A DNA stretch of 41,051 nucleotides from a candidate division WS1 bacterium (lineage in GTDB: Bacteria > Armatimonadota > Zipacnadia > Zipacnadales > UBA5352): the NCBI GenBank assembly GCA_012522765.1, contig JAAYJW010000139.1, positions 1 to 41,051 of the forward strand, written 5' to 3'. A model generated the notes under the pieces. That model saw only the letters and a list, made by a program, of their open reading frames with translations, did not search any database and was not told the DNA's origin. Below, piece after piece: positions 1 through 41,051 of this stretch (its first letter is position 1; each line of letters begins with the position of its first letter). A program made the position numbers and the translations under genes.

Positions 1-57
1 CCGGCGACGACGATGGCCGACGAGGCCGCCAACAACCCGTTTTTGCGGAATCTGTAG
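1..57 (+). CDS. MBL-fold metallo-hydrolase, C-terminal fragment
   Basis: An open frame enters from the left edge and stops at TAG 55-57, giving 18 residues that end in NNPFLRNL. A tail of the form PATTM...NPFLR is typical of the last residues of glyoxalase-II-like metallo-beta-lactamase-fold hydrolases, where it follows the last metal-binding GHGP segment. No catalytic residue lies inside the window, so the assignment rests on tail similarity recalled from the family. The gene is on the same strand as the SPOR-deoB operon, but 128 bases and a candidate promoter separate them. Confidence 0.5.
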   Translation, partial: PATTMADEAANNPFLRNL

Positions 58-104
58 GGATCCCGTTGCCACGGCAAGGGGCTCCGCGGTGCAGCGCTGA
101 TGCC

Positions 105-133
105 TTGTTCGCAGCAGGCGTTCGTGCTACAAT
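105..133 (+). promoter_or_regulatory. Candidate sigma-70 promoter for the SPOR-deoB-deoA operon
   Basis: TTGTTC (105-110) and TACAAT (128-133) are separated by 17 bases. The -10 matches the consensus at five of six positions; the -35 matches only its first three. It lies about 50 bases upstream of the start codon at 186, in the only gap before the operon. It could be chance in a 128-base stretch, and no operator-like palindrome is obvious around it. Confidence 0.4.
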
Positions 134-185
134 CGGAGCACACGGATGCGGCCACAGTCGCAGTAATGCTATCGGAGGATGACAG

Positions 186-821
186 ATGGCCTCGCGCAAG
201 GAATCAGTCGGTATGCGGCTCCTGCAGAGCCTCAAGTTCTGGCTGGTCGTGCTTGTACTGTGCGCGGTGGCCGGGACTGTGGCTTACTACGTCGGTCGCG
301 ACTACGTCGGCAAGCACCTCCATGCGATGGAGGTGGAGAAGCGGGCGCCCGATGTCACTCCCCAGGCGGGCACCGTGACCGTGGCCTCGATGGACGAGGT
401 CTCGAGCTCTCCGCCGATTGAGGCGGTCGTGACCGTGACGGAGCGCGAGGTAACCGCTCGTGAGGAGCGCCGGGTCCGGGAGGAACTGGCGGGTGCCGAG
501 GATGGCGCCAGCCTCCACCAGGCTGAGGCCGACGCGGAGGAGGCCGCTGAGGAGCCGGAGCAGCAGGATGCGCAGGCTGCTGCCGACCGCTTCGTCGTGA
601 CGGCCGGGGCCTTCGCCGACGAGGAGAATGCCGAGAAGCAGATCCGGACTCTTGCGGAGATGGGCTACGAACCTTACATCACCACTGTCCGCAAAGAGGG
701 CATCACTTACCGGCGCGTCAACGTAGGGGCCTTCAGCAGCCGCAATGAGGCGGAGAAGGTCAAGGAGCGCCTCACCTCCGAGGGCTTTGAGGGCGCGATT
801 TGGACCGAACAGGGGTCGTGA
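186..821 (+). CDS. SPOR-domain membrane protein
   Basis: The protein has 211 residues. A short basic N-terminus is followed by one membrane helix (about residues 13-33), then a long acidic Ala/Glu-rich linker (about 60-135), and a C-terminal SPOR domain (about 137-208) with the two beta-alpha units [18 protein letters not shown] and [22 protein letters not shown] domains bind peptidoglycan stripped of stem peptides, usually at division sites. The architecture fits a bitopic inner-membrane protein with a periplasmic wall-binding end. The start follows a good ribosome site (GGAGG at about 174-178). The stop TGA overlaps the deoB GTG, so this is the first gene of the operon. Why a wall-binding protein is coupled to nucleoside salvage cannot be told from the sequence. 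Confidence 0.85.
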
Positions 822-2008
822 CGCTGGCCCACCTGCGCCGGATCGCACTCGTAGTGCTCGACAGCGCCGGTATCGGCGATGCCCCCGATGCCGCACACTA
901 CCACGACGAGGGCAGCAATACCCTCGGCAACCTCTCCCGCGCAGTCGGCGGGCTCACTCTTCCCACCCTTCAGCGCCTCGGCCTCGGCAACCTGACTGAG
1001 ATCAGCGGCGTCCCACCGGTTGAGCGGCCGAAGGCGGCATGGGGGCGCATGACCGAGCAGGCCGCGGGGAAGGACACGGTGGTGGGGCACTGGGAGATGA
1101 TGGGTCAGATTCGCCGCGAGCCGTTCCCCCTCTACCCTGATGGCTTCCCGGGTGACGTCATCGCGGAGTTCGAGCGGCTCACCGGCCGCCCAGCGATTGG
1201 CAACTATCCCGCCTCCGGCACGGTGATCATCGAGGAGTTGTTCGAGGAGCACCGGCGCACCGGGGCGTGGATCGTCTACACCTCCGGCGACAGCGTCTTT
1301 CAGATCGCCGCGCATGAAGAGCTGATCCCGGTGGAGGAGCTTTACCGCGCCTGCGAGATCGCGCGCGAGATGCTGCATGGCGAGCACGAGGTCGCGCGGG
1401 TGATCGCGAGGCCCTTTGTCGGCGAGCAGGGCTCGCTCCAGCGGACGGATCGGCGTCGCGACTACCCGCTGCCGCCGCCGGGGCCGACCGCGCTGGACCA
1501 CCTGCAGGAGGCGGGCGTTCCCGTCGTTGCAGTCGGCAAGATCAACGACATCTTCGCCGGGCAGGGCATCGCCCGGTCGATTCACACCGGCAGCAATGCC
1601 GAAGGCGTGGAGGCAGTGCTGGGCCTGCTGGCGGAGGAAGCCGGGGGCCTGATCTTCGCGAACCTGAACGACTTTGACACGCGCTACGGGCATCGGAACG
1701 ACCCGCAGGGATATGCGGACGCGCTGGTGGAGTTCGACGGCTGCCTGCCGCAGATGCTGGACCTGCTCGGCGAGAGCGACATGCTGCTAATGGTCGCCGA
1801 TCACGGGACCGACCCGACGACCGAGAGCACCGACCACTCGCGCGAGCGGGTGCCCCTGCTGGTGGCGGGGCCGAAGGTGCAGCCGGTGCACCTGGGCACT
1901 CGGGAGACTTACGCCGACGTTGGCGCAACGCTCTGCGAGTTGCTCAACGCCCGGCCGCTGCCGACCGGCTCCAGCTTCGCCGCGGAGGTCCTCGGGGGAG
2001 AGCAATGA
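818..2008 (+). CDS. deoB: Phosphopentomutase
   Basis: DeoB interconverts (deoxy)ribose-1-phosphate and (deoxy)ribose-5-phosphate, passing sugars released from nucleosides to central metabolism. It belongs to the alkaline-phosphatase superfamily with two metal ions. The metal and active-site segments are visible: [15 protein letters not shown] at the N-terminus, [27 protein letters not shown] and [18 protein letters not shown] near the C-terminus. The 396-residue length matches the family. I chose GTG 818 because it forms a GTGA overlap with the upstream stop, as at the next four junctions. A TTG at 800 has a better-spaced GAGGG site and would add six residues. The next gene, deoA, makes the substrate of this enzyme. 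Confidence 0.95.
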
Positions 2009-3342
2009 GCTTCGACATCCGCCGGCTGAGTGAGCGCAAGCTGAGCGGCGAGGCGCTATCAGGCGAGGAGCTTCGCTGGGTCATCGAGGCGTACACCGCC
2101 GGGGAGATAGGTGACGCGCCGGTGGCGGCATGGCTGATGGCCGTCTGCGCGAAGGGGCTCAGCGATGAGGAGACGTGGCACCTGACGCAGGCGATGGCGC
2201 ATTCGGGGCAGATGCTCGACCTCAGCTCAATCGCTCGCCCGACAGTGGACAAGCACTCGACCGGCGGTGTAGGGGACAAGGTGACGCTTGTCGCGGGGCC
2301 GATCGCGGCCGCCTGCGGCGTCTGTGTGCCGAAGATGTCCGGGCGCGGTCTCGGCCACACCGGCGGCACGATTGACAAGCTGGAGGCAATCGCCGGGCTT
2401 CGGACCGATCTCAGCGCCGAGCAGTTTATTGCGCAGGCGCGCGAGATGGGACTGGTGGTTGCATCGCAGAGCAGCGATCTTGCGCCCGCCGATGGGAAGC
2501 TGTACGCACTGCGCGACGCCACCGGCACAGTGGACAGCCGGGGATTGATCGCCTCGAGCATCATGAGCAAGAAGATCGCCTCCGGTGCGGAGGCGATCGT
2601 GCTGGAGGTAACCGTCGGCAGCGGCGCGTTCATGGGCACGGTCGAGGAGGCGCGCGCTCTGGCCGGGCTGATGATCGCGCTGGGAGAGCGGGCCGGGCGC
2701 AGGATGGCCGCGCTGCTGACTGATATGAACCGCCCGCTCGGACGCGCGGTGGGCAATGCCGTCGAGGTCGAAGAGGCCGCGGCGGTGCTCGCCGGTGGAG
2801 GGCCGGCCGATGTGCGTGAGGTATCGCTGGAGATAGCGGCGCTGATGCTTGTCACTGCCGGGGTGCAGTGCGATCTGCCTGCTGCGAGAGAATGTGCCGG
2901 CTCGGCGCTCAGATCCGGGGCCGCTGCTGAGAAGTTCGCGGAGATGGTGCGGGCGCAGAGGGGAGATCCGTCTGCGCTCGACCGGACGCTGCTGGGCCAT
3001 GCGCCGGCGCACATCGCCGATTTCGGCGCAGATGACAGCGGCATCGTGACGCGCATGGACGCCCTCTCCGTTGGGCGGGCGGCTCTTGCGGCAGGCGCCG
3101 GTCGGAGGCGCAAGGGCGACAGTGTAGACCCGGCGACGGGGCTGCGCATCATCTCCGCCGAGGGCGAGCGCACGGAAAGAGGCGTTCCGGTGATCGAGGT
3201 GCTGGCCGCCTCTGAGCAACACGCCGAGGTGGCGCTTGAGGAACTGCGGCGGGGCATCGTGATCTCCGATCGCCCGGCCGAGCAGCGGCCGCCGATGCTT
3301 GAGCTGATGTCGTCGCGGATGAGTTCGGAGGACAGCAGATGA
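2005..3342 (+). CDS. deoA: Pyrimidine-nucleoside (thymidine) phosphorylase
   Basis: The enzyme splits thymidine, deoxyuridine or uridine with phosphate into the base and (deoxy)ribose-1-phosphate, which DeoB then isomerises. The 445-residue length is normal. The signature [10 protein letters not shown] (residues 83-92) forms the phosphate site. It is followed by [17 protein letters not shown] (111-127), the LYALRD segment and [14 protein letters not shown], which carry pyrimidine- and sugar-binding residues. The C-terminal domain is the usual alpha/beta lid. The stretch around [16 protein letters not shown] looks closer to the broad pyrimidine-nucleoside type (Pdp) than to strict thymidine phosphorylase, so either name is possible. 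ATG 2005 overlaps the deoB stop by four bases, implying translational coupling. Confidence 0.95.
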
Positions 3343-3746
3343 TCGGCGGGAAGAACTGGCTTGAGGTGGCGGTGGTCACCGCCGTCGCGCTTGGCTTCGT
3401 CACCCTGCTGCTGGTGATTCGCGCGCAGGATCGTGGTCGGGCGGGACGGGAGATCGTGCGCACCGCGGTGCTGGTGTGGAGCGCGGTCATCGTGACGCTG
3501 CTGCTGGCGTGGCAGCTTGAGATACGCCTCGGCGGCCCGGTATTTGACGTCAACGTCGGGGCAAGCCCCGGCGTCGTCGCGCGAGACCTTGACACCGGAC
3601 AGGTCGTCATGCTCGGCGCGGTGCTGCTCGTGATGGTCGCGCTTTACGTTGTCACGATCCTGGCAGTGCGGAGGCTGATTGAGCCGGAGGATGGCCCGCC
3701 GCCGCTGCAGGTGCACGATGGCGGGCCGGACGGTGGTCGTGAGTGA
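3339..3746 (+). CDS. Small integral membrane protein, unknown function
   Basis: The 135-residue protein has three predicted membrane segments: about residues 8-26, 41-60 and 88-110. A roughly 25-residue loop lies between the second and third, and the acidic, Gly/Pro-rich tail (EPEDGPPP to GGRE) is probably soluble. I do not recognise a family. It starts at an ATGA overlap with deoA and ends at a GTGA overlap with the metallophosphoesterase, so it is almost certainly translated with them. A partner role for the membrane-anchored phosphoesterase downstream is possible but unsupported by any motif. Confidence 0.75.
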   Translation: MIGGKNWLEVAVVTAVALGFVTLLLVIRAQDRGRAGREIVRTAVLVWSAVIVTLLLAWQLEIRLGGPVFDVNVGASPGVVARDLDTGQVVMLGAVLLVMVALYVVTILAVRRLIEPEDGPPPLQVHDGGPDGGRE

Positions 3747-4672
3747 TCGCGATCGCCATCGTGCTGTGGGCGCTGGTGGTGGGCGCCATCATCTTCGTCG
3801 CCTACATCCGCTACGTTGAGCCCGCCCGGATGCAGGTCACGGAGACCGTGCTTCATTTCGAGGATCTTCCGGAGGCCTTGCGGGGCCTGACAATCGCGCA
3901 CCTCTCCGACACGCACTGCCATCACGACAGCGCGATTGAGTGGAGCAGCCGCGAGGCTGTTCGGCTTGCGATGGAGCGAAAGCCGGACCTGATCGTGATC
4001 ACCGGCGATCTCTTTGAGAGCTGCGAGCTTGCGAGTGAGTGTTCGGCGCAGCTTGAGGGCCTTGAGGCGCCGCTGGGCGTGTGGGCCGTGCCGGGCAATC
4101 ATGACTGCGCACACGAGGATCCCTTCGCGTGCCTTGAGGCCCCGCCTGAGGACGTGGAGGTGCTCCGGGAGGCGCTGGAGGGCCTTGGGATCGTGCTGCT
4201 GGCGAATGAGAACCGGCGGATCGAGGTAGATGACGCGAACCTGGCGATCGCAGGGGTAGATGAGTATGCCTTCGGGCGCGATGACGTGGAGAGCGCGCTT
4301 GAGGGCGCGGAGGATGCTGCGTTTGTGGTACTGCTGGCGCACACCCCCGACGTGCTGGATGACCCGGATGTCGGCGCCGCGGACCTGGTGCTGTGCGGGC
4401 ATACGCATGGGGGGCAGATCCGGCTGCCCGGCATCGGTGCGCCGTGGGCGCCGGTCTGGCGCGATCGGCGACGAGCGTCCGGTCTGCTGAGGACCGGAGA
4501 TGCACTCTGCTACGTCAGCAGAGGCGTGGCGTCGGCGACACGGGCGCGCTTTCACTGCCGCCCGGAGGTCGCAATGCTGACGCTGGAGCGGGGCCGGGAG
4601 ACCGCCGGTCGCGAAGTCCCCGTGCGAAGAGAGATTCGGAGCCGCAAAGCTGTTGAGGAGGTACTGTCGTGA
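3743..4672 (+). CDS. Membrane-anchored metallophosphoesterase (YkuE/YaeI-like)
   Basis: The 309-residue protein begins with a membrane helix (about residues 3-22) followed by a calcineurin-like phosphoesterase domain. All metal-ligand blocks are present in order: HLSDTHCHHD (Asp 56, His 58), VITGDLFE, VPGNHDC, LLAHTPD and LCGHTHGGQIRLP. The last, with a segment like GAPWAP after it, is typical of the YkuE/YaeI branch, whose members hydrolyse UDP-diacylglucosamine-type lipids or other membrane phosphoesters. The actual substrate is not determinable. GTG 3743 forms a GTGA overlap with the upstream stop, and the gene's own stop overlaps the next start at 4669. Confidence 0.9.
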   Translation: MIAIAIVLWALVVGAIIFVAYIRYVEPARMQVTETVLHFEDLPEALRGLTIAHLSDTHCHHDSAIEWSSREAVRLAMERKPDLIVITGDLFESCELASECSAQLEGLEAPLGVWAVPGNHDCAHEDPFACLEAPPEDVEVLREALEGLGIVLLANENRRIEVDDANLAIAGVDEYAFGRDDVESALEGAEDAAFVVLLAHTPDVLDDPDVGAADLVLCGHTHGGQIRLPGIGAPWAPVWRDRRRASGLLRTGDALCYVSRGVASATRARFHCRPEVAMLTLERGRETAGREVPVRREIRSRKAVEEVLS

Positions 4673-5286
4673 GCATGATTCCGGACGTTTCGGGTACACT
4701 CGAGCGCCTGGGCCTGAGGAAGGGTCAGAGGCCGCTCTCGCGCGAGCAGGCTTTTGAGGCGCGGCCGGTGCGCAACCCGCGGCTGAAGTGGCGGCTCAAT
4801 GATGACGAGAACGCTGAGGTGATTGTCCCGCGCCGCAAAGACGTCTTCGGGCGCGTGATGGGCTTTCTGTTCTTTGTGCCGGAGAGTCGCCCGATCGTCC
4901 TCGACGAGGTGGGCAGCCGCGTCTGGGAACTGTGCGACGGTGAGCACACTGTGGATGAGATGATCCGCGTCCTCTCCAACGAGTACAAGCTCGGGCGGCG
5001 GGAGGTGGAGGTATCCCTGACGGAGTATCTTCGCACCCTCGGCAAGCGCGGCATGGTCGGCTTCCTCGTGCCGAAGGAGTTCCTCGACGAGGAGGACGCC
5101 GGGGAGCTCGTCGGCCTGCAGGACATCGGTAGCACGCGGGAGGACCTTGAAGCCGCCCGTGCGGAGGCAGCGCAGATAGAGGCCGAGCAGTTTGAGGCCG
5201 AGCGCGCTCGCGAGAAGGCGGATGAGATCGCCGCCTCTGCCGATGATGAGGATCAGGATGAGCCTGCGGACTCGCAGACGAGCTGA
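4669..5286 (+). CDS. PqqD-family (RRE-like) protein with charged C-terminal tail
   Basis: The 205-residue protein contains a PqqD-like winged-helix domain at about residues 40-125. The recognisable core reads IVLDEVGSRVWELCDGEHTV, followed by the second helix pair and a KRGMVGF strand. PqqD and related RiPP recognition elements bind precursor peptides for radical-SAM enzymes, but no precursor, radical-SAM gene or transporter is visible here, so the role is open. The C-terminal about 70 residues are Glu/Ala-rich and probably form a coiled coil or disordered acidic tail. GTG 4669 makes a GTGA overlap with the phosphoesterase stop; ATG 4675 is an alternative. Confidence 0.8.
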   Translation: MSMIPDVSGTLERLGLRKGQRPLSREQAFEARPVRNPRLKWRLNDDENAEVIVPRRKDVFGRVMGFLFFVPESRPIVLDEVGSRVWELCDGEHTVDEMIRVLSNEYKLGRREVEVSLTEYLRTLGKRGMVGFLVPKEFLDEEDAGELVGLQDIGSTREDLEAARAEAAQIEAEQFEAERAREKADEIAASADDEDQDEPADSQTS

Positions 5287-5313
5287 CCTTGGTGGCGCTC
5301 AGGGAGCGGACCG

Positions 5314-6156
5314 ATGATCAGGAACATCGTCGTGGGCTATGACGGCACGCGCGGCTCTGACGTGGCGGTTGAACAGGCGATCGGGCTCGCGGAGCTTGGC
5401 GGCGGCCGCATCTATCTCGCTACGGTGACGACGGTCACAGAAGGTGACCTCGACGGAGCAGTGGGGCCGGGCGAGCGGGAGATAGCCGACATGGTCATGG
5501 CTCCCGCCGCTGCAGGTGGCGAAGACGAGGACGGCGTAGGCGGTGAGACGCCGCTTTCGCTCGACACGATCCACCAGCGCTGCCAGGAGTTGAACATTGT
5601 CTGCGAGGACGAGCGGCTGGTAGGCAGAAGCCCTGCCTCGCGCCTCCTGCATCGAAGCTGGCTGGCGGAGCTGCTGGTGATCGGTCGCGGTAGCGAACGC
5701 CGCCCCGGAATGATCGGCCCCAACGCGACCTTCCTGCTGTCGGAGCTGGTCGCGCCGACGATGGTCTGCGCCCGTCGGCATGTTGAGGTACGCAACGTTC
5801 TCGTGCCGTACAAGCTCTCCGTGAACGGCACCCGCGCGCTGTCCTTCGCGGGCGAACTCTGCGAGACGCTTAACGCGCGCCTGAAGGTGCTCGCCTGCCA
5901 TCGCCGGCGCACGGTGGCCGAGGAGGCCCGGGAGGCGGCGGAGCGGCATCTGCGGGCCTACCACGTGGAGAGTGAGGTGAGCGTGGCGCTCGCGCTGCCT
6001 CATGAGGCGGTGCACTCGGCGGCGCTGGAGGGTGAGTCGTCGCTGATCGTCGTTCCGGGCGCGCACAAGCGCTACTACCTCTTCCCGTGGCAGCGCAATG
6101 AGACGCTGTGGCGGGCGCTGGAAGTGCCGGGCGTGGCGGTCATCGCCTATCCCTGA
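5314..6156 (+). CDS. Tandem universal stress protein (two UspA domains)
   Basis: The 280-residue cytoplasmic protein has two Usp folds. The first (about 1-150) opens with IRNIVVGYDGTRGSDVAVEQA and has a GRGSERRPG loop resembling the G-x2-G nucleotide-binding loop. The second (about 155-280) opens with RNVLVPYKLSVNGTRALSFA and ends with PGVAVIAYP, but its nucleotide loop (PGAHKRYYLFPW) is not canonical. One active and one degenerate ATP site is a common arrangement in tandem Usps. It starts 27 bases after the PqqD gene and is probably the last gene of the operon, since a hairpin at 6186-6211 follows. Confidence 0.85.
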   Translation: MIRNIVVGYDGTRGSDVAVEQAIGLAELGGGRIYLATVTTVTEGDLDGAVGPGEREIADMVMAPAAAGGEDEDGVGGETPLSLDTIHQRCQELNIVCEDERLVGRSPASRLLHRSWLAELLVIGRGSERRPGMIGPNATFLLSELVAPTMVCARRHVEVRNVLVPYKLSVNGTRALSFAGELCETLNARLKVLACHRRRTVAEEAREAAERHLRAYHVESEVSVALALPHEAVHSAALEGESSLIVVPGAHKRYYLFPWQRNETLWRALEVPGVAVIAYP

Positions 6157-6185
6157 CGCACCTGCATCCGAAGCCCGAATCGCGA

Positions 6186-6211
6186 CGGCCGAACCCAATC
6201 GGGTCCGGCCG
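6186..6211. terminator. Hairpin between convergent operons
   Basis: Arms 6186-6196 and 6201-6211 form an 11-bp stem with one A-C mismatch and a four-base AATC loop. It lies 30 bases after the Usp stop and 24 bases from the stop of the convergent DUF4340 gene, so it could serve both strands. The T-run on the plus side is weak (TTGTCGCTT), and the minus side has none. Confidence 0.55.
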
Positions 6212-6234
6212 TTGTCGCTTCACGCGCCTGAGCG

Positions 6235-7692
6235 TCAGGTGCCGGGTACGACCGGTTCGGCAGCTTCCTCCGGTTCCGGGATCGGCACTGCGCTCGGCCT
6301 CAACTCATCAACTTCATCGGGCAGATCGCCCATGAGGAACTCGGAGATCTCCACCACCTGCTTGCTTGCGCTGGTGGAGGCGTAGTAGTTGCCCGCCTCC
6401 GTCTTCGCGCCTACGAGCACCCTGATCGGCTCCTCGCCGCGCAGTTCGATGGTGATCGCGACCTGCGGCACCGCAAGCCCGAACGTGCGCAACTCCTGAG
6501 GCGTCGGGTCGTCGCTGACGAAGTTGACCGCGCTCAGGTCCTCGAGGTCCCAGAGGATGTCATCAATCGCGCCCTGCCGGGCCTCGAAGTCCTGCGGCCT
6601 CTCGACGAACCAGCCGCTGGGGCGGCGCGCAACGGTGAAGCTGAGCCCCTGAGTCCTCTCGACCTTGACACGCGTCACGTCCTCGCGGTTGAAGCTCACG
6701 ACGCTCTTGTCGCGCAGATCGAAGGCCGACTGGCGGAAGTTGTCGAGGGCCCCAGCCTGGACGAGCAGCACCTCGTTGCGCCCCGAGACCCGTGTGAAGA
6801 CTACTTCCTTCTCCTCTGCCGGTTGACCAACTTCGCGTGTTACGGTGCTGCCGAAGGTGACCGTGCGGCTCTTGCCGTCGGTCGTGGCAAGTGTCACCGT
6901 GGCCTGTGGTCCGTCGAAGCCGAGTGCGGCGTCATCAGCGTCCGCGTCCTCATCGGCGAAGCCTTCGGCCTTCAGGTCGTCAAGGCTGGTGATGACCTGT
7001 CGCACGCCCCATTCATCCGCCGGCACCTGCAGCGGTTCGGTCAGGCGCCACTTCGGTCCGTCGGAGGTCGCGGTGGTGCGCTGCGCGGCAACATGCTCCT
7101 CGCCGTGATCGAGCACGAGGCTCTGCACGGCATCGGCTTCCACCGTCAGCACGTCCGTCTCGCGCATCTCGCGCGGGTCCTTCCACAGCGTCGTGCGAAC
7201 GGTGGCTGGGACCACGTAGAGGTTGTTGTTGCCGCTGATCTTCGCATACCGCTCGGCGCCCGCTGGCGTTTCTCCGCCGAGGCTAAGCTGGGCCGTCCGG
7301 TTGCCGGCGTAAGTGAGGGTGGCGACGAGATCGGGCTCGGCGAGCCCGAACTGCTCGCTGTCGAGGTCCACTCCCTCACGAGTGGCGCTCGGCCGCAGTT
7401 GCGCGATGGTCTCCACCATGCGCCGGACCTCCTCGGCGTTCGCCATGCCCTCAAAAGGCTCGGTGATGAACCATCCATCATCGCGCTTCGTGAGGACAAC
7501 GACCTCCTGCCCGGCACGCTCAATGCGCAGGGAGGTCACTTGCTCAACGTCTATGCCGTAGAGGTCGAGGCCGAGGACGCCGTGCCTGAATACCTCACCC
7601 TCCTCGGCAACGCGATTTCTGCTCTCCACCCACACAAAGGCGAGCAGCGCGATGAAGACGAGACCGGTTGCGAGCGTGGCCCTCCAGTTCAT
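6235..7692 (-). CDS. DUF4340 domain-containing membrane-anchored protein
   Basis: The 485-residue protein has an N-terminal membrane helix (about residues 6-24), then a long extracytoplasmic region with repeated beta-rich DUF4340 units. Segments such as VTSLRIERAGQEVVVLTKRDDGWFITEP and VTRVKVERTQGLSFTVARRPSGWFVERP mark successive repeats, each beginning with a strand and a GWF turn. The C-terminal tail is Pro/Glu-rich. DUF4340 proteins are regularly encoded after Gld-like ABC transporter genes, as here: the ATPase, permease and GldG-like genes lie upstream on the same strand. Their biochemical role is not established; a periplasmic accessory subunit is the usual inference. The ATG start has only a distant ribosome site (AAGGGG, 13 bases). 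Confidence 0.85.
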   Translation of the reverse strand: MNWRATLATGLVFIALLAFVWVESRNRVAEEGEVFRHGVLGLDLYGIDVEQVTSLRIERAGQEVVVLTKRDDGWFITEPFEGMANAEEVRRMVETIAQLRPSATREGVDLDSEQFGLAEPDLVATLTYAGNRTAQLSLGGETPAGAERYAKISGNNNLYVVPATVRTTLWKDPREMRETDVLTVEADAVQSLVLDHGEEHVAAQRTTATSDGPKWRLTEPLQVPADEWGVRQVITSLDDLKAEGFADEDADADDAALGFDGPQATVTLATTDGKSRTVTFGSTVTREVGQPAEEKEVVFTRVSGRNEVLLVQAGALDNFRQSAFDLRDKSVVSFNREDVTRVKVERTQGLSFTVARRPSGWFVERPQDFEARQGAIDDILWDLEDLSAVNFVSDDPTPQELRTFGLAVPQVAITIELRGEEPIRVLVGAKTEAGNYYASTSASKQVVEISEFLMGDLPDEVDELRPSAVPIPEPEEAAEPVVPGT

Positions 7693-7768
7693 GCTAAGTC
7701 ATGCACCCCTTGCGTCACTGTCAACAGAAACGAGTTGTATTGCCTGACCGGCTGATCCGAGCACCTCA

Positions 7769-9463
7769 CTACCGGCGCCGCCACCAGACGATGAAACCGG
7801 CGAGACCGATTGCGAGCGGGATAATGCCCACCGTCAGCGCCCAGACCAGCCGCTGCTGGCCCGTCGTCAGGGTCAGATAGCGGGGCATGTCGTCCTTGGG
7901 CGGGATCGTGATGAGCTTCTCGTTCTCCATGAGCCAGTTGACCGAGTTGAGCACGAAGTGCGCGTTGCCGACGAGGCCGAGACCGATGAACTGATCGGTC
8001 ATCATCTCGGCATCGCCCATCACGACGATGCGCGCGCCTGTCTCCTCGGACGCGGCGGGCATCCCCGTCATCGGGTCAACGCCGCCCTGGCCGGCATCTA
8101 CCACCGCGGCGAGCGTCAGAGGGCCGCGCGTTTCGCCGGGATCCTCCTGCGGCTGCGGCGCCTCTTCGCCTTCGGCAGCCGCGACCGGGCGCTCGAGCCA
8201 TGCCGACGGACTCGTCTCCAGCAGCGGTTGCGCCTGAGACGGCGTGGGCGGCATGCCGGGCGCCATCGGGTCCTGCATGGAGGTGTCAACGATCTCCAGT
8301 GCGCGTGTCGTCGGGAAAGCCAGTGCCACGCGCTGGAGGCGCTCCACGATCATGTGCTGGCCGGCCTGCTGGGCCATCGGGATCTCCGCGGCGCCGAGGA
8401 AGCCGTAGCTGCGATCGTAGACCATCCCGTCGCGCGCCCGGAGGCCGTAGGGCTCCAGCAGTTCGGCGAAGTCCGGCCCGCCGATCTCCAGCGCCACCAT
8501 CAGGTTGCCGCCCTGCTGCGCGTAGGCAACGATGGCCTCCATCTCCTCCTGCCGGATCGGCTCGGTGGGGCCGGCGATAATCAGCGCCGCGCAGTCGCCG
8601 GGCACACTCGGCTCCTCCTCGGTGGAGAGATTCAACGTCTCCACCTCGTACTGCTGGTTCTCCAGGCTCGACTTGATGGTCCCAAGACCTGTCCCCTGCG
8701 CATCCTCCAGGCTCAACTCACCATGTCCGGTGAGGAAGCAGACGCGGGCCTTCTCGCCACTGCTCAGGGCGAGAATCGTGCTCGTCAACTGCTCCTCCTC
8801 GCCACCATAGACCGTCTCCTGCTGCTCCCCGAGCTTCACCACGACCACGTTGGAGGTGGTGCTGCGCACGTCGTACTCGATGGCCTTCTCGGCGTCGAGC
8901 AGCGGATCATAGGTGCTCAGCTTGATCTTCGGGCTGAGCATCTCGTATTCGCGCAGGCGAGCGGAGACTTCCGGCGTCTGTGGGCTATCACTGGTCAGGA
9001 ATGCGACCATCTCAAGGTCCTGCTCGAGCCCTGAGACGATGGCCCGGGTCTGCTCCGAGAGCGAGAAGCGCTGGTTCTCGGTCACATCGGCGCGCCAGTG
9101 ATGCCGCGCGGCCACCACGTTGAGCAGCACGATGATCCCGAGGACAAAGAGCACGAAGATGGCGCTGTTGGCGCCGATGCGCATCCCTCGGGTGCGCGTG
9201 GCCCCCATCAGCGAGTCTCGGTGCACCACCCCCCAGAAGACCGCGAGGGCGATTGTTACGCCCAGCAGGATCTTCTGACCGAGGATGAAGCTCGAGTTGA
9301 CGGCCAGCCACAGCAGTAGTGCGACAAGCAGCACGGCTGCGACCCAACCGGACCACTGCGCCGCGATCTGTAGCGCGGAGAGCTTTCGGCCCTCCCGCTG
9401 CAATCGCGGATCGGCCATCGGCCGGCGCGGCTCGGTGCCCTGATCCCTGGTTTCGTCCGCCAT
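7769..9463 (-). CDS. GldG-like ABC transporter auxiliary protein
   Basis: The protein has 564 residues from ATG 9463, which has an AGGTGA site six bases upstream; a GTG at 9472 would add three residues. Three membrane helices near the N-terminus (about 37-55, 60-80, 95-115) precede a large extracytoplasmic domain. That domain begins at the typical DVTENQRFSLSEQT segment and includes the YDPL and CFLTGHGELSLEDA stretches of the GldG/ABC-auxiliary family. A final helix (about 540-560) ends in WWRRR. In gliding Bacteroidota, GldG works with GldA and GldF in an ABC complex. Outside that group the same gene set is widespread with unknown cargo. A Pro/Gln-rich insertion lies at about 400-445. Confidence 0.88.
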   Translation of the reverse strand: MADETRDQGTEPRRPMADPRLQREGRKLSALQIAAQWSGWVAAVLLVALLLWLAVNSSFILGQKILLGVTIALAVFWGVVHRDSLMGATRTRGMRIGANSAIFVLFVLGIIVLLNVVAARHHWRADVTENQRFSLSEQTRAIVSGLEQDLEMVAFLTSDSPQTPEVSARLREYEMLSPKIKLSTYDPLLDAEKAIEYDVRSTTSNVVVVKLGEQQETVYGGEEEQLTSTILALSSGEKARVCFLTGHGELSLEDAQGTGLGTIKSSLENQQYEVETLNLSTEEEPSVPGDCAALIIAGPTEPIRQEEMEAIVAYAQQGGNLMVALEIGGPDFAELLEPYGLRARDGMVYDRSYGFLGAAEIPMAQQAGQHMIVERLQRVALAFPTTRALEIVDTSMQDPMAPGMPPTPSQAQPLLETSPSAWLERPVAAAEGEEAPQPQEDPGETRGPLTLAAVVDAGQGGVDPMTGMPAASEETGARIVVMGDAEMMTDQFIGLGLVGNAHFVLNSVNWLMENEKLITIPPKDDMPRYLTLTTGQQRLVWALTVGIIPLAIGLAGFIVWWRRR

Positions 9464-9521
9464 ATCTGTCACCTGCCCGGAATGCTATGTCGAATGTAAC
9501 GGTGCCCTGCTTCCGACCGCC

Positions 9522-10241
9522 TCAGATCGTGCGCTTGTTCTCCAGCGAACGGACCGCGAGGAACAGGGCAAAGAACGTGAGCGATACGAAGAATATGACC
9601 GGGCGACTGTCGATGATCCCGCGGGCGAAGTCCTGGAAGTTCTCCAGGATGCTCACGTAGCGCGCCACGTCCCCAATCCGCTCACCGGCCGCATACGCCA
9701 GCCAGCCGATCAGCCAGAAGAACAGGAGGATGACGTACGAGAGCACCGCGGAGGCAATCTGATTCGCCACGAGGGCGCTCGCGAAGAGCCCCACAGCCAC
9801 GAATGCCATGCCCGTGAGCAGCACGCCGAGGTAGCCCGAGAACACGGCGGCCCAGTCGGGCCCCGGATCGCCGAAGACCTGCAGCATCACCGGGAAGATG
9901 AGCGTGGCGACGAGCACGATGACAAACAGCGCCATCGCGCCGAAGTACTTGCCCAGCACGACCTCGACGTCGCGCACCGGGTTGGTCATGAGCATCTCGA
10001 TGCTGCCGGTCGCCTGCTCCTGCGCCAGCAGCCCCATGGTGATCACCGGCGCCATCATCAGCGCGATGAAGACCATGGTGTGGAACATCCCGCCCATCTC
10101 GGCCTCCGCCTGGGGAGCGGTGATCGTGAGCGCGAAGATCAGGCCGCTCACGCCGAGGTAGAAGGCCAGCACCACGTAGCCCATCGGGGAGACGAAGTAA
10201 CCGCGCAGTTCTTTTCCGGCTATCGTCAGGATCTTACCCAT
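9522..10241 (-). CDS. ABC-2 type transporter permease (GldF-like)
   Basis: The 239-residue protein has six predicted membrane helices and the typical N-terminus GKILTIAGKELRGYFVSPMGYVVLAFY, where KEL...YF..P is a hallmark of ABC-2/GldF permeases. The segment LLAQEQATGSIEMLMTNPVRDVEVVLGKY is the coupling-helix region contacting the ATPase. The gene starts three bases after the TAA of the ATPase gene and is followed by the GldG-like gene 58 bases on. Together they would form a membrane complex (ATPase dimer, permease, GldG-like and DUF4340 subunits). Confidence 0.92.
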   Translation of the reverse strand: MGKILTIAGKELRGYFVSPMGYVVLAFYLGVSGLIFALTITAPQAEAEMGGMFHTMVFIALMMAPVITMGLLAQEQATGSIEMLMTNPVRDVEVVLGKYFGAMALFVIVLVATLIFPVMLQVFGDPGPDWAAVFSGYLGVLLTGMAFVAVGLFASALVANQIASAVLSYVILLFFWLIGWLAYAAGERIGDVARYVSILENFQDFARGIIDSRPVIFFVSLTFFALFLAVRSLENKRTI

Positions 10242-10244
10242 CGT

Positions 10245-11177
10245 TTACTCAACACCCTCTTCTTCGGTGGTGAGTTGTCGGAAGACATCCTCAAGTGTCA
10301 TCTCCACCGGCCGCAGTTCGAGCAGGCCCCAACCGTGCTTGACCACGAACTCGGCGATCTGCGCGCGTATGTCGGTGCCCACCGCGGTGTCAAGATGATA
10401 ACTGCCACCGCTGGTCGGGCGGACCGAAACTACCTCCGGCAGGTCCAGCAGTTGCCGCTCCACGTTCTCACCAGGCGACGCGAGCGTAATCAGCAGCGTC
10501 TCCGCCTCGCGGATCTGCGAACTCAGCGCCTCTGGCGTATCCTCCGCGATGATCCGGCCGTGATTGATGATAATCACGCGCTGGCAGGTCATCTGCGCCT
10601 CGGGAAGGATGTGTGTGGAGAGCATGACCGTGTGGCGGTCTGCCAGGCTCTTGATGAGGTTGCGCACCTCGATGATCTGGTTGGGGTCGAGCCCCACGGT
10701 CGGCTCATCGAGGATCAGCACGGGCGGGTCATGCAGCAGCGCCTGCGCGAGGCCGACGCGCTGCCGGTAGCCGAGCGAGAGGGTGCCGATGATGCTTTCC
10801 TCGCGGTTTTGCAGTCCACAGGTGTCGAGGACGTAGTCCATTCGCTCTTTCGTCTCCGCTCGGCCCATGCCACGGAGGCCGGCGCAGAAGCGCAGGAACT
10901 CCGTGATGCGCATGTCGCGGTAGAGCGATGAGGTCTCGGGCAGGTAGCCGATAGCCCGTCGCGAGTTCAGCGAGTCCGTCACTACATCGTGCCCCGCCAC
11001 CTCAGCTCGTCCCCCGCTGGGCGGGATGAATGAGGTGAGGATGCGCATCGTGGTGGTCTTCCCGGCCGCATTCGGGCCAAGGAAGCCGACGATCTCGCCC
11101 TCGGCGACGTTCAGCGTCACATCGGCGATGGCCTGATGGTTGCCGTAGTACTTGGTCAATCCCTCGCAGCGTATCAT
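10245..11177 (-). CDS. ABC transporter ATP-binding protein (GldA-like)
   Basis: The protein has 310 residues. Walker A is GPNAAGKTTTMR near residue 34, the ABC signature is LSLGYRQRVGLAQAL, Walker B is VLILDEPTVGLDP, and the switch histidine lies in MLSTHIL. The C-terminal about 80 residues (ASPGENVERQLLDLPEVVSV onward) form the extra domain usual in ABC-2 exporters of the NodI/GldA/CcmA type. The start has a strong GGAGG site eight bases upstream. It is the first gene of the four-gene minus-strand operon, which diverges from the sialidase gene at 11473. Confidence 0.95.
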   Translation of the reverse strand: MIRCEGLTKYYGNHQAIADVTLNVAEGEIVGFLGPNAAGKTTTMRILTSFIPPSGGRAEVAGHDVVTDSLNSRRAIGYLPETSSLYRDMRITEFLRFCAGLRGMGRAETKERMDYVLDTCGLQNREESIIGTLSLGYRQRVGLAQALLHDPPVLILDEPTVGLDPNQIIEVRNLIKSLADRHTVMLSTHILPEAQMTCQRVIIINHGRIIAEDTPEALSSQIREAETLLITLASPGENVERQLLDLPEVVSVRPTSGGSYHLDTAVGTDIRAQIAEFVVKHGWGLLELRPVEMTLEDVFRQLTTEEEGVE

Positions 11178-11472
11178 GCGGCAATCCTCCCGGGGGATGT
11201 ACGTCGGGTCAGATCCGCAACATTAGAATCGAGCAGTGGTTCGACTCCGCTTCCGGTGCAGATGCGGAGTAGACCCTGCAGGCATCCGTGCGGGCGTGAG
11301 CAGCCCGCCTCTCACAGTCACTGAACGTCTTAGAGTATAACGAAGTTCCCGGCGCGCAGTCAAAAGATCACCGCCGATTACCCTGCAACGCTTTCGGAGG
11401 TGAGTGCAGGAGCCGGCGCGAAGACCGGAGCGGGATCATGCACGGCCGATACCACGGCTACGAGGTGACTCG
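11178..11472. other. Divergent intergenic region
   Basis: This 295-base gap separates the leftward ABC operon from the rightward sialidase gene and should hold both promoters. A TATAAC at 11336-11341 could be a plus-strand -10, but the matching -35 region (about 11313) is poor. A 6-bp perfect hairpin with arms GCGGGC (11290-11295) and GCCCGC (11303-11308) lies mid-gap. I see no convincing operator, riboswitch or small gene. Confidence 0.4.
11461..11472 (+). promoter_or_regulatory. Mini-hairpin with GNRA loop containing the ribosome site
   Basis: The 12 bases immediately before ATG 11473 read CGAG-GTGA-CTCG: a perfect 4-bp stem closed by a GUGA (GNRA-class) tetraloop, with the Shine-Dalgarno GAGG split between stem and loop. 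The gene at 39586 carries the same structure with a GUAA loop. Stem stability is modest, so a regulatory effect is only a suggestion. Confidence 0.4.
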
Positions 11473-13077
11473 ATGATGCGGGTAATGAATTGCCTGCTGG
11501 TGTTCTGCGTGGCGATCACTGCCGCCCCTGCCGAAGAGCTGACCTTCGACTTTGACGCCCCCGATGCGCTGGAGGGCTGGCTCTCCGACGTGGATCACTG
11601 GCGCGTCGAGGATGGTACGCTGCGCCAGCCGATGGCGGGCCTGCGACATGCCTACGCGTTCTGGCCGCAGGCATTCTCCGACGTAAGCGTGGAAGTGCGC
11701 TTCATGATCCACCCGGCGGGCGAAGGCGTGAAGGCGCCGGGTATCATCTACCGCGCCGCCGATGAGAGCAACTACTACTACATCCACTTCGACAGCAAGA
11801 ACAAGCAGATCGTCTGGGTGCGCTCGACGCGCGAGAACGAGTGGACCGAGGCGCGGCGGCACCGGCCTTTTGAGCTTGCGGAAGAGCAGTGGCACACCGC
11901 CCGGGTCGAGGCAGAGGGCAATCAGCATCGCGTCTACCTCAACGGTGAGTTGATCTTCACCGAGGAAGATGACACGATCCCGGCGGGCGTTGTCGGTCTG
12001 CGCACCGGACAGGGCGACATCAGCTTCGATGACCTGCAGATAGCAGGCGAGCCTGCCACGCTGGAGGAGGAGTTCACCGTGACACGCGTGCCCTTCATCA
12101 CGGTCTGTTCGGATGCCGGTGGCCCCGGGGCATACGAGGCCTTTCCCGATGTCTGCATGACGGACGCGGGCGAATTGCTCTGCGTCTTCTACGCGGGCTA
12201 CGGGCACGTCTCCTTCCCGCGCGAGGACCTGCCGAACGGCGGCTTAGTGGCGATGGTGCGCTCCAGCGACAATGGCGCAACGTGGGGCGAAGCGGAGGTG
12301 GTCGTTGACACGCCGATTGACGACCGCGACCCGTCCATCACGCAGCTAAGCAACGGCGACCTGCTCGTGACCTACATGAGCTACGTCAAGGAGCGGCAGC
12401 CGACGCACGAGGTCTTCACCGTGCGCTCGAGCGATGACGGCGCAAGCTGGGGAGAGCCGCAGCGTATCGAACTGCCGTGGGATCGCGCGCAGGCGGTCTC
12501 TGAGCCCGTGACGGAGCTTGAGGACGGAACGCTGCTGCTGCCTGTCTACGGCGTGGGGACGACCGAAGGCGGCACCGTGCGCCCGTGCGGGGTGCTACGC
12601 TCAACCGATGGCGGGAGAAGCTGGCCGGAGCTTGCGGTGCTGACGCCGCAGGACAACGTGCCCTTCCAGGAGCCGACGATTGAGCCGCTGACGGACGGGC
12701 GCATACTGATGCTCATTCGCCCGGGGATGCACTGGTCGGAGAGCAGCGACGGCGGCGTGACATGGATGCAGCCGCAGCCGCTGGGGATACCGGGGCAGGC
12801 GGCGCAGATGCTGCTGACCTCGGAGGGCGTGCTGATCGCGGGCTATCGCTGGCGCGAGGAGCGCAGCACGGTGATCATCTGGAGCCACGATCTCGGGCGG
12901 ACTTGGGAGGGGCCGAAGGTGGTTGATCGCGTGGTGGGCGGCTACCCGAGCCTCGTGGAACTGCCCGACGGCCGCGTGCTCATGGTATACTACACAGAGG
13001 GCGCGGGCTCGGACATCCGCGGCATCTTCCTCAGCGCCGATGCGGCGGGCGTGGAGGTGCTGGAGCCCCCGCGTTGA
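11473..13077 (+). CDS. Secreted sialidase-like BNR-repeat protein with N-terminal LamG-like domain
   Basis: The protein has 534 residues from ATG 11473, chosen because GAGGTG precedes it and a signal peptide (MMRVMNCLLVFCVAITAAPA) follows directly. Residues about 22-195 form a concanavalin-type domain like the 3-keto-disaccharide hydrolase/DUF1080 or LamG fold. The rest is a six-bladed sialidase propeller with five Asp-box copies: SSDNGATW, SSDDGASW, STDGGRSW, SSDGGVTW and SHDLGRTW. An Arg-rich active-site triad cannot be confirmed by eye, so the substrate (sialic acid or another sugar) is uncertain. The nucleotidyltransferase gene of the MNT/HEPN pair follows 57 bases later on the same strand. 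Confidence 0.85.
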   Translation: MMRVMNCLLVFCVAITAAPAEELTFDFDAPDALEGWLSDVDHWRVEDGTLRQPMAGLRHAYAFWPQAFSDVSVEVRFMIHPAGEGVKAPGIIYRAADESNYYYIHFDSKNKQIVWVRSTRENEWTEARRHRPFELAEEQWHTARVEAEGNQHRVYLNGELIFTEEDDTIPAGVVGLRTGQGDISFDDLQIAGEPATLEEEFTVTRVPFITVCSDAGGPGAYEAFPDVCMTDAGELLCVFYAGYGHVSFPREDLPNGGLVAMVRSSDNGATWGEAEVVVDTPIDDRDPSITQLSNGDLLVTYMSYVKERQPTHEVFTVRSSDDGASWGEPQRIELPWDRAQAVSEPVTELEDGTLLLPVYGVGTTEGGTVRPCGVLRSTDGGRSWPELAVLTPQDNVPFQEPTIEPLTDGRILMLIRPGMHWSESSDGGVTWMQPQPLGIPGQAAQMLLTSEGVLIAGYRWREERSTVIIWSHDLGRTWEGPKVVDRVVGGYPSLVELPDGRVLMVYYTEGAGSDIRGIFLSADAAGVEVLEPPR

Positions 13078-13134
13078 GCGGAGGAACCGTGGCAGCGACC
13101 GGCGAAGAGATGTGCCGGAAGGAGGAGACGCGGC

Positions 13135-13473
13135 GTGGCGAATGCTCTGGTCGAAGCGAGGATGCGTGTTGCGCGTGAGTTCGCAGAGTGGCTGCGCGAG
13201 GAGCTTGGCGACATCGTGCTGGACATACGTGTCTTCGGCTCAACTGCGCGTGGAGACGTTCACGAGGAGTCGGACGTGGACGTGTTCTTTCTCGTCTCCA
13301 GGCCCCTGACGATGGATGAGAAGCTGGAGGTGGCGGGGAAGATGTTTGATCTGCTCATGGAGACAGACATCTTCGTGCAGTGGGTGGAGCAGACGCAGGA
13401 GCGATGGGAGACCCCGCTGGTTCGGGAGAGCGGATTCGGACGGGCTGTTCGCCAGGAGGGAGTGCCTGTATGA
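13135..13473 (+). CDS. MNT-type nucleotidyltransferase (antitoxin of MNT/HEPN pair)
   Basis: The 112-residue minimal nucleotidyltransferase carries the polymerase-beta-like signature GSTARGD (residues 35-41) followed by the metal-binding pair Asp 47 and Asp 49 in ESDVDVFF. The GTG start is supported by an AAGGAGG site at 13119-13125. In characterised MNT/HEPN modules the MNT protein AMPylates the HEPN ribonuclease and so neutralises it. The stop overlaps the HEPN start (ATGA), the classic arrangement. Part of the third acidic site is not obvious, so activity is inferred from the family. Confidence 0.88.
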   Translation: MANALVEARMRVAREFAEWLREELGDIVLDIRVFGSTARGDVHEESDVDVFFLVSRPLTMDEKLEVAGKMFDLLMETDIFVQWVEQTQERWETPLVRESGFGRAVRQEGVPV

Positions 13474-13874
13474 ATCAAGTGGAGCGCGAGCAGGCCGAGC
13501 GATTCATGGCACGTGCCCAGCGTACACTCGATGCTGCCGACTACGAACTACAGGGGGGCTTCGTGCCCGATGCGATCAGCAGTTCCTACTATGCGACGCT
13601 CTACGCAGCGAAGGCGCTGTTGGCGACGAGGGGTCTCGTGGCCCACCGTCATTCCGCCGTCCTCCGTCTGCTCGGCCGCGAGTTTGTCGAGCCAGGTGAT
13701 CTCGGTAAGGAAAACAGCAGGGTAATTGGTGTTCTCCTTGAGAGTCGGATCTCAGCGGATTACGATGCTGCGCCGCCGTTTACCGCGAATGAGGCAGAAG
13801 AACACCTCGCGCAGGCCCGAGACTTCGTCTCCGCCTCCTCCGCCCTCCTCGACACCATCCTCCACTGCGACTAG
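13470..13874 (+). CDS. HEPN-domain protein (toxin of MNT/HEPN pair)
   Basis: The 134-residue all-helical protein begins at ATG 13470 in an ATGA overlap, with AGGAGGG at 13454-13460. The HEPN core AISSSYYATLYAAKALLATRG runs from about residue 35. Arg 54 with His 59 or His 61 gives an RX4-6H motif, the ribonuclease active site of HEPN toxins. The C-terminal half (ESRISADYDA...EAEEHLAQARDFV) matches the PF05168-type family. The stop lies only eight bases from the stop of the convergent amidohydrolase gene. Some PF05168 proteins are not toxins, so RNase activity is an inference. Confidence 0.85.
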   Translation: MNQVEREQAERFMARAQRTLDAADYELQGGFVPDAISSSYYATLYAAKALLATRGLVAHRHSAVLRLLGREFVEPGDLGKENSRVIGVLLESRISADYDAAPPFTANEAEEHLAQARDFVSASSALLDTILHCD

Positions 13875-13882
13875 TCCAACCC

Positions 13883-15082
13883 TCACTCCTCCAGCAACTT
13901 CACTGCCGTGTTTGCCAGCACCGCCGCGCCTGCGGGTAGCACCACCTCATCGTTGAAGTCGAACTTCGTGGTGTGCACCGGATGGATGTGACCGCGGCTC
14001 TCATCGCGCGTTCCAAGCTGCAGCATCGCCACCGGAAGCTCCCCCATCTGCGCGAAGAGCGCGAAGTCCTCAGACCCCATGCTCGGTTCGGGGACCACCT
14101 CCACGCTCTCAGAGCCAAGCACTTCGCATGCAGCAGCTTCGGCGCAGGCCAGCACGTGCTCGTCGTTCCACAGCGCCGGGCAGCCCTCCGTCACAGTCAC
14201 CTCCAGCCGCCCGCCAAGCTCGGCAATGATCTTCGGCAGCCGCTGCTCGATCAGGTCAACGATGGCGTCACGCGTCTCCGGCTCATAGCTGCGGATGGTG
14301 CCGCACAGGTCCACGCGCTCGGCGATGATGTTGCGCCGCGTGCCGCCGCCGATCTTCCCGAAGGTGACGACTTTGCGGTGGATGGGGTCGGTCGAACGCG
14401 CTACGAACTGCTGGATCATCACCAGCGCCTGGGCGGCGAGCGAGATCGCGTCGGCGCCCTCATGCGGCCGCGCCGCATGTGAGGCTGTGCCAATCACCGC
14501 AATGTCCGCGGCGTCGCATCGTGCGGTAATGTAGCCGGGGGTGAGGCCGATGACCCCCGCCGTTACCTCCGGCATGACGTGCAGTGCGACAGCCGCCTCG
14601 GGCGCAGGGTCCTGCAGGCAGCCGTCCTCGATCATCCTGCGCGCGCCGGCGATGGCCTCCTCACCCGGCTGGAAGAGCAGCTTCACGCACCCGGGCAGCG
14701 TATCGCGCATCGCTTGGAGGATCGCTCCGGCGCCCAGCAGGCAGGCGGTGTGACCATCATGGCCGCAGGCGTGCATCATGCCGTCAATGCGCGAAGCATA
14801 CTCCGCGCCGGTCTCCTCCTTTAGCTCCAGAGCGTCCATGTCCGCCCGCAGAGCCACGCAACGATCGCCCTGCCCGCGGACAATCGCCACCACTCCGGTC
14901 TCGCCGACGCCCTCCTGTATCTCCCCGATGCCGATCTCTCGCAGCCGCTCGATGACGTACGCGGCGGTGCGGTGCTCCCGCATACTCGGCTCGGGGTACA
15001 TGTGCATCTGCCTGCGCCACTGCACGAGATCGGCGGTGAGTTCATGTGCGCGCTGCGCGATCGGATGCCGCTGATTGCTCAT
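13883..15082 (-). CDS. M20-family amidohydrolase (IAA-amino-acid hydrolase/hippurate hydrolase type)
   Basis: The protein has 399 residues from ATG 15082, supported by GGAGG eight bases upstream; the frame stays open farther upstream without a better start. The binuclear metal site is complete: ALRADMDALELKE, HACGHDGHTA (with the Cys typical of this subfamily), LFQPGEEAIAGARRMI, the ALHVMPE histidine and GSEDFALF near the C-terminus. The dimerisation lid sits between about residues 185 and 295. Such enzymes remove acyl or aminoacyl groups from amides such as N-acetyl or hippuryl conjugates. The gene is convergent with the HEPN gene and divergent from the hypothetical gene at 15281. Confidence 0.93.
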   Translation of the reverse strand: MSNQRHPIAQRAHELTADLVQWRRQMHMYPEPSMREHRTAAYVIERLREIGIGEIQEGVGETGVVAIVRGQGDRCVALRADMDALELKEETGAEYASRIDGMMHACGHDGHTACLLGAGAILQAMRDTLPGCVKLLFQPGEEAIAGARRMIEDGCLQDPAPEAAVALHVMPEVTAGVIGLTPGYITARCDAADIAVIGTASHAARPHEGADAISLAAQALVMIQQFVARSTDPIHRKVVTFGKIGGGTRRNIIAERVDLCGTIRSYEPETRDAIVDLIEQRLPKIIAELGGRLEVTVTEGCPALWNDEHVLACAEAAACEVLGSESVEVVPEPSMGSEDFALFAQMGELPVAMLQLGTRDESRGHIHPVHTTKFDFNDEVVLPAGAAVLANTAVKLLEE

Positions 15083-15117
15083 CTGAATATCCTCCGCATG
15101 TTGCCTCTGCGACGGGG

Positions 15118-15138
15118 GTGCAGGTTCGCCCCCTGCAC
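15118..15138. repeat. Inverted repeat upstream of the amidohydrolase
   Basis: Arms GTGCAGG (15118-15124) and CCTGCAC (15132-15138) form a perfect 7-bp stem around a seven-base loop, in the 198-base divergent gap between the amidohydrolase and the gene at 15281. It lies 36 bases upstream of the amidohydrolase start, so a 5'-leader hairpin or operator is possible. No other evidence supports either. Confidence 0.3.
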
Positions 15139-15280
15139 GCTCAGGCCTTCCATCCCTACTTGTTTGCACGGAAGCGGTTTCTGCTGCGCCTGTGCAGGGT
15201 AGGCTGAAGAAGACCGCCGCGTGGCTGGACGGCAGGTCGTCCCCGATCAATCTCAGAGATGCCCAAGGAGGGACACGGCG

Positions 15281-15697
15281 GTGGGAGCACAGTTCTACGT
15301 CTATGAGATACGTGAAGATGGCGAGGAACGCGGAAGGCCGAGGCGCATATCGTGGCGCGGATGGCAGCCCCTGAGCGAGTGGCTGCACGAGGAGAGCCTT
15401 GACGCCGATGGTCAGATGGTGCGGCAGTTCGAGTTCCGCCAGGCCGCTCAGGTGGCCGAGGAGACGGCGGGGCTGGAGTTGGCCGCCGATTCGGCGCTGG
15501 TGAGCCCCCTTCCGGACCTGCGCGGCCCGACGGTAATGTTCGGTGCGGCGAGCGAGGATACCGACTACGTTGTCTCGCCGGTGCCGCTGCAGTGGCTGCT
15601 GCCGCAGGCGTCGAATGGCTGGGAGGTTGCGATGACCTACACCGTTGAGCGCGTCGGAGGCCGGGGGACTGAGGGCTACTTCAGCGACGATAGCTGA
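15281..15697 (+). CDS. Hypothetical acidic protein
   Basis: The 138-residue protein starts at GTG 15281, with an AAGGAGGG site about ten bases upstream; an in-frame upstream ATG at 15221 lacks a site. It has no signal peptide, membrane segment or recognised motif. The N-terminal half (FYVYEIREDGEERGRPRRISWRGW) looks beta-rich, and the end is acidic and Gly-rich. It stands alone between a divergent amidohydrolase and the convergent end of the nine-gene cluster. I do not recognise a family. Confidence 0.6.
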   Translation: MGAQFYVYEIREDGEERGRPRRISWRGWQPLSEWLHEESLDADGQMVRQFEFRQAAQVAEETAGLELAADSALVSPLPDLRGPTVMFGAASEDTDYVVSPVPLQWLLPQASNGWEVAMTYTVERVGGRGTEGYFSDDS

Positions 15698-15814
15698 GCA
15701 TCGTCTGGCCGCAGGTGAGGACCCGCGCCACGGGGAAGCGGCCCCCGGACGACTCCCGCCCGGGGAGGTGCCGCATGTACATTGAGTTCAGTGTGGAGTA
15801 GGAGGCCTTCCGTG

Positions 15815-15927
15815 GCACGGACACTCCTGTCCGTGCGTTGTGGCAGGCGCGGCGGGCAACGCCAGACGGCACAGGCGGGAGCGGGGTCCCGCCTCTCCGG
15901 ACGGCGTACGACGAGCCGTGGGGCTCG
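15815..15927. repeat. Array of three perfect hairpins (possible dispersed intergenic repeat)
   Basis: Three perfect palindromic stems lie in 113 bases: GCACGGACA/TGTCCGTGC (15815-15823, 15828-15836; loop CTCC), AGGCGGGA/TCCCGCCT (15873-15880, 15887-15894; loop GCGGGG) and CGAGCC/GGCTCG (15912-15917, 15922-15927; loop GTGG). They sit just after the stop of the last gene of the minus-strand cluster, so they could stabilise or end that transcript. The spaced, unrelated stems look more like an extragenic repeat mosaic than a single terminator. Only one copy occurs in this window. Confidence 0.6.
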
Positions 15928-15934
15928 CCTGCGC

Positions 15935-16822
15935 CTACTGCACCGCCATCGCGAGCAGATCCATCGCCTCTTCGGCTGGCGACCACTTCACGTGCCCGTC
16001 AGCGTAGAGCACGTTGATGCCGCCGTTATGTACGCCCTCAGGCGGCACGTCATCCGCACCCCCAACCGGCGCTTCGCCGCCGACGTTACTTTCAAATGCG
16101 AGCACGGTCTGCGGCGAGGCCTCAAGCGCGTTGATGTCCATGCCCACGATCTTCTCATTGAGCGCATAGCCGACGGGCAGGTGCTCTCGCGACGGGCAGA
16201 CGAAGACCTTTGCGTTGTTGATGTAGGGCATCACCTCCGCCACCCAGTTCTCCTCCGGCAGCAGGCCCTCGCGATCCTGTAAGTACATCATGAACGCGAG
16301 GCCAAGCTGCTTGAGGTTGCTCATGCAGGCGCTCTGCTGAGCATCCTCGCGAGCCCCCGCTATCATCGGCGCCAGCAGCGAGAAGATCGGGCTGTCCCCG
16401 ATGCGCTGGGGCCGGGCGTACTTCAGCCGCGACTTGATCTCCATCGTGGTCATGTCGATGACGTAGAGCGTCCCGTCCTCGACGATCAGCAGTTCCTCAC
16501 CACGGTCGATGACGGCCGGCGGGGCCGATTGCCCTTGCGGCTGCCGCATCATCATGAGGGGGAGCATCTCGTTGCCGCCATGCTCGGCCATCATCATCAT
16601 GAGCACGATCTGCGACGGGTCCATGCCCGACTCGCTCAGCAGCGTGAGAAAGAGCGCGCCCTCGTGGTCAATGCCCATCTCCACGAGCCTGTCCACGCGC
16701 GCCTGGACCTGCTGCTCGGCGGCTATCCGGTCGAGGTCCACCTGTGCCTCCACGTCCGGTTGAGCGCAGAGTGGAGATACAGCCAGCGCCACTACCAGCG
16801 TGACAATGACCGCGCGTAGCAT
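15935..16822 (-). CDS. Secreted protein with pilin-like H-X9-DG C-terminal domain
   Basis: The 295-residue protein has a classical signal peptide (MLRAVIVTLVVALAVSPLCAQ), not a prepilin leader. Residues about 22-110 are helical and Met-rich (runs such as LMMMMAEHGG and MLPLMMM). A short beta segment (LLIVEDGTLYVIDMTTMEIKS) follows, then about 155-285 match the globular part of H-X9-DG pseudopilins: AREDAQQSACMSNLKQLGLA, VFVCPS and HNGGINVLYADGHVKW. The prepilin N-terminal helix is thus replaced by an unrelated secreted domain. The start has GGAGG eight bases upstream. It is the last gene of the leftward cluster, 67 bases after the CPBP protease gene. Function unknown; it may bind or mimic the secretion pseudopilus. 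Confidence 0.75.
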   Translation of the reverse strand: MLRAVIVTLVVALAVSPLCAQPDVEAQVDLDRIAAEQQVQARVDRLVEMGIDHEGALFLTLLSESGMDPSQIVLMMMMAEHGGNEMLPLMMMRQPQGQSAPPAVIDRGEELLIVEDGTLYVIDMTTMEIKSRLKYARPQRIGDSPIFSLLAPMIAGAREDAQQSACMSNLKQLGLAFMMYLQDREGLLPEENWVAEVMPYINNAKVFVCPSREHLPVGYALNEKIVGMDINALEASPQTVLAFESNVGGEAPVGGADDVPPEGVHNGGINVLYADGHVKWSPAEEAMDLLAMAVQ

Positions 16823-16889
16823 GACGAACGCCTCCAGTCTTTCGCTTCCGCCTGGTGGAGCAACGGCGTCGGCATCGTGACAGGGCCCG

Positions 16890-17798
16890 TCAAACCATCT
16901 CGTCGCCGGGCTCCTGAAGATCCTCGTATCGCACGGGCGGCCTCAGCGCCAGCACAACAAGCACGAGCGGCACCATCGCCACGATCCCGGCATAGCCCAG
17001 CGGCAGGATCTCGATCGCCTCACCGCCCCGCATCGCCAGGAGTGTGATGCCCGCAGCCGCGTTGAACGTCCCATGCGCCACCGCCGCGGCGATGACCGTC
17101 TGTGCGCGCAGCGCGAGCCACGACATCAGGATGCCCAGCGGGATGCAGGCGGCGATCATCACGAGCACGCCGAGGCGCGGATGCTCGGGGAAGTTGTGCC
17201 CCTGCAGGATCAGCGGCGCATGCCACAGCCCCCAGACGAATCCGATCAGCATCGAGGCGCGCGCGAAACCAAGCGGCGCAAGCTCCTGCTGGAGCAACCC
17301 GCGCCAGCCAAGCTCCTCGCCGAACGCAAAGAGGCCGTTGATCGTGAAGCCCGCGATGGGCGCGCTGAGCAGAGCGAGTAGCAGAGGGTTGACCGGCAGT
17401 GTTTCCCACGCGCTGCGCATCTGCTCCGCGGTCTGCGGGCCAGCTATCCGCTCCATGCGCTCGATCCCTCCCGCGCCGGAGGGGTCGTACTGCGCGAAGC
17501 CGAGCAACACCGCTACGGCGATCGTCATCACCGCCAGCAGCATCGGCGCCAGCGGGGCCAGCGCGAGGTACCAGTTGCGCGGCACGCGCACACCGTAACT
17601 CGCGAGCGGCACCTCCCAGCGCCGCGCCAGCACAATCGCCACCGCCGCCGGGACGACCATGTATGCCATCGCCACGGCGGTCGCCACCGGGCCGGGCAGT
17701 GGTGCGCCCGAGAGCCACAGCCCTCCCGCGATCGCCCAGTCAATCGCGTAGGTGATGCCGAGGAAGGTCAGGACGCGCCGCCAGTTGACGCCCTTCAT
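16890..17798 (-). CDS. CPBP-family intramembrane metalloprotease, active-site motifs intact
   Basis: The 302-residue protein has about eight membrane helices. All three CPBP (ABI/Rce1-like) motifs are present: Glu 161-Glu 162 with Arg 166 (EELGWRG), His 193 in WGLWHAP, and His 242 with Asn 246 (AHGTFNA). These glutamic or metal-dependent intramembrane proteases cleave prenylated proteins in eukaryotes and handle peptides, bacteriocin immunity or membrane proteins in bacteria. ATG 17798 was chosen because it forms an ATGA overlap with the preceding CPBP-like gene; the frame is open for 31 more codons upstream inside that gene. Substrate unknown. Confidence 0.88.
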   Translation of the reverse strand: MKGVNWRRVLTFLGITYAIDWAIAGGLWLSGAPLPGPVATAVAMAYMVVPAAVAIVLARRWEVPLASYGVRVPRNWYLALAPLAPMLLAVMTIAVAVLLGFAQYDPSGAGGIERMERIAGPQTAEQMRSAWETLPVNPLLLALLSAPIAGFTINGLFAFGEELGWRGLLQQELAPLGFARASMLIGFVWGLWHAPLILQGHNFPEHPRLGVLVMIAACIPLGILMSWLALRAQTVIAAAVAHGTFNAAAGITLLAMRGGEAIEILPLGYAGIVAMVPLVLVVLALRPPVRYEDLQEPGDEMV

Positions 17799-18727
17799 TG
17801 CTCTGCCCGCCCGCCCTCCGAACTCTGAGCAGTCTTCGGCTGCCAGATGATCGCCGCTGCCGCCAGCAGACCCACCGCGGCCATGCCGCATAACTCAAGC
17901 TGCAGGTGCGAACCGCCCGCGGTCGCGAGCGCCGGAATCTCGCTCATCGCCGACACCGTCACCGCCAGCACCCCCGCGGGGAGGATCGAGTCGGTCTGTA
18001 TGCGCGCCCACGCGAGCGGTATCCCCAGCAGGGCATACGAGATCAGCGTTACCGCCCAGATGCCCGAGCCATGAACGCCCGCAGAGCCAACCAGCAGTTC
18101 GTGCGGCAGCCACCACGCCGCGGCAACTGCGCCCGCCGTGAGGCTCGCGATAGCGAAGCGGTGACCCGAGAGCCCTGTCAGCAGCAGTCCCCGCCACGGC
18201 AGTTCGATGATCGGCGCGAAGAGCAGCCCGAGGATTAGCCCGCCGAGCAGCCTGACTCCGATCTTCCTCGAAAGAACCGCACCCTCGTCCTCAAGCTGTA
18301 GCTTCAGCTCCAGCGCCTCGATGCGCTGCTCCTCCGCCAGCCGCTGCACCTCGCCCATGCCCGAGGGCTCGAACTCGCTGATGCCGAGGATGACAGGGAG
18401 CGCGGTCGCCAGCAATGCAAGCCCGAGCGCCACCAGTGGCGCGATCAGCAGCGGTGTCAGGCCCGGCCACCGCAGGCCCCACCTGCGAAGCGGCGTGCGC
18501 GTGGAGCGGGCGACGGTGAATGCCATGATGGCAGGGAGGAGGAAGAACAGGACGCTGAGGATGATGGCGGCTGGCGTGGTTTCAATGCGCGCGCTGTACT
18601 CAACCGGCACGCTCATCGGCCCGGTGATTGTGCGCAGCAGCGCCGCGAGACCCCAGCCGATCCCGAAGGTCCACGTGATGAAGCGCCACGCCGCTGAATC
18701 GCCGCCCCCGCGATGTTCCCCGCTCAT
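17795..18727 (-). CDS. CPBP-like membrane protein with degenerate active site
   Basis: The 310-residue protein has about eight membrane helices and overall similarity to the CPBP protein encoded after it. The first motif reads IELPWRG (Ile 174, Glu 175, Arg 179), so the first catalytic Glu is lost. The second keeps His 209 (WWLPHE). The third region (AGVLAVTVSA) has neither the His nor the Asn. This suggests a non-catalytic partner, perhaps a heterodimer subunit of the intact protease, whose gene overlaps this one by ATGA. An acidic loop at about 115-150 is long for the family. It starts six bases after the stop of the upstream LamG-toroid gene. Confidence 0.75.
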   Translation of the reverse strand: MSGEHRGGGDSAAWRFITWTFGIGWGLAALLRTITGPMSVPVEYSARIETTPAAIILSVLFFLLPAIMAFTVARSTRTPLRRWGLRWPGLTPLLIAPLVALGLALLATALPVILGISEFEPSGMGEVQRLAEEQRIEALELKLQLEDEGAVLSRKIGVRLLGGLILGLLFAPIIELPWRGLLLTGLSGHRFAIASLTAGAVAAAWWLPHELLVGSAGVHGSGIWAVTLISYALLGIPLAWARIQTDSILPAGVLAVTVSAMSEIPALATAGGSHLQLELCGMAAVGLLAAAAIIWQPKTAQSSEGGRAEQ

Positions 18728-18733
18728 CTCAGA

Positions 18734-20953
18734 TCACAGGCCCTCCGGCACCGGCAGTGCCGCATTCCAGTGCATCTGCGACATCTCAAGCCGGCGCAGC
18801 ATCGGCTCATCAATCGGCACATCACCGCGCGCGGCACGAGCCTTCATCAGCAACTCCAGCAGCCTCACGCACTGGTGCGGGTGAAGCGTCATGGCCCGAC
18901 CGGACTGCGCCCTGGACAGGAACATGCCGGCTTCTTCATCGAAGCCCTGGCTCGGGTTCGCCAGGAACCACTCCGCCAGCCCCGAAGCCTGTGACTCAAC
19001 GTACCGCGCCAGTCCGTCCCGCGTCGGCGGCTCGGTGATCTTTCCCCACGGCTGGCTGACGGCGCTCGTGACGGTGCCGCGGAGCAGGTCCGGTCGGCCG
19101 ACCGTGCTCGTCTGCGGCGTTCTCCCGCTCACTCGGGCGAACTCCTCCACCTGCGCGGGATCGTCGAGGTAGTATATCTTGCGCTCCCACATCTGAATCG
19201 GCCGCCCGGTCTCCACCTCGTAGTCCCACCACCACTGTCCGGGTTGCGCCTCATTTGCCTCAAGCCACGCGATAACGCGGTTCAGCGGGTCGAGGTAGCG
19301 CTCGTCGCGCGTCTCCCAGTAAGCCGCCGCAAGCCCCGGAGCCGCCCACCGCGAGCCGTAGATTGACACCGAAGCAGGCTCGAAGTGCCGCGCGGGGATC
19401 GGCTGGTTCTGCGCGTCATACTGCGCCGCCCAACCGACCACCTTCCCGTTGTCGATCATCACGTCAACCAGCCAGTCGGCGCCGCGCAATGCCGCCTCGC
19501 GATACTCCGCCTTTCCCGTCAGGCGCGCCATGTGAAGCAGCGCCTCGATCGGGCCGGATGTGCCGTAGTCGTTGACCTCGCCGCCACCGGGAGTGCGCTG
19601 AGCCGTCAGGCCGATGCCCTGCTCCGCATCGTAGATGTAGGACCAGCTTCCGTTGTCATTCTGCGCGCTGGCGAGGAAATCCGCCGACCGCATGCCCGCT
19701 TCGAGATACTCCGCCTTCCCGGTCAGCCGGTGCAGGTACATCATCAGCATCATCGGCCCGGTCTGTGCGTGGTCCTGCAGGAGGATCATGTCGCGCGTCG
19801 GCACATACTCGTCGTTCTCATAGACGTAGGAGTGCTGCCACCAGCCGCCGTCGGACTGCAGGCGCAGGTACATCTGCCCGGTGCGCTCGGCGGCCTGCAG
19901 GTAACGCTCATCACCAAGCGCCTCGTACCCCCACGCGAGGAAGAGACCGCCGAAGGCGGTGTTCCCGTCCTTGCTGCCGAGGAAGTAGCCGTCAGTCTCA
20001 GGCAGGCGAGACTTCTGCCCCATGACCGTCATCAGCGACGGCCATGCGACCGCGAGATTCCAGCCGCCACTGCCCGCAATCTCCTGCGCCCGGATCAGCG
20101 CCTCGAGATGGCGGCGGCAGATGCACTCGAACTGCGCAAGCAGTTCGTCATCAGTGAAGATGGTCGGCTCTGCACACAGAACCGGCGGCTCAGGCGGTTC
20201 AGTCGCGAAGCGGATTCCGTTCTCCTGACTCGCCGCCCACTCCTCGAAAGCTCCGTCAGTCACGGAGATTGAGTCCACGGCGGCGCCCAGTGGCTCCTGT
20301 TCGAAGGGTGAGCTAACGCCGGTATTGCCGATGACCAGCATGTGATACGGCCACGGCTCAGTCAGTTGCGCAGGGATCGCAGCCTCCTGCACATCACCGG
20401 CGGCCAGCGTAACTGTGCGCTCCGCCCAATCCCATGCTACCGCCACCACGCTCTCTCCGCCGCGTAGGCCCGACACATCAACTGAGATCAGAGGCTCTAC
20501 CTCGGCGAAGCTCAGAAAGACGCCGCCGCCGGTGTGCGCGACGAGATCGAGCGTGTTGCGCCCGGTCTTGTGCAGCGACAGAGCAAGGCCGGTCGTCTCC
20601 CATCGCTCCGGCTGCGCGAAGATGCCCGTGACACTGCGGGAAAGCGCGAAAAGGCAGTGGCGCTTGCCATCGCGCCAGAAGTCGTCTGCGGCATCTATCC
20701 GCAGGGACAGCGTCCCGCGCTGATGAGGGACATTCTCCGTGGCATCCCACGCGAGGTAGCCATCGGTGCTGGTGATGCGCAGAGCACCATCGCTCACTTC
20801 CCAGCCGCTGCCGAGCGGGAACGGATTACCGGCCGCTATGTCAGCCCACTGGCGGGCTCCGTCGAAGGGAACGTAGAATGTCTCCGTCTCAAGCGCGGCC
20901 GCCGGTGAGAGCGCGACGGCAATGATGACCAGCAGCGCTGCCGCGTGCTTCAT
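18734..20953 (-). CDS. Secreted LamG-like plus alpha/alpha-toroid protein, paralogue 1
   Basis: The 739-residue protein has a signal peptide (about residues 1-20, ending PAAALE). A concanavalin/LamG-like domain follows (about 25-225; GLALSLHKTGRNTLDLVAHTGG), then an alpha/alpha-barrel domain (about 255-610) and a conserved helical tail (LLELLMKARAARGD). Toroid repeats such as ALGDERYLQAAERTGQMYLRLQ and AEYREAALRGADWLVD resemble pectate-lyase PL10 and unsaturated-glucuronyl-hydrolase-like enzymes. Motifs shared with paralogues 2 and 3 are NDYGTSGP (about 459), QYDA..QP..ARHFEP and WWWDYEVETGRPI (about 573); the Asp, Glu and His residues there are candidate active-site residues. Start ATG 20953 overlaps the stop of the 36-residue gene (ATGA) and has GGGAG upstream. 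Lyase versus hydrolase is undecided. Confidence 0.8.
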   Translation of the reverse strand: MKHAAALLVIIAVALSPAAALETETFYVPFDGARQWADIAAGNPFPLGSGWEVSDGALRITSTDGYLAWDATENVPHQRGTLSLRIDAADDFWRDGKRHCLFALSRSVTGIFAQPERWETTGLALSLHKTGRNTLDLVAHTGGGVFLSFAEVEPLISVDVSGLRGGESVVAVAWDWAERTVTLAAGDVQEAAIPAQLTEPWPYHMLVIGNTGVSSPFEQEPLGAAVDSISVTDGAFEEWAASQENGIRFATEPPEPPVLCAEPTIFTDDELLAQFECICRRHLEALIRAQEIAGSGGWNLAVAWPSLMTVMGQKSRLPETDGYFLGSKDGNTAFGGLFLAWGYEALGDERYLQAAERTGQMYLRLQSDGGWWQHSYVYENDEYVPTRDMILLQDHAQTGPMMLMMYLHRLTGKAEYLEAGMRSADFLASAQNDNGSWSYIYDAEQGIGLTAQRTPGGGEVNDYGTSGPIEALLHMARLTGKAEYREAALRGADWLVDVMIDNGKVVGWAAQYDAQNQPIPARHFEPASVSIYGSRWAAPGLAAAYWETRDERYLDPLNRVIAWLEANEAQPGQWWWDYEVETGRPIQMWERKIYYLDDPAQVEEFARVSGRTPQTSTVGRPDLLRGTVTSAVSQPWGKITEPPTRDGLARYVESQASGLAEWFLANPSQGFDEEAGMFLSRAQSGRAMTLHPHQCVRLLELLMKARAARGDVPIDEPMLRRLEMSQMHWNAALPVPEGL

Positions 20954-21060
20954 CGTTCGCACTCCCGCCGGGCCTTGAGCCAGTCGCGGATCAGCAGGCC
21001 GACGATCGTCAGGATCAGCGCCGACATGCTCACGATGGTCAGAATCGTGCCGGTTTCCAT
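20950..21060 (-). CDS. 36-residue single-helix membrane microprotein
   Basis: The sequence METGTILTIVSMSALILTIV followed by GLLIRDWLKARRECER has one hydrophobic helix (about residues 5-24) and a strongly basic cytoplasmic end, so an N-out/C-in bitopic orientation is likely. A GAGGTGA site lies about six bases before ATG 21060. The gene begins 15 bases after the stop of paralogue 2, and its TGA overlaps the ATG of paralogue 1 (ATGA). Spacing, ribosome site and overlap together argue for a translated gene. It has no recognised family. It may couple translation or assist membrane targeting of the secreted neighbours. Confidence 0.7.
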   Translation of the reverse strand: METGTILTIVSMSALILTIVGLLIRDWLKARRECER

Positions 21061-21075
21061 CCATTCACCTCATGC

Positions 21076-23331
21076 TCACTGCGTCTGGTCCCACGCTGGC
21101 TTGATCTTGTGCCAGCCGACGAATGCCTCGGTTCGCCGAAGTGCCGGGTCGTCCGCAGCGATGTCGCCACGCGCGGCGCGCGCCCGCATCAGTACGTCAA
21201 GGAAGCGCACGATCTGATGGCGCACCAGAGAGACCGCCTCGCCCGCCGTTGATTGATGCGTGAACAGGCCAGCCTGCTCGTTGAGAGGCTGAGTCGCGCT
21301 GCCGACATAGTAGTCAATGTAATGCGGCGCCTGCTGCTCGACGTATGCGCGCAGTTGATCGGCGGTCTGCGTGTCCATCAGGCTACCCTCAGGATTCGCC
21401 GCCACCTTCTCAGTCTCATTCCGAAGCTGTGCGACCTGCACGGAGTCCGTCGGCTTCGGCGCAGGCTGGCCGGAGGCATCTATGTATGCCTGCAACTGCG
21501 CGGGATCGTCGATGAAGAAGATCTCGCGCTGATACATCTCGATCGGCCGCCCCGTCTCGATGTCGTAGTCCCACCACCAGCCGCTCTGCTCTGTCTCGTT
21601 GGCCTCGTACCACGCGAGCACCTTCCACAGCGGCTCGAGATAGCTCGTATCGCCGGTTGCCCGCACGGCGGCATAAAGGCCTCTTGCGACCCATCGCGCT
21701 GCATACTGCGTCATCGCCGCCGGCTCATGATGGCGTGCGGCGGAGGGGTTCCCCTCCGCATCATACTGCCCCGCCCAACCAACCACGTGCTCGCTCTCGA
21801 TGAACGCGTCAACCAGCCAGTCGGCTCCACGCAGCGCCGCCTCACGGTAGCGCTCCTCGCCGGTAAGCTGGTGCATCCACAGCAGCGCTTCGATCGGCCC
21901 CGACGTGCCGTAGTCATTGACCTCCGCGCCGCCTACCTCGCGCATCGCGCTGACGCCGGCCTGCCGCTGAGGGTCCCAGTGGTGCGGCCAGCTACCGTTC
22001 GGGTTCTGCACCTTCAGCAGGAAGTCCGCGTTGCGCTTTGCCGCCTCGTCATAGCGCTCATCGCCGGTGATGTGATGCAGATACATCATAAGCTGCATCG
22101 GCCCGGTCTGCACGTGGTCCTGTATCAGCGCCGTCGGCGCGTCGGGCACATACTCCCCGTCCTCGTACCAGTAACCGTGACACCACCAGCCATCCTCGTG
22201 CTGCGCCTGCAGGTACATGTCAGCGGTGCGCATGGCCGCCTGCAGGTAGCGCTCGTCGCCCAGCGATTCGTAGCCGAATGCCAGCAGGAGCGCCGCAAAC
22301 GCCGTGTTCCCGTCCTTCGAGCACTGCACGAAAGTCTCCGGCGCGGGAAGCCGCGTCTTCGCGTTCGTGCCCATCAGCGACGGCCAGTTGATAGTAAGAT
22401 CCCAGCCGCCGACGTTCTGCGTAGCCACCAGCATCTCCAGGTGGTTTCGCGCCAGCCACTCAAGCCGCCCGGGCTGCTCGTCATCGGAAAAGAGTGTCGC
22501 TTCCGTGCCGAACGAGGGCAGTCCGGGCCGTGCGATTGTGAGCGGATTTGCGGCGGCCATCACCTGCTCGGCCTCGGGCCACGGGAGGGCCACGATCGCG
22601 ATCTCATCAAGCTGCCCGTTCAGTGGCTCCTGCGCGTTCGCAAGATAGTTCTCCGTGTTGCCGAATGTGGCCGCGAGATACGGCCATGGCTCCTGCAGCG
22701 CCTCAGGGATCTGCCCCTCATGCGCCTCGCCATCCACGACCAGCCACAGTTTGCGCTCCGGCCAGTGCCATGAGAACGCGAGGTGGTGCCAGTCGGTGGG
22801 GTAGAGGCCCGAGGCATCAACGCTGATGACCGGCACTGGCTCGCTGCCGCGCATCCAGTGATCGCCACCGATGTGCGCGATCAGGTCCAGCGTGTTGGCC
22901 TCGGTCTTGCGCAGCGACAGCGCCAGTCCGGCCTGTGCCTGCCGGTCGGGATCGGCGTACATGCCGGCAAGGGTCCGCGGGAGAGAAGCGATCGCGTGAA
23001 GCTTTCCGTCGGCGAAGATGTTCGCGTCACCCGAACGGACCATCAACGAGACGGTGGCCGATTCGACCGGCAAATTCGCGGTGCCTTCGTAGACGATGTT
23101 GCCATTGCGGGAGGTGTTAGCCCAGGCGCCATCTTCCAGCGAGTAGTCAACGCCGATCGGCCACGGGTTGCCTGCGGCCTTCCATGCAGCAGCGGGCCCA
23201 TCAAAGTCCGCGTAAAGCGTGACCGCATCATGACCGGCCCACTCTGCGCCGCAGGTTGGGGCGGCGTGGAGTTGTGTGGCAATAGCAAGCATCGTAAAAG
23301 CGGCCAATCCGGCCGCAGAAATCAGTCGCAT
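21076..23331 (-). CDS. Secreted LamG-like plus alpha/alpha-toroid protein, paralogue 2
   Basis: The protein has 751 residues from ATG 23331, preferred because AAAAGGA lies eight bases upstream and a signal peptide (MRLISAAGLAAFTMLAIATQ ending LHAAP) follows. In-frame ATGs at 23352 and 23361 are alternatives. The domain order matches paralogue 1: LamG-like (about 30-240; GLALSLRKTEANTLDLIAHIGG), toroid (about 265-620; GDERYLQAAMRTADMYLQAQ), and a tail with VLMRARAARGDIAADDP. The shared motifs NDYGTSGP (about 470) and WWWDYDIETGRPI (about 584) are intact. Paralogues 2 and 3 look closer to each other than to 1. Likely extracellular or periplasmic polysaccharide lyase or hydrolase. Confidence 0.8.
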   Translation of the reverse strand: MRLISAAGLAAFTMLAIATQLHAAPTCGAEWAGHDAVTLYADFDGPAAAWKAAGNPWPIGVDYSLEDGAWANTSRNGNIVYEGTANLPVESATVSLMVRSGDANIFADGKLHAIASLPRTLAGMYADPDRQAQAGLALSLRKTEANTLDLIAHIGGDHWMRGSEPVPVISVDASGLYPTDWHHLAFSWHWPERKLWLVVDGEAHEGQIPEALQEPWPYLAATFGNTENYLANAQEPLNGQLDEIAIVALPWPEAEQVMAAANPLTIARPGLPSFGTEATLFSDDEQPGRLEWLARNHLEMLVATQNVGGWDLTINWPSLMGTNAKTRLPAPETFVQCSKDGNTAFAALLLAFGYESLGDERYLQAAMRTADMYLQAQHEDGWWCHGYWYEDGEYVPDAPTALIQDHVQTGPMQLMMYLHHITGDERYDEAAKRNADFLLKVQNPNGSWPHHWDPQRQAGVSAMREVGGAEVNDYGTSGPIEALLWMHQLTGEERYREAALRGADWLVDAFIESEHVVGWAGQYDAEGNPSAARHHEPAAMTQYAARWVARGLYAAVRATGDTSYLEPLWKVLAWYEANETEQSGWWWDYDIETGRPIEMYQREIFFIDDPAQLQAYIDASGQPAPKPTDSVQVAQLRNETEKVAANPEGSLMDTQTADQLRAYVEQQAPHYIDYYVGSATQPLNEQAGLFTHQSTAGEAVSLVRHQIVRFLDVLMRARAARGDIAADDPALRRTEAFVGWHKIKPAWDQTQ

Positions 23332-23365
23332 GCAGATCGTCCTTTTCTTCATTATGCGCATCGGG

Positions 23366-25621
23366 TCATTCCACTTCGAAGAGCAGCCTCGCCACTGGTT
23401 CGCCATCCACGCGGATCTCCACCCACCACGTGCCCGAGGTGAAGCCTCCGTCCGGCATCAACCATGAGACGCTGCGCCGCTCTCGGTTGATGGGGATCAA
23501 TGTGCGACCTAGGCTGAGGTCGTCGCGGTAGAGTCTCAGCGAAAGCATGCCATCCTCAGGCGCGCCATCTGCCTCAAAGTAGACGCCGAGACGATCGCTT
23601 CCGGCAGCCAGTGTGCCATCAAGCTTCACCGGCCGGCCGCCGTCCAGTCCCGTGCAGAGGTAGGCCTTGCGCAGATAGCTGTCCTCTGGCGGGTCGAGTG
23701 GCTCGGGCGTGCCCGTCGTAGTCTCCGCCGTCTGCGGCTTGTCGGGCTTCGGCGGCTCAACCGGGGCGGGATCGGCCTCCTGAGGCGGATCGGGCGTGGC
23801 GGGCGGCGCTGGCGTCTCAGCTTCGGCCTCTACCGGCTCCGCAGGCTGCTCGACCTCAGGAGTAACCGGTGGCGTCGGCGGCTCGGCCAGCGACGGCGGC
23901 AGCAGCGCATCGAGCCCGGAACGGCGAGGCGCGATTCCGGGGCCCGCGATGATATTTCGCGCAACGCTCGCGGCGGCTCCGGGGGCTCCCTGCAGGAGGT
24001 AAGTGCGCTCGCCGGACTGCATCGCGTAAAGCGGCGGGTCGGTTTGCAGGCTCAGCAGCCCGTCGTTCCACTCGCCGCCGGCGCCGGTGACCAGCAGTTG
24101 CAGCAGCCCCGCGGCCTGAGTGCCGCCGGGTGTCTCCAGACCGACGACGGTCACGGGGCGGTCGTCCACCCAGACAACCTGGATAGCGCCGGAGGAGATG
24201 GATTGCGCGTCAAAGTCGATCCCTGGAATGACCCGGCTGAGGTCGTCGAGGTTGATCCGGTGGGTGCTGCTGGCCATCCAGCCCGCGGGAAGAGTGTCCC
24301 GCGGCAACAGCGCGCCTACGACCGCGGCGGCGATGGCCTCAAGTGGATTGTCGCCAGTCCCCACGATGCCCGGGGTCGCGACCCCATCGGCATCCGTGAA
24401 GCGACATAGTTGCAGGAACGCCTCGGTGTCAAGCTGTCCGCGCGCGAACATCCTGGCGGCCTCTGTCGGTACGTTGATCCCGAGCGTCTGCCCGGTCGCC
24501 CGCTGGAAGACCGCCGCCACATCCTCCGTCCACGGAGCCGCCAGCGCCGCGTTCACCAGCGTGTAGGCGATGATGGGCTCCAGATGGCCGTGGCCCTGCA
24601 GGTTCGGCATCTCACTGATGACCACCGCCTGCGTGTCATCGAGCCTGATCTCCAGATTGCGCAGGCCGAGATTGACACCCAACTCGCTCTCGATCCGCTG
24701 CATGGCCTGCTCGATCAGCGCATCGGCATCAACCATGCCGCTATCAAGCGTGGGCACCCCGAGTTCTCTTCCATAGCGCGCTACAAGGCCGCGTACCAGC
24801 ACGCGCGTGAGGTCATCGGTCTCCACAGAGCCCCCGGAAAAAATCTCCTCGAGGTCCACGCCGCCGCCGTAGCCGCCGCCGATGATCTGCGCTGCTTCGC
24901 CCAGTGCGCCATTCTGCTGCTGAAGTTCGTGGAAGAGCAGCGCCTGCACTATCCCCAGCGGGCTGTTGCCCCCGCCGAGGAGCGAGATCCCGATTCCGGC
25001 GCCCTCCCAGAGCGTGTCGCCAACTTCGGTGGCCGCACGATCGAGGAAGCGGCCGACATCGCCGAGCAGGCCGCCACCCTCGCGTTTGCGCGCGATGCCC
25101 GGCTTGACGCTGTACTCACCGGCCACGTGATAGCGACACTCCGCTGCCGGGAAGCTACCGAACCACTGGTGCTTGAGTCGTGCGATGATCCGGAACTTCT
25201 TCGAGCCGGAAAGATCCACCGTGCCGCTGATGCGGAAAGGCTCCTCCTCATCCCCGGGCAGAATTTCCTGGCCGGAGATGAGCGTGATGCGCGACTTCCT
25301 GCCCTCGAGACGCTCGCCCTCGAGCAGACGGTCGCCCTTCCACGACTCGTCGCTGGTAGCGATGTAACGGTCGGGAAGATCGCGAAAGCGTCCGCCATCC
25401 TCGATCTGCTCCACGAGGATATCAAGCTCATTGCGCACCTGAAGCTGTCCCTCGGGGGTAAGCTCTCTGGCTGTGGCCGTTCCCTCGAAGTAGAGGAGGT
25501 GCTCGGCGTTGATGTTGGCCGTGACGTCAAGCCGCGGCTTCTGCGCAAGCGCAGGGAACGCGCAAACCAGTAGCAGAAGCACTGCGGCAGCTATCGTCTG
25601 AGGGGAACGCTGAAGCAACAC
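23366..25621 (-). CDS. Large secreted protein of unknown family with Pro-rich linker
   Basis: The protein has 751 residues from GTG 25621 (GAGG nine bases upstream). A signal peptide (about 1-26, ending FPALAQ) precedes about 540 residues I cannot assign; these contain a Gly-rich stretch (QIIGGGYGGGVDLEEIF) and segments that look like a curli- or secretin-type lipid-binding fold only vaguely. A Pro/Glu-rich linker (about 580-645) leads to a C-terminal beta-sandwich-like domain (about 650-751; LSLRLYRDDLSLGRT, GTWWVEIRVDGEPVARLLFEVE) resembling a small carbohydrate-binding or invasin-like module. It lies between toroid paralogues 3 and 2 on the same strand, 34 bases before the chosen start of paralogue 2. 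Function unknown. Confidence 0.65.
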   Translation of the reverse strand: MLLQRSPQTIAAAVLLLLVCAFPALAQKPRLDVTANINAEHLLYFEGTATARELTPEGQLQVRNELDILVEQIEDGGRFRDLPDRYIATSDESWKGDRLLEGERLEGRKSRITLISGQEILPGDEEEPFRISGTVDLSGSKKFRIIARLKHQWFGSFPAAECRYHVAGEYSVKPGIARKREGGGLLGDVGRFLDRAATEVGDTLWEGAGIGISLLGGGNSPLGIVQALLFHELQQQNGALGEAAQIIGGGYGGGVDLEEIFSGGSVETDDLTRVLVRGLVARYGRELGVPTLDSGMVDADALIEQAMQRIESELGVNLGLRNLEIRLDDTQAVVISEMPNLQGHGHLEPIIAYTLVNAALAAPWTEDVAAVFQRATGQTLGINVPTEAARMFARGQLDTEAFLQLCRFTDADGVATPGIVGTGDNPLEAIAAAVVGALLPRDTLPAGWMASSTHRINLDDLSRVIPGIDFDAQSISSGAIQVVWVDDRPVTVVGLETPGGTQAAGLLQLLVTGAGGEWNDGLLSLQTDPPLYAMQSGERTYLLQGAPGAAASVARNIIAGPGIAPRRSGLDALLPPSLAEPPTPPVTPEVEQPAEPVEAEAETPAPPATPDPPQEADPAPVEPPKPDKPQTAETTTGTPEPLDPPEDSYLRKAYLCTGLDGGRPVKLDGTLAAGSDRLGVYFEADGAPEDGMLSLRLYRDDLSLGRTLIPINRERRSVSWLMPDGGFTSGTWWVEIRVDGEPVARLLFEVE

Positions 25622-25656
25622 CGGTCATCCTCTTCTGCGGTGGTAGCGACAAAACC

Positions 25657-25688
25657 GGGAGACTCGCCTGATGCGCCGGTCGAGTCCC
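25657..25688 (-). terminator. Possible intrinsic terminator after paralogue 3
   Basis: On the minus strand, GGGACTCG (25688-25681) pairs with CGAGTCTCCC (25666-25657) through an 8-bp stem with one bulged T. The T-containing sequence CCGGTTTTGTCG follows. It sits 50 bases after the paralogue 3 stop and 36 bases before the next start, in the only wide gap of the cluster, so it may attenuate rather than end transcription. Confidence 0.4.
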
Positions 25689-25736
25689 TCGGTTACTTAG
25701 TCGCCTCAGGGCTGCTGATTGTTTCGCCGGATCGGG

Positions 25737-28007
25737 TTACTCCGCGGCATCGAGCAGGACTTTGTTCCATCCAACGCCCGGATCGATGCGGCGGAAGAGC
25801 GGATTATCCGCCGCGATGTCGCCGCGCCCCGCCCGCGCCCGCATCAGCAGGTCGCAGAACCGGGCGACCTGGTGCCGTGAGAGGTTCGTTCGCCAGCCGG
25901 ACTGGTAGTCCCACGTGTAGAGGCCCACGCGCTCATTCAGCGGAGGGCTCCCACCCTCGATGTACCCCGCGACGTAGTTGGGAGCGGCGGCCTGAACATA
26001 CTCCGCCAGTTCCTCCTGAGTCGGTTGGTCGAGTACGCGGCCGTGTGGCTGCGCGAGGATGTCCTCATACTGATTCTGCAGGCCCGGGACGTTCACGCTG
26101 TCCTTCGCCTGCGGCGGATTGCTCGCAGCGGTCACCCTCATATACTCCGCGATCTGCTGCGGGTCGTCCATGAAGTAGATCTGCCGGTCATACATCCTGA
26201 TCGGCCGGCCTGTCTCGACGTCGTAGTCCCACCACCACGCCGCCTCACCGTCCACCATCACCTTGTTCTGCTCGAACCACTCGAGGACCCGCGCTACCGG
26301 CGCCAGGTACTTCTCATCGCCGGTCTCACGATATGCGGCGAAGAGGCCATTCGCGGCCCAACGCGCACCATACTGCGTCACAGCGGGTGGCTCGAAATGC
26401 CGCGCTGCGGCAGGCTGATTGTCCGCGTCATACTGTCCGGCCCATCCGGCAACCTTGCCGTTGTCAATGAACGACTCCATCAGCCAGTCGGCGCCCTTGA
26501 GCGCCGCCTCGCGATAGCGTTCCTCGCCGGTGTACTCGTAGACGTTCAGCAGCGCGGTGACGGGTCCGGAGGTGCCGTAGTCGTTGATCTCGCCGCCTCC
26601 GGGTAGCATCTGCGCGGTCTCACCGATGCCACTCTCCACATCATAGTGATGCGGCCATGAACCGTTGTCATTCTGCGCAACGATGAGGAAGTCGGCGCCG
26701 CGCTTCAGGGCATCGAGATACTTCTGCTCGCCCGTGACGCGGTGCATGTATGCAAGCAGCGTGATCGGCCCCGTCTGGCAGTGGTCCTGTATCAGCGGGT
26801 TCTGCGTGTCCGGCACATACTCGCCATTGTCGTAGTAGTAGCCGTGTATCCAGTAGCCGAGGTCGGGGTCCTGCGTCGTCACGTACATGTCCGCGGTATT
26901 GCGGGCGGCATGCAGGTAGGTCTCATCGCCCAGCGCCTCGTATGCGAATAGCAGGTGCATCGCGCCAAAGGCGGTATGAGCGTCCTTCGACAGCCAGATC
27001 ATGTTGCGCGGCTCAGGCATGCGGAACTTGGCCGTCCACTGCAGCTTCGAGGGCCACGCGATACTGAGGCACCATCCGCCATGCCGCTGCGTCTCGACCA
27101 GCATGTCCAGATGCTGCCGCGCGACCTGCTCGATGCGCGCGAGGTTCGGATCGTCGGGGAAGAGCGTCGCCTCCGCGGTCCACGTCGGATCTTCCGGACG
27201 CGCCGCTGTGAGCGCCGCATCAGAGGCCATGATCGCCTGCGCCTCCGGCCATGGTACCGACAGCACCGCGACCTCGTCGAGCATGCCATTGAGTGGCTGC
27301 TGCGCGGGCGCGCGGTAGTCTTCGGAGTTGCCGAGGATCAACGCGAGATACTCATGCGGCCGCTCCACGCCTTCGGGGAAGTCGCCCTCGATAGTCTGAT
27401 CGTTGATGACCAGCCAGCTCTTCCGGGCGCCGAAGTCCCACGAGAAAGCGACATGATGCCATGCTGCGGGATCGAGTGCCGAGGCATCGCATGACGCGAG
27501 CACCACGGACTTGGAGTCCCACATCCATTCATCGCCGCCGACATGGGCGATCAGGTCGAGGGTGTTCGCCTCCGTCTTGCGCAGTGACAGCGCGAGGCCC
27601 TGCTTCGGCCAGAGTGACCGATCCGCCACCATGCCGGTGATGGTGCGGCAGAGCACGGCTACGGAGTGTGTTTTCCCGTCGGTGAAGATGTTGTCCGAGC
27701 CGGAGCGCAACCAGAGCGAGACCGTGCCCGACTCCAGCGGGATGTTGTCGAGGCCGTCGTAGCCAAGGTAGCCCATCCGCGTCGTGTTGCGCCACGCTTT
27801 GCCGTGAGCGCCGCCGTCCACAAGCTCAAAGTCCGAACCGAACTGATACGGGTTGCCTGCGGCCTTCCAGGCGTAAGTGGTGTCCTCGAAGTCGAGGTAG
27901 AACGTTACGTTGTCATCTCCTGCCCACCGGGCACCAGAGGTCTGGGCCAATGCGCAGCCGGACATCAGCAGTATCAGAGCGATGCCGCCTAGCGTCAGGT
28001 TCCTCAT
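25737..28007 (-). CDS. Secreted LamG-like plus alpha/alpha-toroid protein, paralogue 3
   Basis: The protein has 756 residues from ATG 28007 (GGGAG eight bases upstream). The leader MRNLTLGGIALILLMSGCALAQ contains an LMSGC lipobox, so this copy could be a lipoprotein, although a signal-peptidase-I site at ALAQ is also possible. Paralogues 1 and 2 have no such Cys. The LamG-like domain (about 25-235; GLALSLRKTEANTLDLIAHVGG), toroid (about 265-625; GDETYLHAARNTADMYVTTQ) and tail (LLMRARAGRGDIAADNP) follow the paralogue plan. NDYGTSGP (about 474) and WWWDYDVETGRPI (about 589) are conserved. It begins 35 bases after the stop of the beta-helix gene. Confidence 0.82.
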   Translation of the reverse strand: MRNLTLGGIALILLMSGCALAQTSGARWAGDDNVTFYLDFEDTTYAWKAAGNPYQFGSDFELVDGGAHGKAWRNTTRMGYLGYDGLDNIPLESGTVSLWLRSGSDNIFTDGKTHSVAVLCRTITGMVADRSLWPKQGLALSLRKTEANTLDLIAHVGGDEWMWDSKSVVLASCDASALDPAAWHHVAFSWDFGARKSWLVINDQTIEGDFPEGVERPHEYLALILGNSEDYRAPAQQPLNGMLDEVAVLSVPWPEAQAIMASDAALTAARPEDPTWTAEATLFPDDPNLARIEQVARQHLDMLVETQRHGGWCLSIAWPSKLQWTAKFRMPEPRNMIWLSKDAHTAFGAMHLLFAYEALGDETYLHAARNTADMYVTTQDPDLGYWIHGYYYDNGEYVPDTQNPLIQDHCQTGPITLLAYMHRVTGEQKYLDALKRGADFLIVAQNDNGSWPHHYDVESGIGETAQMLPGGGEINDYGTSGPVTALLNVYEYTGEERYREAALKGADWLMESFIDNGKVAGWAGQYDADNQPAAARHFEPPAVTQYGARWAANGLFAAYRETGDEKYLAPVARVLEWFEQNKVMVDGEAAWWWDYDVETGRPIRMYDRQIYFMDDPQQIAEYMRVTAASNPPQAKDSVNVPGLQNQYEDILAQPHGRVLDQPTQEELAEYVQAAAPNYVAGYIEGGSPPLNERVGLYTWDYQSGWRTNLSRHQVARFCDLLMRARAGRGDIAADNPLFRRIDPGVGWNKVLLDAAE

Positions 28008-28042
28008 GTCAGCACTCCCGATCTTTGGGTTGTCCGATGGCC

Positions 28043-31000
28043 TCACCCCGCCAGATCCACCTCGAGGTCATCAATGAAGATTGTGTGTTCCGTCCACCCG
28101 TCGCCACTCACGCCATATTCCATGACGATTTCAACGGGCGGAGCGTTCTGTGTCTGATTGCCGTCACCGCCGCTTATGTTCGCAGGCGGAGTCGCCGCGA
28201 GGTCCCACTCGACACGCTGCCATCCCGCGCCCTCGACCTTCATCGGCGGCGAGTAGAAGCCCTCGCCGGAGGCGTCGCGCACGCGAATCTTGAACGACAG
28301 CGGCTTGCCGCCGGTGTTGAGCCAGAATGCGACCCGCTTCACCGGCGCCTGCGCCATCTGCAGCTTCGCCGAGAAGAGTTTGACCGTGAATCGCCCGGGC
28401 GGCGCAAAAACGGTGACTTTGCCCGAAGCCGTGCCTCCATGCGCCTCCTCCTGAGTCAGTTCCGCTACACCGCCGATGGCGACCCCGGCGGCATTCGCCT
28501 CCGGCACCGGGTAGATGCGGTTCCACGGGTGGGCCTGCTCGAAATCCCACGCGAGCCCTGTGCCGCCCGCCGGCAGCGTGGAAGTGACCGGATCCGGGGC
28601 GGGGGCGGCAGGATCGGGCAGCACGATCTCGCAGAAGGAAGCGGGGCGATCGGCTGCAGGAGCCTGAGGCTGCGGCTCAGGTGCGGCCGCCTGACCGGCC
28701 TCTGCGACGGTCACGGACAGATCGTCCACGTAGTAGACCAGTGGCCCCTCGTCCTTATTGATCGAGGTGGTCAGCACGAACTCCAGCGGCGTGTCCTGCA
28801 CGTTGTCATTGTTCCCGCCGGAGTTGCGGGCAGGTTGCTCGTCCAGGTTCCACGCGATCTCCTGCCAGCCGCCGCCGTCATGCTTCACCGACGGACCGTA
28901 GAAGCTCTCGCCACGAACATCACGGATGCGCATTGCGAACGATCGCGGAGCGTCGCTGTATATCCAGACGCTCCATGCCGTAGCGGGGCCAGTCGTGGCC
29001 ACATCCTCCGTGAAGAGCTTGAGGCTGAGCGCGTCGGGTGCCCCTGCGGGGACTGTCATCATCACCTTCGCCGACTTCGTGCCGGAGTGCGCCTGCTCGT
29101 CGGAAAGCTCGGACGTCGCTGGAACAGCGGCGCCACCTATCTCCGCAGGTTCGGGGAAAGTCCGGCCCCAGACGTTCTCAGTCTCGAAGTCGAAGCTCAT
29201 CGTCTGCCCCTCGACCTGTCCCTGCATCACCGTGTCAGGCTCTGCGGCGGGAGCCGCGGGTGTCGCCGGAGTGGCCGGCGCGCCTGTCGGCTTCGGTGTA
29301 GTCCAGCCCTCAGGCGCCAGCTCCACCTGCAGGTCATCGAAGAACAGCGTCATCTCGCTGCCGGGTGCCTGGTGGAGCTCCACCACAAGCTCCATCGTCG
29401 GCCCGTCCTGCTCCTGGTTGCGGTCACCGGCGCTGATGCTCGCGGGCGGGCGCTCGTTGAGGTCCCACGTCACCTGCTGCCAGCCCTCCCAGTCGATCGC
29501 AAAGGGCGCGTCATAAAAGCCCTCGCCGCGGTTGTCGCGGATACGCACATGCGCTCGTCGGCCGGAGCCATCGCCGTAAAGCCAGAAGCTGAGCTTCTGC
29601 ACCGGGCGGCTGAAGGGCAGATACTGCGAGAAGAGCTTGATGTTGTAGCGCGCCGGTGCGCCGGGAGGCGTCACCACATGCAGCCGCGAGGACTTCTCGC
29701 CGCCATGAGCCTGTTCGTCCGAAAGCTCGGCAGAGGTCTCCAGCGCGACCCCGTCCTGGCTCTGCACCGGCTCGGGGTAGATGCGCGACCACGGGTTCTC
29801 GGTCTCGAAGTCGTAGGTGATGCGCATTCCGCCGCCCTCGGTGGCCTCGCCCTCCACATCAAGCACCGGCACCGTACCGGCCGCCCCAGATGCCTGTGCG
29901 AGCCGATTCTCCGGCCCGATCGCGATGCCGCCGTAGGCGCCGCTGTCGGCGCCGAGGACGCCGGGAGAGCTCGGTGCGAGGCGGCTGCGGGTCTCATCCA
30001 GCACCGGCTCCGCAATGATCGAGTTGGCGTCATTGCTCGTCTGCGCGCGCCACTCGGCGAAGCTCTCAGCGTCATACATCGTGCCTGCCGTCAGGAAGCG
30101 CCCGGGGAAGTAGAGGTTGTGATCGCCGACGTACTCGCCCGCCGACGCGACCTCGCGCTCAATACCGCCCATCACCACCGAGTTGACCACGAACGCCTTG
30201 CCGCCCGCCTGCACATCAACAACGGTACTGCCGCCCTCAAGCAGGCAGTGCTCAATGACCGCCTCTGAGTTCGGCCCCACGAAGACGCCCGTCTCGTCAT
30301 CGGCCGAGCGCACCACCATGTTGCGCAGGTTTGTGAAGCTCCGATCGAGAGGATGCTGCGCGGCCATCGGGAACGTCTTGGACGAGGCCTGCAGAAGCTC
30401 CACGTTGATCGGGCTGCCGGATACCTCGCAGTCGGTCAGCGAGTGTATGCCGCCGTTGAAGCGCACGCCCTTGGAGAGGTTGTCGCGGCAGACGATGTCC
30501 ACGAAGTGGGTGCGCGAGTAGATGATGTCGTTGATCCCGTGCCAGTAGTTGTTCGAGAAGTCGCCGCCCCATACGTAGCATTCGGCGTTCTCATGGGCGC
30601 TGAAGCCCTCGTCGCCATTCCAGATGCCGGTGATGTTCTCAAAGAGCATCGGCCCGGTGCCGCCGTGGAGGTTGAAGCCATCGTTCCAGAAGTTCATGCA
30701 GGTGAGGTCGCGGACGACGATCAGGCCCGCGCCTGTCGTGATGACTCCCGAGGCGCGATCGACGGCGAAACGCATCCCGTAGTCGTTGGGGTGCTTGCCC
30801 TCCTCCGGGCGGAAGTAGAAGGTGCCGTCCGCCCAGCGCCACTGCTCGGGCTGCAGGTTCGTGGGCGAAGCGCCCTTCATGAAGTGACGCTCGTCACCGA
30901 AGACCATCATGCGGTCGTGGGAGCGCAACGGAAGCTGGTAGATGCCGCCCTGTTCGGTCCAGCCCTCGGTGGGCGCCGGATCGGAGCCTATGAGCGTGGC

Positions 31001-31267
31001 ACCGCCGCCCTCGATGACGATCGGGGCGCCCGGCAAACCGTGGCGGCTGAGTCGCAGCATCTCGGGATACGGCGCGCTCATGGGGACGATACGCAGCGTA
31101 TCGCCGGGGCCGACTGCGGCGGCGCCTTTCGCGAGGGTAGCGAATGGCGCGGATATGCCATCATTGGAGTCGGCACCGTTCTCGCCGTCCACGACGTACG
31201 TCTCAGCACAGATCGGCACAACTACAGCGAAAAGTATTGCGAGCAGAGTCAGAGTACGGGCGGGCAT
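28043..31267 (-). CDS. Secreted beta-helix protein with three tandem CBM-like modules
   Basis: The 1074-residue protein has a signal peptide (ending VVPICA). A right-handed parallel beta-helix (about 25-450) opens with YVVDGENGADSNDG...PFATLAKG, the hallmark of DUF1565/pectate-lyase-like helices. It includes repeated coils such as FENITGIWNGDEGFSAHENA. Three homologous beta-sandwich modules of about 165 residues begin near 486, 690 and 905. Each has a DFE-x3-PW/VW-x-R opening, RIRD..GE.FY or RVRD..GEGFY, a GWQ...WDL segment and a final DDL.V strand. The middle copy lacks part of the NISGGD-like turn. Such proteins bind and may cleave acidic polysaccharides. ATG 31267 has a perfect GGAGGTG site. 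It is the promoter-proximal gene of the nine-gene cluster. Confidence 0.85.
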   Translation of the reverse strand: MPARTLTLLAILFAVVVPICAETYVVDGENGADSNDGISAPFATLAKGAAAVGPGDTLRIVPMSAPYPEMLRLSRHGLPGAPIVIEGGGATLIGSDPAPTEGWTEQGGIYQLPLRSHDRMMVFGDERHFMKGASPTNLQPEQWRWADGTFYFRPEEGKHPNDYGMRFAVDRASGVITTGAGLIVVRDLTCMNFWNDGFNLHGGTGPMLFENITGIWNGDEGFSAHENAECYVWGGDFSNNYWHGINDIIYSRTHFVDIVCRDNLSKGVRFNGGIHSLTDCEVSGSPINVELLQASSKTFPMAAQHPLDRSFTNLRNMVVRSADDETGVFVGPNSEAVIEHCLLEGGSTVVDVQAGGKAFVVNSVVMGGIEREVASAGEYVGDHNLYFPGRFLTAGTMYDAESFAEWRAQTSNDANSIIAEPVLDETRSRLAPSSPGVLGADSGAYGGIAIGPENRLAQASGAAGTVPVLDVEGEATEGGGMRITYDFETENPWSRIYPEPVQSQDGVALETSAELSDEQAHGGEKSSRLHVVTPPGAPARYNIKLFSQYLPFSRPVQKLSFWLYGDGSGRRAHVRIRDNRGEGFYDAPFAIDWEGWQQVTWDLNERPPASISAGDRNQEQDGPTMELVVELHQAPGSEMTLFFDDLQVELAPEGWTTPKPTGAPATPATPAAPAAEPDTVMQGQVEGQTMSFDFETENVWGRTFPEPAEIGGAAVPATSELSDEQAHSGTKSAKVMMTVPAGAPDALSLKLFTEDVATTGPATAWSVWIYSDAPRSFAMRIRDVRGESFYGPSVKHDGGGWQEIAWNLDEQPARNSGGNNDNVQDTPLEFVLTTSINKDEGPLVYYVDDLSVTVAEAGQAAAPEPQPQAPAADRPASFCEIVLPDPAAPAPDPVTSTLPAGGTGLAWDFEQAHPWNRIYPVPEANAAGVAIGGVAELTQEEAHGGTASGKVTVFAPPGRFTVKLFSAKLQMAQAPVKRVAFWLNTGGKPLSFKIRVRDASGEGFYSPPMKVEGAGWQRVEWDLAATPPANISGGDGNQTQNAPPVEIVMEYGVSGDGWTEHTIFIDDLEVDLAG

Positions 31268-31353
31268 CGGTCACACCTCCGACCGGCAATTTGCGAGGCT
31301 CATACACAGAAGAACTTCGGCCCTCTGAGGCTCAGGACCTCCATCAATAAAGC

Positions 31354-31386
31354 GAGCGGGCCCGCCAGTGGATGGCGAGCCCGCTC
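31354..31386 (-). terminator. Intrinsic terminator of the pseudopilin gene
   Basis: Arms GAGCGGGC (31354-31361) and GCCCGCTC (31379-31386) form a perfect 8-bp outer stem, with an inner 5-bp stem CGCCA/TGGCG around a GTGGA loop. On the minus strand the hairpin is followed by GCTTTATTG. It lies 18 bases downstream of the pseudopilin stop and separates that gene from the beta-helix cluster. Confidence 0.65.
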
Positions 31387-31404
31387 TGCCAAAACTACGA
31401 GCGA

Positions 31405-32031
31405 CTACTGCGTTACCACTGTCCAGAGGTCGTTCGGCGGCAGCGTGGCCGTGCGCCTCATCGACTTGACGTGGCCGTCAACGAATAGGATGGTGGCGGT
31501 ATCGTTGTGCCGCTCCTCCATCCTGTCGGAGCGCGCCAGGTCCATGCCCGGCTGGCCGCTGTTGCTGTCCGTTAGCGAAATGACGGAAGCGGGGTTGGTG
31601 ACTTTCGCCAGCATGACGATGTCGGTGTAGTTGACATTATGGACGGCGTAGTTCACACCGTAGCTGTTGGGCACCGTCCAGGTCCCCGCCCCATCGCCTG
31701 AGGTGCTCGTGGGCGCGGAGTCGGACGGGCAGACGAAGATCTGCTCGTTGTTGATGTAGGGCTGGGCGAGCTTGCTCCAGCCTGCGCCGTAGGTGCAGGT
31801 ACTGGGGCAGGGTGGGATCGGCCAGCGCATGCGCGCCGGGATCAGCACCTCGTCGTAGTCCTGAGTATACATTGCGAATGCGAGTCCAAGTTGTTTGCAG
31901 TTTGACTGACATGATGACTGGCGCGCCTTCTCGCGGGCACGGGCAAAGACGGGAAAGAGGATCGCCGCCAGGATGGCGATGATCGCAATGACCACGAGCA
32001 GCTCGATCAGGGTAAAGCCTGTCCTGCGCAT
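31405..32031 (-). CDS. Type II secretion/type IV pilus-like pseudopilin with H-X9-DG tail
   Basis: The protein has 208 residues from ATG 32031 (GGAGGTG upstream; the frame is open 13 codons farther). The prepilin leader MRRTG is cut before Phe 6, with Glu 10 at the canonical +5 position of [19 protein letters not shown]. The helix continues into [19 protein letters not shown], a form frequent in Armatimonadota pseudopilins. The globular part has Cys-rich loops (PPCPSTC, VFVCPSDS-like) and ends with [17 protein letters not shown], the H-X9-DG motif. These proteins occur in large paralogous sets in their genomes, and individual roles are unknown. It follows the EamA gene by 93 bases and ends at a strong terminator. 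Confidence 0.93.
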
Positions 32032-32124
32032 TGCAGTCGCACCTCCCTGCGAGATATTAAAGCAGTGCAAACTTCCGCTCGGTCGCCCGAATCACCTCCT
32101 GCTCCAGTGTGGACTTTCCGCTTC

Positions 32125-33003
32125 TCACACAAACTGCAGCACAATCACCCCGCCGATGATGAGGATGGCGCCGATCACCAGCCGGATGCTGAAGCGCTCC
32201 TTGTAGGCGATCCAGCCGATCAGCGCGGAGATGAGTGGGTAGGTCGAAGTGATTGTGACGACGCGCGGAGGCGTCGAGAGCTGCATCGCCCAGACGAAGA
32301 GCGCGTAGGCGGCTGAGAAGCTGATCAGGCCATGCCCCATGTAGCAGATGACATCGTGCCTGGGCATCGCCAGTACCTCGCGCCACGCCCCCGAGACTGC
32401 AGCGTAGAGCGCGTAGACCACGAGACCGCAGCCGAGCATCATGCCGTTGGAGGTGATCGGTGGAATGCGATCCGGGAGAAGGCCGATCAGCGTCTCGCCG
32501 ATGGCCCAGGAGATGCAGGCTCCGATCGCGAGGGCGATGGAGCGCCAGTGCCCGCCGCGCTCGAGCGTGTCCGCCTTCGAGGAGGGCTTCCCAAGCAGCG
32601 CGCCTCCCATGAAGACGAGCATGGCCGCCCACAGGAGGCTCCAGCGGAAGATCTCCATGCCTAGCGCGACCGACATGAAGAGGATCAGGATGATCTTCAC
32701 ACGCGTGATCGGGACGGCGATGGAGATGCTGCCACGGTGGATAGCCATGTAGTACAGCATGCAGCCGATTGCGAACTGGAAGGCGCCCACGAGCAGATAC
32801 AGGCCCAGCTCCCGAGAGGTGAGCGTGCCGAGCTGCGAGATCGAGGCCCCCGAGAGCAGCGCCATCACGAGCGTTCCCGTGGCCATCGAGACAGCTACTC
32901 CGAGCCGCCCCGAGGTCCGGGCGGCCTTGATCGGGATGACCGCGAAGCCCCACAGCAGCGCCGAGATGCCCGCCAGCAGATATGCAAGGTTCTGTTCGCT
33001 CAT
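32125..33003 (-). CDS. EamA/DMT-superfamily transporter
   Basis: The 292-residue protein has ten predicted membrane helices in two EamA repeats (about 1-135 and 155-292). The repeat starts are marked by YLLAGISALLWGFAVIPIKAA and SIALAIGACISWAIGETLIGL. The second repeat ends with TSTYPLISALIGWIAYKERFSIRLVIGAILIIGGVIVL, a typical EamA C-terminus with the conserved Glu in YKER. DMT proteins export or import small metabolites, and the substrate here is unknown. The ATG overlaps the stop of the GH-like gene (ATGA), suggesting the two are used together, for example in handling a product of that enzyme. Confidence 0.9.
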   Translation of the reverse strand: MSEQNLAYLLAGISALLWGFAVIPIKAARTSGRLGVAVSMATGTLVMALLSGASISQLGTLTSRELGLYLLVGAFQFAIGCMLYYMAIHRGSISIAVPITRVKIILILFMSVALGMEIFRWSLLWAAMLVFMGGALLGKPSSKADTLERGGHWRSIALAIGACISWAIGETLIGLLPDRIPPITSNGMMLGCGLVVYALYAAVSGAWREVLAMPRHDVICYMGHGLISFSAAYALFVWAMQLSTPPRVVTITSTYPLISALIGWIAYKERFSIRLVIGAILIIGGVIVLQFV

Positions 33004-35336
33004 CGGGCCGGCCCCAGCGCGACCACGACCGCCGCGTAAGCGTCCAATCTCGGCAGCACGAAGCTGTCGCCAGTCGCCGTCAGAGTCCGCGGCTCCTGGC
33101 CCGGCACATGCAGCGTGAGCCCCGTCACCGTACGCCCGTCCGGCGGTCGGAAGGTGACGCGCAGGTCACGCACCGGGATCAGCCGTTCCGCCTGCTGCTG
33201 CTCAAGCTCCGGCAGCTCGGGGTGAAGCTCAGCGCCGTAGTTGATAAGCTGCAGCAGCATGCCGCCATCGGTGAGAGACGCGTCGCAGTAGACCTGTTCG
33301 GCGCCCTCGCCCCGTAGCTCCAGCATCCGCTCGCGTGGCAGCACCGGAGAGATCGCGTTCAGTGCAGCCTCAGTAGTGTCTACTGCGGGTTGGTGCATAT
33401 CTGCCACGCCGAGCGCCTCGGGTGCCGCGGAGGCGCGGATTGTGGGGCCTTCTCCCGCGATCTCCTCTACCTCATAGCCGGAGCCGTAGGGCTCCCATTC
33501 ACCATCACTGAGCAGGTTCTGCGTGATCTGCTCCGTCTCCGGGTCCCACGGGCCGAACTTCACTTTGCGGAACCACGCCGTCCCCCCATGGTTGCGGAAT
33601 AGCAGATGAACGTTCGCGCTGCGGACGGGCTTCTCTGTCTCGATTATGTAGCGGGAAAACTCCCACTCGTGGGTGCCGGGCGTGAAGGTGGCAACCTGCC
33701 CCCACAGCGGCGTGCCATCATCGTGCGTGATGTCCACGTAGAGCGAGTAATCGCCCCCGCGCGTGCCACTCACGTTCAGCGCTCGGCTCTCACCCTCGAT
33801 GGCGAGAAGGCTCGGCTGCTGCTGCCCGACCTCGACGCGCTGGACGGCCCCCAGCGCCACGCCTGAAGTCACATCGGCGGGCGCATACCAGACTTCATGG
33901 CCGCCGATCTGCAGGCTGGAGACTTCCTCAATGCCCTCCGGCCGCACGAAAAGCTCCGGCAGCGTCTCGCGCTCGCTCCAGTCCTCCGCATAGCGCGGCA
34001 TGGCTCCGAGGAAGAGCGCTCGCCCGCCGGAGGCGACGTGTGCCTCGATGGCGGCCATCGCGGCATCGGGCATCGCTGCCGCGTCGAGCACCACCGTGCC
34101 CTCGCACTCAGCCAGTCGTTCGGCGGTGAGGCCGACATCCGAGTGAATGACGAACGGGATGTGCGAGCGCATCAACGCCTGGCCGATGGCGTAGAGTTGC
34201 TTGCGCGAACCGCCGCCGGTCAGGAAGCTGCGGGGGGAGAAGACAATGCCGACCTGCCCGATCTCCCGGCGCGAGGCAAGCTCCGGCTCAAGCGCCGCCC
34301 AGGTGGCGTAGGTGTCCTTCACGAGATCCGCATGCTCGCGCAGAAGGCTACCCGTGCTCGGCCCGCCGAGGCCCAGCCATGACACCGCTCCCTGGCTCAT
34401 GATCTCCGCCAGTGCAACGGCGGTTCGGTCGGGGGCCATTCGGCCGTGGTGGCGGCCGTTATCATCGGTGATGAGGTGGTAGGTCACGCTCATAGCCACC
34501 TGATGATCGCTCAGCGCGTGTGCGAGCTTGAGCCACAGTACCTGCTGGCTCTGCGGCGGGAACGCCCCCCAGGTAGTGCCCTCGATGCACATCATGTCGA
34601 AGTGCTCGCCGAAGGCGCCGTCGCTCTCGTAGGCCCACTGGTAGGTGCTGCCCGAGTCCTGGTGCCAGGTGCCGTCGGTAGCGAAGCCGGGGCGGATCTC
34701 GCGGGCCGCGTGACGGATCATGCCGAGGAAGTCCATCACGCGGAGGATGCGGAACTCACGCTCGTGCATGCGGCTGGCGAAATCATCCGGCAGCGCCAGC
34801 AGATCGGTGGCCTCAAGGCCTCTTCCGCGGGCGAATTCGCTCCACGCGGCCTGACAGTGCTCGCAGTAGCACTGCTCGTAATGCGAGGCGTAGTCAATGT
34901 GGCAGCCATCCCACTGCTCTTCGGCCATGGTCCGGAAGCGCCCGGCGGCATACTCGCGCCACAGCGGGTTGTTCACGCAGGCGGTGTAAAGCTCGGAGAC
35001 CGACGGGAAGAGCGGATCGTACGGACGCCGGACAGTGCCATCTTTGCCGATGGCGGCCATTGAGCGCACCCGGTCGAGGTCGCCGCCGAATGATCGCGGG
35101 TTGATCGCGGTCATCGTGAACCACGTGCGGGTCTTCAGCCCGGCGGCATGCGCCTCGGCGGGAGGAATGCCCATCACACAGTTAACGCCCGCATCCGCCC
35201 ACTCCGCGAGCGTGACGCCCTCTATGCCGCGCGCGAGCAATTCCCGCACCTGCCCGCGTTGCCAGAAATCGCCGAAGTCCTGCGCCACAGCCACTGCGCA
35301 GGACAGCATGACAATCGCGATCAGCGCTACTCTCAT
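33000..35336 (-). CDS. Secreted glycoside-hydrolase-like TIM-barrel protein with GATase-like domain
   Basis: The protein has 778 residues from ATG 35336 (GGGAG upstream) with a signal peptide (MRVALIAIVMLSCAVAVAQ). Residues about 25-330 look like a TIM barrel of the hypothetical GH (GHL6/GH42-like) group: GCHIDYASHYEQCYCEHCQAAW holds the Asp/Tyr/Cys cluster characteristic of that group, and CIEGTTWG a possible catalytic Glu. Residues about 345-470 (VGIVFSPRSFL, ALMRSHIPFVIHSD, GRALFLGAM) match the class-I GATase-like trimerisation domain of beta-galactosidases. The C-terminal about 290 residues are beta-rich, including a CBM-like part (YIIETEKPVRSANVHLLFRN). Its stop overlaps the EamA start. 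The exact substrate and activity are unknown. Confidence 0.78.
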   Translation of the reverse strand: MRVALIAIVMLSCAVAVAQDFGDFWQRGQVRELLARGIEGVTLAEWADAGVNCVMGIPPAEAHAAGLKTRTWFTMTAINPRSFGGDLDRVRSMAAIGKDGTVRRPYDPLFPSVSELYTACVNNPLWREYAAGRFRTMAEEQWDGCHIDYASHYEQCYCEHCQAAWSEFARGRGLEATDLLALPDDFASRMHEREFRILRVMDFLGMIRHAAREIRPGFATDGTWHQDSGSTYQWAYESDGAFGEHFDMMCIEGTTWGAFPPQSQQVLWLKLAHALSDHQVAMSVTYHLITDDNGRHHGRMAPDRTAVALAEIMSQGAVSWLGLGGPSTGSLLREHADLVKDTYATWAALEPELASRREIGQVGIVFSPRSFLTGGGSRKQLYAIGQALMRSHIPFVIHSDVGLTAERLAECEGTVVLDAAAMPDAAMAAIEAHVASGGRALFLGAMPRYAEDWSERETLPELFVRPEGIEEVSSLQIGGHEVWYAPADVTSGVALGAVQRVEVGQQQPSLLAIEGESRALNVSGTRGGDYSLYVDITHDDGTPLWGQVATFTPGTHEWEFSRYIIETEKPVRSANVHLLFRNHGGTAWFRKVKFGPWDPETEQITQNLLSDGEWEPYGSGYEVEEIAGEGPTIRASAAPEALGVADMHQPAVDTTEAALNAISPVLPRERMLELRGEGAEQVYCDASLTDGGMLLQLINYGAELHPELPELEQQQAERLIPVRDLRVTFRPPDGRTVTGLTLHVPGQEPRTLTATGDSFVLPRLDAYAAVVVALGPAR

Positions 35337-35717
35337 CGTGAACTCCCTCTCCTGCCTGCCACGTCTGCACTGCCGCCGCTTCTTCGCCAAACCGGAAGTG
35401 ATCACCTGTATATCGCCGCCAGCGATTGAGCTGGAGGAGGGGCCACACGAGCATCCATGAGCGCCAGCGAATGGACGCGAGGCCGGCCCATGCTGGACAA
35501 GTCGCTGGGCCGACCTCGTTCAGCTTGCTTTGCAACCTGCCCTCGTGCGGCCCCTCCCGCGACTACGGCAGTCGCCCATACTCTGACAAGATGTGCGTGG
35601 TGCATAGCTGGTTGGGGGAGAGGCGAGTGGCGAGCCTGAGCAGGTCCGACTTCGGAGAACATGCTGAGGCCCGGCGCAGGCCGGGCCCCGTGAGTGACTG
35701 CTGACACTCGCGTCGGG
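35337..35717. other. 381-base intergenic region without a gene
   Basis: The gap lies between the GH-like gene start and the Cys-rich gene stop, both on the minus strand. Apart from the hairpin at 35668-35687, I see no open frame with a ribosome site, no tRNA T-arm (no GTTCGA-like box on either strand) and no repeat. The right half may carry the end of the TPR/Cys-rich transcript and the left half the promoter of the GH-EamA genes. A minus-strand GATATAC near 35410 is a weak -10 candidate. Confidence 0.4.
35668..35687 (-). terminator. Hairpin after the Cys-rich gene
   Basis: Arms GGCCCGGC (35668-35675) and GCCGGGCC (35680-35687) form a perfect, all-GC 8-bp stem with a GCAG loop, 30 bases downstream of the Cys-rich gene stop. 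The minus-strand sequence after the stem (TCAGCATGTTCTCC) has only scattered Ts, so rho-independent function is uncertain. Confidence 0.45.
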
Positions 35718-35873
35718 TCAGGTCGGCTTCTTCTGCATCGGCACACCGCAGCATGAGACGTTGATGTCCATGCACTCATCGCATGAGCCCTGCTGGCATG
35801 CCTTCGTCACCGTCAGTTCGACATCACACTGATCGCACTGGCAAACGAGCACGTCACCCTCCTGCACCTTCAT
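35718..35873 (-). CDS. 51-residue Cys-rich protein with CCGxPM (desulforedoxin-like) motif
   Basis: The reading MKVQEGDVLVCQCDQCDVEL continues to CCGVPMQKKPT, for 51 residues. Eight Cys lie at 11, 13, 16, 26, 31, 34, 41 and 42. VCQCDQC near the start and CCGVPM near the end resemble the CX2C...CC iron site of desulforedoxin and the N-terminal domain of desulfoferrodoxin, where CCGxPM is typical. Extra Cys in between could bind a second metal, so a small zinc- or metallothionein-like protein is also possible. AGGAGG lies seven bases before ATG 35873, a strong site. It begins 38 bases after the TPR gene, so both are probably in one transcript. Confidence 0.75.
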   Translation of the reverse strand: MKVQEGDVLVCQCDQCDVELTVTKACQQGSCDECMDINVSCCGVPMQKKPT

Positions 35874-35911
35874 CGTCCATCCTCCTCGCGACTCCCGAAG
35901 GAGCCATCGCC

Positions 35912-36475
35912 TCAGCCCTGGGGCTGTTCCTCGTCTACCTGATTCGCCGCCGGCGCCCCGGTCTCCTTGATGCCGGGAGGTGCTCCCTCGGATCGAATTC
36001 GCTCCACCGCCTCCTGCGCCGGTTGATGGTCAGGGTGCAGCGCAAGCTCCATCTCAAGCTCAGCCATCGCCTCGGGCAGTCGGCCTTTGCGCCAGTAGGC
36101 GATGGCGAGGTTGTAGTGGATATCGCGCATCTGGGGCTCGAGGTTCAGCGCCTCGATGAGAAGGTCGATCGCTTCATCAAGCTGATCGAGCGCGCTCTTT
36201 GCCGCAGCGAGGTTGAGCAGGACCTTGGGATTATCCGGCTGCAGTTCATGCGCCGCCTCGAACTGCCGCGCGGCCCCGACGTATTCGCCGCGGGCGTAGT
36301 AGGCGGCGCCAAGGTTCACGCGCGCGGCCATGAACTCCGGGTCCTCGCGCACCACTTCTGCGAGTATCCGGATGCCCTCCTCGCTCTCACCGCGCTCAAG
36401 GGCGCGCGTCGCCTCCTTGAACATGCCGCGCGTATCCTTCTCTCCGTCATCGTCGCGCTTGCCGAATGGCCACAT
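35912..36475 (-). CDS. TPR-repeat protein
   Basis: The protein has 187 residues from ATG 36475 (GGGAGG eight bases upstream; the frame is open farther upstream in the intergenic region). After a short charged N-terminus (MWPFGKRDDDGEKDTRG) come about four tetratricopeptide repeats: ALERGESEEGIRILAEVVREDP, AAYYARGEYVGAARQFEAAH, AAAKSALDQLDEAIDLLIEAL and AIAYWRKGRLPEAMAELEME. They form a superhelical protein-binding scaffold. No signal peptide is seen, so it is cytoplasmic. It is divergent from pilB and heads the two-gene transcript with the Cys-rich protein. A link to pilus assembly is possible from the location but not shown. Confidence 0.85.
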   Translation of the reverse strand: MWPFGKRDDDGEKDTRGMFKEATRALERGESEEGIRILAEVVREDPEFMAARVNLGAAYYARGEYVGAARQFEAAHELQPDNPKVLLNLAAAKSALDQLDEAIDLLIEALNLEPQMRDIHYNLAIAYWRKGRLPEAMAELEMELALHPDHQPAQEAVERIRSEGAPPGIKETGAPAANQVDEEQPQG

Positions 36476-36666
36476 GTGGCGTACCTCCCGCAACAGCCGA
36501 ACCTCTTCTGCGCTCCACGGTGACTTTCGCGCTCCATCTCGCCGCACCTGCCTGCGCCGGGTACCGTGTGGAGGAGGCAGGACGGTTGCAGGCGAATAGC
36601 CGAGTGCAGACGCGGGGTACAGGAGCCACAGACCACGCGGGTGCGCCCCATGAGGAGGATCATACG

Positions 36667-38475
36667 ATGGCCGCCGAACGAGATGAGATGCTGGCGCAGA
36701 ACCTTGTCGAGATGGGCCTGCTCACTCCCGAGCAACTCGACGAGGCGCGGCAGTATGCCGAGCAGGAGCGGAGCACGCTGGTGCAGGCGCTGCTGCGGCT
36801 GGAGATGACGACCGCTGGCGATCTCGCGAGAGCCGCTGAACATGCACCCGCCGCCCCTGCCGCTTCCACTGCTCCCGTGCCCGCCGAAGAGCGCAATGTT
36901 GCTGCCGCGTCTCAACGCCCTGCCGCACGGCGCGCGCGACCTGATGGCAAAGCGTCCCTCGACAGCTACGAGGTGGACCCCGAGGCGCTGCGCCAGGTGC
37001 CCAAGCCCGTCGCCGAAGAGCACCTTGCCCTGCCGCTGCAGGTCAGCGAGGACCGCATACTCGTCGCCATGGCCGATCCGGGCAATGTCTTCGCCATTGA
37101 CGTCATCCGCGCCCGCACGGGCAAGCGCGTGGAGCCGATCGAGGTGGACGAGGTAGAGTTGCGCAACGCCATCGAGCAGTACTACGCCACCCGCGCGCAG
37201 ATGGAGGTCTCCACCGCCGGAGCGGCCACCACCAGCCTTGAGATGTCCATCAAGGGCGCCGACTTCGCCACCGACATGGATCAGAAACTCGTCGAAATGC
37301 TCGACCAGGCGCCCGTGGTTGCCATCGTCGAGCAGATCATGAAGGAGGCGGTTCGCATGCGCGCCTCCGACATTCATATTGAGCCTCGCGCCGATCAGGT
37401 CCGCGTCCGCTATCGAGTGGACGGGCAACTGATGACATTCACCACCCTGCCCTCGGATATGCACCGCTACGCCATCTCGCGGCTCAAGATCATGGCGGGC
37501 GCGGATATCTCCGAGACGCGCATGCCGCAGGACGGCCGCTTTGCCACTGAGGTAGATGATCGGCCGATAGATGTGCGTTTCTCCACGCTGCCCACCTACT
37601 GGGGCGAGAAGGCCGTGCTCCGCCTGCTGGACAAGTCACGCGCGCTCGTCTCGCTCAACCAGCTTGGGATGAGCCAGGAGATGATGCAGCAGTGGGAGAA
37701 GCTGCTGCATACCCGGCAGGGGATGCTGCTCGTCACCGGGCCGACCGGCAGCGGCAAATCAACTACCCTCTATGCTTCGCTGCACACGATCAATGACGAG
37801 ACGAAGAACATCACCACGGTCGAGGACCCGATCGAGTACCAGGTGACGGGTGTCAATCAGACTCAAGTGCATCCGCGGATTGACCTGACCTTCGCGACCG
37901 CGCTGCGGCATATTCTCCGCCAGGACCCGGACATCATCCTGATCGGTGAGATCCGCGATCTCGAGACGGCCGAGATGGCTTTCCGCGCATCGCTCACCGG
38001 TCACCTCGTGCTCTCCACGCTGCACACGAACGACGCCCCCTCGGCTCCGACGCGTCTCATGGACATGGGCGTGGAGCCGTACCTGATCGCCTCGTCTACC
38101 ATCGGCATCGTCGCCCAGCGACTCGTTCGGCGTATCTGCCCGCGCTGCAGAGAGGCGGTTGAGCCGACCGCGGCCGAGCTTGAGCGGCTCGAGCTGTCGA
38201 GCGAGCAGGCGAAGAAGATCAAGTTCCACCACGGCCGCGGCTGCGCCATGTGCCGCAACACCGGTTACTCCGGCCGCATCGGCGTGTATGAGCTGATGGC
38301 GATCACGCCCGAGGTGCGTGACGCCATCGCCGCGCAGGCCAACGGCTCGGAGCTGCGCCGCGTGGCGCTGCGCAACGGTATGCGCAGCCTGAAGTACGAT
38401 GGCCTCTCAAAGGTGAACGCGGGTGTAACTACGGCCGGCGAGGTTATCACGCTGCTCTTCGCCGGCGAGGATTAG
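36667..38475 (+). CDS. pilB: Type IV pilus assembly/type II secretion ATPase PilB/GspE
   Basis: The protein has 602 residues from ATG 36667 (GAGGAGG upstream). An N-terminal short helical segment (about 8-56) and an Ala/Pro-rich linker precede an MshEN/T2SSE-N domain (about 95-175; DPEALRQVPKPVAEEHLALPL). The catalytic core has an arginine-rich N-terminal half (RASDIHIEPRADQVRVRYRVDG), Walker A GPTGSGKST (about 358-366), the Asp box TTVEDPIEY, the His box and Walker B (DIILIGEIRD, about 420). A zinc-binding tetracysteine, CPRC and CAMC (about 490-527), is followed by GYSGRIGVYELM. It powers extension of a pilus or pseudopilus. The last eight codons and stop recur at 39536-39560. Confidence 0.95.
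   Translation: MAAERDEMLAQNLVEMGLLTPEQLDEARQYAEQERSTLVQALLRLEMTTAGDLARAAEHAPAAPAASTAPVPAEERNVAAASQRPAARRARPDGKASLDSYEVDPEALRQVPKPVAEEHLALPLQVSEDRILVAMADPGNVFAIDVIRARTGKRVEPIEVDEVELRNAIEQYYATRAQMEVSTAGAATTSLEMSIKGADFATDMDQKLVEMLDQAPVVAIVEQIMKEAVRMRASDIHIEPRADQVRVRYRVDGQLMTFTTLPSDMHRYAISRLKIMAGADISETRMPQDGRFATEVDDRPIDVRFSTLPTYWGEKAVLRLLDKSRALVSLNQLGMSQEMMQQWEKLLHTRQGMLLVTGPTGSGKSTTLYASLHTINDETKNITTVEDPIEYQVTGVNQTQVHPRIDLTFATALRHILRQDPDIILIGEIRDLETAEMAFRASLTGHLVLSTLHTNDAPSAPTRLMDMGVEPYLIASSTIGIVAQRLVRRICPRCREAVEPTAAELERLELSSEQAKKIKFHHGRGCAMCRNTGYSGRIGVYELMAITPEVRDAIAAQANGSELRRVALRNGMRSLKYDGLSKVNAGVTTAGEVITLLFAGED
38451..38475 (+). repeat. 25-bp direct repeat, copy 1 (inside the pilB 3' end)
   Basis: The sequence opens GCTGCTCTTCGCC and closes GGATTAG; it encodes the last pilB residues LLFAGED plus stop. 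The identical 25 bases occur at 39536-39560, on the other side of the Mrr-like gene. The matching bases end at both sides: C versus T just before, and C versus A just after. Confidence 0.95.
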
Positions 38476-38519
38476 CACAGGCGGGAGCCGCGAATTCAAT
38501 GATATCAGGGGAGAACTAT

Positions 38520-39530
38520 ATGGCTGATGAACCTATTGTCTGGGGAATCCACGCGGGTAGTTCGGGACAGGCCGAAGAGCTTTTCCTGAAGAAGAATGTG
38601 ATCTCAATCGGCTGGGATCGGATTGGGGACCTCGCCCAGTGGCAGACGCAAGAGCAGTATAAAGCGGTCGTTGCGCAGGCGTATCCGGACGATAAGGCCG
38701 GTGCAGTACCTGTCTACGCCGGTATACTTCGCCGCTTTGCCCACGAGATGGATATCGGGCAGTTCGTCGTCTATCCGTGCAAATCCCAGCGGACAATATG
38801 GGTCGGTGAGATCACAGGCCCGTACGCGTACCGGCCGGACATCGATGCCAATTATCCTCACCAACGAAGTGTGACGTGGTGCGACGGTCTGCCGCGGACG
38901 CGGTTCTCGCAGGGCGCACTCTACGAGGTAGGTTCTGCCGTCACTCTCTTCCGCGTTAGCAACCACGCCGACGAATTTATAGCCATCGCGCGCGGTCAGG
39001 AGCCGACATCTCCGGTCGAGGTTGAAGGCGAGACGAGCATCGTGGCGCGTGAGATCGAGGAGCAGACGCGAGACTTCGTGCTGAAGCGTATCTCGAAGCA
39101 CTTGAAGGGGCACCCTTTCGCGGAGTTTGTCGCCGACCTCCTTGGGGCAATGGGCTACAAGACGAGGATCAGCCCTCCCGGGCCAGATCACGGCATCGAT
39201 ATTCTGGCGCACCCGGACGAGTTGGGTTTCCAACCACCACTCGTGAAGGTCCAGGTGAAGAGTTCAGAGGAGACCGTCAACGAGGCTGCGGTATCGCAGT
39301 TGTATGGGAAAGTGGATTCAGGCGAGTTCGGGCTCTTCGTCACGCTGGGCGGGTTCACCCCCGGAGCCAATGGGTTCGCTCTGAGTAAGGGGAACCTTCG
39401 GCTGATGAGCGGTGATGATGTCCTCGATACAGTGTTTGCGCATTACGACAGTATTGATGCGCGCTACAAGGGCATGATCCCGCTTCGTCCTACATACATA
39501 CCAGAGGGGCTGGAGAACGTCGAGGACTAA
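38520..39530 (+). CDS. Mrr-family type IV-like restriction endonuclease (solitary)
   Basis: The protein has 336 residues from ATG 38520 (GGGGAG six bases upstream). Residues about 1-160 form an N-terminal domain with FVVYPCKSQRTIWVGEITG and HQRSVTW, resembling the PUA/EVE-like modified-base-reading domains found in many restriction proteins. Residues about 185-305 form a PD-(D/E)XK Mrr-catalytic domain: Glu 203 in FAEFVADLLGAMGY, Asp 227 in GPDHGIDILAHP and Gln 245-Lys 247 in KVQVKSS are the expected catalytic D and QxK. The family cuts DNA with modified (often methylated) bases. No methyltransferase lies nearby, consistent with a type IV enzyme. GC content is lower than its neighbours, and it sits between 25-bp direct repeats. 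Confidence 0.85.
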   Translation: MADEPIVWGIHAGSSGQAEELFLKKNVISIGWDRIGDLAQWQTQEQYKAVVAQAYPDDKAGAVPVYAGILRRFAHEMDIGQFVVYPCKSQRTIWVGEITGPYAYRPDIDANYPHQRSVTWCDGLPRTRFSQGALYEVGSAVTLFRVSNHADEFIAIARGQEPTSPVEVEGETSIVAREIEEQTRDFVLKRISKHLKGHPFAEFVADLLGAMGYKTRISPPGPDHGIDILAHPDELGFQPPLVKVQVKSSEETVNEAAVSQLYGKVDSGEFGLFVTLGGFTPGANGFALSKGNLRLMSGDDVLDTVFAHYDSIDARYKGMIPLRPTYIPEGLENVED

Positions 39531-39535
39531 ACCGT

Positions 39536-39560
39536 GCTGCTCTTCGCCGGCGAGGATTAG
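39536..39560 (+). repeat. 25-bp direct repeat, copy 2 (after the Mrr gene)
   Basis: This is identical over 25 bases to the pilB 3' end at 38451-38475. The six bases before it (ACCGTG when read in the pilB frame) give TVLLFAGED-stop, compared with ITLLFAGED-stop in pilB. It therefore looks like the end of a slightly different or pre-insertion pilB. The secreted glycosidase gene starts 25 bases later. Confidence 0.95.
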
Positions 39561-39573
39561 ACGCTGCGTATTG

Positions 39574-39585
39574 CGAGGTAACTCG
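39574..39585 (+). promoter_or_regulatory. Mini-hairpin with GNRA loop containing the ribosome site, second copy
   Basis: CGAG-GTAA-CTCG lies immediately before ATG 39586. Stem and position are identical to those before the sialidase at 11461-11472, with a GUAA loop replacing GUGA; both loops are GNRA-class. The Shine-Dalgarno GAGG is half in the stem and half in the loop. Confidence 0.4.
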
Positions 39586-41051
39586 ATGCACCCTGCACGG
39601 CTAATCATGCTCGCACTGCTGCTCTTCGGAGGTATCGCCATGGCCGCTGACAACCTCGTCGCGAATCCGTCATTCGAAAGCGCCGACGCTGAGGGCGTGA
39701 TAGCCGACGGATGGGTCTGCCGCGATGGTACGCCCGTCGAGCGCCGCACCGATGGCGGCCACACCGGCAGCGCCTACGTGCGCTTCCTCGATGATGCCGG
39801 CGACAGGGGCCAGTTCCTTGAGTGCGCGCGGCTTGCCGCCAGAGCAGGCGGGACTTACACCGGATCAGTCTGGCTGCGGACGGATGATACCTGCCAGCCC
39901 GGTGTCTACCTGAACTTCTACGATGGCCTCGGCGTGCGGATAGCCAACAAGTTCGAGCGAGCCACGGGTCCCACGGATGGTTGGGTGCAGGTCACCGTCA
40001 CCGAAGACGCCCCCGCCGATGCGTGGGAGGTGACGCTCGGCATCTACGCCTACATCGGGGACGTGGGCGTCTTTGACGCAGATGATGCTGTGCTCACGGT
40101 CGAGGGTGGCGAGGAACCCGGTTCGGACCGCTTCGAGCGAGTGCAGCCCTCAGTCCACGACAGCTACGAAATCGGCGACCGCCTCGAACTCTTCGTGGAC
40201 GGCTTTCTCGTAGATGGGATGGCCGGCCCCGTCGAGCGCCGCCTGCATCATCCCGTACCGCGCGAGGCGATCCTGACGCTCGATCAGCCGTGGGAGGGCG
40301 ATACCTGCGCCTACTTCGTGGTGCTGCGCGATGGTGACACGGTGCGGATGTACTACCGCGGCAGCAGCGACGAGGGCGGGCAGGTCTGCTGCCTGGCGGA
40401 GAGCGCCGATGGCATTCGCTTCGAGCGCGTGCAGACCGGCATCATCGAGTTCGACGGCTCTCGCGACAACAACATCGTCTGGCTCGGGCGTGCCGCACAC
40501 AACTTCACGCCCTTCATCGACACGAAGCCGGGCGTTCCCGCTGATGAGCGGTACAAAGCCGTCGGCTACTCCGAGAAAGGCAAAGGCCTCGGGGTATTCG
40601 CGTCGCCGGACGGCATCAACTGGCGGGAGTTGCTCGACCATCCGGCGATCACCGAGGGCGCGTTCGACTCGCAGAACCTCGCGTTCTACGACCCGATGCG
40701 GGGGCTTTACGTGGATTACCACCGCCTCGTCCGCGAGGGTGTGCGCGACATCATGACCTGCACCAGCGAGGATTTCCGCACCTGGACCGACCCGGTCTTC
40801 ATTGAGTACGCCGACTCGCGCAAGGAGCACCTGTACACCAACGGGATCATCCCCTATCCCCGCGCCCCGCACATCTACATCGGTCTGCCTGCGCGGTTCG
40901 TGCCCGCGAGGACCAAGCACCCCGAGCACCCGACGCCCGGAATCAGCGATGGGGTGCTGATGAGCAGCCGCGACGGACTGAACTTTGAGCGCTGGTCGGA
41001 GGCATTCATTCGGCCGGGACCGGAGCCGCAGGTCTGGACGGATCGCAACAG
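39586..41051 (+). CDS. Secreted CBM plus five-bladed-propeller glycosidase (GH43/GH32-like), 3' end cut
   Basis: The frame is open from ATG 39586 to the window end (488 codons, no stop). A signal peptide (about 1-20; MHPARLIMLALLLFGGIAMA) precedes a beta-sandwich CBM-like domain (about 22-170; NLVANPSFESADAEGVIADG, FDADDAVLTVEGG). A five-bladed propeller-type domain begins with RLELFVDGFLVDGMAGPVERRLHHP and continues through TCAYFVVLRDGDTVRMYYRG and SADGIRFERV. This opening is typical of a GH43/GH32-like family common in Planctomycetota and Armatimonadota. The first Asp in LFVDGF is a candidate catalytic residue. The ribosome site is GAGG in a GNRA hairpin. It probably lay directly after pilB before the Mrr insertion. 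Substrate unknown. Confidence 0.85.
   Translation, partial: MHPARLIMLALLLFGGIAMAADNLVANPSFESADAEGVIADGWVCRDGTPVERRTDGGHTGSAYVRFLDDAGDRGQFLECARLAARAGGTYTGSVWLRTDDTCQPGVYLNFYDGLGVRIANKFERATGPTDGWVQVTVTEDAPADAWEVTLGIYAYIGDVGVFDADDAVLTVEGGEEPGSDRFERVQPSVHDSYEIGDRLELFVDGFLVDGMAGPVERRLHHPVPREAILTLDQPWEGDTCAYFVVLRDGDTVRMYYRGSSDEGGQVCCLAESADGIRFERVQTGIIEFDGSRDNNIVWLGRAAHNFTPFIDTKPGVPADERYKAVGYSEKGKGLGVFASPDGINWRELLDHPAITEGAFDSQNLAFYDPMRGLYVDYHRLVREGVRDIMTCTSEDFRTWTDPVFIEYADSRKEHLYTNGIIPYPRAPHIYIGLPARFVPARTKHPEHPTPGISDGVLMSSRDGLNFERWSEAFIRPGPEPQVWTDRN

Follow-up and report, generated by a model that had tools for sequence, protein, structure and literature searches.

The question raised by this locus is how a single Mrr-like restriction gene came to lie between the end of pilB and the gene that follows it. 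In the window, by which we mean the whole stretch of 41,051 nucleotides analysed, the target gene is an intact pilB/GspE-type pilus assembly ATPase gene (36667..38475, + strand), which carries MshEN and T2SSE Pfam matches (the latter at E=4e-134) and has orthologues of 72-84% identity in six same-family genomes. It is followed by a segment of 1,060 bp (38476..39535, + strand) and then by a downstream gene (39586..41051, + strand), called a glycosidase by the sequence-only reading, which runs past the contig end, gives no Pfam match over its part within the window, and has orthologues of 59-78% identity downstream of pilB in six relatives. The segment is enclosed by the perfect 25-bp direct repeat GCTGCTCTTCGCCGGCGAGGATTAG, the two copies of which (38451..38475 and 39536..39560, both + strand) are identical at 25/25 positions with a spacing of 1085 and with different bases on their flanks. 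Copy 1 starts 22 nt ahead of the pilB stop codon, its last bases being the stop codon itself, and represents the true 3' end of pilB; copy 2 is a stranded duplicate of the pilB tail, of which relatives have a single copy, and is placed 5 nt past the TAA of the Mrr gene and 25 nt ahead of the ATG of the glycosidase-like gene.

This repeat is far beyond chance expectation. When the 41-kb window was simulated 60 times by a first-order Markov model that kept its dinucleotide transitions, exact repeats lying within 3 kb of each other did not exceed 16 bp in 59 runs and reached 19 bp in one, and a search of the whole 4.9-Mb genome for the 25-mer at up to three mismatches returned just the two repeat sites. 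Elsewhere in the window, at 19141-27773, several direct repeats of 0.8-1.6 kb have diverged to 66-69% identity; their spacings are 2.3, 4.7, and 7.0 kb, a pattern which suggests tandem paralogous genes. The inserted segment has a GC content of 58.0% against 65.6% in the remaining window, where there is no other 1,060-bp stretch with GC as low, and this places it in the lowest 3.3% of 1,060-bp stretches in a 213-kb sample of the genome; likewise GC3 is 0.69 in the Mrr gene, compared to 0.83 in pilB and 0.82 in the glycosidase-like gene. The sequence-only reading, which had described a perfect repeat around one Mrr-like gene, the real pilB 3' end in copy 1, and enclosed bases of lower GC devoid of a recombinase, was thus accurate on each of these points, down to the coordinates.

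The insert contains one intact gene on the + strand and nothing else; there is no methyltransferase partner in it, and on its two sides stand pilB and the glycosidase-like gene. The open reading frame reaches back to an ATG at 38499, but the start is likely to be the ATG at 38520, 6 nt past the motif AGGGGAG (38507..38513, + strand), which on reading the sequence would be the ribosome-binding site; the gene would therefore extend over 38520..39530 (+ strand). No promoter-like site was found on the forward strand of the insert and no terminator-like site was found for it, so that the Mrr gene is presumably read from the pilB transcript. No terminal inverted repeats are present at the insert ends.

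The encoded protein matches the PADLOC profile of the candidate defence family PDC-S02 (PDLC04819) over its full length (profile positions 4-330 of 334, E=1.1e-120), and it resembles the family in being encoded by a single gene. It has a PD-(D/E)XK domain of the Mrr_cat type (PF04471; E=3e-21, 76 bits against a cutoff of 21) with conserved catalytic residues; among eighteen PDC-S02 family members D230 and D234 are invariant and K254 is nearly invariant (343-aa numbering). The model of the whole protein (pLDDT 85) has as its best structural matches the modification-dependent endonucleases MspJI and AspBHI, with low whole-chain TM-scores of 0.30-0.34, and these two enzymes, which the PDC-S02 family profile also picks up weakly at the sequence level, are the nearest solved relatives of both model and profile; their reader domain, however, differs from that of the PDC-S02 protein. 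When the N-terminal 162 residues were modelled separately (pLDDT 91), all ten best fold matches were YTH, EVE, or THYN1 structures, including the EVE-domain structures 1zce and 2gbs. Individually weak (E 1e-3 to 1e-1, TM about 0.33-0.43), these matches agree on a domain resembling the PUA-like superfamily that reads modified bases. This YTH/EVE-like assignment derives from the fold comparison made here and was not found for PDC-S02 in the literature searched, while EVE-type readers within modification-dependent nucleases are already known, for example in VcaM4I (PMC12707154). Judged from its domain and fold resemblances, the protein is probably a one-gene, modification-dependent (type IV-like) restriction enzyme which probably reads a modified base via the YTH/EVE-like domain and cuts via the Mrr domain. 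A single gene would be enough, because an enzyme of this kind needs no partner methyltransferase.

Comparison with related genomes confirmed that the Mrr segment was inserted behind pilB. In two genomes of the same genus (G001 and G003) the orthologous glycosidase-like gene comes about 8-50 bp after pilB, which has a single tail, and the 1,060-bp segment with its Mrr gene is missing; these are the empty sites that the sequence-only reading had proposed to look for in close relatives as a sign of insertion at the pilB 3' end. Since copy 2 leads straight into the glycosidase leader, the pilB tail abutted the glycosidase gene when the Mrr segment arrived. In three further genomes of the family (G002, G007, and G009; loci L077, L079, and L081) a gene which reads as creatininase-like from its sequence sits between pilB and the glycosidase orthologue; no match to it at E<=1e-40 was obtained in the whole genomes of G000 (the genome of the window), G001, or G003. 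A tree of pilB and the glycosidase pairs G001 with G002 as sisters and places G000 beside them; the creatininase-like gene is thus in G002 and not in its sister. Such a distribution indicates more than one change of occupant in the slot behind pilB.

Taken as a family, PDC-S02 is clearly mobile: within the phylum it has a patchy distribution (20/291 genomes), and its genes are found in scattered phyla, on plasmids, and in integrative elements and defence islands of enterobacteria. No relative was found on viral contigs. One genome (G287; loci L065 and L046) has two PDC-S02 genes from different subgroups. The enterobacterial homologues, which adjoin BREX-like, type I RM, and HipA genes, lie on integrative elements or islands and are not insertions of a comparable kind, and the repeats near the gene at a Planctomycetota locus (L071) are unrelated, being duplicates of the upstream regions of two other genes. 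At about 23 other PDC-S02 loci, drawn from the phylum sample and a GTDB scan, no repeats of at least 14 bp bracketed the gene within 700 bp, and the insertion structure at pilB is not a family feature. A more sensitive self-comparison of these loci added only Bradyrhizobium ivorense (L069:7029-8471), where a repeat pair lies beside the gene. There a PDC-S02 gene of 53% identity ends 24 bp from a duplicate of its neighbour's 3' end; this duplicate, 103 bp long and 89% identical, has the PDC-S02 gene on one side and a cytochrome c-like gene on the other, and about 3.4 kb is inserted between two conserved genes that are immediate neighbours in many other Bradyrhizobium examined. It differs from the pilB locus in that the nuclease gene is outside the repeat pair, the cytochrome c-like gene is inside, and the orientation is opposite. 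We regard the B. ivorense locus as a partial parallel, and as a lead, not as a second instance.

The explanation that we prefer, at a little short of an even chance, is a single capture event, in which one horizontally acquired restriction gene entered at a break that spanned the final 25 bp of pilB and the target was duplicated. A double-strand break with staggered ends of about 25 nt would have occurred at the pilB 3' end, both ends would have been filled in, and a linear fragment with the Mrr gene would have been ligated between them, plausibly by the genome's own Ku-LigD end-joining operon; the insert would then have been retained because pilB stayed intact and the Mrr gene, which has a ribosome-binding site of its own, could be expressed from the pilB transcript. 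The genome has a Ku gene directly followed by a LigD-type ORF (L188, G000:C64), the LigD assignment being made by reading the sequence without a profile. Ku is present in three of the four genomes of the genus (G000, G001, and G003), is absent from G002, and was not found in seven sampled genomes outside the genus; its presence is circumstantial, and end joining at a staggered break is unproven as the mechanism. We count in support of capture the empty congener sites, the repeats that are perfect despite a variable tail, the absence of the 25-mer elsewhere in the genome, the lack of inverted repeats, of a promoter-like site and of bracketing repeats elsewhere, the single copy, the low GC and GC3, the patchy family, and the reader and nuclease folds. 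Published bacterial non-homologous end joining mostly gives deletions of 1-6 bp at the broken ends (PMC10932983), and a fill-in of 25 nt would therefore be atypical. Also weighing against capture, a repeat that ends exactly at the stop codon and an insert trimmed to one gene fit a site-specific or gene-sized unit as well.

The main rival, which we consider unlikely, is a site-specific mini-island, in which the 25-bp repeats would be attL and attR and the tyrosine recombinase would have been lost or would act in trans. Site-specific islands typically sit at the 3' end of a gene and restore its stop codon, and the pilB insert shares with them the direct repeat that restores the gene end; moreover, four full-length and one partial match to the phage-integrase family in the genome could supply the activity in trans. 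Matches of this kind are, however, common to all 14 control genomes, and the insert, at 1.06 kb and with one gene only, does not bring the recombinase of its own that marks a site-specific element. It also differs from islands in being present in one copy and in its non-conserved target: the tail is variable among congeners, so that a perfectly matching element would need to be adapted to this species in particular. Repeated use of one attachment site was not seen either, since the other pilB loci examined (a list in which some loci recur, several pilB sequences having served as queries) had no tail duplication within 1.5 kb, and there is no third 25-mer in the genome. A search of some 1.1 Mb from this genome and its relatives, the hits of which were screened by eye and not singly, gave no clear case of another stop-codon tail duplication; most hits were repeats of a CRISPR-like kind, further dispersed repeats, or repeats resembling internal coding sequence of paralogues.

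Somewhat more doubtful still is recombination with a donor in which a pilB tail already stood beside the Mrr gene, by a single crossover of a circle or by homology-anchored illegitimate recombination. The structure produced would be identical, and the PDC-S02 gene of B. ivorense, beside which 103 bp from the 3' end of a neighbour recur in diverged form (89%), offers an analogy, but the perfect identity of the repeats demands that the donor belonged to this species or to one almost identical with it, so that the question is only pushed back a step. The pilB tail varies within the genus: 4/25 bases differ in G001, and still more in G002 and G003, the stop region included. It is because the repeats are identical although the tail varies between congeners that our comparison favours a copy made from the host's target over a tail brought in by a donor. 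Similarity falls sharply past the 25 bp, to 3/6 bases, and then ends. Of the two models set against each other by the sequence-only reading the target duplication is hence the better supported, and the likeness of the sequence beside the repeat (TVLLF, with a TV/IT continuation), on which a donor tail had been suggested, comes down to those 3/6 bases. Import of a donor tail would need an almost identical pilB in the donor, while duplication of the host's own target needs no extra assumption.

An assembly artefact, in which a 25-bp overlap led to the placement of an Mrr contig in the pilB locus, is quite improbable: the draft is fragmented (521 contigs) and was the one genome of the species in the comparison, but both flanks continue correctly, an intact gene fits between them, and there is no third 25-mer locus to cause a misjoin. 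We assign a similarly small, marginally lower probability to the idea that solitary PDC-S02 genes are gene-sized units which insert at the 3' ends of genes and duplicate the host tail, a route that would be undescribed; if true, the pilB and B. ivorense cases would be two snapshots of such units entering genomes. The suggestion of a minimal mobile defence element did not find support in our searches, as there is no second copy in the genome, no bracketing repeat at the other PDC-S02 loci, no other duplicated pilB tail at the loci examined, and no terminal inverted repeat or recombinase, and nothing found indicates that the unit moves by itself. Least probable of all is transposase-mediated movement of a non-autonomous unit, which could account for the flanking direct repeats but for which both the terminal inverted repeats and the multiple copies of insertion sequences and non-autonomous transposons are absent, and for which the 25-bp duplication exceeds those that common DDE insertion sequences make.

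According to the summary in PMC3031569, Nobusato et al. (2000) described insertion with long target duplication for restriction genes. The cases are alike in having a restriction gene between host genes and a long direct target duplication, recognised by comparison of related genomes; they differ in that a restriction-modification pair is involved there and a solitary PDC-S02 gene here, with a duplication of 25 bp exactly at the stop codon in a Ku-LigD lineage. Two testable features of such insertions are found at pilB, namely the empty site in a relative (G001 and G003) and the 25/25 junction repeat, and by these sequence features the pilB insert would belong with this class and not with insertion sequences or self-integrating islands. 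With an occupied site, empty congener sites, exact junctions, a duplicated target, and a genome equipped for end joining, the locus is an unusually clean one-gene defence acquisition. As a single event which does not in itself establish the mechanism, it is relevant to the spread of lone restriction genes to new loci when no mobile element carries them.
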